DNA of 40,409 bases from Clostridia bacterium (GTDB lineage: Bacteria; Bacillota; Clostridia; UMGS1810). The position numbers were made by a program, and so were the translations under genes. The notes under the pieces are model-generated. The model had not been told where the DNA came from. It did no database searches and was given only the letters and a program-made list of their open reading frames with translations. Location: the NCBI GenBank assembly GCA_017397885.1, contig JAFQHQ010000137.1, forward strand, positions 1-40,409. Direction: 5' to 3'. Positions 1 to 40,409 of the stretch are shown in pieces (the first letter of the stretch is position 1; every line of letters starts with the position of its first letter).

Positions 1-5
1 AAGTA

Positions 6-113
6 CCTCAAACGGATGAATTTTTGAGTAGCTTTTGGTGCGAAGGACGCAGGAAGGCTACTCGCCTTTCAAGGACGACAAGCCAAAAGATACCGAAAAT
101 TCACCGTTTGAGG
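6..113. repeat. Structured repeat with long inverted ends
   Basis: The outer arms CCTCAAACGG (6-15) and CCGTTTGAGG (104-113) are perfect reverse complements. Immediately inside, TGAATTTT (17-24) pairs with AAAATTCA (96-103), with one bulged base. Inner pairings GAGTAGC (27-33) with GCTACTC (57-63) and CTTTTGG (33-39) with CCAAAAG are also possible. No convincing protein is encoded. This looks like an intergenic repeat or structured RNA element. Its function is unknown and its left flank may be cut by the window edge. Confidence 0.55.
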
Positions 114-175
114 CGTCTTCAGTGTTGGTTGTTAAGGCTAACTTCTAAAATAATTTATATGAGGAGATGCATTAC

Positions 176-892
176 ATGTTTTGTAAATCATGCGGTAACA
201 AAATTGAAGAAGGAGCATTGTTTTGCGATAACTGTGGTTTTGCAGTGAATTTGCAACAAAATACAGAGTTTTCGCCAAAGCTACCAAAAAATTCGAATTC
301 GTTAAAGTTGAAATTTATAATTCTTGGTTTGAGTTTAGTTTTGGTGGTTTTGGTTCTAACCTTCTATTTTATTTTAAAACCCGCTCCGAAAAAGGAATAT
401 AAACAAGATAGTCCCGAGGGTGTTATTTCGGAATTTGAAAATGCAATCAATTCGGGCAATGTTGAAAAAGCTCGTTTATTGTTTTTTGACAAATATGCTG
501 CTGACGAATTGGAATATATGTCAAAAAAACGTAGTTATTTATCTCCTGACGTTGATGCCGGTGATGTTATAAGTCTTTCGGAAATTCAAACAGGCGACAT
601 AAGTGATTATTTGGAGTATGCTTATAGTAAATATGGCGATGACTTCTACGTAAAAATTGATATCATTGACGAAGAAAACGTTGATTATGATACAAAATCC
701 GATATTTACGAAGAATTGTTTCGCATTGGTGTTGAACCTGAAGATATATGCATGTTTGAATGTGAAGTTACAAAAAAAGGATCTTTGGATTTCGACATGT
801 CGGTTATAGAGATATATTGTTATGAGTTATATGATAAGTGGTACATCTATTGCATGGAATATCATGATATTTATGAGATATTTCACAATTGA
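176..892 (+). CDS. Zinc-ribbon membrane protein with extracytoplasmic domain (paralog 1)
   Basis: A 238-residue protein of unknown function. It opens with a zinc ribbon (Cys3, Cys6, Cys17, Cys20), then a low-complexity linker, one membrane segment at about residues 46-68, and an acidic domain of about 165 residues predicted outside the cell. The start of the outer domain (SPEGVISEFENAINSGN) resembles the helical opening of NTF2-like/DUF4878-type domains, which is inference. The start at 176 is preferred over the ATG at 167 because GAGGAG (161-166) lies 9 bases upstream of it and touches the earlier ATG. The next gene has the same architecture, so this is a tandem duplication. The zinc ribbon should be cytoplasmic. 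Such proteins may sense or scaffold, but no role can be assigned. Confidence 0.75.
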   Translation: MFCKSCGNKIEEGALFCDNCGFAVNLQQNTEFSPKLPKNSNSLKLKFIILGLSLVLVVLVLTFYFILKPAPKKEYKQDSPEGVISEFENAINSGNVEKARLLFFDKYAADELEYMSKKRSYLSPDVDAGDVISLSEIQTGDISDYLEYAYSKYGDDFYVKIDIIDEENVDYDTKSDIYEELFRIGVEPEDICMFECEVTKKGSLDFDMSVIEIYCYELYDKWYIYCMEYHDIYEIFHN

Positions 893-921
893 TTAAGCTT
901 AGGCAGAAAGGGATGGTTTAT

Positions 922-1581
922 ATGTATTGTAAAATATGCGGATTTAAATATGATGAAAACAATGCTGTTTGCCCTAATTGCTCAGGCAAACCGGAATCAC
1001 CGAGTTTCGAAACACAAGAGATTACAAATAATGGAAATTACGATTCTGACAACAGGACGGTTTATGTAACTTATGAAAATCAGCAACCGCCAATAAAATA
1101 CAGCAAAAAGAAGGTTAAGCTTATAGCGGTTGCCGTTGTAACAGCGTTGGTCGTGGCAATCGGCGCATTTGCGGCTTATTATTTCTTCTTTTCGAGTACT
1201 CCGGAGAGCTTGATTGATGATTTAAGCGATGCCGTAAACAGCAGAAATTTTGATGACTTCCATGAGTTGACGGTGCCCGAAGATGCAGTTAACAAAATTG
1301 AGAAAGCATTCTCGAAAGATACATTTGAACAAATGGAATTTGAAGATTATAAAATCAAATATATTAGAGAAATGAATTTATATAATGAGACAATAGAAGC
1401 AGAAAAAGAAAAAATTCTTAAACGACATGGTATAAAAAAAATCGAGGATGTTAAAGTAATCAAATGTAAGTGTGAAAAAACAGTACCTTCATTTGATGAT
1501 GCTATTGTCTATGATGATTATTTGACAATATATAAAACGGATAATACATGGTATTTGTTTAGCGACAGTTTTTTTAATTAA
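922..1581 (+). CDS. Zinc-ribbon membrane protein with extracytoplasmic domain (paralog 2)
   Basis: A 219-residue protein with the same layout as its upstream neighbour: zinc ribbon (Cys3, Cys6, Cys17, Cys20), a polar linker to about residue 60, a basic stretch, a membrane segment at about 66-90, and an outer domain beginning TPESLIDDLSDAVNSRNF, which parallels the paralog. The start at 922 gives the same MxCKxCG opening as the first protein and sits 9 bases after AAAGGG. An upstream TTG at 889 would overlap the preceding stop codon and add an unconserved tail. The two genes are 29 bases apart and probably cotranscribed. The outer domains have diverged strongly. Function unknown. Confidence 0.75.
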   Translation: MYCKICGFKYDENNAVCPNCSGKPESPSFETQEITNNGNYDSDNRTVYVTYENQQPPIKYSKKKVKLIAVAVVTALVVAIGAFAAYYFFFSSTPESLIDDLSDAVNSRNFDDFHELTVPEDAVNKIEKAFSKDTFEQMEFEDYKIKYIREMNLYNETIEAEKEKILKRHGIKKIEDVKVIKCKCEKTVPSFDDAIVYDDYLTIYKTDNTWYLFSDSFFN

Positions 1582-1585
1582 ACAG

Positions 1586-1614
1586 TTTACAAATCTAAAT
1601 TTTTGTGATATAAT
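1586..1614 (+). promoter_or_regulatory. Sigma-A promoter of the ribU transcript
   Basis: TTTACA (1586-1591) and TATAAT (1609-1614) are separated by 17 bases, with a TG one base before the -10. Transcription would start near 1621, exactly at the first pairing strand of the FMN riboswitch. Confidence 0.8.
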
Positions 1615-1620
1615 ATAAAA

Positions 1621-1727
1621 ATCTTCAGGGCGGGGTGCAATTCCCCACCGGCGGTAAAGCCCGCGAGCCTCTTTGGCTGATTTGGTGAAATTCCAAAGCC
1701 GACGGTATAGTCCGGATGAAAGAAGAT
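1621..1727 (+). ncRNA. FMN riboswitch (RFN element)
   Basis: The leader shows the RFN hallmarks: closing stem ATCTTC (1621-1626) with GAAGAT (1722-1727), the conserved AGGGCGGGGTG and CCCCACCGGCGGTA blocks, and a 3' block AGTCCGGATGAAAGAAGAT. FMN binding is known to favour the following terminator in such leaders. It sits directly ahead of ribU, so riboflavin uptake should fall when FMN is plentiful. Confidence 0.95.
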
Positions 1728-1746
1728 AGCATTTTTGTGTTATTTT

Positions 1747-1775
1747 GCCCTGCATTTTTGCGGGGCTTTTCTTTT
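1747..1775 (+). terminator. Riboswitch-controlled intrinsic terminator
   Basis: GCCCTGCA (1747-1754) pairs with TGCGGGGC (1759-1766) and is followed by TTTTCTTTTT. It lies between the FMN aptamer and the ribU ribosome binding site, as expected for the expression platform. Confidence 0.85.
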
Positions 1776-1808
1776 TGACCTGAAAAAACTTTTGAAAGGA
1801 TTAAAATA

Positions 1809-2471
1809 ATGACAAACTCAAAATCAAAAATTTCAACCAAAAATCTAATCACCGCCGCAATGCTTACTGCAGTTGCATATGTCCTGATGCTTGTGAGCAA
1901 GCTTGTGCCACAGGTGGCAGGCTTTCTTCAGTATGACCTTAAAGATGTAGCTGTTGTAATGGGTGGTTTTATTCTCGGACCGCTCTATACAATCGGAATA
2001 AGTCTTGCCGTGACTTTTCTTGAGTTTTTAACTGCCAGTCACACCGGAGCAATAGGTCTTTTGATGAATTTTATTTCCACTGTTGCCTTTTGTTTGACGG
2101 CAAGCATTTTTTACTACAAAAAAAAGACCATAAAAGGCGCAATAATCGGGCTTGTGTGTGCAACAGTTATGCTTGCTGTTGTAATGATTTTGTGGAATTA
2201 TTTTGTAACACCCGGATATATGAAAGTTCCGAGAGCTGTTGTAGTTGACATGCTTCCGACAGTTTTTTTGCCGTTTAATTTGGTAAAGGGACTTTTGAAC
2301 TCGGGAATCACGCTCATAGTTTACCGTCCCGTGGTTGATGGTTTGAGAAAAGCGGGACTTGTAGAAAAGTCTGCAAAAAATTCGGGTAAGAAAAAGTTTT
2401 CAATCGCTATTATTGTAGGTCTTTTGCTCCTTGCAATTTGTATTCCGTTTCTTTGTCTTATGATGAAATAA
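1809..2471 (+). CDS. ribU: Riboflavin ECF transporter substrate-binding subunit RibU
   Basis: A 220-residue membrane protein and the S component of an energy-coupling factor importer that brings riboflavin into the cell. It has about six hydrophobic segments, and an N-terminal TAAMLTAVAYVLMLV followed by a LKDVAVVMGGFILGP block typical of RibU-type S components. The FMN riboswitch immediately upstream makes the substrate assignment firm. GAAAGG precedes the ATG by 8 bases. The energising EcfA/EcfA'/EcfT proteins are not in the window and are normally shared and encoded elsewhere. No riboflavin synthesis genes are adjacent, which fits a cell that salvages the vitamin, but their absence from the genome cannot be judged here. 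Confidence 0.92.
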   Translation: MTNSKSKISTKNLITAAMLTAVAYVLMLVSKLVPQVAGFLQYDLKDVAVVMGGFILGPLYTIGISLAVTFLEFLTASHTGAIGLLMNFISTVAFCLTASIFYYKKKTIKGAIIGLVCATVMLAVVMILWNYFVTPGYMKVPRAVVVDMLPTVFLPFNLVKGLLNSGITLIVYRPVVDGLRKAGLVEKSAKNSGKKKFSIAIIVGLLLLAICIPFLCLMMK

Positions 2472-2540
2472 AACAACTTTGTTATATATTTGCTGTTTCC
2501 GGTATGTTATTATGCTAAAAAAATGAAAAGTGGTGTTATT

Positions 2541-3197
2541 ATGCATAATAACGTAATAAAAACAATTGAAACCAAAAAAATCATTGTTATTGTTAGAGGG
2601 GTAGAGGGCAAAAAACTTATTCCGCTTGCCGAGGCAATGTATGACGGAGGAATCAGACTTCTTGAAATAACCTATGATGCAACGGGAAAGGTCAGCGATG
2701 AAGAAACAGCCAAAAGGATAGAACTTCTTTCAAAGCATTTTGCAGAAAAAATGTTTATTGGTGCAGGGACTGTAATCTGTGAAAAACAGGTTGAACTTAC
2801 AAAGAACGCCGGAGGTTCTTTTATAATTTCTCCCGATTCTTGCATTGATGTTATCAAAAAAACCCGTGAGCTTGGCATGGTTTCGATGCCCGGAGCGCTT
2901 ACTCCAACGGAGGTTCAGGCAGCGCATCGTGCAGGTGCTGATTTTGTGAAGCTTTTCCCGGTTACGTGCCTTGGAACAGAATATGTTAAAGCCATCAAAG
3001 CACCTCTTTCTCACATAAAGTTTCTTGCGGTGGGCGGTGTTGATGAAAACAACATGGCAGACTACCTCAAAGCAGGAGTATGCGGATTTGGGGTGGGTTC
3101 CAACATCATCAACAAAAAAATGCTTGCCAATGAAGATTACAAAGGAATAACTGCTCTTGCACAAAAATATGTCAGTGTGTTAGAGGAGGGTATTTAA
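2541..3197 (+). CDS. KDPG/KDPGal-type aldolase (2-dehydro-3-deoxy-phosphosugar aldolase)
   Basis: A class I aldolase of 218 residues that splits 2-dehydro-3-deoxy-6-phospho-gluconate or -galactonate to pyruvate and glyceraldehyde 3-phosphate. The Schiff-base lysine is in DFVKLFPV (Lys137), and the catalytic glutamate in LLEITYD (Glu42). VRG near the N-terminus and the GAGTV and GGV phosphate-binding segments are present. The start at 2541 matches the family's N-terminus. Its ribosome binding site is weak, and ATG 2523 is an alternative. The following gene is a 2-keto-3-deoxygalactonate-type kinase starting right after the stop codon, so 2-dehydro-3-deoxy-6-phosphogalactonate (DgoA activity) is the likelier substrate. 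KDPG (Eda) cannot be excluded. Confidence 0.85.
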   Translation: MHNNVIKTIETKKIIVIVRGVEGKKLIPLAEAMYDGGIRLLEITYDATGKVSDEETAKRIELLSKHFAEKMFIGAGTVICEKQVELTKNAGGSFIISPDSCIDVIKKTRELGMVSMPGALTPTEVQAAHRAGADFVKLFPVTCLGTEYVKAIKAPLSHIKFLAVGGVDENNMADYLKAGVCGFGVGSNIINKKMLANEDYKGITALAQKYVSVLEEGI

Positions 3198-4133
3198 ATG
3201 GCAAATTACATTACAATAGACGGCGGAACAACAAATACAAGAGTTAGTCTCGTGTGTGATATGAAAATTCTCGATGTTCAAAAATATGCCGTCGGTGCAA
3301 AAGTTGGCTCGGAAAACAAGATTCTCAAAAACACAGTTAAAGATGCTGTAAATCAAATTTTATCTGATAACAATTTGAAAGAATCGGACATAACAAGAAT
3401 TCTTGCCTCGGGCATGATTACCTCCGAAGGGGGTCTTTGCAACTTGGAACATCTTGTTGTTCCCTGCGGTATAAATGAGCTGTCAAGCAGTATGTATGAA
3501 ACCGCTATTGACGAGATTTCATCAATTCCATTTGTGTTTGTAAGAGGAGTTAAAATGTGCGGCGAAACCCTTGAAGACACGGATATGATGCGTGGTGAAG
3601 AAACCGAACTCATAGGCCTTGACGAATCCTTGCGTTCAGATTGTCTCTATGTAATGCCCGGTTCTCATTCAAAGCTTGTATTCACCGACTCAAAGGGGAG
3701 AATTTCGCACTTTTCAACCGAGCTTACCGGTGAGCTTATATCTGCCGTGGCAGATGGAACAATTTTAAATAACAGCATCGACCTCAAAAATTCAAAACCC
3801 GATTTTCGAGCTCTTTGCAATGGCTATGAATACTGCAAAAACCATGGTATGAACTCGGCACTTTTCAAAGTGAGGATATTGGATAAACTTCTCGGCAAAT
3901 CGTCGGAGGAGGTTTTTGGGTTTTTCCTGGGTGCGATTCTTGCTCCCGAAGTTGAAAACATCATAAACTCAAATGCAAAAAAAGTCATTATCTGCGGCAA
4001 AGAAGAGCTTAAAACTCCCACAGCAATGCTTGTGAGAAACTACTGCGACAAAGAAGTTCGGGAAGTTTGTGCAGATGTTGCTTTAAATGCGGCAACCATA
4101 GGCATAGTACGTATTTTTGAAAACAAAAAATAG
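3198..4133 (+). CDS. dgoK: 2-dehydro-3-deoxygalactonokinase DgoK
   Basis: A 311-residue sugar-acid kinase of the DgoK family that phosphorylates 2-dehydro-3-deoxygalactonate to the 6-phosphate, which the upstream aldolase then cleaves. The N-terminal ITIDGGTTNTRVSLV is the ATPase phosphate loop of this family. ASGMITSEGGL and MPGSHSK are further family blocks, and length is as expected. The ATG follows the aldolase stop codon without any gap, and the ribosome binding site GAGGAGGG lies inside the aldolase end, so the two are translationally coupled. The galactonate dehydratase that would complete the De Ley-Doudoroff branch is not in the window. Confidence 0.9.
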   Translation: MANYITIDGGTTNTRVSLVCDMKILDVQKYAVGAKVGSENKILKNTVKDAVNQILSDNNLKESDITRILASGMITSEGGLCNLEHLVVPCGINELSSSMYETAIDEISSIPFVFVRGVKMCGETLEDTDMMRGEETELIGLDESLRSDCLYVMPGSHSKLVFTDSKGRISHFSTELTGELISAVADGTILNNSIDLKNSKPDFRALCNGYEYCKNHGMNSALFKVRILDKLLGKSSEEVFGFFLGAILAPEVENIINSNAKKVIICGKEELKTPTAMLVRNYCDKEVREVCADVALNAATIGIVRIFENKK

Positions 4134-4167
4134 TTGTATACAATTTATGATTTATTTGAAAATCAAG

Positions 4168-4204
4168 AAACCCAACGGCAATTTTTATGCTGTTGGGTTT
4201 TTAA
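4168..4204. terminator. Bidirectional terminator between dgoK and the AraC gene
   Basis: AAACCCAACGGC (4168-4179) pairs with GCTGTTGGGTTT (4189-4200) with one G-U pair, flanked by T-rich DNA on both strands. The right arm lies inside the last codons of the minus-strand AraC gene, whose stop is at 4185-4187. Confidence 0.8.
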
Positions 4205-5087
4205 TATTTTGTTGATTTTTGTGTTTTCGATATTCCGAGGGACTCACGCCAAATTCCGATACAAAGGCCTTCCTGAAGCCTGCATACTGATTGTAATTGC
4301 AAATTTTTGCAATTTGGCTCACATTGAGTTTTGTTGTATTCATGAGATATATTGCCTTTTTTAGTCTGATATTAGCCATTTTTTTTGAAAAATTCATTCC
4401 GTAGAGGTTTTTGAGCACTCTTTGGGTGTTTCTCGGTGACATGTTAATATGCTCTGCTAAAGACGACAGCGTGCACCCCGGCAGATTCATAAAATCATCA
4501 ATGGTCTTTGCCAAAAGAACCTCGTTTGAAAGCGGTGCATTTGAATTGTCGTCGGCTAAATTCAGATTACTCTTGTCTTCACCGCCTGAGGGCTTAATGC
4601 ACATTATGTGGATAAACAGGTTTTGAAGCATATTGGTAATTTTTGCGGAGGCAAGCTCGGAATCGGTGATTTGGCTTATATCAAAATTATGAAAATATTT
4701 GCTGAAAAACTTGTCCTTTAACACCACAATGTCATTTTGAACAGGCATAACGTTTTTGAATTTTTTGTAAAGTTTTTCACACTTGCCCGATTTATAATCG
4801 GAATTTTTGCCGAAACTGAAATATATTGTCATTGCATTTGGCGTTGTTCCGACCTTTGAAAATCGGTCATGATCTGTGTATGGGGGAATAATAACGGCGG
4901 TGTTTTTTGAAAATTTAACTTTTTTGTCCGCCACGCTTATATATCCGCTTCCCGATTCAAAAATAAACATTTCATAATGACCGTGGGAATGAATGTAGGA
5001 ATTTCCAAACATTTTTTGAGAATATACGGCAGAAATTTTAATATCGCCGATTGTAAAAGTTCTTTCGGTATAGGGTGTTCTGTCCAT
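4185..5087 (-). CDS. AraC-family regulator next to a GH36-like gene
   Basis: A 300-residue transcription factor. The N-terminal half is a cupin-like ligand domain (HSHGHYEMFIFESGSG and a proline-rich strand IIPPYTDHDRFS). The C-terminal 100 residues carry two helix-turn-helix motifs (LSSLAEHINMSPRNTQRVL, then VSQIAKICNYNQYAGFRKAF) ending FGVSPSEYRK, the AraC signature. The ATG at 5087 is chosen because GAGGTG (5099-5094) lies 6 bases upstream. A GTG at 5096 would overlap that site. It is transcribed away from the GH36-like gene from a consensus promoter, so it most likely controls that gene in response to an alpha-galactoside or galactose-related inducer (inference). Confidence 0.9.
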   Translation of the reverse strand: MDRTPYTERTFTIGDIKISAVYSQKMFGNSYIHSHGHYEMFIFESGSGYISVADKKVKFSKNTAVIIPPYTDHDRFSKVGTTPNAMTIYFSFGKNSDYKSGKCEKLYKKFKNVMPVQNDIVVLKDKFFSKYFHNFDISQITDSELASAKITNMLQNLFIHIMCIKPSGGEDKSNLNLADDNSNAPLSNEVLLAKTIDDFMNLPGCTLSSLAEHINMSPRNTQRVLKNLYGMNFSKKMANIRLKKAIYLMNTTKLNVSQIAKICNYNQYAGFRKAFVSEFGVSPSEYRKHKNQQNIKNPTA

Positions 5088-5114
5088 CTGCCTCACCTCG
5101 TTTTCTATTCAAAT

Positions 5115-5143
5115 ATTATACTAAAACATTATTTTTATGTCAA
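5115..5143 (-). promoter_or_regulatory. Consensus sigma-A promoter of the AraC gene
   Basis: On the minus strand, TTGACA (5143-5138) and TATAAT (5120-5115) are exactly 17 bases apart. Both hexamers are perfect, which is unusual for a regulator gene. The start would be near 5108, giving a leader of about 20 bases. Confidence 0.8.
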
Positions 5144-5194
5144 TAATATTCGCAAAAATTTGACCCTGTTTTTCTAAATATGTCTGAAATGTTA

Positions 5195-5221
5195 ATATGC
5201 CATCTATATATTGTGGCATAT
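5195..5221. promoter_or_regulatory. Inverted repeat, possible operator between divergent genes
   Basis: ATATGCCA (5195-5202) and TGGCATAT (5214-5221) are perfect reverse complements with an 11-base gap. The site lies between the two divergent promoters, centred about 63 bases upstream of the -35 of the GH36-like gene, a reasonable place for AraC-type activation. Binding is inferred. Confidence 0.45.
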
Positions 5222-5270
5222 ATAAACTATCACGCCAACAAACTTGTCCCATCAGATGCACCGTGTGATG

Positions 5271-5300
5271 TTGACTTTGCTTACAAAAACAATGTATAAT
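5271..5300 (+). promoter_or_regulatory. Sigma-A promoter of the GH36-like gene
   Basis: TTGACT (5271-5276) and TATAAT (5295-5300) are separated by 18 bases. The predicted start near 5307 leaves a leader of about 18 bases carrying CGGAGG. Confidence 0.7.
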
Positions 5301-5324
5301 TTCATACGAAACGGAGGTTTTTGT

Positions 5325-7088
5325 ATGAGTGAATTAGTTTTAAATGTTTCCGAAAAAGAATTTATATTTAATTTTGATGATGGAGCATACGATGTTGAAA
5401 TGTCCCTTTTGTCAGAGAATGATGGTGTTTATGAATACAAGCTTGTTGTTAATCCTTTAATTCAAAATCCCGGTGTAATGACATTAAAATTGGCATATCA
5501 CATGGAAGGCTTTTTGTCCACATGGTGTCCTGTTGCAGGAAGAAGGAGGCAACTCGACGCTCAACCAAAAAGATGTGAAAATATTTCCAACATGTACTAC
5601 GGAGCACCGGTTTATTCCGTGATTAATCACAATGACCAAAATTTTTCGACAGTGGCTTTATCCGATGCGGTAAATCCTTGTAAAATAGCATTTTATATAA
5701 ACGATTTTGAAGAAATAGAAAACTTGTATTATGTGATTTCCTTCTTTGAAGAGTGGCAAATCGAATCGGAATATTGCATTAATATTCGTGTTGACGAAAG
5801 GGATATCCCGTTTTATAAAGCCATTCCCGAAGTATCAAAATGGTGGAAGAAGTTTTATCCAATTGAGAAAGAACCAAGCTTTAATGCCGAATTACCGCTC
5901 TATTCATCTTGGTACAATTATCATCAAAATCCACGTCAGGAAAGCCTTCTTGAAGAGATGAAACTTGCCTCTGAGTATGGTTTTAAATCACTCATTGTAG
6001 ATGATGGATGGTCATATCCCGGTAGGGGACCCGGCAATTACACACTTTGCGGTGACTGGCATTTTTGTGACGAAAAATTTCCGGACTTCAAAGACTTTGT
6101 TAAAAAAGTTCATGACCTTGGCATAAAAGTTTCGCTGTGGTTTCCTGTGCCTTTTGTAGGCTATTCCACAAAACAGTATGATGAATTCAAAGATATGCTT
6201 CTATATAACGGAGAAGCTTTTCAGGCAGGGATTCTTGACCCGAGATATCCTAAGGTAAGGCAGTTTTTAATTGATACCTATGTTGACACCGTTACAACAT
6301 ATGAGCTCGACGGTTTAAAGCTTGACTTTATTGATGCATTCCGTTGCAAAAATGAAGAAGAACTCTGCAATCTTCCCGACATCGGCAGAGACTGCCAAAG
6401 GGTTGAAGACGGAGTAATCAAACTTATGCAGGATGTCAAAATCCGATTGTCAACTTTGAAACCCGATTTTATGATAGAACAACGTCAATACTATGTCGGA
6501 CCTGCAGTTGTAGCCAATTGCAATATGCTCCGTGTTCTTGATTGTCAGTTTGATTTTCTGACAAACAGGATCGGTATAGCGGATTTAAGACTTATGAACT
6601 ATGACCTTGCGGTCCATGCGGATATGCTTTTGTGGTCTCATGACGAAACACCTCAAAATATTGCCAAAATGCTCTATAATATTATGTTTGGTGTTCCTCA
6701 AAATTCCGTGCTTCTTAAAAATACCAACAAAAAGCAGGGCAAGGTTATAAAAAATTACATTGATTACTGGTACAAAAACCGAAAAACAATTCTTCACGGT
6801 GAATTTAAAGCCTATGCTCCTCACATGAATTACACAAGGATTTCATCCGAGGATGAAGAAAAAACTATTGAGGTTCTTTACTCTGAAAATACTTTGGTAT
6901 ATGACGGTAAAAAACAAGATGTTTTCAATGCAACCGAAAAAGATTTTATAATTATAGAAAATTTGAATGATGCACACTTTAAAGTCCGTGTATATGACTG
7001 CTGCGGAAAAGAAATGCAATTTAGGTTTACAAAAGATAAATTACTAAAAATAAATGTTCCCGTTGGCGGATACATGAAGATAAGATAA
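5325..7088 (+). CDS. GH36-like alpha-galactosidase (melibiase family)
   Basis: A 587-residue cytoplasmic glycosidase with no signal peptide. After an N-terminal beta domain comes a TIM barrel: SLIVDDGWS, GIKVSLWFPVPFVG, and LDGLKLDFIDAF holding the likely nucleophile Asp334. DCQFDFLTNR at about 406-415 holds the likely acid/base (Asp406 or Asp410), followed by ADLRLM. A C-terminal beta domain closes the protein. These are features of clan GH-D (GH36/GH27). The exact substrate is not readable, but an alpha-linked galactoside is the default. The start at 5325 is set by CGGAGG 7 bases upstream. An earlier in-frame ATG at 5244 lies upstream of the promoter. The divergent AraC gene is the presumed regulator. 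Confidence 0.82.
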   Translation: MSELVLNVSEKEFIFNFDDGAYDVEMSLLSENDGVYEYKLVVNPLIQNPGVMTLKLAYHMEGFLSTWCPVAGRRRQLDAQPKRCENISNMYYGAPVYSVINHNDQNFSTVALSDAVNPCKIAFYINDFEEIENLYYVISFFEEWQIESEYCINIRVDERDIPFYKAIPEVSKWWKKFYPIEKEPSFNAELPLYSSWYNYHQNPRQESLLEEMKLASEYGFKSLIVDDGWSYPGRGPGNYTLCGDWHFCDEKFPDFKDFVKKVHDLGIKVSLWFPVPFVGYSTKQYDEFKDMLLYNGEAFQAGILDPRYPKVRQFLIDTYVDTVTTYELDGLKLDFIDAFRCKNEEELCNLPDIGRDCQRVEDGVIKLMQDVKIRLSTLKPDFMIEQRQYYVGPAVVANCNMLRVLDCQFDFLTNRIGIADLRLMNYDLAVHADMLLWSHDETPQNIAKMLYNIMFGVPQNSVLLKNTNKKQGKVIKNYIDYWYKNRKTILHGEFKAYAPHMNYTRISSEDEEKTIEVLYSENTLVYDGKKQDVFNATEKDFIIIENLNDAHFKVRVYDCCGKEMQFRFTKDKLLKINVPVGGYMKIR

Positions 7089-7089
7089 C

Positions 7090-7137
7090 AAATAAAGCTG
7101 TCACAAGTCCGAAAAGGATTATGTGACAGCTTTATTT
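7090..7137. terminator. Terminator after the GH36-like gene
   Basis: A 16-base perfect inverted repeat (7090-7105 with 7122-7137; core AAAGCTGTCACA) begins one base after the stop codon. The T-rich right arm and A-rich left arm allow it to act in both directions, also ending the minus-strand gene at 7285. Confidence 0.85.
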
Positions 7138-7147
7138 ATATAGGCTT

Positions 7148-7170
7148 CAAGTCACACAAATGTATAACTT
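7148..7170. repeat. 23-base repeat, left copy
   Basis: This 23-base sequence (beginning CAAGTCACACAAATGT) recurs at 9795-9817 in the same orientation with one mismatch. The right copy is part of a good hairpin terminator after tRNA-Pro, while this copy has lost part of the pairing. The pair brackets the ATPase cassette. The DNA around it (7138-7284) shows no gene. Confidence 0.6.
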
Positions 7171-7284
7171 TTTACCTTTTTTAGCCGTTTCCGCTACATT
7201 CAACATACTCTTTGGACATCTTATCTCCACTGTTTCCATATACTCCGGAGCTAACTGTGGGATAACATGTGGTCAAAAAAACAT

Positions 7285-7977
7285 TTATTCATTAGCTGTC
7301 AAAAACTTTTTTATATCCTCTATAGACCAAGCCACATCATTTTTCTGGTCGTTCGTATTTTGAATATCGCGCAGTAGCATATTACAGAAGCTTTTTTCAC
7401 CGTCACAAATATCAGGATTACTCAAAGCTTCGTTTAAATGCTCCTTTACAGAATCAAAATCATATATCGACAAATTTTGATATGCTTTATAGAGACTATT
7501 ATTTAATCCAAAAGAATCCAAGTCTTCAAATCCATCTGTATATAGTAAAACACGTAGTTCGCCCAATGTATCTAATAAAGCAACGTCTGATATGACACAT
7601 ATTGTCTCTAAAACGGAGTCAATACGAGATGTGTTCGGTATGCTAGTTGATTTCATGGTTTCTTTACACGTTTTTAAATATGCTTCTAAACCATATTTAC
7701 TGTTTAAGAAAATAAGATTTGCTATGTAGAGGTTATCTTCTGGTGACATACTGCTTAACTCTTCTAATCTGGTTTTAAGGCGAATATCTTTATGGTTTAT
7801 TGTTAATGATATAATATATGTGACAATAACCTCTTCGCACAATGTATCTATTTGTAAATTAGATTTAATTTGTTCTTGTAGTTCTAAATCAGAATATTTA
7901 TTAAAAATATAGGGAGGAATTTTTCCGTACTCACTACCTTTAACACCATTAAACAAGCACGAAGGAAGCATCATCAT
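7285..7977 (-). CDS. Uncharacterised alpha-helical protein, possibly a C-terminal fragment
   Basis: A protein of about 230 residues that I do not recognise. It is predicted to be mostly helical, acidic, without membrane segments or clear catalytic motifs, and reads like helical repeats from the C-terminal part of a larger protein. The coding frame can start at GTG 7989 or at a run of three ATG codons from 7977. Neither is well placed relative to AAAGAAG, which would fit a gene that has lost its natural 5' end. It follows the ATPase gene by 11-23 bases on the same strand and is probably cotranscribed. It may be the remnant of a STAND/NACHT-like protein, but this is a guess from its appearance only. 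Confidence 0.5.
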   Translation of the reverse strand: MMMLPSCLFNGVKGSEYGKIPPYIFNKYSDLELQEQIKSNLQIDTLCEEVIVTYIISLTINHKDIRLKTRLEELSSMSPEDNLYIANLIFLNSKYGLEAYLKTCKETMKSTSIPNTSRIDSVLETICVISDVALLDTLGELRVLLYTDGFEDLDSFGLNNSLYKAYQNLSIYDFDSVKEHLNEALSNPDICDGEKSFCNMLLRDIQNTNDQKNDVAWSIEDIKKFLTANE

Positions 7978-8000
7978 TTCATTATACACTTCTTTACTAT

Positions 8001-9329
8001 TTAAAGCAAGGATGCCATATACATTGGAATATATAACATGTCAGCATCTTTTGCTAAATCTTTTGTATATACAATGTATTTATCTGAAATTCGACTTGAG
8101 AATTTTTTGCAAAATTCATCAAGAGACGTATGTGCCTTGTAACCTGACGATTTTACTTCGATTGGGCAAATCTTATTTTTTTGTGTGATAAGGAAATCAA
8201 CTTCGTAGTTGTGTTTTGATGTTTCATTCTGCCAACTATAATAAAATAATTCGTTGCCGTTTGCAGCAAGAGTTTGGGCAACTGCATTTTCGTACAAATA
8301 GCCAAGATTTGCAGAAAGCTTATCGTTTAAAAGCTTTTCGTAAAGTTCATTTTCTGTAAAATCTTTATCCTTAAACATCAGAGTGGTAAATAATCCTGTG
8401 TCTCCAACAAATAACTTGAATAGCTTTAAGTCTTTATTCGCAGAAAGACCGGAATTAGGATCGTTTGCACGATATGATATAAGAACAGTTTTTGAATTAA
8501 CCATTTCTGCCAACAACTCAAGAATGCTATCCGCTCTTTCATTTTCAAGAACACTTGACACCTGATATCTGGAAGCATTCTTGTTAAGTTGTGCCGGAAT
8601 TGCATCAAACAGCATAGAAATTCTTCCGGTGGGATCGATTTTTTTAAAATCATCATCGTAAAGCTTGAGAATATCCCTTTTTACCAGATCGACTTTTCTA
8701 AAATTGTTAGTCGTAATATATTCATTCACCGCTTGAGGCATACCGCCAACAAGCATATACAACCTGAAATCACGCATCATCTTTCTGCTCATAGCGTCAC
8801 CAAGCGGCATTTTAGCATCATATGCTTTTTTGAGTAGCGGAATTGTTGTATTATCTCCAAGCGCCCAGCGAAATTCTTCATAGTCCATCGGAAACATGCT
8901 GATTTTTCTTTCTTCGCTAGGAATGAGAATATTTTGCACATTTTTCTTTATGCTTATAAGAGAACCTGTTTCGATGTAATCGTAGCGATGGTCTTTTACA
9001 AGCACTTTAATTGCCTGTCGTGCAAGAGGACAGAACTGAACCTCATCAAATATAATCAATGACCTTCTTTCCACTAAGTCTACATGATATTGCAATTGTA
9101 ACTGCAAAAAGAAATAATTAAGGTCTGACATATCAAGGAATAGGTCCTTTACAGATTGTGGTGCAAAAGCAAAATCAATTAAAATGTAACTCTCATATTC
9201 ATTTTTTCCAAATTCCTCAACAACGGTAGATTTACCAATACGTCGTGCACCTTCTACAAGAAGCGCTGTATGACCGTCAGATTCCCTTTTCCACTCAAGT
9301 AGTTTATCATAAATTTTTCTTTTAAACAT
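8001..9329 (-). CDS. AAA ATPase with C-terminal DUF4143 domain
   Basis: A 442-residue ATPase of the widespread AAA_14/DUF4143 type. The Walker A motif is GARRIGKS (27-34), Walker B is SLIIFDE (Asp95, Glu96), and the sensor region reads IETGS. The C-terminal third contains YEVDFLI followed by PIEVKSS, the nuclease-like pattern that typifies DUF4143. Such proteins are common, often in accessory regions or beside toxins, and their biological role is largely unknown. The start is backed by GAGGTG 5 bases upstream. It has its own consensus promoter overlapped by a duplicated motif, and it sits in a patch bracketed by repeats near a tRNA gene, suggesting acquisition. Confidence 0.88.
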   Translation of the reverse strand: MFKRKIYDKLLEWKRESDGHTALLVEGARRIGKSTVVEEFGKNEYESYILIDFAFAPQSVKDLFLDMSDLNYFFLQLQLQYHVDLVERRSLIIFDEVQFCPLARQAIKVLVKDHRYDYIETGSLISIKKNVQNILIPSEERKISMFPMDYEEFRWALGDNTTIPLLKKAYDAKMPLGDAMSRKMMRDFRLYMLVGGMPQAVNEYITTNNFRKVDLVKRDILKLYDDDFKKIDPTGRISMLFDAIPAQLNKNASRYQVSSVLENERADSILELLAEMVNSKTVLISYRANDPNSGLSANKDLKLFKLFVGDTGLFTTLMFKDKDFTENELYEKLLNDKLSANLGYLYENAVAQTLAANGNELFYYSWQNETSKHNYEVDFLITQKNKICPIEVKSSGYKAHTSLDEFCKKFSSRISDKYIVYTKDLAKDADMLYIPMYMASLL

Positions 9330-9368
9330 AACTGCACCTCAAAACCTCAAAATTAATTTTACAAAATT

Positions 9369-9417
9369 ACCGCAAAATCGCAAATTGTTTGTATCTATTA
9401 TACCACAAAATCGCAAA
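9369..9417 (-). promoter_or_regulatory. Two direct repeats around the ATPase promoter, possible operator
   Basis: ACCGCAAAATCGCAAA (9369-9384) and ACCACAAAATCGCAAA (9402-9417) differ at one base and are 33 bases apart, about three helical turns. One fills the promoter spacer and the other lies just past the start site, a classic placement for repression. The cognate regulator is unknown. Confidence 0.55.
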
Positions 9418-9424
9418 ATGTCAA
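9397..9424 (-). promoter_or_regulatory. Sigma-A promoter of the ATPase gene
   Basis: On the minus strand TTGACA (9424-9419) and TATAAT (9402-9397) are perfect hexamers spaced by 16 bases. The start would be near 9390, leaving a leader of about 60 bases. Confidence 0.75.
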
Positions 9425-9615
9425 TATTCTCAAATATCTTTAAAAATTATATTTCAGAGTTTTGCTATATCAAAATATGACACGCCTTAAACAAAGAAAA
9501 GGGATTTTGCCCCACAGTTGAAGATGAAAAATTGTGGTCAAACTCGTTTTTTTGACACTTTTTTAGACAAATCAAAAACCTCAGAAACCGCTTGGTTACT
9601 GAGTCTTAAGGTGGT

Positions 9616-9778
9616 CGGGATAACAGGATTCGTCTTGCTTCGCAATACGACCTGCTTGACGACCGTGAGTTCTGCTTCGCATCTCTCACAGTACCCGTCT
9701 GCGCACTACTCCGCTAAAAAACAATCCACCGGATTGTTTTTTTTAACACTCCGCACCTTCTCAAGGTTCGAATCCTGT
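9616..9778. mobile_element. Short tRNA-derived element with inverted ends, MITE-like
   Basis: The left end CGGGATAACAGGATTCG (9616-9632) is identical to the 3' end of the tRNA-Pro gene in the same orientation. The right end AGGTTCGAATCCTGT (9764-9778) is identical to its T-arm in the opposite orientation. Together they give a 10-base perfect inverted repeat (9623-9632 with 9769-9778). Inside are several hairpins, for example around AACAATCC/GGATTGTT at 9720-9737 and GTGAG/CTCAC. No protein is encoded. The remainder of 9430-9826 holds no gene I can support. Confidence 0.5.
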
Positions 9779-9786
9779 GTAAATGA

Positions 9787-9825
9787 AAAAGCTCCAAGTC
9801 ACACAAATGTGTAACTTGAAGCTTT
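9787..9825 (-). terminator. Terminator of tRNA-Pro
   Basis: Read on the minus strand, AAGCT-CAAGT-ACACA pairs with TGTGT-ACTTG-AGCTT with single-base mismatches between blocks, and is followed by TTTTCATTT. It begins directly after the tRNA 3' end. The right-hand 23-base repeat (9795-9817) lies inside it. Confidence 0.75.
9795..9817. repeat. 23-base repeat, right copy
   Basis: Matches 7148-7170 at 22 of 23 positions in the same orientation. It sits next to the tRNA-Pro 3' end, a typical integration position, although it also forms the tRNA terminator. Confidence 0.6.
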
Positions 9826-9826
9826 A

Positions 9827-9900
<74 letters not shown>

Positions 9901-9916
9901 AATCCAAACGCAAAAT

Positions 9917-9945
9917 ATTATATCACGAATTCACTATTTTGTCAA
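9917..9945 (-). promoter_or_regulatory. Consensus promoter of tRNA-Pro
   Basis: On the minus strand TTGACA (9945-9940) and TATAAT (9922-9917) are 17 bases apart with TG ahead of the -10. It overlaps the end of the TPM-domain gene, whose stop is at 9923, so the tRNA can be made independently. Confidence 0.85.
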
Positions 9946-10636
9946 TATCAATTTTGTATTTTCTTCTTAATTTTTCTCTTTCGTGTCTTCTGATGCGCAG
10001 TTCAACTTTGTGTTTGATTTTATACACGGTAATCAAAAGTGCAACGCACACCCCAAGTGTTATCCATATCCACAAATTGCTTTTCGGTTTTTCTTTGTCT
10101 GCAGTGGTTTTCCCGGATGTGTACTTATCAAGATTTTCATCGAGATTAAGGTTCAAAGCATTATAATGGTTTTCATACCATTTCCCCAAAGCGTTATATA
10201 ATCCCAAAAAAGCTTTTTCATATTCTTTTGTTTCGAAACAGGGTTCAAATTTATTCAATATAAAATCATAAACTTGAATATCGGTGAGGGCAAGAGAAAT
10301 GTTGTTGCCTATAATAAAATCATATTCTTTTTTCTTTGCATCAACAACAAAGAAAATGCTGTTGTTACGACCTATGGAGCTTATTTCCCATTGAGAATAC
10401 AAATTGTTGCAATATTCTTCAATCGTAAGTCCTCCCGTGGAGGGTACAACAACAAAAATGATTTTAGCTTCTGTCTGAGAAAACAAAACATCATTTTTTG
10501 ATTTTATATAATTTTTTGAACTGTCCGAAAGAATTCCGCAATAATCGCTTACCGATACATTAGCAGGCTTTGAATAGGCGAATGTCGGAGCAGCAATTGA
10601 GATTATCAGCAACAATGCCACAAAAAACCTTTTCAC
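9923..10636 (-). CDS. Secreted or membrane-anchored TPM-domain protein
   Basis: A 237-residue protein of the TPM (YgcG-like) family. A signal peptide (VKRFFVALLLIISIAAPTFA) is followed by the TPM domain with VSDYCGILSDSSKNYI, TEAKIIFVVVPSTGG and a conserved central segment. A membrane helix at about 205-225 (LWIWITLGVCVALLITVY) leads to a basic cytoplasmic tail. The domain is thus held outside the membrane. TPM domains are linked to membrane protein quality control or acid phosphatase activity in other organisms; the role here is open. The start is the GTG at 10636 because AGGAGA lies 6 bases upstream. The longer frame to 10699 would run through the promoter. Confidence 0.82.
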   Translation of the reverse strand: MKRFFVALLLIISIAAPTFAYSKPANVSVSDYCGILSDSSKNYIKSKNDVLFSQTEAKIIFVVVPSTGGLTIEEYCNNLYSQWEISSIGRNNSIFFVVDAKKKEYDFIIGNNISLALTDIQVYDFILNKFEPCFETKEYEKAFLGLYNALGKWYENHYNALNLNLDENLDKYTSGKTTADKEKPKSNLWIWITLGVCVALLITVYKIKHKVELRIRRHEREKLRRKYKIDIDKIVNS

Positions 10637-10654
10637 ACAATCTCTCCTAAATAC

Positions 10655-10679
10655 AATTGATATATATATTATATCAATT
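10655..10679 (-). promoter_or_regulatory. Palindrome over the -10 of the TPM gene
   Basis: AATTGATATA (10655-10664) and TATATCAATT (10670-10679) are perfect reverse complements with a 5-base gap, covering the -10 box and start region. It could be an operator, though AT-rich palindromes arise easily by chance. Confidence 0.4.
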
Positions 10680-10695
10680 ATCGCAAAATAGTCAA
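10668..10695 (-). promoter_or_regulatory. Sigma-A promoter of the TPM gene
   Basis: On the minus strand TTGACT (10695-10690) and TATAAT (10673-10668) are spaced by 16 bases, between the AgcS stop codon and the TPM ribosome binding site. Confidence 0.65.
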
Positions 10696-10728
10696 GCAAA
10701 ATCCGACATTTTATTCTGTAAAATTCTT

Positions 10729-12069
10729 TTATTTTACATTCGGTGGTATAATTTTATTTCGCAAACAAATTATTGCAATAATGTTGGGAATCGCCATCAA
10801 TGCGTTTGCAATTTCAGAAAATTGCCACACACAATTCATTGCAGAGACAGCACCCACATATATAGCCAAAACATAAATAATCCTGAAAATCATTATGGCA
10901 CAATTGCTGTTTTTAAATATAAATGAAACAGAAATCTCTCCGTAATATGCCCATCCCAGAATTGTGGAAAGAGCAAAAAGAACTGTTGCAGTGGTGACAA
11001 CAGCCCCGCCAAATCCGGGCAAGATTTCATTGAATGAAGCAACACATAACGCCGAGCCGTTTAGGGTTGAGAAATTCCAAACGTCGGCACACAAAATTAC
11101 AAGAGCAGAAACAGTACATATAAAAGTTGTAAAATATACTTCAAATATACCCCAAAGAGCATGCTTTTGAGCATTTTCCGTATCTGCGCATGCGTGAGCA
11201 ATCGGTGCACTGCCAAGTCCCGCTTCGTTTGAAAACACGCCTTTGGCAAAACCGGTCTTAACAGAGTTTGCAATTCCATAGCCAACGCCTCCGCCAAAAA
11301 TTGCTTTGAAGTCAAAGGCATCGTCAATGATAAGTGTAAGAGCTTGGGGGATTTTGCCATAGTTTAAGACAAGAGATACAATGGAGCACAAAACATAAAA
11401 CAAAGCCATAAACGGAACAAGTTTTTCGTTTGTTGATGCGATTTTTTTTACACCACCCAAAATGACAACTCCCGAAACAGTCATAAGAATAACGGCTGTT
11501 ATGTTTTTGTCAACAGATAAAGAAGATGTTGAAAGAGCTTCTGCAATTGAATTCGACTGGACAGTGTTTCCCATTCCCATACATGCCAAAAGAGTGAAGG
11601 CGGCAAATAAAAAAGCGAGCTTTTGGTTTTTTAAACCGTTTTTAATGTAGTATGCCGGACCACCGATCCATTTGCCTTTTTTTGTTCTTTCTCTGTATTC
11701 AAGAGAAAGCATAATTTCCGCATATTTTGTCGCGGCTCCGAAAAAAGCGCTTACCCACATCCAGAATATGGATCCCGGTCCGCCCGTAACAATTGCGGTT
11801 GCCACTCCGGCAACGCTTCCGGTCCCGATTGTTCCTGCAAGAGCGGTTGAAACAGCCTGAAAAGGAGTAATTTTTCCTTTCTTTTTGTGCGTTGAGTTTT
11901 TTAAGTTCCCCAGGGTATGCGTAAACACATAATTTAGTTTTCGGACTTGAAAAAACCGCATTTTTATTGTCAGATATATTCCTGTTCCCAAAAGGAGAGC
12001 AAGCATTGCAGGACCCCACACTGCATTGTTTACTTTTGAAAGAATATTGTTTATGTCAATTGTGCTCAC
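10729..12069 (-). CDS. Sodium:alanine/glycine symporter, AgcS family
   Basis: A membrane transporter of about 446 residues that imports alanine, glycine or related amino acids with sodium. Family blocks include FQAVSTALAGTIGTGSVAGVATAI, here GTIGTGSVAGVA with the ion-binding glycines, GPGSIFWMWVSAFFGAATKYAE, GGPAYYI, and FSNEAGLGSAPIAHA. About ten hydrophobic segments are visible. The start is set at GTG 12069, 5 bases after GGAGG (12079-12075). The TTG at 12081 would contain that site. An AT-rich inverted repeat ATTTTAAT/ATTAAAAT (12098-12117) lies upstream. The TPM gene follows on the same strand with its own promoter. Confidence 0.9.
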   Translation of the reverse strand: MSTIDINNILSKVNNAVWGPAMLALLLGTGIYLTIKMRFFQVRKLNYVFTHTLGNLKNSTHKKKGKITPFQAVSTALAGTIGTGSVAGVATAIVTGGPGSIFWMWVSAFFGAATKYAEIMLSLEYRERTKKGKWIGGPAYYIKNGLKNQKLAFLFAAFTLLACMGMGNTVQSNSIAEALSTSSLSVDKNITAVILMTVSGVVILGGVKKIASTNEKLVPFMALFYVLCSIVSLVLNYGKIPQALTLIIDDAFDFKAIFGGGVGYGIANSVKTGFAKGVFSNEAGLGSAPIAHACADTENAQKHALWGIFEVYFTTFICTVSALVILCADVWNFSTLNGSALCVASFNEILPGFGGAVVTTATVLFALSTILGWAYYGEISVSFIFKNSNCAIMIFRIIYVLAIYVGAVSAMNCVWQFSEIANALMAIPNIIAIICLRNKIIPPNVK

Positions 12070-12158
12070 TGTTTCCTCCAAAGCAATATATTTTCGAATT
12101 TTAATCCGAATTAAAATATATGAATCTGCATTTTATTAAATTTATAATTTAAAACCGC

Positions 12159-12181
12159 CTTTAGTGTTGGGCGTTAAGGCT
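12159..12181. repeat. Fragment related to the left-end repeat flank
   Basis: This 23-base stretch matches 117-139 at 20 positions (shared blocks AGTGTTGG and GTTAAGGCT). At both places it lies in non-coding DNA. Here GCCTT and AAGGC could close a small hairpin. Possibly a remnant of the same repeat family as the element at 6-113. The rest of 12070-12228 holds nothing I can support. Confidence 0.4.
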
Positions 12182-12217
12182 GTATTATAATCATATGCGC
12201 AAAAGCATCAAATTTGA

Positions 12218-12264
12218 ATAAAAAATAAGCGGGGTGCAAAAAACTTATGATTTTTGCACTCCGC
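12218..12264 (-). terminator. Terminator of the pssA-psd operon
   Basis: On the minus strand GCGGAGTGCAAAAA (12264-12251) pairs with TTTTTGCACCCCGC (12242-12229) with one G-U pair, followed by TTATTTTTTATT. It lies 54 bases after the psd stop codon. Confidence 0.85.
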
Positions 12265-12317
12265 CTTGTGACAGTAAAAAGAGATTGGGATTTTTACATC
12301 CGTTTATTCTGATTTAA

Positions 12318-13124
12318 TTATATTCTGATTCCGATTTTTTCGCCAAGTTTAACTCGGAATTCTTCGCCGTTGTTGCATACTTCTTTTATATCGCTGTCAA
12401 TAAGGGCGATGTTTTTTTTCAACAGCATAATAATGGTTGAGCCTCCAAACTCAAATTTGCCTTTTTCTTCTCCGCGTTTAAAATTATGTTCCTGATGATA
12501 GTTGCAAATTTTTCCAACCATCATTGCGCCAACTTCCATAAACACAACATCATCAAAGTTGTTTGTTCTGAGAATGCAATATTCTCTGGAATTGGTTTTG
12601 AAAACGGGAAATTTGTCAAATGCAACGGGTCTCACAGTGTGAAGAACTCCGCGGATAAAAGTGTTTTTTCCTTTTGCACCGGTATCGGGGTAAATATATC
12701 TGTGATAGTCGGTAGGGGTGAGACGAAAAATCAGACATAGTCCTCCGTCATATTCTCTCGCAATTTCTTCATTTTGTGTCAGCTGTTCAATTGTATAAAC
12801 AGAATCTTTAATTTCAAAAGTTGAATCTTCGTTTATGTGATACACGCTAAGAAGTCCGTCACAAGGTGAAATGAGCACATTTGCCTGCATAACGGGATTT
12901 CGCTTGCCGTTTCGCAGTTTCCTTGTGAAAAACTCATTAAAGCATGTCCAGTTTTCGGTTTTATAATCCGTCATATCAATGTTGTTTTTCTTTATAAACC
13001 TTTTGATATAAGGCTTTGAAAGGGAGCTGTTCATAAAAACGCCTGCCATCTTTGATATAGCAGGCGCAGTCAATATTTTAAGCAAACAGCGACCCCACGC
13101 AGTGTGATATAGTCTGTGAGGCAT
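12318..13124 (-). CDS. psd: Phosphatidylserine decarboxylase proenzyme
   Basis: A 268-residue enzyme that converts phosphatidylserine to phosphatidylethanolamine at the membrane. It cleaves itself at a GGST motif (227-230) so that Ser229 becomes the pyruvoyl cofactor; the family usually has LGST or GGST. Asp89 in SPCDG and His141 in TDYHRYIYP match the self-cleavage and catalytic residues. The N-terminal WGRCLLKILT segment matches the clostridial type. The start at 13124 lies inside the end of pssA (47-base overlap), so the two genes are translationally linked. GAGGAAGGAG lies 12 bases upstream, a slightly long spacing. Confidence 0.92.
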   Translation of the reverse strand: MPHRLYHTAWGRCLLKILTAPAISKMAGVFMNSSLSKPYIKRFIKKNNIDMTDYKTENWTCFNEFFTRKLRNGKRNPVMQANVLISPCDGLLSVYHINEDSTFEIKDSVYTIEQLTQNEEIAREYDGGLCLIFRLTPTDYHRYIYPDTGAKGKNTFIRGVLHTVRPVAFDKFPVFKTNSREYCILRTNNFDDVVFMEVGAMMVGKICNYHQEHNFKRGEEKGKFEFGGSTIIMLLKKNIALIDSDIKEVCNNGEEFRVKLGEKIGIRI

Positions 13125-13782
13125 ATGCGGTGTTTACTCCTTCCTCAATTCTGATGTGTTGTCCTTGTGTAAGGATAAGGAAAAATATAACAAGTCCGAT
13201 AAATGCAATGATGATAAGTCCGTGCATATAGGGCTTTTTGATTTTAAATGGTGTAATAAAAGCAATTGCAATCACCAGAAGTGCAATGCTGTACAGTCTG
13301 AAAGCAACAAAGGGTTTAACATAAACATCAATCAAAAAGAACACCGGCAAAAGCAGTGCCACCGATGTAACGGGCAGCCCCTGATAATATTCTCTCTTGC
13401 CACTGTTTGATGCAGTACGGTTAATTTCCTGAACGTTATAATATCCGAGTCTTATGATTGCGGCAAGAACAAATAAAGCCGATGCTGCAATGTCAAACCA
13501 GTTAACGTCAATTGCCTTAATGCCGTAGCCAAGCATAGCCGGAAAAACACCAAAGCAAACAAGATCACAAAGTGAATCAATTTGAATGCCAAATGATTTG
13601 GCATCTTCGCTTCGTTTACATTTGCGTGCAATTGTGCCGTCGAACATATCACAAATACCGCACACCATCAAGCAAAGTAGAGCTATTTTCGGATCTCCTC
13701 TAAGAGCTTCCGTCATTCCGTAAATTGCAGTGCAAAGTCCGACATATGTCAGTATGACAGACGGATTATAAAAACCAATCAT
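13078..13782 (-). CDS. pssA: CDP-diacylglycerol--serine O-phosphatidyltransferase
   Basis: A 234-residue integral membrane enzyme that makes phosphatidylserine, the substrate for Psd encoded next. The CDP-alcohol phosphatidyltransferase signature is present as Asp48-Gly49, Ala52-Arg53, Gly65, Asp69 and Asp73. It has three more residues between AR and G than the textbook spacing, a variation I associate with clostridial PssA (from memory). Further hydrophobic segments follow. The start is the ATG at 13782, 8 bases after GAGGAG. The longer frame to 13839 begins upstream of that site. Confidence 0.9.
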   Translation of the reverse strand: MIGFYNPSVILTYVGLCTAIYGMTEALRGDPKIALLCLMVCGICDMFDGTIARKCKRSEDAKSFGIQIDSLCDLVCFGVFPAMLGYGIKAIDVNWFDIAASALFVLAAIIRLGYYNVQEINRTASNSGKREYYQGLPVTSVALLLPVFFLIDVYVKPFVAFRLYSIALLVIAIAFITPFKIKKPYMHGLIIIAFIGLVIFFLILTQGQHIRIEEGVNTAYASQTISHCVGSLFA

Positions 13783-13875
13783 TTCCATTTCTCCTCTGTA
13801 ATTGAAATATGTTTCTCTGTACCCATAAAGCCATTGCAATGGGGAGAACTTATAACTTTAAACATTTATTTAGAT

Positions 13876-13904
13876 ATTATATCACATAATTTATAAAATA
13901 TCAA
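13876..13904 (-). promoter_or_regulatory. Promoter of pssA-psd
   Basis: On the minus strand TTGATA (13904-13899) and TATAAT (13881-13876) are 17 bases apart with an extended TG. The leader is about 90 bases. The region 13783-14103 otherwise carries only this promoter and the divergent one at 13985. Confidence 0.75.
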
Positions 13905-13984
13905 GTTATAAATACAATTAATTTTCCTTGATGTAAGTTGATTATCAAAATTATAAACTTATTGTTAATTTTTATGCTAACATC

Positions 13985-14013
13985 TTCACATGTCGCAAGC
14001 TTTATGATATTAT
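13985..14013 (+). promoter_or_regulatory. Promoter of the alarmone synthetase operon
   Basis: TTCACA (13985-13990) and TATTAT (14008-14013) are 17 bases apart with an extended TG before the -10. The leader of about 85 bases contains AAGGAG at 14047-14052 with no start codon behind it. Confidence 0.55.
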
Positions 14014-14103
14014 TAAGAAGTAATACAAATATATCGAATTGAAAGAAAGGAGAAATAAATAAAACTACACCTTTCGAGATAGTTTTAATTATACGCGAAG
14101 ACC

Positions 14104-14817
14104 ATGAATAGTGAAAATAAGCTTACAAAAACATTTATTACCTCGGAAATAAATGATTCGGCATTTGAATTTGATTTGGAAAATGTCAAAGAAAAGATAG
14201 ATGGCATGAGCGAATTTATGATGATGTACGGTTGTGCAATTAAAGAGGTTCGTACAAAGTTCGAGGTCCTCAACGATGATTTTTCGGTTGCACACAAGCG
14301 TAATCCCATCGAGATGATAAAATCCAGGGTCAAAAATCCCATAAGCATAATTGAAAAACTAAAACGCAAAAATCTTCACGTGTCCATGCAGTCCATTCGT
14401 GAAAATCTTAATGATGTTGCAGGAGTGAGGGTTATATGCTCGTTTATTGATGACATATACATGATTGCAGATATGTTTGCAAATCAGGATGATGTCACTG
14501 TCATCGAAACAAGAGACTACATAAAATTCCCAAAACCGAACGGCTATCGCAGTTACCACATGATAATTGAAATCCCTGTGTTTTTTGCAAGCCAAAAGCA
14601 AAACATTCGTGTTGAAGTTCAGCTTCGCACAATAGCAATGGATTTTTGGGCAAGTTTGGAGCACAAAATGCGTTACAAAAAGTCTCTCGGAGATATTTCC
14701 GACATTGAAAAGGAATTGTTTGAATGTGCCGAAACCATTGCTTTGACGGATTTGAAAATGCAAAATATTAATCGGAAAATAATCAGAGCCATGTCAGACG
14801 GAGCATCGTCTGAATAA
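14104..14817 (+). CDS. Small alarmone synthetase (RelQ/YjbM-type GTP pyrophosphokinase)
   Basis: A 237-residue enzyme making (p)ppGpp by moving pyrophosphate from ATP to GDP or GTP. Only the synthetase domain is present, with no hydrolase, TGS or ACT domains, which defines small alarmone synthetases. Motifs are KSRVKNPISIIEKLKRK, DVAGVRVIC, KPNGYRSYHM and VEVQLRTIAMDFWASLEHK. The ATG at 14104 is the first after an in-frame stop codon but has only a weak GAAG ahead of it, so translation may be low or controlled. It is followed by a FliB-like gene and a PAP2 phosphatase on the same strand. Confidence 0.92.
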   Translation: MNSENKLTKTFITSEINDSAFEFDLENVKEKIDGMSEFMMMYGCAIKEVRTKFEVLNDDFSVAHKRNPIEMIKSRVKNPISIIEKLKRKNLHVSMQSIRENLNDVAGVRVICSFIDDIYMIADMFANQDDVTVIETRDYIKFPKPNGYRSYHMIIEIPVFFASQKQNIRVEVQLRTIAMDFWASLEHKMRYKKSLGDISDIEKELFECAETIALTDLKMQNINRKIIRAMSDGASSE

Positions 14818-14856
14818 TTACAAAAAATGACAAGCATAATCAAAAAGGAATGAATC

Positions 14857-15804
14857 ATGAAAACTTTTGTACCGGGCTATTATTCGTCATTTAAGTGTAT
14901 TGCCGGAAAATGCAAACACAACTGTTGCATAGGTTGGGAAATTGAAATTGATTCCGATACATATAATATTTACAAAAATGTGTCGGGCTGTTTTGGAGAA
15001 AAGCTAAGGAAAAACACTTGTGAAGAAGAACACCGCATAACCTTTGCCATGACCGCAAATGATCGCTGTCCGTTTCTTGATAAAAACAATCTCTGTGAAA
15101 TAATTTTAAACTTGGGTGAGGATAAGCTTTGTGACATTTGCACTCTTCATCCCAGATTTACAAATTTTTTTGAAACAAGAAACGAGATTGGCATTGGTAT
15201 GGCATGTGAAGAGGCGACACGTATAATACTTTCACAAACCGAACCTTTTTGTCTTGAATGCATTTCATCACCGGTTGATGAAACGGTCACATCTGAAAAA
15301 GAAAAAGAGTTTTTTGATAAACGAAATATTATATTTAAAATTCTTTCGGATGATAAACACAGCCTTTCGAAAAAAATCAACTTGATATGCGCTGAATTTT
15401 CTGTTTGCTATGAAAAGATTTTGAACTATGACTGGTGCGATTTCTTGCTTAATCTTGAATGTCTTGACGAAAAATGGCAAATTCTTCTTTCGGAGCTGAA
15501 ATATGACGAGCAAACCGCGGATTCATATTTTGAAAATGAATATTGGGACAAGATTTTTGAAAATATAATAACCTATTATATATACCGTTATTTACACAAG
15601 GGTATTGAATGTTCGTTAACTCCTTATGTATCTTTGGCAATTTTTGCCTTTGTCATGATAAAACACATGTGCGTTTTTCATTTTGATAAATTCGGAAATA
15701 TAGATTTTGAAGATGCGGTCGAATATTGCCGAATGTTTTCGGCAGAAATAGAATACAGCGAAGAAAACATAAATGATGTTATATTAGAACTTGAATTTTT
15801 GTAA
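14857..15804 (+). CDS. FliB-like cysteine-rich protein (lysine N-methylase family)
   Basis: A 315-residue cytoplasmic protein related to FliB, the flagellin lysine N-methylase of enterobacteria. It shows the N-terminal FKCIAGKCKHNCCIGWEI cluster (Cys14, 19, 23, 24), then RCPFLDKNNLCEI, CDICTLHPRF and GMACEEATRII, the conserved cysteine pattern thought to hold an iron-sulfur cluster. AAAGGAATGA precedes the ATG by a normal distance. No flagellar genes are in the window, so flagellin need not be the substrate. Many clostridial genomes carry such genes away from flagella, and their substrates are unknown. Confidence 0.82.
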   Translation: MKTFVPGYYSSFKCIAGKCKHNCCIGWEIEIDSDTYNIYKNVSGCFGEKLRKNTCEEEHRITFAMTANDRCPFLDKNNLCEIILNLGEDKLCDICTLHPRFTNFFETRNEIGIGMACEEATRIILSQTEPFCLECISSPVDETVTSEKEKEFFDKRNIIFKILSDDKHSLSKKINLICAEFSVCYEKILNYDWCDFLLNLECLDEKWQILLSELKYDEQTADSYFENEYWDKIFENIITYYIYRYLHKGIECSLTPYVSLAIFAFVMIKHMCVFHFDKFGNIDFEDAVEYCRMFSAEIEYSEENINDVILELEFL

Positions 15805-15817
15805 AAGAAGGTTTTTT

Positions 15818-16351
15818 ATGTATCAGAGTTTTATTAAAGCGGAACTTGCAATTCTTGATTTTTTCGATTTTATGCGTTTTCCGTTTATGAACAAAATAAT
15901 GACTTTTATAAGCGCACTGGCAGATGACGGCATACTCTGGATTGTCGTCGGCATTGTCATGCTTTTTTTTAAAAACACACGAAAAGGTGGAGTATGCGTG
16001 CTTCTTGCACTCATCATTAACCTGGTGATAGTCAACGTTACACTAAAACCGCTTGTTGCACGCACTCGCCCCTATGACATAAACACAGCGGTTAATCTGA
16101 TTGTCCACGCGCCTCACGATTATTCTTTCCCGTCGGGGCACACTTCAGCTTCTTTTGCGGCGGCACTTTCAATTTTTTTTGCAAACAAAAAGTGGGGGAC
16201 GTGTGCTCTTGTCGGTGCCTCGCTCATAGGTTTTTCAAGGTTATATCTTTATGTACATTTTCCGACAGATGTACTTTTCGGAGCACTTTTCGGAATTGCG
16301 GCAAGTTTCGTTTCGAAATATGTTATTTCCAAAATCAAAATGCTTGGTTGA
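15818..16351 (+). CDS. PAP2-family phosphatase, possible undecaprenyl-diphosphatase
   Basis: A 177-residue membrane phosphatase with the three acid phosphatase motifs: K77-x6-R84-P85, PSGH (105-108, catalytic His108), and S140-R141-x5-H147-x3-D151. About five membrane helices are present. Small PAP2 enzymes of this type in Gram-positive bacteria recycle undecaprenyl pyrophosphate or dephosphorylate phosphatidylglycerol phosphate. The substrate is not decided by sequence. The ATG at 15818 has AGAAGG upstream and starts 13 bases after the FliB-like gene. The stop lies one base from the stop of the convergent AraC gene. Confidence 0.88.
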   Translation: MYQSFIKAELAILDFFDFMRFPFMNKIMTFISALADDGILWIVVGIVMLFFKNTRKGGVCVLLALIINLVIVNVTLKPLVARTRPYDINTAVNLIVHAPHDYSFPSGHTSASFAAALSIFFANKKWGTCALVGASLIGFSRLYLYVHFPTDVLFGALFGIAASFVSKYVISKIKMLG

Positions 16352-16352
16352 T

Positions 16353-17165
16353 TCAATGTCCTTGTTTGCATTCGGAAGGTGTTTTGCCTATTCGTGATTT
16401 AAAACATTTATTAAAATATGATGCATCGTAAAAACCGGTAAATTCCATAACTTCAGTAACAGAATAGTTTTCAGAAACAAGCAGTTCATATGCTTTTTGA
16501 ATCCTAAGCTCATTTCGATATTTTATGGGTGATGTACCAAGCTCTGCTTTAAAACATCTTCTGAACATACATTCACCAAGATTGCACATCTTTGCAAGAT
16601 CGTTTATTGAAAATTCCTCAAGATAGTTTGCCTTAATAAATTCTATTGCCTTTGAGACCTTTGAGTGATTTTGTGAGTTTTCGGCAGTTATAAATGTATA
16701 TATCAGTTTTAGAAAAATATAATTGCATTTTAAAGCAAACGCATATTTTTCCGAACTGAATGCGTGATAGCATTCTTTGAATATTCCGAGTGTAATAAAT
16801 TTGTCACTGTTGTTAAATTTCATTATTTCCGATGAAAAGGTTATTCTATAGCCGTTGAGGTCTTTCATTATATAGTTTATGGAATACACCTCGGGTTTTT
16901 CGTTTTCATCCCATTCGCTGGAGTAGGCAATATTGTATGGAATATAAACAACATCGCCGCTTTTTGCGATAATCGGATTATCGTTAAATATGTCGAATTT
17001 GCACTTTCCCGATACAATGCATACAAGGCGATCGTGGGTGTGTTCATTGGCATATCTCAGATATTTGTTCGGAGTTTTAGGAATGCGATGAGCAGCAGAA
17101 ACCGCTTCAACATAAAAATTCCCGGAAGAAATCAGTTCTTTGGACATTATGGTACTTTGATACAT
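16353..17165 (-). CDS. AraC-family regulator divergent from a sugar ABC importer
   Basis: A regulator of about 270 residues. The N-terminal cupin-like part (NEHTHDRLVCIVSGKCKFDI, GDVVYIPYNIAYSSEW) binds an unknown ligand. The C-terminal region has SINDLAKMCNLGECMFRRCF and SVTEVMEFTGFYDASYFNKC followed by GKTPSECK, the two AraC helix-turn-helix units. ATG 17165 and GTG 17177 are both possible. AAGGAG (17185-17180) is 14 and 2 bases away respectively, so the start is uncertain. It lies head to head with the importer genes and probably controls them. Confidence 0.88.
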   Translation of the reverse strand: MYQSTIMSKELISSGNFYVEAVSAAHRIPKTPNKYLRYANEHTHDRLVCIVSGKCKFDIFNDNPIIAKSGDVVYIPYNIAYSSEWDENEKPEVYSINYIMKDLNGYRITFSSEIMKFNNSDKFITLGIFKECYHAFSSEKYAFALKCNYIFLKLIYTFITAENSQNHSKVSKAIEFIKANYLEEFSINDLAKMCNLGECMFRRCFKAELGTSPIKYRNELRIQKAYELLVSENYSVTEVMEFTGFYDASYFNKCFKSRIGKTPSECKQGH

Positions 17166-17209
17166 ATTAATAAACACTTCTCCTTAAAAAAATATATTGT
17201 TTGTACCGT

Positions 17210-17238
17210 ATTATACCACATAAATATCGTTTTGTCTA
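17210..17238 (-). promoter_or_regulatory. Promoter of the second AraC gene
   Basis: On the minus strand TAGACA (17238-17233) and TATAAT (17215-17210) are 17 bases apart, upstream of the AAGGAG site. Confidence 0.65.
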
Positions 17239-17396
17239 TGGTTTTTTGTAAAAATTTCATATATAATATTAGAGTATTTAACTGCGTCATTTATATAATG
17301 GATTTCACTACATTATTATTTGTCGCAAAATGTAATATGTCTCACGCATCTTGTAGATTCATATTATTCATAACATTTTTATTGGAGGGCGTTACA

Positions 17397-18377
17397 GTGA
17401 ACGAACAAAGCATTACGTTAAAAAAGAAGCCCAATCTGGGCAGACGTATCGGCGACGAACTCAAACACAACTTTGTACTCTATCTCATGGCAATTCCGGT
17501 CATTGTGTACTTTGTTTTGTTTGTATATTTGCCGATGTACGGTTTGATTATCGCATTCAAAGATTACAAACCGTTTAACCGTATGGGACAGGGCGGTATC
17601 TGGGGTAGTCCCTGGGCAGACATGTACGGTTTTGCAAACTTTATCCGTTTCTTCAAGAGTCCGCTTTTCTGGCCTGTATTGAAGAATACCCTGTACATCA
17701 GTTTCCTTACTTTGATTTTCTCATTCCCCGCACCAATCATTTTTGCATTGATGCTCAATGAAATCAAAAACTTGAAGTACAAAAAAGTTATTCAGACAAT
17801 AACATACCTTCCTCACTTTATTTCAATGGTTGTTATTTGTTCAATGGTTATCCGTTTCTTCCAGACAGACGGTATTATGACAGCATTGGTTGATGTTCTT
17901 GGCGGAAGCAAACAGAACTATATGATTAATGCCGATGCATACAGGCCGATTTACATTGGCTCGGGTATATGGCAAGGCATAGGATGGAGCAGTATTATTT
18001 ACATATCGGCTCTCAGTTCCATCGACCAGGAACTTTATGAAGCGGCAGTTATCGACGGTGCCGGAAAGTGGAAACAGGTTGTTCACATCACAATTCCCGG
18101 TATTTTGTCAACAATCGTAATTCTTCTTATTATGAATGTGGGTCAGATGCTCAGTGTAGGTTACGAAAAAACAATTCTTCTTCAGAATTCAAACACAGCC
18201 GAAGTTGCACGTGTTATTTCTTCATACACCTACGACCTTACTTTCGGTACGGAAGGCGGTGGCGGTGAATTTGCATATTCATCGGCAATCGGTATTTTCC
18301 AGTCCGTTGTTAACATCATATTCTTAACAATTGCGAATACCATTTCCAAAAAGATTACTAACAGCGGATTATTCTAA
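17397..18377 (+). CDS. Carbohydrate ABC transporter permease, LplB type
   Basis: A 326-residue inner membrane permease. It has about six membrane helices and the EAA loop (YEAAVIDGAGKWKQVVHITIPGI) that docks on the ATPase. The N-terminal cytoplasmic arm before FVLYLMAIPVIVYFVLFVYLPMYGLIIAFKDY is typical of the LplB/YteP group, which takes up oligosaccharides. The GTG start at 17397 is set by GGAGGG 7 bases upstream. An open frame extends back to 17034 but runs through the neighbouring promoter and has no support. The second permease and a lipoprotein follow. Confidence 0.92.
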   Translation: MNEQSITLKKKPNLGRRIGDELKHNFVLYLMAIPVIVYFVLFVYLPMYGLIIAFKDYKPFNRMGQGGIWGSPWADMYGFANFIRFFKSPLFWPVLKNTLYISFLTLIFSFPAPIIFALMLNEIKNLKYKKVIQTITYLPHFISMVVICSMVIRFFQTDGIMTALVDVLGGSKQNYMINADAYRPIYIGSGIWQGIGWSSIIYISALSSIDQELYEAAVIDGAGKWKQVVHITIPGILSTIVILLIMNVGQMLSVGYEKTILLQNSNTAEVARVISSYTYDLTFGTEGGGGEFAYSSAIGIFQSVVNIIFLTIANTISKKITNSGLF

Positions 18378-18395
18378 AAAGGAGGATTTTACAAA

Positions 18396-19262
18396 ATGGT
18401 ATACAAACCATCACTTGGAGAAAAAGTCTTCAATGTTTTCAACATATGCATCATGGCAATTATGATCTTCATTTGCCTCTATCCTTTTTGGTATTGTATA
18501 ATGTGTTCATTGTCTCGTCATGCCGACACTGCATCACTCATGCTTTGGCCAAAAGGTTTTACACTTGCAACCTATAAGGATGTATTAAGCAGACAAGATA
18601 TTCAGACCGGATACCTTGTTACAATTTTCATTGTTGTTGTTGGTACAATCTTCAACCTTATCATGACAACAATTGCTGCATTTCTTCTCACAAGAAGAAA
18701 CTTTGCAATCAGAAACTTCCTTACATACATGATGCTCTTCACCATGTATTTTGGCGGCGATATGATTCCTACATATATTGTTTATACTCAGATACTCGGC
18801 ATGGAAGGTAACATTCTTGTTCTCATCATTCCCGGTGCAATCAGTGTATATAACTGTATAGTAATGAGAACGAACTTTGATGCCATACCTACCAGTCTTG
18901 AAGAATCGGTTAAGGTTGACGGCGGAAATGATATGCATGTTCTTTGGCACATCATCATTCCTCTTTCGAAAGCCGTTATCTCCGTAATGGTTCTCTTCTA
19001 CGGTGTAGGTCACTGGAACGCATGGTTTCCAGCATCCCTTTATCTTAACAAAACAGATATTAAACCTTTGCAGCTTCGTCTTCGTGAAATTCTCATTCTT
19101 TCGCAGACAGGTGCTGAAGGTGATGCAGGTGATGTGGCAACCATGGCAGAAAATATTAAATTTGCAACAATTATAGTTGCAACATTACCTATCCTTTTGG
19201 TTTATCCTTTCATTCAGAAATACTTTGTAAAAGGTGTTATGATTGGTGCGGTAAAAGGTTAA
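18396..19262 (+). CDS. Carbohydrate ABC transporter permease, YtcP type
   Basis: A 288-residue permease that pairs with the LplB-type protein. It has six membrane segments, an EAA loop reading LEESVKVDGGNDMHVLWHIIIPLSK, and a C-terminus ending YFVKGVMIGAVKG, the usual ending of this family. AAGGAGG lies at a good distance from the ATG. The gene starts 18 bases after the first permease. No ATPase gene is present; in this transporter class a shared MsmX/MsmK-like ATPase encoded elsewhere normally serves several importers. Confidence 0.92.
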   Translation: MVYKPSLGEKVFNVFNICIMAIMIFICLYPFWYCIMCSLSRHADTASLMLWPKGFTLATYKDVLSRQDIQTGYLVTIFIVVVGTIFNLIMTTIAAFLLTRRNFAIRNFLTYMMLFTMYFGGDMIPTYIVYTQILGMEGNILVLIIPGAISVYNCIVMRTNFDAIPTSLEESVKVDGGNDMHVLWHIIIPLSKAVISVMVLFYGVGHWNAWFPASLYLNKTDIKPLQLRLREILILSQTGAEGDAGDVATMAENIKFATIIVATLPILLVYPFIQKYFVKGVMIGAVKG

Positions 19263-19271
19263 TACATTGTT

Positions 19272-19293
19272 AATAACTGCCATGCAGTTGTTA
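19272..19293 (+). other. Intercistronic stem-loop before the binding-protein gene
   Basis: AATAACTGC (19272-19280) pairs with GCAGTT-GTTAT (19284-19294) with a one-base bulge, just after the second permease stop codon. Such stems commonly protect or trim the mRNA so that the binding protein is made in excess. There is no T-run, so termination is unlikely. Confidence 0.4.
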
Positions 19294-19317
19294 TATAAAA
19301 TTATGGAGGTAAAAAAA

Positions 19318-21003
19318 ATGAAAAAACTGTTAAAAGTAATTTCTGCAGTTGCTGCCCTTGCCATAATTGCTTCGGCATTTGTTGGTTGCGGTCAGTCAGC
19401 TCAGAAGAGAAGAGACTATGATGGTACCCTTACATATTGGGTACACATGAATGGTAACACTCAGAACGCAGGTCTTGAAGACAACTCCGAAATGATGCTC
19501 TACAAGGAAATGGAAAAAAGAACCGGCGTAAAAATCAATTTCATCCACCCTGCAGGAGGTTCTACCGGCAACGAAGCAGCAACAACAATGTTCCTTGACG
19601 AAGAACTTCCCGACATCATTGAGTATGGTTGGGAATCATATCCCGGAGGTCCCGAACAGGCTATTGAAGATGGTGTAATCATTGCTCTTGACGATCACAT
19701 TGATCTAAAAACCGTTTGTCCGGGTTACTGGCAGTATGTTGGTGATGACAACCCCGAAAATGAAGCCAGAAAAAAAGCAGTTACAACAAACGACGGAAAA
19801 TTCTATGGCTTTAACATTCTTAACATTGGTTCAACAAAAGGTTTTGCAGGTATCTTCACCAGAAAAGATAAACTCGATGAATGGGGCATGAAAGTTCCCG
19901 AAACAATCGAAGACTATGAAGCTCTCTTTGCTAAAGCAAAAGCAGAAGGTTTCACAAAGCCTCTTACTTCTCTCATTGGTTATTTGTCTTTGATTAAAGG
20001 TTCTTCCACAGTAGGCTTCAGCACTGCATTTGATGTTGGATCCAATTTTTATGTTGATGATATCAACGGTAAACCCGAAGTTGTGTTTACTGCAAATCAG
20101 CCCGGTCATGTTGAATATGTAACTCTTCTTAAAGACTGGTACAAAAAAGGCTACATCGATCCTGACTTTGCAACTGTTGCATCTGACCAGATTAACTCCA
20201 ACATGGTTAATGATGTTTCAATTGTTTCAATCGGATACATCGGTTCATCAATGGGTAAAATTCTTCCTGCTGCAAAAGCAAGAAATGCAAACTACGAACT
20301 CGTAGCTTGTCCTTTCCCCAAGAATGTTAATACAGGTGCGGACTCCGAATTCCAGGTTTGCTACAATGCAGCTACTTCAACAGCAAATGCCATCACATAT
20401 CAGTGCGGTGATTATGAAGCTGCAGCAAAATGGTGTGACTATGTATACACTGAAGAAGGTATGATTCTCCAGCTCTTTGGTATTGAAGGTGAACACCACA
20501 CTGTTCAGGAATATGACTTCGACGGTGACGGCACACCTGAAAAGCACTATGTTTATACCGATCTTATTGCTAAACCCGAAACTTCAGATTGTAACACTGT
20601 TGCAGAAGCAATGTACAAATACATGCTTCCCTGTAACTTCCCCGGTTACAACCAGCACATTGACTATCTGATGGGTTACTATCAGGAAGATTGCCAGAAG
20701 GATGCTATCAAAATTTGGAACGTTCCTGCTTCCAAAGACGGCACCGATGCTGACACAGACAAGATTGATACTCCTCAGGAACATCAGCTTCCCACTCTCA
20801 ACTACACCAAAGATGAAAGTGCAGAGCTCAACGAACTCAAAACTGTTTGTGAATCTCCCCTTGAAGCTACTTTTGTAGATGTTGTTATGGGCAAAAAATC
20901 CATTGAAGATTACAAAGCCGCAATTAAAACAGCTAACGACAACGGATATGCCAAAATGCTCGAAATCTACAACGCAGCATATCAGAGATATCTTGCGAAA
21001 TAA
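19318..21003 (+). CDS. Extracellular solute-binding lipoprotein of a sugar ABC importer
   Basis: A 561-residue binding protein. A lipoprotein signal ends at Cys24 (ASAFVGCGQ; Phe at -3 is less usual), so it is tethered outside the membrane. The mature part begins with TLTYWVHMNGN and includes ELPDIIEYGW and WGMKVPETIEDYEALFAKAK, the pattern of LplA-type (family 1) oligosaccharide-binding proteins. Size above 500 residues is normal for that group. GGAGG lies 8 bases before the ATG at 19318. The codon use is richer in C-ending codons than in neighbours, consistent with high expression. The sugar is not identifiable. Confidence 0.92.
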   Translation: MKKLLKVISAVAALAIIASAFVGCGQSAQKRRDYDGTLTYWVHMNGNTQNAGLEDNSEMMLYKEMEKRTGVKINFIHPAGGSTGNEAATTMFLDEELPDIIEYGWESYPGGPEQAIEDGVIIALDDHIDLKTVCPGYWQYVGDDNPENEARKKAVTTNDGKFYGFNILNIGSTKGFAGIFTRKDKLDEWGMKVPETIEDYEALFAKAKAEGFTKPLTSLIGYLSLIKGSSTVGFSTAFDVGSNFYVDDINGKPEVVFTANQPGHVEYVTLLKDWYKKGYIDPDFATVASDQINSNMVNDVSIVSIGYIGSSMGKILPAAKARNANYELVACPFPKNVNTGADSEFQVCYNAATSTANAITYQCGDYEAAAKWCDYVYTEEGMILQLFGIEGEHHTVQEYDFDGDGTPEKHYVYTDLIAKPETSDCNTVAEAMYKYMLPCNFPGYNQHIDYLMGYYQEDCQKDAIKIWNVPASKDGTDADTDKIDTPQEHQLPTLNYTKDESAELNELKTVCESPLEATFVDVVMGKKSIEDYKAAIKTANDNGYAKMLEIYNAAYQRYLAK

Positions 21004-21036
21004 TTCGTTTTAAAATCGTAATGCTATAATTTTATG

Positions 21037-21069
21037 GGACAAAGCAGAATTTCTGCTTTGTCCTTTTTA
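21037..21069 (+). terminator. Terminator of the sugar importer operon
   Basis: GGACAAAGCAGAA (21037-21049) and TTCTGCTTTGTCC (21051-21063) form a perfect stem followed by TTTTT, 34 bases after the binding-protein stop codon. Confidence 0.92.
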
Positions 21070-21082
21070 CGTGCATTTTTAC

Positions 21083-21111
21083 TTGCATATATAAATGTTT
21101 TGTGTTAAAAT
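21083..21111 (+). promoter_or_regulatory. Promoter of the trmK operon
   Basis: TTGCAT (21083-21088) and TAAAAT (21106-21111) are 17 bases apart with an extended TG before the -10. Confidence 0.55.
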
Positions 21112-21166
21112 ATCAATGGTAAAAACAATATTGGTTGTTATGAATATTAATTTTTGGAGGTAAATC

Positions 21167-21868
21167 ATGGAGCTGAGCCCACGACTTACAAAAATTGCAC
21201 AATTAATACCTCGCGGAAGCGTTGTTGCGGACATAGGAACCGACCATGCCTACATCCCGTTGTATTGTTTTTTAAATTCTGTTTCAGATTATGCCATTGC
21301 CATGGATGTTAATAAAGGTCCTCTCCAAAGAGCACGTGAAAACTTGAAAAAATACGGATTCGAATCAAAAGCCGAGCTTCGTCTCTCTGATGGACTCGAA
21401 AAGCTAAAAAAAGATGAAGCTGATGTTATTGTTATAGCAGGGATGGGTGGACTTTTGATTCGTGATATTTTGGAGAAGGGTAAAAGTATTATAACCTCCG
21501 ATACATTGCTGCTTATTCAGCCAATGATAGCCCCAACAGAACTGAGAGACTGGCTTTTTTTTAATGGTTTTGATATTACCGATGAATATGTTGTTCGTGA
21601 AGAAAATAAGTTTTATAATATTTTTTCTGTAAAAAAAGGTATTGCCGATATAACCCCCGAAAACAGATTTGTGGGTAAAAATCTTGCAAAAAACTGTCCC
21701 GAAACAGTTGAAAGCTATCTTGATTTTAAAATCAGAGTATGCAATGAAATAATTTCGGGAATGAACATGAGCAAAAATCCCGATATTCATGCAATTGAAA
21801 AATATATGGAAGAAAAAAAGGCTTATCTTGACTATAAATGCACAATTTTAAAAGAGGTGAACAATTAA
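21167..21868 (+). CDS. trmK: tRNA (adenine(22)-N1)-methyltransferase TrmK
   Basis: A 233-residue SAM-dependent methyltransferase that makes m1A22 in tRNA of Gram-positive bacteria. The SAM-binding motif is VADIGTDHAYIPLY. DVIVIAGMGGLLI is the catalytic-site strand, and a C-terminal helical hairpin follows. Length fits the family. GGAGG precedes the ATG. The next gene, a Nif3-family member, starts one base after its stop codon; the trmK-nif3 pairing is common in Firmicutes. Confidence 0.92.
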   Translation: MELSPRLTKIAQLIPRGSVVADIGTDHAYIPLYCFLNSVSDYAIAMDVNKGPLQRARENLKKYGFESKAELRLSDGLEKLKKDEADVIVIAGMGGLLIRDILEKGKSIITSDTLLLIQPMIAPTELRDWLFFNGFDITDEYVVREENKFYNIFSVKKGIADITPENRFVGKNLAKNCPETVESYLDFKIRVCNEIISGMNMSKNPDIHAIEKYMEEKKAYLDYKCTILKEVNN

Positions 21869-21869
21869 G

Positions 21870-22670
21870 ATGACCACTGTAAATGATTTTATAAAGCTTT
21901 TTGATTTGTTGTTCCCATTTAAACTTGCTCAACAATGGGACAATGTCGGTTTGCTTGTGGGAAGAGGAGAAAAAAATGTCTCAAAGGTGCTTCTTACCCT
22001 TGATGTTGACGAAAAAGTTGCGGCAGAAGCTTCTGAACTTGGTTGTGATCTGATTATTTCGCATCATCCGCTTATGTTTAAATCAATCAGTCGTCTTACC
22101 GACCAAACACCTGAACAACGCACTTTGCGTATCCTTGTTGAAAATGATATAGCTCTATTGAGTGCTCACACAAATCTTGATTGTGCCGAGGGTGGTTTAA
22201 ACGATTTTCTTGCAGAAAAACTCAAGATAACAAATACGCAAATTGTTGATATTTGCGGCGAAGTTGACGGCAAGATCTTTGGTTTTGGAAGAATTGGAAT
22301 TCTCGAACAGGGAATTTCTCTTGAAAACTTTTTGAAATTGATTTCAAAAAATTTGGACACCAAGGGGATTCGTTATTGCGGTAATTTGAAGAAAACAGTT
22401 AAAAGAATTGCGGTTAATTGTGGTGGAGGAGGAGATGCACTTGCAAAGTGTATTGACATGGGTGCAGATGTTTTTGTTACCGGTGATGTTAAATACAATC
22501 CCTTTAGAGATGCATACGAAAACGATTTTGCAATAATTGATGCAGGTCATTATGAAACCGAAAATATTGTTCTTGAACTTTTTGAAAATGTTCTTGTCAA
22601 AAATACTGCCGGTGTTACAATTTATAAATCTAAATCCAATGTTCCGGTTATAAAATACTTTGTAGATTGA
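21870..22670 (+). CDS. Nif3-like dinuclear metal-binding protein (YqfO family)
   Basis: A 266-residue member of the NIF3/YqfO family, annotated in databases as GTP cyclohydrolase 1 type 2-like. Metal ligands are visible in LIISHHPLMFKS, AHTNLDCAEGGLND and the C-terminal DAGHYETE. The central PII-like insertion of longer homologues is missing, so this is the short form. The true reaction of the family is not settled. It is coupled to trmK, with one base between stop and start codons, and followed 10 bases later by an FAD-dependent enzyme. Confidence 0.9.
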   Translation: MTTVNDFIKLFDLLFPFKLAQQWDNVGLLVGRGEKNVSKVLLTLDVDEKVAAEASELGCDLIISHHPLMFKSISRLTDQTPEQRTLRILVENDIALLSAHTNLDCAEGGLNDFLAEKLKITNTQIVDICGEVDGKIFGFGRIGILEQGISLENFLKLISKNLDTKGIRYCGNLKKTVKRIAVNCGGGGDALAKCIDMGADVFVTGDVKYNPFRDAYENDFAIIDAGHYETENIVLELFENVLVKNTAGVTIYKSKSNVPVIKYFVD

Positions 22671-22680
22671 GGTAAATACC

Positions 22681-24069
22681 ATGAAAAAAGATGTTGTAAT
22701 TGTCGGTGCAGGTCCTGCAGGGATTTTCACTGCACTTGAAATGATAAAAAACAATTCGAAAAAGAGCATTCTCATTGTAGAAAAAGGTGCTCCGGTAGAA
22801 AAAAGAAGTTGTCCGAAATCCAAAACACAAAAATGTGTAAATTGTAAGCCCTATTGTCACATTACAACCGGATTTTCGGGTGCAGGTGCATTTTCCGACG
22901 GAAAGCTTTCTCTGTCTTATGAGGTTGGAGGTGATTTACCGCAACTCATTGGTGAAGATGTTGCTCAGGAATATATAAATTATACAGACAAAATTTATCT
23001 TGATTTCGGAGCTGATGAACATGTCGAAGGTATCGGAAACACCGACGAAGTTCGTCAGATTAGAAAACGTGCCATTCAGGCAGGGCTCAAACTTGTTGAC
23101 TGTCCCATTCGTCATCTGGGCACCGAAAAAGCTCAACAGCTTTACTATGAAATCGAAAAATATTTGCTTGATAACGGTGTGGAAATTATTTTTGGATATG
23201 AATGCAGTAACATTATTCTTGAAAACGGTGTTTGCAAAGGTGTCATAATTCAAAAAGGAGATGACGTTAAAACAGTCAGTGCCGATGCAAGTGTCATTGC
23301 TACCGGCAGACGCGGTGCCGATTGGCTCGAAAAAATTTGTGCCGAGCACAGCATTGCACATCAACCGGGAACTGTTGACATTGGAGTAAGGGTTGAGGTC
23401 CGCAGTGAAATCATGGAAAAAGTTAATGAAGTTTTGTACGAATCAAAGCTTATTGGTCATCCTGCCCCCTTTAAAAACAAAGTGAGAACTTTTTGTCAGA
23501 ACCCGGGCGGTTTTGTAAGTCAGGAAAATTATGATAATGATCTTGCAGTGGTAAACGGTCATTCTTTTAAGGAACTCAAATCCGAAAATACAAATCTTGC
23601 AATACTTTGTTCACACAATTTCAGTGAACCTTTTAATGAACCCATTGCCTATGCTCAAAAAATAGGGGAGCTTACCAACATGCTTGGCGCAGGCAGAATT
23701 CTTGTCCAACGCTTTGGTGATATTCTTGACGGAAAAAGGACATGGCAAAAGGAGCTTTCCGAGTCGAATCTCAAGCCTACACTTCCCGATGCTGTGGCAG
23801 GCGACATAACTGCCGCCATGCCATATCGTGCAATGATTAATATTATTAATTTCATTAAAGCAGTTGATAACGTGGTTCCGGGTTTTGCCTCATATGAAAC
23901 ATTGCTCTATTCGCCTGAGTTGAAATTTTACAGCAATCGCATAAAAATGGATGAACACTTAAACACAAATGTCAAGGGACTTCATTGTCTTGGTGATTCC
24001 AGCGGTTGGACAAGAGGTCTCATGATGGCTTCTGTCATGGGCGTAATCATGGGCAGAGAACTTGCCTGA
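22681..24069 (+). CDS. FAD-dependent dehydrogenase, uncharacterised
   Basis: A 462-residue flavoprotein. The N-terminal dinucleotide fold is VVIVGAGPAGIFTALEM. A cysteine-rich segment follows (RSCPKSKTQKCVNCKPYC), then GFSGAGAFSDGKLSLS, and a second nucleotide motif AVIATGRRGADWLE. The C-terminal GLHCLGDSSGWTRGLMMASVMG completes the FAD site. This matches the widespread NAD(P)/FAD-dependent oxidoreductase group of anaerobes whose substrate is unknown. The four cysteines might hold a metal or a disulfide. It is the third gene of the trmK operon. Its terminator appears to lie within the convergent DUF4397 gene. Confidence 0.88.
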   Translation: MKKDVVIVGAGPAGIFTALEMIKNNSKKSILIVEKGAPVEKRSCPKSKTQKCVNCKPYCHITTGFSGAGAFSDGKLSLSYEVGGDLPQLIGEDVAQEYINYTDKIYLDFGADEHVEGIGNTDEVRQIRKRAIQAGLKLVDCPIRHLGTEKAQQLYYEIEKYLLDNGVEIIFGYECSNIILENGVCKGVIIQKGDDVKTVSADASVIATGRRGADWLEKICAEHSIAHQPGTVDIGVRVEVRSEIMEKVNEVLYESKLIGHPAPFKNKVRTFCQNPGGFVSQENYDNDLAVVNGHSFKELKSENTNLAILCSHNFSEPFNEPIAYAQKIGELTNMLGAGRILVQRFGDILDGKRTWQKELSESNLKPTLPDAVAGDITAAMPYRAMINIINFIKAVDNVVPGFASYETLLYSPELKFYSNRIKMDEHLNTNVKGLHCLGDSSGWTRGLMMASVMGVIMGRELA

Positions 24070-24071
24070 TT

Positions 24072-24638
24072 TTAAAGAATAATTGTTTTAAAATTGTTTT
24101 CGCAAACAAAAACCGAATATCTTTTTCCGGCATCAAGATGATGTTTTTCTGTTTTTACAAAAACATCATCAGTGCCGGATTTTTTCAATTCAATTGTATA
24201 TGTTCCCGGTAAAAATGCAACATATTCACTCACGTCCATAGGAGAAATATTGCAAATCACATTATGACCGTTGGCTGTCATATCCGAAGGCTTTGTTTTA
24301 GAATTTAACATGCATATTCGCAGATGAGCATATTTTGAGTCCACACTATCTGCTTTTTCTTCTATTGCATAAAGAGAAAGCGAATCACCGCTTCCCACTG
24401 CGCAAACAATGTGAAGAGTGTCGGGTTTTATATCTGCAAATGACGATGCAACAATTTCTTTGCTGTGAGCCTTGCATGCCTTAAATGTACAAGTGCCGTG
24501 TGCGGTTTTTCTGTATTCGCAAAAACTGCCCGGTTTTGCATCGGCAAATTCAAGTGTGTTAAACATATAAAAATCAATTCCGTCACAATCCGAAGCATTT
24601 AAAAACCGAATATATTGCCCGTGATTGTTATTTTGCAT
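24072..24638 (-). CDS. DUF4397-domain protein
   Basis: A 188-residue protein with two DUF4397-like halves: YIRFLNASDCDGIDFYMF to about residue 85, then AHLRICMLNS with VAFLPGTYTIELKKSG and GKRYSVFVCEN. These are beta-rich repeats resembling bacterial surface or envelope proteins, but there is no signal peptide. The start is ATG 24638, with AAGGA 10 bases upstream. It begins two bases beyond the stop codon of the upstream gene, so the two are translationally coupled. Genes of this type in spore formers have been suspected to be spore coat components; for this protein that is only a suggestion. Confidence 0.75.
   Translation of the reverse strand: MQNNNHGQYIRFLNASDCDGIDFYMFNTLEFADAKPGSFCEYRKTAHGTCTFKACKAHSKEIVASSFADIKPDTLHIVCAVGSGDSLSLYAIEEKADSVDSKYAHLRICMLNSKTKPSDMTANGHNVICNISPMDVSEYVAFLPGTYTIELKKSGTDDVFVKTEKHHLDAGKRYSVFVCENNFKTIIL
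24127..24185 (+). terminator. Terminator for the plus strand, inside the antisense DUF4397 gene
   Basis: CCGGCA (24127-24132) pairs with TGCCGG (24173-24178), and inside it GATGATGTTTTT (24137-24148) pairs with AAAAACATCATC (24159-24170). TTTTTT (24180-24185) follows. It would end transcripts of the FAD gene 116 bases after its stop codon. Confidence 0.7.
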
Positions 24639-24639
24639 A

Positions 24640-25983
24640 TTATTCACGTCCTTGTTCAAAAATTGTGTTGTCTTTTTGGCTTTTTGTTAAAGCAAGATCG
24701 TCAAAGTCCAAACTTTCAAACAGTTTAATGTTTTCTGTGTTCTCTTCGCCTATGTTGCTGTCACAATTAATTTTTTCGTTGTTTGTTTCACAGGTGTTTT
24801 CCTCCAATTGAGTATGTGGCTCATTTATCTTTGATGCATCTTTTTTAAATTTTACAAGTTCGTCGAGAAATATGCATATCTTGGATATGTCTTTTCCGAT
24901 TTTTTCTACTTCTTTTTCAATTGAAGATAACTTGTTTTCAAAAACAGACGGGTTAATATCTGCAAAGATTTTGTTGTCGTTTGGTTTGGAAAATTTAACA
25001 TTCATATTGTTTGTCCTTTCCTTGCGTTTTACCGATTCAAAATTGTCTGAAATAATGTTGTCAAAATAATTAATATCAATCTTATCCTGAACGGTGGGAC
25101 CTGAAAAATACAGTCCCGGTCTGATTCCTTTTTCCCTGTATGTGCTTCGTGATTTGTATTTTGTATTAATTTTTGGCTTGGAAAATGTTTTTCCTGCATC
25201 ATGGCTGACGACTTCCATCACAGCTCCGTTTTCAGACCATTGTACAACAACATAGTCGCCCATGGCAAAAACAGATGGCATACACTTTTTTTCAACTGCA
25301 AAGGTTATTATTTTTTCTGTGCCGTTTAAATCACTGAAAATGAGTGCGGTATAACCTTTTCTCATTGCCACATAAACCGAAAATGTCCGCTCACCGTTGC
25401 AAACACAAGCAAAGTCATACATTTCTTTATCGTTGCTCAAAATTCTGTCCGACGAATTTGAAATAAATTTTTCAAATGTTTTTTCAATAAATTCACCGTT
25501 CTCATTACGATAAAACAGCATCATTTTGTTTTGAGAATTAATGCCCGGACAATAGCTTTTTCTTGAATCGAGGGTGTCAATTACTTCGGGTGTTGCATAT
25601 AGGTTTGATGAAGAAAAAATGTGTTTTATGAGCATGTTTTTCCCTTTGTGTTCCATTGCATAAAACCCGCAAAGAATGCCTCTTTCCCATGTTAGACATA
25701 TGTTTGAGATTTTTGCGCTTTTGCTTTTACTTTTAAAAATAACATATTTTTTCCATTCTTCGGAATCATATTTTATGTATATGAGCGATCCGTCATTTGT
25801 TTGAATCAGAAAATGCATTCTTCCGTCTTCGTCACACACTCCGTCAAATTCATGTGAAGAATTTTCACATATAACGCTTTCGTTGCCGTTTGTTTCTGTC
25901 ATAATGAAGCGTGCTTGCTCGTCAACAGTAAATCTAAAAAGATTCTTTGTACTTTGCTTAATAATAATCGAGATTTTTATCAC
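24640..25983 (-). CDS. Uncharacterised beta-propeller-like protein with C-terminal coiled coil
   Basis: A 447-residue protein I cannot name. The first 290 residues consist of repeated beta-strand blocks (for example GRMHFLIQTNDGSLIYIKYD, GYTALIFSDLNG, VVVQWSENGAVMEVVSHDAGKTF) resembling propeller blades, including one Asp-box-like SHDAGKTF. A likely coiled coil follows at about 340-375 (NKLSSIEKEVEKIGKDISKI), then a very acidic, Asn/Glu-rich tail. No signal peptide is visible. The GTG at 25983 touches GGGA, so the start is uncertain. Its partner, the DUF4397 gene, is immediately downstream and overlapping in translation signals. Possibly a cell-surface or spore-associated pair. Confidence 0.65.
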   Translation of the reverse strand: MIKISIIIKQSTKNLFRFTVDEQARFIMTETNGNESVICENSSHEFDGVCDEDGRMHFLIQTNDGSLIYIKYDSEEWKKYVIFKSKSKSAKISNICLTWERGILCGFYAMEHKGKNMLIKHIFSSSNLYATPEVIDTLDSRKSYCPGINSQNKMMLFYRNENGEFIEKTFEKFISNSSDRILSNDKEMYDFACVCNGERTFSVYVAMRKGYTALIFSDLNGTEKIITFAVEKKCMPSVFAMGDYVVVQWSENGAVMEVVSHDAGKTFSKPKINTKYKSRSTYREKGIRPGLYFSGPTVQDKIDINYFDNIISDNFESVKRKERTNNMNVKFSKPNDNKIFADINPSVFENKLSSIEKEVEKIGKDISKICIFLDELVKFKKDASKINEPHTQLEENTCETNNEKINCDSNIGEENTENIKLFESLDFDDLALTKSQKDNTIFEQGRE

Positions 25984-26075
25984 TCCCTTGTCGGCTTATT
26001 AATGTTTATGCCTCATCTGAATAAATATTCATATATAAACATGTTTTGAAAATGCGGATATGGGCAATTTAACAA

Positions 26076-26104
26076 TTGAAAAAGAAAGAAGTTTGTTATA
26101 TAAT
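26076..26104 (+). promoter_or_regulatory. Promoter of murT-gatD
   Basis: TTGAAA (26076-26081) and TATAAT (26099-26104) are 17 bases apart, ahead of AAAGGA and the TTG start codon. Confidence 0.75.
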
Positions 26105-26135
26105 AAATTAAGATGAATAAAAAGGACTGATACAT

Positions 26136-27482
26136 TTGAAAAAAATCAAAAATATGATAGCCATAATGGTATGCAAATTTTTAACTTTTGCCAGCAAGCT
26201 CATGGGCAAAAAAGGTTCTTCCGGTCCGGGAGGAATAGCACTCAAAATTTCTCCCACGTTGCTTAAGGATTTGTCATCTCAAATTAAAGGTGACATAATT
26301 ATGGTGTGCGGTACAAACGGAAAAACAACAACGAATAACCTCATCTATTCACTTTTAAAATCTAAGGGTAAAACTGTTGTTTGTAATAATGTTGGAGCAA
26401 ACATGCTTCCCGGTGTGGCGTGTGCTTTCATCAACATGAGTACTGTTTTCGGAAGAATGAAAGCGGATTGTGCCTCCATTGAATGCGATGAAGCAAGTCT
26501 CAGACGTGTTGTGCCACATGTCAAGCCGACAATGGTTGTTGTTACAAATCTTTTTCGCGATCAGTTGGACCGTTACGGTGAAATTGAAATGACACTCGGA
26601 TATCTTGATGAAGCCATAGCAAAAGTACCCGATGTAAAGCTTGTGTTAAACGGTGATGACCCTGTGTCTGTGCAACTTGGAAAAGACAGAAAATGTATCA
26701 CTTTTGGCGTTGATGAAAATTGCAATGTTAATGTTCGAGAGAGCAAAGAGGGCAGGTTCTGTTTGAATTGTTCGCACGAACTTTCATACAATTACTATCA
26801 CTACAGTCAGCTTGGAGATTATTATTGTCCAAATTGCGGTTTCAAAAGACCTTCAATCGATTACGGAGCCAAAAATGTGTCAATGACAGACGGCATCAGC
26901 TTTGATATTGACGGTAAAATCAAAACAAAGCTTTCGGTTAATTATCGCGGTTTTTACAACATTTACAACATTCTTGCGTCGGTTGCTGTTTTGTGTGAAT
27001 GCAACGAAAGCTGTGATGGCATAAACAGCGTTTTTGATCTCTATAAGCCACAGATTGGCAGAATGGAATCGTTTATTATTGACGGCAAGCAAACGGTGCT
27101 TAATCTTGCCAAAAACCCTGCAGGATTCAATCAGGCAATAGCAACCGTCATGACGGATGTTCGTCCGAAAAGTGTTTTGATTGCCGTAAATGATGCGCCT
27201 TCCGATGGCAGAGATGTTTCCTGGCTATGGGATGTTGATTTTGAAAAGCTTAAAGAATCAAATGCTAAAAACATATTTGTTTCGGGAACACGAAAACATG
27301 ACCTTGCCGTTCGTCTTAAATATGGCGGGTTTGAAAACGTAACTGTTTGTGAAACAAGTCGTGACGATTTAAAAACAATAATTTCGTCTGATGGCGACAT
27401 ATGCTATATGCTTGTTAACTATACCGTACTTTTTGAAACACAAAGCAATCTGAAAGCGCTTGAAGGAGGAAAAAGCAAATGA
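26136..27482 (+). CDS. murT: Lipid II isoglutaminyl synthase subunit MurT
   Basis: A 448-residue Mur-ligase-like ATPase. With GatD it amidates the D-glutamate of the peptidoglycan stem peptide on lipid II. The P-loop is CGTNGKTTTNNL. A four-cysteine zinc ribbon (CLNCS ... CPNCG) is inserted in the central domain, as in known MurT. The C-terminal DUF1727 part contains NDAPSDGRDVSWLWDVDFE with the essential aspartate. The start is a TTG at 26136 with AAAGGA 9 bases upstream. ATG 26154 is an alternative. It overlaps gatD by 4 bases. Confidence 0.93.
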   Translation: MKKIKNMIAIMVCKFLTFASKLMGKKGSSGPGGIALKISPTLLKDLSSQIKGDIIMVCGTNGKTTTNNLIYSLLKSKGKTVVCNNVGANMLPGVACAFINMSTVFGRMKADCASIECDEASLRRVVPHVKPTMVVVTNLFRDQLDRYGEIEMTLGYLDEAIAKVPDVKLVLNGDDPVSVQLGKDRKCITFGVDENCNVNVRESKEGRFCLNCSHELSYNYYHYSQLGDYYCPNCGFKRPSIDYGAKNVSMTDGISFDIDGKIKTKLSVNYRGFYNIYNILASVAVLCECNESCDGINSVFDLYKPQIGRMESFIIDGKQTVLNLAKNPAGFNQAIATVMTDVRPKSVLIAVNDAPSDGRDVSWLWDVDFEKLKESNAKNIFVSGTRKHDLAVRLKYGGFENVTVCETSRDDLKTIISSDGDICYMLVNYTVLFETQSNLKALEGGKSK

Positions 27483-28195
27483 AAATTACAATAGCTCATC
27501 TTTTTCCCGATTTGCTTAACCTCTACGGTGATTTGGGAAACATTGCGTCATTGACATATCGCATGCAAAAACGAGGATTTGAAGTTTGTGTTAAAGAATA
27601 TGCAATTGACGAAAAAATTGATTTTGAAAATACAGACATAATTTATCTTGGCGGTGGTGCTGAAAAAGAGCAGGTAACTGTTTGCACAAAGCTTTTTGAA
27701 CAAAAAGATGAATTTGAAAATTACATCTCAAATGACGGTGTTATGCTTGCAACCTGCACAGGTTTCGAAATTTTGGGCAATTCTTTCGAAACCGAATCCG
27801 AAACCCACAAAGGTCTTGGAATAATTGATATTAAGTGTGTTCACGGTAAAGAACGTTTTATTGATGATGTTATTGTTGAATGTGATTTAATCGGCACTAC
27901 GGTTGTAGGTTTTGAAAATCACATTTCACGCATATTTTGCGGCAACATAAAACCTTTGGGAAAAGTTTTGCACGGCAGCGGTAACAACGGAGAAGATAAA
28001 ACTGAGGGTGCAATTTTTAAAAATCTTGTTGCCACTTCTCTTCACGGTCCGCTTCTTCCCAAAAACCCCAAGCTTACCGATTGGCTCATCTCAAAAATTC
28101 TTGAAAGAAAAGGGGAGAGCTCATCTCTTGCTCCGCTTGACGACAGCGAGGAGAATGCCGCTCATGGCTACATTACGGACCGCTTTTTAAAATGA
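27479..28195 (+). CDS. gatD: Lipid II isoglutaminyl synthase glutaminase subunit GatD
   Basis: A 238-residue class I glutamine amidotransferase that releases ammonia from glutamine and passes it to MurT. The nucleophile is Cys93 in LATCTGFEILG, and the catalytic His189 is in SLHGPLLPKNP. YLGGGAEKEQ near residue 60 is a further family block. The ATG overlaps the murT stop in ATGA, which keeps the two subunits at equal levels. The pair implies amidated peptidoglycan, which favours cross-linking and lowers recognition by lysozyme in other Gram-positive bacteria. Confidence 0.94.
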   Translation: MKITIAHLFPDLLNLYGDLGNIASLTYRMQKRGFEVCVKEYAIDEKIDFENTDIIYLGGGAEKEQVTVCTKLFEQKDEFENYISNDGVMLATCTGFEILGNSFETESETHKGLGIIDIKCVHGKERFIDDVIVECDLIGTTVVGFENHISRIFCGNIKPLGKVLHGSGNNGEDKTEGAIFKNLVATSLHGPLLPKNPKLTDWLISKILERKGESSSLAPLDDSEENAAHGYITDRFLK

Positions 28196-28283
28196 TTGAT
28201 TTTAATGGCTGTTTATTGGTTGAAACTGTCAAAGAATACGGCAAATTTTATACTTTTTCATTAATTATTATGCAAAAAAATTA

Positions 28284-28312
28284 TTGACAACAAAAACATG
28301 CTGTGTTATAAT
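28284..28312 (+). promoter_or_regulatory. Consensus promoter of rplU-prp-rpmA
   Basis: TTGACA (28284-28289) and TATAAT (28307-28312) are perfect hexamers with a 17-base spacer, as expected for a strongly expressed ribosomal protein operon. Confidence 0.9.
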
Positions 28313-28319
28313 TTTATGG

Positions 28320-28395
28320 TAACCGCGCAAAGATGGTCGCAAACTTGATTTATATCAATACCTGACTTTGGCGAGATTGGATGAGGGAGGTGCTC
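28320..28395 (+). ncRNA. Putative L21 leader
   Basis: The rplU leader is about 80 bases with possible stems CGCAAAG (28326-28332) with CTTTGGCG (28366-28373, one bulge) and TTGAT (28345-28349) with ATCAA (28354-28358). An L21 leader family is known upstream of rplU in Firmicutes. I cannot confirm a covariance match here. Confidence 0.5.
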
Positions 28396-28400
28396 AAACT

Positions 28401-28709
28401 ATGTACGCTATTATCGTAACAGGAGGCAAGCAGTACAAAGTTTCCGAAGGTGATGTTCTTTTCATTGAGAAACTTGATGCTGCAGAAGGCGATGCTGTTA
28501 AATTTGACAAGGTTCTTGCAATCGGCGGCGAAAAAACCGTCATCGGTACACCCGTTGTAGAAGGCGCAAGCGTTGATGCAAAGGTTGTTGCTAACGGCAA
28601 GGGCAAGAAAGTAATCGTTTTCAAATATAAGCCCAAAAAAGGCGAAAAGACCAAACAGGGTCACAGACAGCCTTTCACAAAAGTTCAGATTGAAAAGATC
28701 AACGGTTAA
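28401..28709 (+). CDS. rplU: Large ribosomal subunit protein bL21
   Basis: A 102-residue ribosomal protein of the 50S subunit. The start [18 protein letters not shown] and the basic C-terminus ([17 protein letters not shown]) are diagnostic. GGGAGGTG precedes the ATG. An in-frame ATG at 28368 lies in the structured leader and is not used in the family. The gene is followed by prp and rpmA in the order usual for Firmicutes. Confidence 0.97.
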
Positions 28710-28711
28710 TC

Positions 28712-29038
28712 ATGATTAAGGTTGATATTTTCAGAAAAAACAGCAATATAGTCAAGCTCGAAATGGACGGTCATTCCGGATACAACGACGGTGACGATAT
28801 TGTTTGTGCATCCGCTTCATCTGTTGCGTTTGCAATTGCCAACGGCATTGAAAACGTTACAAATGTAAAGTTTGGATATGAGACGGGAGACGGTTATCTT
28901 CTTATCGTGCTTCCCGATGACTTAAATAAAGACGAGCAGGACAAGGTATCAATTTTAACCGAGACTTTTGCTCTTTTCATAAAAGAGCTTGAGAGTCAGT
29001 ATCCTGCAAATGTCCAGGTTACCGAATTGGAGGTGTAA
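28712..29038 (+). CDS. prp: Ribosomal-processing cysteine protease Prp
   Basis: A 108-residue protease that removes the N-terminal extension of bL27. The catalytic pair is His21 in MDGHSGY and Cys32 in DIVCASASS. It lies between rplU and rpmA, two bases after the rplU stop codon. Presence of Prp fits the extended bL27 encoded next. Confidence 0.95.
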   Translation: MIKVDIFRKNSNIVKLEMDGHSGYNDGDDIVCASASSVAFAIANGIENVTNVKFGYETGDGYLLIVLPDDLNKDEQDKVSILTETFALFIKELESQYPANVQVTELEV

Positions 29039-29041
29039 TAA

Positions 29042-29326
29042 ATGTTTGCATTAAACATTCAGTTGTTCGCGCATAAAAAAGGTATGGGTTCAACAAAGAA
29101 CGGCCGTGATTCCGAGTCCAAGAGACTTGGTGTTAAAAAAGGTGACGGTCAGTATGTTCTCTCCGGCAACATTCTTGTAAGACAGAGAGGAACAAAAATC
29201 CATCCCGGTATCAATGTTAAAAAAGGCAGCGACGATACACTCTTTGCAGTAGTTAACGGAAAAGTTAAATTCGAAAGAGTTGGTAAAGACAAGAAACAGG
29301 TCAGCGTATACGAGATTGCTGAGTAA
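29042..29326 (+). CDS. rpmA: Large ribosomal subunit protein bL27, extended form
   Basis: A 94-residue ribosomal protein whose N-terminal tail reaches the peptidyl transferase centre. It begins [20 protein letters not shown]. The first nine residues are an extension cut off by Prp after Phe9, leaving AHKKG. The recognition segment here is [11 protein letters not shown]; the commonly described form is LNLQFFAHKKG. The remaining sequence is standard. GGAGG precedes the ATG. Confidence 0.97.
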
Positions 29327-29347
29327 TACATTGAATAATTAAAAATG

Positions 29348-29385
29348 AAATCTCAGGTGCGACTGCGCTTGAGATTTTCTTTTTG
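29348..29385 (+). terminator. Terminator after rpmA
   Basis: AAATCTCA (29348-29355) pairs with TGAGATTT (29370-29377), and a T-rich run (TTCTTTTTG) follows. The T-run doubles as the left arm of the long inverted repeat ahead of obg. Confidence 0.7.
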
Positions 29386-29451
29386 ATTAATAAACACTTG
29401 ATATGAAAATAATATTATGACTAAATTTGATTGCTTATTAATCAAAAAGAA
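29377..29451. repeat. 17-base inverted repeat upstream of obg
   Basis: The arms at 29377-29393 and 29435-29451 (core CTTTTTGATTAATAA) are perfect reverse complements, separated by 41 bases. The right arm ends 4 bases before the obg ribosome binding site. The left arm begins in the rpmA terminator. It may shape obg expression as a stem or a binding site, or be a footprint of a repeat. Confidence 0.6.
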
Positions 29452-29471
29452 GGAATAAGGAGGAATGTAAA

Positions 29472-30749
29472 ATGCTGGCAGATACAGCAAATATATATGT
29501 TGAAGCAGGGAACGGCGGTCACGGTCTTGTTTCGTTCCACCGAGAAAAATATGTTGCCGCAGGCGGACCCGACGGGGGAGACGGCGGTCACGGCGGAGAT
29601 GTAATCTTTGTTGTTGACGAAAAGCTTTCAACTCTTATGGATTTCCGCTACAGACGTCACTACAAAGCACAGAACGGAGAAGACGGAAAAGCCGCCAAAT
29701 CCAGCGGTAAAAACGGTCAGAATCTTGTTGTTAAGGTTCCTGCGGGTACAATCATAAAAGACGCTGAAACAGGCAAAATTATTGCCGACATGAAACAGAT
29801 TGGTCAGGAATTTGTTGTTGCCAAAGGTGGAAACGGTGGCTGGGGAAACTGTCACTTTGCAACGGCTACCCGCCAGATTCCGCGTTTTGCAAAAAGCGGA
29901 ACCGAGGGAGAAAAAAGAGACATTGTTCTTGAACTTAAACTTCTTGCCGATGTTGGTCTTGTGGGATTTCCAAATGTGGGAAAATCCACGCTTCTTTCTG
30001 TTGTAAGTGATGCAAGACCCAAAATTGCAAACTATCACTTTACAACGCTCGAACCAAATCTCGGTGTTGTTGATATGGGCGTCGGTAGAAGCTTTGTAAT
30101 GGCAGACATTCCCGGTATCATTGAAGGTGCCAGCGAAGGCATTGGTCTCGGACATGAATTTTTGCGTCATGTTGAACGCACAAGACTTCTCATTCATGTT
30201 GTTGATGCATCGGGCATCGAGGGCAGAAATCCCGTTGAAGATTTTGATCTTATTAATAAAGAGATTGAAATGTACAATCCAACCCTTGCCACACGTACTC
30301 AAATTGTTGCGGCAAACAAAAAGGATCTTGTTTTTGACAGCAGCATTTATGATGAATTTTGCAAAGAAATGGAAAACAGGGGCTACAAAGTTTTTCAGAT
30401 TTCGGCGGCAACCAATACGGGAGTTTCCGATCTTATGAACTATGTTGCTTCAATTCTTGATGACATTCCCGTGCCTGTGCTCTTTGAAGAAGACGATGAA
30501 GAAATTCAGGTTATTTCTTATGAAGAAGAAGCACCTTTCACCATCAGAGTTGAAAATGGGGTGTACATTGTTGAAGGCAGATGGCTCAAACGTCTCCTTG
30601 GCTCAACAAATTTTGAAGATAACGAATCACTTCAGTATTTTCAGAATTCTCTTCGCAAAAAAGGTGTTATCAAAGCTTTGGAAAAGCTTGGTATCAACGA
30701 GGGTGACCCGGTTCAGATGTATGAAGTTGAATTTGATTATATAAAATAA
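29472..30749 (+). CDS. obg: GTPase Obg (CgtA)
   Basis: A 425-residue GTPase acting in 50S ribosome assembly and stress control. The glycine-rich Obg fold (GNGGHGLVSF, GGPDGGDGGHGGD) spans about 1-158. The G domain has GFPNVGKSTLLS (G1), DIPGIIEGAS (G3), NKKD (G4) and SAAT (G5). A C-terminal OCT domain completes the Gram-positive form. GGAGG precedes the ATG. obg follows rplU-prp-rpmA as usual, but a terminator and a long inverted repeat separate them. Confidence 0.97.
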   Translation: MLADTANIYVEAGNGGHGLVSFHREKYVAAGGPDGGDGGHGGDVIFVVDEKLSTLMDFRYRRHYKAQNGEDGKAAKSSGKNGQNLVVKVPAGTIIKDAETGKIIADMKQIGQEFVVAKGGNGGWGNCHFATATRQIPRFAKSGTEGEKRDIVLELKLLADVGLVGFPNVGKSTLLSVVSDARPKIANYHFTTLEPNLGVVDMGVGRSFVMADIPGIIEGASEGIGLGHEFLRHVERTRLLIHVVDASGIEGRNPVEDFDLINKEIEMYNPTLATRTQIVAANKKDLVFDSSIYDEFCKEMENRGYKVFQISAATNTGVSDLMNYVASILDDIPVPVLFEEDDEEIQVISYEEEAPFTIRVENGVYIVEGRWLKRLLGSTNFEDNESLQYFQNSLRKKGVIKALEKLGINEGDPVQMYEVEFDYIK

Positions 30750-30763
30750 CATTACAAACATAT

Positions 30764-30802
30764 AAAAAACCGTGAACATCATTGATTTGTTCACGGTTTT
30801 TT
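30764..30802. terminator. Bidirectional terminator between obg and accA
   Basis: AAAAAACCGTGAACA (30764-30778) and TGTTCACGGTTTTTT (30788-30802) form a perfect stem, with T-runs in both reading directions. It ends both obg and the convergent fatty acid operon. Confidence 0.93.
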
Positions 30803-30805
30803 GAA

Positions 30806-31588
30806 TCATCTTCCGATTTTTCTGAATTTTTCGTATCTTTGGTCAAGCAGTTCTTTGGTTGACATTTTCTTTAATTCTTTTATTTCTTCATAAATATATT
30901 TTTTGAGATTGTCACATATTTCTTCGTTTGTCAGGTCTTTTTCATCAACAATTTTTTCAATAACATCAAATTCTTTCAAATCCTGAGCAGTGAGTTTCAA
31001 AACATCTGCCGCATCGCTTGCTTTGGTTGCATCTTTCCAGAGGATTGTTGCACATCCTTCGGGGGAAATAACAGAATATACAGAGTTTTCAAGCATACAT
31101 ACTCTGTTTCCCACACCAAGTGCCAATGCACCGCCACTTCCGCCTTCGCCTACAATTACCGAAATTATCGGTGCTTTAATACCCATCATTTCATAAAGAT
31201 TTTCGGCAATTGCTTCGCCTTGACCTCTTTCTTCCGCATCAATGCCACAGTATGCACCGGAGCTTCCGATGAAGCAAATTATGGGACGGTTAAATTTTTC
31301 GGCATTTTTCATCAGTCTCAAAGCTTTTCTGTAGCCTTCGGGGGTGGGGCATCCGAAATGTCTTTTAATTCTTTCTTCAATGGTGTCACCGCGCTCCATG
31401 GCGATAACCGTAACGGGTTCACCGTTTAAAAATCCAACCCCTGCGACAATTGCACCGTCATCTCCAAAGCGTCTGTCACCGTGGAGTTCAACAAAGTTGT
31501 CAATCATATTTTTTATAAAGTATCCACCCATAGGTCTTTTGTTACCTCTTGCGGCAGCCACCTTTTCATATGCTGTTAAATTACTCAT
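30806..31588 (-). CDS. accA: Acetyl-CoA carboxylase carboxyltransferase subunit alpha
   Basis: A 260-residue subunit that with AccD moves the carboxyl group from biotin to acetyl-CoA, forming malonyl-CoA for fatty acid synthesis. Crotonase-fold blocks include FVELHGDRRFGDD, GSSGAYCGIDAEERGQ, GEGGSGGALALG and VISPEGCA. It is a short form lacking most of the N-terminal extension of the E. coli protein, as is usual in Firmicutes. It is the last gene of the operon, 15 bases after accD, and shares a terminator with obg. Confidence 0.95.
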   Translation of the reverse strand: MSNLTAYEKVAAARGNKRPMGGYFIKNMIDNFVELHGDRRFGDDGAIVAGVGFLNGEPVTVIAMERGDTIEERIKRHFGCPTPEGYRKALRLMKNAEKFNRPIICFIGSSGAYCGIDAEERGQGEAIAENLYEMMGIKAPIISVIVGEGGSGGALALGVGNRVCMLENSVYSVISPEGCATILWKDATKASDAADVLKLTAQDLKEFDVIEKIVDEKDLTNEEICDNLKKYIYEEIKELKKMSTKELLDQRYEKFRKIGR

Positions 31589-31603
31589 TTTATATCCTCC
31601 CGT

Positions 31604-32419
31604 TTATGCTTTGGCGTGAATAGCGAGAAGATTTGACAGGGTGTCTTTCAAATCTTTTCTATCAACAATTGCATCAATAAATCCGTGTTCAAGCAAAAAT
31701 TCCGCTCTTTGAAATCCCTTGGGAAGCTTTTCACCGGTTGTTTGTTCAATTACCCTTGCACCTGCAAATCCTATAAGAGCTTTTGGCTCTGCAAGAATGA
31801 TGTCGCCAAGCATTCCGAAGCTTGCTGTGATGCCTCCTGTGGTGGGGTCTGTCAGAACAGGTATGTAGAGAAGACCGGCGTCGTTGTGACGCTTAACTGC
31901 GCCGCTTACCTTTGCCATTTGCATGAGAGAGATGATACCCTCCTGCATTCTTGCACCGCCGGATGTTACAAAACCAACAACAGGCAGTTTTTCGGTTGTT
32001 GCTTTTTCAAAAAGTCTTGTGATTTTTTCGCCCACAACACTTCCCATACTTGCCATCATAAATGCCGAATCCATGACAAAAATTGCTGTTTTTTTGCCTC
32101 CGATGGAGCATGTTCCGCAAACAACTGCTTCGTTTAATCCTGTTGCTTTTTTTGCTTTTTCAAGTTTTTCGTCATATTCGGGGAAATTAATAATGTTATT
32201 ACTTGTGAGTTCTTCGTCAACAGGGGAGAATGTTTCAGCATCGCAAATTGCTTCGAGTCTTTCAAATGCATTCATTCTCATATATGCATTGCATTTGGGG
32301 CATATGATATGATTTGCTTTCAAATCGGAATATTTAATTTCTTCATTGCATTTTTTGCAAATTCTCGGCTCTTGGGAATCTTTTCCGAATAAGCCTTTAA
32401 AAAAATCTTTCAAACTCAT
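31604..32419 (-). CDS. accD: Acetyl-CoA carboxylase carboxyltransferase subunit beta
   Basis: A 271-residue partner of AccA. The N-terminal zinc ribbon uses Cys21, Cys24, Cys40 and Cys43. The crotonase-fold body includes [13 protein letters not shown]-like [12 protein letters not shown] and [11 protein letters not shown]. Together they form the carboxyltransferase heterotetramer. The biotin carrier (AccB) and biotin carboxylase (AccC), needed for the first half-reaction, are not encoded in this operon. The gene follows fabZ by 16 bases. Confidence 0.95.
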
Positions 32420-32435
32420 TTTAATACCTCACAAA

Positions 32436-32855
32436 TTACTTTTTATCAGCTACTGCAAATGAAAATTCGGCACTCACACAAAGCTTGCCGTTAACATATC
32501 CGCTTCCTTTTGCAAAATAGAAAGGCTCGCGTTCTTTGGTGATTTCGCATTTTGTTTCAAACACATCTCCGGGTACAACCGTATTTCTGAATTTCACTTT
32601 GTCAAGGCCTGTGAAAAACGGAAGCTGATTTTCTTTGAGTTTACCTTCCATGCAAACGCAAACCGACTGACCGAGAATTTCACAAAGTATAACTCCGGGA
32701 ACGACGGGATTTCCGGGGAAATGTCCTTTTAAAAACCATTCGTCTGCGGTGATTTCTTTTTTTCCGTAGGCAATGCCGTCCACAAGTTCAACACTGTCCA
32801 AAAGGAGCATGTTGTCTCTGTGGGGGAGTATGTTTTTTATTTCCTCTTTATTCAT
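32436..32855 (-). CDS. fabZ: 3-hydroxyacyl-ACP dehydratase FabZ
   Basis: A 139-residue hot-dog-fold dehydratase that removes water from 3-hydroxyacyl-ACP in each elongation round. The catalytic motif is GHFPGNPVVPGV with His45, and Glu59 lies in ILCEILGQ. PHRDNMLLLD is the usual N-terminal block. It starts 4 bases after the fabF stop codon. In most clostridial operons accB precedes and accC follows fabZ; here both are missing. Confidence 0.95.
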   Translation of the reverse strand: MNKEEIKNILPHRDNMLLLDSVELVDGIAYGKKEITADEWFLKGHFPGNPVVPGVILCEILGQSVCVCMEGKLKENQLPFFTGLDKVKFRNTVVPGDVFETKCEITKEREPFYFAKGSGYVNGKLCVSAEFSFAVADKK

Positions 32856-32859
32856 AATA

Positions 32860-34095
32860 TCAGCCCTCGCATTTTTTGAACGCTACGCATGCATTGTGAC
32901 CGCCAAATCCGAGAGATGTTGACATAGCCAGTTCAAGCTCTGTTTCGAGTGCAGTGTTTGGTGTGTAGTCAAGGTCACACTCTTCGTCTTTTTCTTTGTA
33001 CCCGATTGTAGGAGGAATGATGCCCTCGCAAAGTGCTTTTATTGCGGCAATGCCTTCAATTGCACCTGCGCCACCGAGAAGATGACCTGTCATAGATTTT
33101 GTTGAACTGATGTGAACCTTGTAGGCATCATCACCAAAAGCGTTTTTAATAGCTTTGGTTTCTGTTTTGTCATTAAGGGGAGTACTTGTTCCGTGTGCAT
33201 TGATATACACTTTGCTTGCATCGAAGTCGATTCCGCATTCTGTGAGACATGCCGAAATTGCTTTTCCGGAAGCAACAGCTTCGGAGTCGGGGGCTGTTAC
33301 ATGGAATGCATCACATGTGCTTCCGTATCCGCACACCTCTGCATAAATTTTTGCGCCTCTTTTAATTGCATGGTCATAATCTTCAACAATGAGTGCACCG
33401 GCACCCTCGCCGATTACAAACCCGCTTCGTCTTTTGTCAAAGGGGATTGATGCCGCATCCTTGTCGGTGCTTTCGGTAAGAGCCATACAGTTTATGAAGC
33501 CTGCCATTGCAAGGGGGGAGACAGCTGCGTCAACACCGCCTGCAATGATTGCATCGGCATAGCCGCCTTTAATTGTTCTGTAGGCTTCGCCAATTGCGCT
33601 TGTGCCTGTTGCACACGCTGTGGAAATGCAAACACAAGGACCCTTTGCGCCAAATTTAATGGCAATATTTCCTGCCGCCATGTTGGGAATCATTTTTGCG
33701 ATAAAATGAGGGGAAACTCTCTGAGGACCCCTGTTTAAAAAAGTGTTTTGTTCCGCTACAAATGTGTCAAAACCGCCAACACCCGTACCGTAATACACGC
33801 CGAGTCTGTCGGGGTCGATGCTGCCTTCAAGACCCGAATCGGTCATTGCCTGGGTTGCGGCGGCAATTGAAAACTGAACAAATTTATCGGTTCTTCTCAC
33901 TTCGGATTTTTCCATATAAAGTGTTGCATCAAAATCTTTAACCTGGCCTGCAAGCTTTGCTCTTAAGTCGGTTGTGTCAAAACTCGTAATTGTATCTATT
34001 CCGTTTTTACCCTCTTTAAGAGAGTTCCAATAACTTTCGGTATCGTTGCCTATGGGAGTTACTGCTCCAAGGCCTGTAATTACTACTCTTTTCAT
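32860..34095 (-). CDS. fabF: 3-oxoacyl-ACP synthase II (FabF)
   Basis: A 411-residue condensing enzyme that elongates acyl-ACP with malonyl-ACP. The catalytic triad is Cys161 in ISTACATGTSA, His301 in NAHGTSTPLND and His338 in MTGHLLGGAGA. The start is ATG 34095 (MKRVVITGLGAVTPIG), with AAGG 8 bases upstream. A GTG at 34104 would add three residues and cover that site. It is in the operon between fabG and fabZ. Confidence 0.95.
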   Translation of the reverse strand: MKRVVITGLGAVTPIGNDTESYWNSLKEGKNGIDTITSFDTTDLRAKLAGQVKDFDATLYMEKSEVRRTDKFVQFSIAAATQAMTDSGLEGSIDPDRLGVYYGTGVGGFDTFVAEQNTFLNRGPQRVSPHFIAKMIPNMAAGNIAIKFGAKGPCVCISTACATGTSAIGEAYRTIKGGYADAIIAGGVDAAVSPLAMAGFINCMALTESTDKDAASIPFDKRRSGFVIGEGAGALIVEDYDHAIKRGAKIYAEVCGYGSTCDAFHVTAPDSEAVASGKAISACLTECGIDFDASKVYINAHGTSTPLNDKTETKAIKNAFGDDAYKVHISSTKSMTGHLLGGAGAIEGIAAIKALCEGIIPPTIGYKEKDEECDLDYTPNTALETELELAMSTSLGFGGHNACVAFKKCEG

Positions 34096-34115
34096 TTCTG
34101 TCACCTTACCTTTCT

Positions 34116-34850
34116 TTAAATAGCGAGACCGCCGTCAACACGGATTGTTTCGCCTGTTACATAATCTGACATTGAACTTGCCAAAAAAAGCGCTGTATTT
34201 GCAATATCAAGGGGATTTGCAACTCTTTTCAGCGGAATTGAAGTTAAAAATGCTTCAGCGTCCATATCCTTTGTCATATCTGTTGTTACAAAACCGGGAG
34301 CTATGGCATTGCAACAAATGTTTTTGCCGCCAAGCTCTTTTGCTACGGATTTTGTCAAGCCAATAAGTCCTGCCTTTGATGAAGAATAGTTTGCCTGACC
34401 TGCAATGCCGTTTAAGCCGGAAACTGATGATACATTGATTATTTTTCCTGATTTTTGGCGAACAAATCCTCTTGCTGTAGATTTAATCATGTTAAATGCA
34501 CCTTTTAGATTTGTGTCGATAACATCGTCAAATTCATCTTCGGTCATTGTAAGTATGAGATTGTCTCTTGTGATTCCTGCATTATTAACCAGGATATCGG
34601 GTTTGCCGATTTTTTCCGTAATTTCTTTGACGGTATTTTGGCATTCTTCAAGATTTGCCACATTACATTTGAAAATACCCGCATTAACTTCGGTGTTTTC
34701 ATTTATATAGGTCAAAACTTCATTTGCTTTTTCTTCGTTTCCGCTATATATAATTGCAACGTTTGCTCCGTTTTCGGCAAACAGTTTTGCAATTGCCGCA
34801 CCAATTCCTCTTGATGCACCGGTGATTATGGCATTTTTACCTTTAAGCAT
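34116..34850 (-). CDS. fabG: 3-oxoacyl-ACP reductase FabG
   Basis: A 244-residue short-chain dehydrogenase that reduces 3-oxoacyl-ACP with NADPH. The cofactor loop is TGASRGIG (9-16), followed by NNAGITRD, and the catalytic Ser and Tyr-x3-Lys in NVSSVSG and YSSSKAG. YVTGETIRVDGG is near the C-terminus. It overlaps the end of fabD by 8 bases, implying translational coupling. Confidence 0.95.
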   Translation of the reverse strand: MLKGKNAIITGASRGIGAAIAKLFAENGANVAIIYSGNEEKANEVLTYINENTEVNAGIFKCNVANLEECQNTVKEITEKIGKPDILVNNAGITRDNLILTMTEDEFDDVIDTNLKGAFNMIKSTARGFVRQKSGKIINVSSVSGLNGIAGQANYSSSKAGLIGLTKSVAKELGGKNICCNAIAPGFVTTDMTKDMDAEAFLTSIPLKRVANPLDIANTALFLASSMSDYVTGETIRVDGGLAI

Positions 34851-35763
34851 TGTTTTTCAGCGCCTCCAATGTAGCATCAAGACTTTCTTTATCTTGAACA
34901 TTATATACATTCACTTCTTTTGAAATCTTTTTAATAAGTCCCGAAAGAGTTTTTCCTGCTCCGACTTCAATAAAATCGGTAAAACCGTCTGCAATCATGT
35001 TTTCGATTGTTGTCTGCCATTTTACGGGGCTCTTCATCTGAAGTTTAAGGGTTTCTCTCACACCTTCACCGTAGGGGAGAGCAGTGAGGTTTGCAAAGCA
35101 GGGTTTAACGGGAGCATCAATTTCAAATGATTCAAGCTTTTTACCAAATTCATCTGCGGCGTCTGCCATGAAAGGTGAATGGAATGCGGCACTCACTGCA
35201 AGAGGAATAATTCTGCCGCCTGCTTCTTTAACTTTTTCTTCAAATGCACTCATTTCGCTCTTAAGACCCGAAACAACAATCTGCCCGGGGCAGTTATAGT
35301 TAACGGGATACAGGTTTTCAAATTCATTGGTAAGATTTTCAACATCTTCTGCCGAAAGCTTCATAACAGCCGCCATGGCGGTGTCTGCTTTTCCTGCGGC
35401 ATTGTTCATTAGCTTGCCACGCTCTGTTACAATTTTAAATCCTTCCTCGTGTGAATATGCTCCTGCATATGCAAGCGCCGCAATTTCACCAAGAGAAAAA
35501 CCAGCAACTGCATCTGCATTGATGCCGTTATCTTCAAGGGCAAGAGCTGCACCAAGATCCACAAGATAGAGACAAGGCTGTGTGTTGGCAGTAATTTTCA
35601 GTTCTTCATCACTACCTTCAAATGATTGTTTCATTGTGCCGTTTCTTATTTCTTCGGCATTGTCATACATTTTTTTTACAGAGCCGCCAAGTTCATAGAG
35701 ACTTTTACCCATACCGCTGTACTGTGCGCCCTGTCCTGAAAAAACAAATGCTATTTTACCCAT
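34843..35763 (-). CDS. fabD: Malonyl-CoA:ACP transacylase FabD
   Basis: A 306-residue enzyme that loads malonate from malonyl-CoA onto ACP. The nucleophile is Ser90 in GFSLGE, with His195 in AAFHSPFM and Gln11 in FSGQGAQ. It overlaps fabK by 13 bases and fabG by 8 bases, so three genes are tightly coupled. Length fits the family. Confidence 0.95.
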   Translation of the reverse strand: MGKIAFVFSGQGAQYSGMGKSLYELGGSVKKMYDNAEEIRNGTMKQSFEGSDEELKITANTQPCLYLVDLGAALALEDNGINADAVAGFSLGEIAALAYAGAYSHEEGFKIVTERGKLMNNAAGKADTAMAAVMKLSAEDVENLTNEFENLYPVNYNCPGQIVVSGLKSEMSAFEEKVKEAGGRIIPLAVSAAFHSPFMADAADEFGKKLESFEIDAPVKPCFANLTALPYGEGVRETLKLQMKSPVKWQTTIENMIADGFTDFIEVGAGKTLSGLIKKISKEVNVYNVQDKESLDATLEALKNNA

Positions 35764-36695
35764 TTTTTTGCTCCATTCAATAAGATTTCTGCTTCATCAA
35801 ATATTTCTGTAATAATGTCTTTAACGTTTTGTTCTTTATTTACCATTCCGGCAATCTGTCCTGCAAGGAAACAACCTTTTTTGTCATCACCGTCAACAAC
35901 AGCCGCACGAAGTGTGCCAACAGCCATTGCTTCAAGCTCTTCATCGGGAATATTGGTATATTCCGCTTTTGAATAGGCTCTTGAAAAAGGTGTTTTGATG
36001 CTTCTTACGGGATGTCCCAGTCTTTTTCCGGTGACAATTGTTGCCGTGTCATTTGCTTTTAAAACTTTGTTTTTATAATTTTGATTTATACTGCACTCTG
36101 TTGCAGTCAGAAAACGTGTACCAATCTGAATACCTTGGGCTCCAAGCATGAAAGCTGCAGCCGCACCTCTGCCGTCGGCAATACCGCCTGCGGCAATAAC
36201 CGGGATGCTCACTGCATCACAAACTTGGGGTATAAGAGCCATTGTAGTGAGGTCACCAACATGACCGCCCGACTCTCCGCCCTCTGCAATGATTGCATCA
36301 ACTCCGCTTCTTTCGCAAAGCTTTGCCAGTGCACAGCTTGGTACAACGGGGATTACTTTAATAGCGGCTTCCTTCCACATGGGAACATATTTTTCGGGAT
36401 TACCTGCACCTGTGGTTACAACGGAAACCTTGCTTTGTGAAATCATTTTTGCAATTTCTTCGACATTGTTACCCATTAGCATAACATTAACACCGATGGG
36501 TTTTTTGGTGAGGGAGGAAGCAATGTCAATTTGATTTTTAACGTACTCAACATCACCGCTTGCGGCAGATATAATGCCGAGTCCTCCCGCTTCCGATACT
36601 GCGGCGGCAAGCTTGCCGTCGGAAATATGTGCCATACCTCCCTGAAAAATGGGATATGTAATACCAAGCATATTGCAAATTTTAGAATTGATCAT
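35751..36695 (-). CDS. fabK: Enoyl-ACP reductase II (FabK), FMN-dependent
   Basis: A flavoprotein of 314 residues that reduces trans-2-enoyl-ACP in the last step of each elongation round. It belongs to the nitronate monooxygenase-like TIM barrel group, with YPIFQGGMAHISDG, GVNVMLM, IIAEGGESGGHVG (catalytic His) and IAAGGIADGRG. The position in the fab operon supports FabK over nitronate monooxygenase. The start is ATG 36695; an upstream TTG at 36716 lies in its ribosome binding region. No fabI is present in the window. Confidence 0.94.
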   Translation of the reverse strand: MINSKICNMLGITYPIFQGGMAHISDGKLAAAVSEAGGLGIISAASGDVEYVKNQIDIASSLTKKPIGVNVMLMGNNVEEIAKMISQSKVSVVTTGAGNPEKYVPMWKEAAIKVIPVVPSCALAKLCERSGVDAIIAEGGESGGHVGDLTTMALIPQVCDAVSIPVIAAGGIADGRGAAAAFMLGAQGIQIGTRFLTATECSINQNYKNKVLKANDTATIVTGKRLGHPVRSIKTPFSRAYSKAEYTNIPDEELEAMAVGTLRAAVVDGDDKKGCFLAGQIAGMVNKEQNVKDIITEIFDEAEILLNGAKKWVK

Positions 36696-36734
36696 TTTGC
36701 TTCCCAACCTTTCCAAAAATTTTGTCAGTTAAAA

Positions 36735-36956
36735 TTATGCAAGTTTTGCATCGATGTAAGCAACAAGTTCTTTAACAGATTTGCCTACTTCAGCAGGTTT
36801 GATTTCGATACCGAATTCATCTTCCATTTCCATCATGATTTCAACTGTGTCAAGAGAATCAACACCGAGGTCTTCAAATGTTGTTTCTTCTGTGATTTCA
36901 GCTGTGTCAATGTCAAGATGTTCAGCCAATAATTCCTTTACTTTTTCGATTGTCAT
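36735..36956 (-). CDS. acpP: Acyl carrier protein
   Basis: A 73-residue acidic carrier protein. Ser34 in GVDSLDTVE takes the 4'-phosphopantetheine arm to which growing chains are attached. The start is ATG 36956, 8 bases after GGAGG. A nearby upstream ATG at 36971 would include that site. It lies between fabH and fabK. Confidence 0.96.
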   Translation of the reverse strand: MTIEKVKELLAEHLDIDTAEITEETTFEDLGVDSLDTVEIMMEMEDEFGIEIKPAEVGKSVKELVAYIDAKLA

Positions 36957-37010
36957 AACAATTACCTCCATTTTTAATTTTTTATATTAAATAATTGTAA
37001 CAATTATCTG

Positions 37011-37964
37011 TTACCATCTTATAAGGCATGCGGCACTTGAAAGTCCGCCGCCAAATGCAGACATAACCAGCAAATCACCGCGTTTGATTTTGCCTGAGGC
37101 ATCAAGCTCTGCAAGGGCAATGGGTACACTTGCCGAAGAAGTGTTGCCGTATTTTTCAATGTTTACAAAAAATTTGTCTTTGGATAGCTTTAGTCTTTTG
37201 GATGCGTAGTCAATGATTCTGATGTTTGCCTGGTGTGTGACCACATGGTCAATATCATCTAATGTATATCCGCATTTTGAAACAAGTTCTTTTATGTCAT
37301 TTACAATTTTGTTTACTGCAAATTTAAATGTTTCCTGCCCGTCCATAAATATGTAAGGTGCAGGTTTTTCGGCGGTGTAAAAAGGAGATGTTCCGCCAAA
37401 GGACGGAATTTTTATAACGGAATCATCACCTTGGGTAAAGAGTTTTGATCCCAGATATCCTTCTCCCTTGGTGATTACAGCCGCACCTGCGCCGTCGCCA
37501 AAGATTACACACGTGCTTCTGTCTGTCCAGTCAACGATTTTGCTTAGACGCTCTGCACCGATTACAAGGATGTTTTCGTATGTACCTCTTGCCATGAATG
37601 ACACTGCGGTATCGAGAGCAAACAAAAATCCGCTGCATGCAGAGTTGATATCAAAAGCAGGGCATGTTGCACCGATTTCTTTTTGAACAGTTCCTGCAAC
37701 AGTAGGACATATATTCTCTGCACTGACGGATGCCGCAATGATGAGATCAAGTTCTTCAGGTTTAATGCCTGCATTTTTAATTGCAGCTAAAGATGCTTTA
37801 ACCGCAAAATCAGAAGCTGTTTCGTCAACAGAAACTCTTCTTTGGCTCACGCCGACTCTTTGCATTATCCATTCGTCAGAGGTGTCAACCAGTTTTGCTA
37901 AATCATCATTTGTGACAACTTTTTCGGGTACATATGCACCTGTTCCTATTATCTTAATACTCAT
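37011..37964 (-). CDS. fabH: 3-oxoacyl-ACP synthase III (FabH)
   Basis: A 317-residue initiating condensing enzyme, joining an acyl-CoA primer to malonyl-ACP. The catalytic residues are Cys110 in NSACSGFLF, His244 in VVTHQANIR and Asn274 in YGNTSSAS. The start is ATG 37964, preceded by GAAAGGAAG. The longer frame to 37997 overlaps the promoter. It is the first gene of the operon, whose upstream DNA carries the tandem palindromes. Confidence 0.96.
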   Translation of the reverse strand: MSIKIIGTGAYVPEKVVTNDDLAKLVDTSDEWIMQRVGVSQRRVSVDETASDFAVKASLAAIKNAGIKPEELDLIIAASVSAENICPTVAGTVQKEIGATCPAFDINSACSGFLFALDTAVSFMARGTYENILVIGAERLSKIVDWTDRSTCVIFGDGAGAAVITKGEGYLGSKLFTQGDDSVIKIPSFGGTSPFYTAEKPAPYIFMDGQETFKFAVNKIVNDIKELVSKCGYTLDDIDHVVTHQANIRIIDYASKRLKLSKDKFFVNIEKYGNTSSASVPIALAELDASGKIKRGDLLVMSAFGGGLSSAACLIRW

Positions 37965-38003
37965 ACGGATTCTTCCTTTCTCATGTTGTGTTATCATTAT
38001 ATG

Positions 38004-38032
38004 ATTATATCATACGCCACTCTTCAGCACAG
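38004..38032 (-). promoter_or_regulatory. Extended -10 promoter of the fab operon
   Basis: On the minus strand TGATATAAT (38012-38004) gives an extended -10. The hexamer 17 bases upstream (CTGTGC, 38032-38027) is a poor -35 and lies within the first palindrome. The start would be near 37998. A weak -35 overlapped by a regulator site suggests the regulator decides promoter strength. Confidence 0.6.
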
Positions 38033-38143
38033 TGTGTGCTGTGATACACAAAATAATTCGGCACACGCTGTGCCGAGATAGTCAAAATATATCAGCACAC
38101 ACTGTGCTGTAATATCCAAAATAATTCAGCACGATGTGTGCTG
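38025..38143 (-). promoter_or_regulatory. Four tandem 17-base palindromes upstream of fabH
   Basis: Palindromes of the form CAGCACANNNTGTGCTG start at 38025, 38059, 38093 and 38127, exactly 34 bases apart. The second reads CGGCACA/TGTGCCG (compensated change), and the fourth has one arm mismatch. The 17-base linkers are also related (CAAAATAATT-like). The same palindrome lies at the TetR gene start, so these are probably its operators. Confidence 0.8.
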
Positions 38144-38151
38144 GATTTGTC

Positions 38152-38182
38152 AAAAAAACAGAGTTTTAAAAACTCCTGTTTT
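38152..38182 (-). terminator. Terminator of the TetR gene
   Basis: On the minus strand AAAACAGGAGTTTT pairs with AAAACTCTGTTTT (one bulge) and is followed by seven T, starting 5 bases after the TetR stop codon. It separates the regulator from the fab operon. Confidence 0.75.
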
Positions 38183-38186
38183 AAAA

Positions 38187-38765
38187 TTATGCTTTTATGC
38201 CGTTTAAGAGACATCCGAAACCATATTGAAATGTTTCGACTGCTTCTTCAAGTGATAATTTTCTGCTTATGGCATCAGCATTGAATCCTCTGCAAAAACA
38301 CCATACGGTGTAGGCAAATTTTTCGCTGTCGAGCTCTTTTATGATTTTTTTATCTGCTGCATATTCAATGAGATATTTTACTTGCCTGATCCACCATTCG
38401 CAGTTTTTCTGGGTGAGGGAATCGTGCTCAAACATATAGTGAGAAAAATGCATTTTAATTTCATAGGTGTTTATGAGAACCTTTGTTGCAACATCCATTA
38501 CATAATCAAAAAAATTTTTGTCGATACTGTACTCCGAGCGCAAGCTCTGATGCATTTTGTATACAGCGTTTTTGTAAACTATTTCAAGCACTTCGCCTAT
38601 GTTTGAAAATCTGTTATAAAAAACTCTGTTTGTACACCCGAGTTTTTTTATTATTTTTGTTACCGTAACAGAGTGGGCACCTTCTGTTATAGCAATTTCG
38701 GAAGTGATTTCTATAATTTTATCTCGAATTTCATCTTTAATGAAACCGGTATCTTTACTTGCCAT
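38187..38765 (-). CDS. TetR-family regulator, candidate controller of fatty acid synthesis
   Basis: A 192-residue regulator. The N-terminal DNA-binding domain reads IIEITSEIAITEGAHSVTVT, then IIKKLGCTNRVFYNRFSNIG, the TetR helix-turn-helix. The C-terminal ligand domain is helical and unlike named regulators I know. AAGGTG precedes the ATG. It is upstream of and codirectional with the fab operon, separated by a terminator and the operator array; a fifth copy of the palindrome overlies its own start site. It is neither FapR nor the MarR-type FabT, the well-known Firmicutes regulators of this operon. An acyl-CoA or acyl-ACP ligand would be reasonable, but that is inference. Confidence 0.85.
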   Translation of the reverse strand: MASKDTGFIKDEIRDKIIEITSEIAITEGAHSVTVTKIIKKLGCTNRVFYNRFSNIGEVLEIVYKNAVYKMHQSLRSEYSIDKNFFDYVMDVATKVLINTYEIKMHFSHYMFEHDSLTQKNCEWWIRQVKYLIEYAADKKIIKELDSEKFAYTVWCFCRGFNADAISRKLSLEEAVETFQYGFGCLLNGIKA

Positions 38766-38783
38766 TAAATCACCTTATTTCAT

Positions 38784-38806
38784 ATTCAGCACACCTTGTG
38801 CTGAAT
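38784..38806 (-). promoter_or_regulatory. Fifth palindrome, at the TetR gene start site
   Basis: ATTCAGCACA (38784-38793) and TGTGCTGAAT (38797-38806) form 10-base perfect arms with a 3-base centre. The site covers the predicted transcription start near 38801, a position expected for self-repression. Confidence 0.8.
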
Positions 38807-38808
38807 GT

Positions 38809-38836
38809 ATTATATCATATTTCCTTTATTTGTCAA
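38809..38836 (-). promoter_or_regulatory. Consensus promoter of the TetR gene
   Basis: On the minus strand TTGACA (38836-38831) and TATAAT (38814-38809) are perfect hexamers spaced by 16 bases. Confidence 0.8.
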
Positions 38837-38943
38837 TAGTTTTTTAAAAAAAATTCAATATATTGGGTTTTTAGGAGCTTTTTAACATATATATGGTAAA
38901 TAATTTGTGCTTTTTTTGCAATGTTTTATGTATTTTTGGTAAT

Positions 38944-38971
38944 TTACAATCATCGGGTTATATGTTATACT
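38944..38971 (+). promoter_or_regulatory. Promoter of the GH88 gene
   Basis: TTACAA (38944-38949) and TATACT (38966-38971) are 16 bases apart with TG one base ahead of the -10. The leader is about 20 bases. Confidence 0.5.
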
Positions 38972-38997
38972 TCGTTTTACATGAGGAGATGATTTAA

Positions 38998-40194
38998 ATG
39001 CAAAGAGGTAATATTAAATTAAATAATCCCGAACGTTTTAACGACGGATTTGAAATTTCTAAAGAAAAACTGAATGCTGCCATAAAAAAAGCTACCGATA
39101 AGTGGCTTAAAAAGCTTGAAGAGTTTAATGGAAAATTTCCGGGAACAATGTCTAAGGAAGAGGACAAATATGTTCTTGGTGAAAACAATTCATGGACTCA
39201 AGGTATGCACACCGGTTCGGCACTCCTTGCCTACGAGCTCACCGGAAATGAAAAATTTCTTGAGTATGCAAAACAGCACATTGAAAGTTATTACTGGCGT
39301 TATGAAAACAAGGTTGATATGTGGTGCCACGATGTAGGATTTGCTTTTTCACCTTCTGTTATAGCATTATACAAAATAACCGGTGACGAAGCCATGAAAG
39401 AGCTTGCTCTCAAAGCTGCCGATCATTTTCGCACCTACATCTATTCGGAAAAGGGTGGGTTTATTCTTCGTTCTTACACAAGAAGAGATACCCCCGACGG
39501 CTGCCGCACAATGATGGATACTCTCATGAATATTCCGCTTCTTTTCTGGGCATATGAACAGACCGGTGAAGAAAGATATATCGAAGCTGCAAAATCACAG
39601 CTTGCTGTCACAGAGAAATATCTTATCAGAGAGGATGGCTCTTCCTTCCATCACTATATGTTTGACGTTGAAACCCACGCGCCTGTCAGAGGTCTCACTT
39701 TCCAGGGGCATTCTGATGATTCTTGCTGGGCAAGAGGTCATTCATGGGGTGTATATGGCTTCCCTGTGGCATATACATATATTAAAGATGAAAGCCTTCT
39801 TCCGCTTCACAGAGATGTTACATATTTCATGCTTAACCATATGCCGAAAACTTACATTCCGTACTATGATTATGATTTTGTTGAAGAATGCAGTGAAGCA
39901 CACGACTCTTCTTCCGCTCTTATTTCTGCATGCGGTCTTCTTGAAGCCTGCAAATATCTTGATGAAACATGCGAAGAATACAATATATACAAAACAGCGG
40001 CAAATAAAATGGTTAACGGCGTAATTGATCATTGCATGGATTATGAAAACAAAGATTTCGACGGTCTTGTTAACCGGGTAACATGCTCTGCACCTCATAA
40101 CCTTTGCATTGACGGTTGCACATCTTACGGTGATTACTTCCTTTTGGAAGCTCTTGTGAGACTCACAAAACCGGATTGGAAAAGATATTGGTAA
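38998..40194 (+). CDS. Unsaturated glucuronyl hydrolase, GH88
   Basis: A 398-residue cytoplasmic enzyme with an (alpha/alpha)6 barrel. It hydrates the double bond of unsaturated uronic acids left by polysaccharide lyases, releasing the terminal sugar. The key acids correspond to Asp112 in WCHDVGFAFSP and Asp174 in TMMDTLMNIPLLFW, 62 residues apart as in Bacillus UGL. HSDDSCWARGHSWGVYG is the conserved substrate segment. GAGGAG lies ahead of the ATG. There is no signal peptide, so substrates must be imported. The natural substrate (glycosaminoglycan, pectin or other uronate) is not decided. Confidence 0.92.
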   Translation: MQRGNIKLNNPERFNDGFEISKEKLNAAIKKATDKWLKKLEEFNGKFPGTMSKEEDKYVLGENNSWTQGMHTGSALLAYELTGNEKFLEYAKQHIESYYWRYENKVDMWCHDVGFAFSPSVIALYKITGDEAMKELALKAADHFRTYIYSEKGGFILRSYTRRDTPDGCRTMMDTLMNIPLLFWAYEQTGEERYIEAAKSQLAVTEKYLIREDGSSFHHYMFDVETHAPVRGLTFQGHSDDSCWARGHSWGVYGFPVAYTYIKDESLLPLHRDVTYFMLNHMPKTYIPYYDYDFVEECSEAHDSSSALISACGLLEACKYLDETCEEYNIYKTAANKMVNGVIDHCMDYENKDFDGLVNRVTCSAPHNLCIDGCTSYGDYFLLEALVRLTKPDWKRYW

Positions 40195-40207
40195 AATTAT
40201 AAATTTC

Positions 40208-40234
40208 AAAACCGCATTTAACGTTTCGGTTTTT
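40208..40234 (+). terminator. Weak terminator after the GH88 gene
   Basis: AAAACCG (40208-40214) pairs with CGGTTTT (40227-40233) and is followed by one more T. The stem is only 7 bases, so this is a modest prediction. Confidence 0.45.
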
Positions 40235-40239
40235 CAGGG

Positions 40240-40409
40240 TTTAAATTGGGGTTTGTCGGAGTGTTCGTAAACGAGGCTGAAGCGAAAGCCGCCCCTGCCT
40301 AAGGGGAGGTGGATTTGCCGTTAGGCAAAGACGGAGGGGTACGAAACGCAGAAGTATCAACGCTTTCAGCAATACCCCTCAGTCAGTTTCGCTACGCTCA
40401 CTGCCAGCT
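40240..40409. repeat. Hairpin-rich intergenic repeat, cut by the window end
   Basis: The DNA is richer in G and C than its surroundings and holds short hairpins CCCCT/AGGGG (40292-40306) and TTGCC/GGCAA (40315-40328), and the wording AGGGGAGGTGGATTTGCCG / CCCCTCAGTCAGTTTCGC that I associate with repeats scattered in gut Clostridia genomes (memory, not checked). No gene is visible. Confidence 0.5.

Follow-up and report, generated by a model that had tools for sequence, protein, structure and literature searches.

The element downstream of tRNA-Pro(CGG) in the window, the 40,409-nucleotide stretch of clostridial DNA that was analyzed, belongs to a family of units of about 200 bp which, judging from their sequences, are probably mobile cassettes, non-autonomous and non-coding, with the T-arm and 3′ end of tRNA and tmRNA genes as their insertion sites. 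The units have one order of parts, lie on the same strand as the tRNA or tmRNA gene, carry ends that match the local tRNA, form arrays and differ between relatives by the gain or loss of one unit. An initial annotation of the window had proposed either a non-autonomous mobile element with tRNA ends or a structured RNA cotranscribed with tRNAs. The former is the better fit of the two because of the many copies with the same interior, their local tRNA ends and one filled and empty pair of sites; of the latter, the conserved fold was found on the tRNA-sense strand, and cotranscription itself is putative. Beyond that annotation, the ends vary with the tRNA, tmRNA genes are also used, arrays form, and unrelated cores share the same end rule.

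On the minus strand, which is the tRNA-sense strand, the parts of the window copy follow in the order tRNA-Pro, terminator, inverted T-arm (anti-T-arm), structured core and direct repeat of the tRNA 3′ end (Table 1). The initial annotation had described a 17-base repeat of the tRNA-Pro 3′ end; the repeat is present as an exact direct repeat, and its length is 18 nt. The 15 reversed bases of the T-arm (AGGTTCGAATCCTGT) and the 10-base perfect inverted repeats at both ends (ACAGGATTCG and CGAATCCTGT) were found as described, and the distance to the intact tRNA-Pro gene, given as 50 bases, was measured as approximately 47 nt. The interior had been read as a chain of hairpins encoding no protein, in agreement with the stable folding of both strands (−60.6 kcal/mol, z −4.2, for the minus strand and −52.6 kcal/mol, z −4.0, for the plus strand) and with the spurious look of the sole ORF across the element, which has 98 aa and a TTG start. 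The terminator-like hairpin T1 was also found behind the orthologous tRNA-Pro of genome G001.

Table 1. Features at and near the tRNA-Pro(CGG) element, with positions in the window
Feature	Position	Strand	Description
tRNA-Pro(CGG)	9826..9901	-	Intact gene without CCA (ends ...TTATCCCGATAAAGC)
T1	9785..9825	-	Intrinsic-terminator-like hairpin and T-run; spacer between tRNA and element
Anti-T-arm	9764..9778	-	Exact 15-nt copy of the tRNA T-arm in inverted orientation
P2	9756..9766	-	Hairpin CCTTGAGAAGG, overlapping the anti-T-arm; family-wide covariation
P3, upper part	9716..9744	-	A-tract/stem/T-tract hairpin; terminator-like in both directions
P4	9654..9699	-	GACG-GGTAC-stem-GGT-CGTC-AAGC; most conserved part; lower stem covaries
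P5	9630..9653	-	Hairpin with tip GCGAAGC
Distal direct repeat	9615..9632	-	18 nt, exact copy of the tRNA 3′ end at 9827..9844
CCA	9612..9614	-	Directly after the distal repeat; neighboring tRNA-Pro gene lacks CCA; read from sequence
T2	9574..9604	-	Second terminator-like hairpin, unrelated to T1, beyond the distal repeat
AAA_14/DUF4143 ATPase gene	8001..9329	-	Just past the element, same direction as the tRNA
FMN riboswitch	1617..1731		RF00050

By BLAST, the genome of the window contained 8 matches to the element, the window copy included, several of which adjoin Pro(CGG), Pro(TGG), Trp, Lys and Ala tRNAs. Searched as an exact pattern, GACGGGTAC-N-GGTCGTCAAGC was present 6 times in this genome (reversed-pattern control, 0), in 7 of 60 genomes in a search of relatives and, across the named genome collection, in 83 stretches, the majority of them from clostridial gut MAGs. 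A covariance model was built from 59 cores of type 1 (the names of types 1 to 4 were coined in this analysis) and gave 9 matches in the same genome and at least one match (E ≤ 0.001) in 72 of the 391 class genomes; copy numbers per genome in this class survey are lower bounds because at most 8 candidates were scored in each. Homologous covarying cores were present in 48 of 222 sampled genera, and 3 of 398 genomes in a phylum-wide sample were positive (G000, G174 and G673, the last from another class). Weak covariance matches were read at 18 loci, two of them uninformative (L176 and L184), and mostly had the same anatomy with a different P4. One carrier is Subdoligranulum variabile TSDC17.2-1.1 (record OY725879.1), with an element behind tRNA-Arg(ACG) (E = 2.6e-9). 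A plasmid collection yielded one record with a relative, possibly a mislabelled chromosome; the search of a phage collection found none, and the 3 matches in viral contigs were all chance-like, leaving no phage carrier among them. The covariance models of Rfam 15 had 0 matches in positions 9560 to 9830 up to an E value of 10, and at seven related loci tRNA alone reached the gathering score. No description of such a tRNA-anchored arrangement was found in the open-licence full-text literature.

Genomic position was counted for 89 distinct pattern matches in loci L027 to L112, of which 67 passed a strict filter. Nine of the 22 removed are likely real (L036, L042, L052, L063, L073, L077, L095, L096 and L104); the other thirteen are chance-like, mostly in other phyla, and none has an upstream tRNA. 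A same-strand tRNA was located 108 to 144 nt upstream of 42 of the 67 strict elements, representing 18 anticodons, and within 600 nt of 6 more. For the remaining 19, of which 7 lie at contig starts, no tRNA was called, and in no case was the sole tRNA on the opposite strand. Ten elements without a called tRNA, nine from the group of 19 plus L063, were read by eye. Three were preceded by what we take to be tmRNA 3′ ends, identified by eye and not by program, and six by tRNA 3′ parts without a 5′ half (five clear, L076 weaker). The latter mostly begin near the anticodon loop and give the impression of a tRNA split by a larger island. At L051, no tRNA or tmRNA context explains the element; with this exception the sites were limited to tRNA and tmRNA 3′ ends and not dispersed through extragenic DNA. 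Copies linked to tmRNA were also present in the genus of the window.

Of 51 elements collected for end analysis, 49 had a usable distal end. In 34 of the 49, the first base of the direct repeat corresponds exactly to tRNA nt 59; the window copy, whose repeat corresponds to tRNA nt 56 to 73, belongs to the minority with a longer repeat. The anti-T-arm extends to nt 51 in 27 elements and to nt 54 in 14. In 32 of the 49, its match to its own tRNA exceeds that to 95% of the other isotypes, in a test that is blunt because T-arms are alike. When genomes G000 to G002 were pooled, the direct repeat was found at 15 of 91 tRNA loci versus 113 of 7,722 for other-isotype arms, and the anti-T-arm at 12 of 91 versus 178 of 7,722. 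The inverted ends follow the local tRNA and are not element-specific, and the further copies with the same interior that the initial annotation had proposed to look for are many, each ending in the sequence of its own local tRNA. The terminators before and after the unit were near-identical in 19 of the 49 elements, intermediate in 2 and unrelated in 28. A non-encoded CCA after the distal repeat was seen in the window copy only and was therefore rejected as proof of an RNA intermediate; since the other CCA-less tRNAs that were read have CCA-less distal repeats, the CCA in the window may reflect an older, CCA-bearing gene. At the distal end of L285, the T-arm of the displaced tmRNA end is inverted (GAGAATTGAACTC and then CTCGACTCCA) and is followed by a copy of the first terminator, a configuration for which recombination within the T-arm is possible.

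In the core, P4 has the general form N4-GGTAC-stem-GGT-N4′-AAGC. Its lower stem pairs at 4 of 4 positions in 97 of 102 elements, against a mean of 55 and at most 66 after shuffling (6 of 108 elements without the pattern were left out), through variants that include GACG/CGTC, GTCC/GGAC, GTCG/CGAC and GACC/GGTC. Double changes were found at 14 of 17 core pairs among 114 distinct sequences, for which the covariation score was 0.435 versus 0.130 shuffled and at most 0.103 slid, a score favored because the alignment was fitted to the same structure. In 107 of 108 elements the fold of the tRNA-sense strand is better than that of its complement, and this strand uses U-G pairs, at one P4 position in 44 of 114 sequences; selection therefore probably acts on this strand, in the form of RNA or of single-stranded DNA. 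In P3, the A and T tracts are kept while the remaining stem varies. In the tRNA-Trp element at L104, approximately 60 bp of foreign DNA is present within the P3 hairpin.

Movement was assessed from ortholog comparisons with one genome per species. The tRNA-Ala locus of G000 differs from that of G001 by exactly one additional unit of 185 bp, with flanks matching at 96% upstream and 87% downstream (1.1 kb). This was the one filled and empty pair obtained by the search for empty sites that the initial annotation had proposed. The “empty” site in G001 retains an anti-T-arm, so it may represent loss through recombination between repeats of approximately 70 bp and not a naive target. The Pro(CGG) locus of G001 was rejected as a clean empty site: T1, the anti-T-arm, P2 and the start of P3 are kept before homology ends, and the locus reads as a truncation or rearrangement. 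Behind tRNA-Arg, a yicC-based comparison showed a loss of tRNA synteny. The elements occur patchily at the orthologous tRNAs of three congeners. In G006, the cores behind tRNA-Leu(gag) and tRNA-Ser(gga) are 94.9% identical, each with the ends of its own tRNA, and the fact that Leu, Ser and Arg tRNAs there are all followed by near-identical cores argues against a single att specificity per lineage. For 108 elements, the nearest core was behind another anticodon in 40 cases and the same anticodon in 29, with 39 unassignable. Tandem arrays occur with like and with unlike cores; some expand by near-identical units, and in the tmRNA array of G002 the first core is only 65% identical to the second. 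At tRNA-Lys(ctt), the tRNA-proximal unit is of type 1 in G000 or type 4 in G002, and the distal type 2 unit is common to both.

Types 3 (tRNA-Glu and tRNA-Arg) and 4 (tRNA-Met and tRNA-Lys) follow the same end rule as type 1. Type 2 consists of a hairpin with GCTGCCGGTGGCAGATGAAG and an inverted copy spanning up to nearly the whole tRNA; at Asn and Lys loci these copies had alignment scores of 54 to 82 in 8 of 10 cases, with 18 and 20 for the other two and 16 to 29 for controls. By exact pattern, type 2 was found in 10 of 391 class genomes, 8 of which also carry type 1 (Fisher p = 3e-5); of the two genomes with type 2 only, G070 is a chance coding match. At L244, L248, L262, L268 and L284 (tRNA-Lys and tRNA-Asn), an inverted near-whole tRNA occurs with the GCTGCCGGTGGCAGATGAAG hairpin or a near variant and a degenerate direct tRNA copy, and a type 2 element is in tandem at tRNA-Lys(ttt). 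Type 3 at L276 (tRNA-Glu, G002) and L250 (tRNA-Arg, G001) has GCGAGGAAGTACTCTTGGGGTGCTCGA in common and forms 196-bp tandem units at tRNA-Glu. The complement of type 4, at L209 (tRNA-Lys, G002) and L205 (tRNA-Met, G001), bears the GTCCGGTGGAC hairpin loop of type 1. At L254, tRNA-Arg(acg) of G001 is followed by a 1.3-kb cassette with a barnase-like RNase (PF00545) and barstar (PF01337), bounded by direct repeats of approximately 42 nt of the tRNA 3′ end with no integrase between them. At L081, CTAAACCGTTCGGCTCTTCC and a terminator are repeated between groups of ORFs, among them an orphan type 2 element, and the locus looks like a larger cassette array.

For the insertion of mobile cassettes, we favor recombination at the T-arm palindrome, catalyzed in trans. 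The palindrome would be the recognition site, with the joint between nt 58 and 59, and the tRNA 3′ end, often with its terminator, would be duplicated on insertion, which would leave the tRNA intact and displace the old 3′ end to the far side. Newer cassettes would then be nearest the tRNA, and the recombinase may recognize the folded strand, as RNA or single-stranded DNA. Since the shared rule lies at the ends, the insertion route must read the tRNA 3′ end. Among the points against this explanation, simple target duplication does not predict the 28 of 49 unrelated terminator pairs, and, to our knowledge, a classical integrase does not adapt the ends of its element to every new tRNA. The unit of approximately 200 bp has no real ORF and encodes no integrase, no autonomous partner transposon was within reach of the fetched loci, and no candidate for the inserting enzyme was found. 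A more far-reaching and tentative proposal, which we consider rather unlikely, is a new class of mobile element with target-templated ends, in which the anti-T-arm of a folded transcript or single strand would serve as a guide, pairing across nt 58/59 with the T-arm of any tRNA or tmRNA and directing the non-coding core to insert at that point, and types 1 to 4 would share this route; if so, tRNA genes would be the leaders of cassette arrays.

It is unlikely that the units are instead resident cis-acting RNAs. The read-through tRNA trailer would then be a switch, with the anti-T-arm pairing with the upstream T-arm or the distal repeat to control tRNA maturation or termination, and such a host-useful RNA would be copied between tRNA loci by recombination. 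This would account for the location on the tRNA strand in every assigned case, the strong core covariation, the stabler tRNA-sense fold (107 of 108), the A and T tracts of P3 kept amid a variable stem and the fit of the anti-T-arm to its own tRNA (32 of 49), but it sits poorly with the patchy occurrence at orthologous tRNAs of three congeners, the many unrelated anticodons plus tmRNA, the terminator that separates the tRNA from the core, the arrays, and the fact that unrelated cores have these ends too.

Template switching during replication seems a quite improbable origin. The terminator hairpin would prime a snap-back copy of the tRNA, a switch back would give the direct copy, and the cores would be passengers of gene conversion. 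Neither the homologous covarying cores in 48 of 222 genera nor the fixed 58/59 joint is explained in this way, although inverted copies do begin directly after the terminator, the near-whole-tRNA inverted copies behind tRNA-Asn and tRNA-Lys scored well above controls at 8 of 10 loci, and arrays grow by near-identical units.

Very doubtful is tRNA-primed reverse transcription, by which the 18-nt repeat (nt 59 to 76) would be a copy of a primer-binding site renewed in each round, as in retroviruses; the ends would always match the tRNA used because the repeat is copied from the tRNA primer. Retroviral primer sites correspond to the 3′ 18 nt of the tRNA, and plus-strand copying stops at m1A58, according to an excerpt of one source (PMC13191261). 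The start of the direct repeat at nt 59 in 34 of 49 elements, the identity of the 59 to 76 boundary with the primer site in that excerpt, and the CCA borne by the window repeat and absent from the gene are consistent with this route; the CCA-less distal repeats of other CCA-less tRNAs are not. The m1A58 methylase family PF08704 was above the cut-off in 0 of 30 element-bearing genomes, with weak sub-cut-off matches in 7, versus 7 of 14 controls. Because a block at A58 is required, this weakens the explanation, and the version with a stop at m1A58 lost support (PF08704 below the cut-off in 30 of 30) and is kept as a low rival. The cassettes resemble retroviral primer-binding sites, as described in that excerpt, in the 18 nt of the tRNA 3′ end (PMC13191261) and differ from them in that the repeat is DNA beside the tRNA gene itself and in the carriers' lack of PF08704 above the cut-off. 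A chance rearrangement of tRNA-Pro pieces, which the initial annotation had reserved for the case of no further copies, is ruled out for practical purposes by the further copies with the same interior (9 covariance-model matches in the window's genome), copy number, covariation and ortholog evidence all being contrary to it.

Integrative elements that target tRNA genes, such as islands, IMEs and satellites, use tyrosine recombinases at tRNA 3′ ends. The putative cassettes are similar in their insertion at the tRNA 3′ end, restored tRNA, far-side direct repeat, tandem accretion, and filled and empty orthologous sites (tRNA-Ala of G000 and G001, the empty one keeping its anti-T-arm). The differences are the size of approximately 200 bp, the absence of any gene or integrase, the inverted T-arm inside and the presence of the same core behind many tRNAs with its ends rebuilt each time. 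MITEs and other non-autonomous transposons are short, non-coding and hairpin-rich, with inverted ends proper to the element. The cassettes share these features except that their ends come from the target tRNA; they were also seen at tRNA and tmRNA genes only, and no autonomous partner was found at the fetched loci. REP and REPIN elements of RAYT (Y1) transposases are short, folded extragenic repeats with strand-specific structure, a description that also suits the cassettes; REP elements are dispersed, whereas the cassettes are confined to tRNA and tmRNA 3′ ends as units of approximately 200 bp. Integron cassette and CRISPR arrays likewise have a fixed leader anchor and target-like repeats between units, and at one locus here two genomes have the distal unit in common but not the one next to the tRNA; unlike genes or spacers, however, the units are homologous non-coding folds with no ORF inside.

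We know of no transposition route that would explain how a cassette could refit its ends to whichever tRNA it inserts behind. If the mobile cassette explanation is right, the search for the enzyme becomes a concrete problem, and the family would be a compact example from nature of how DNA can insert at tRNA genes and leave them unbroken. Some of the clutter that follows tRNA genes in gut MAGs would also be explained, and tRNA 3′ ends in many gut Clostridia would anchor arrays of protein-free folded cassettes.
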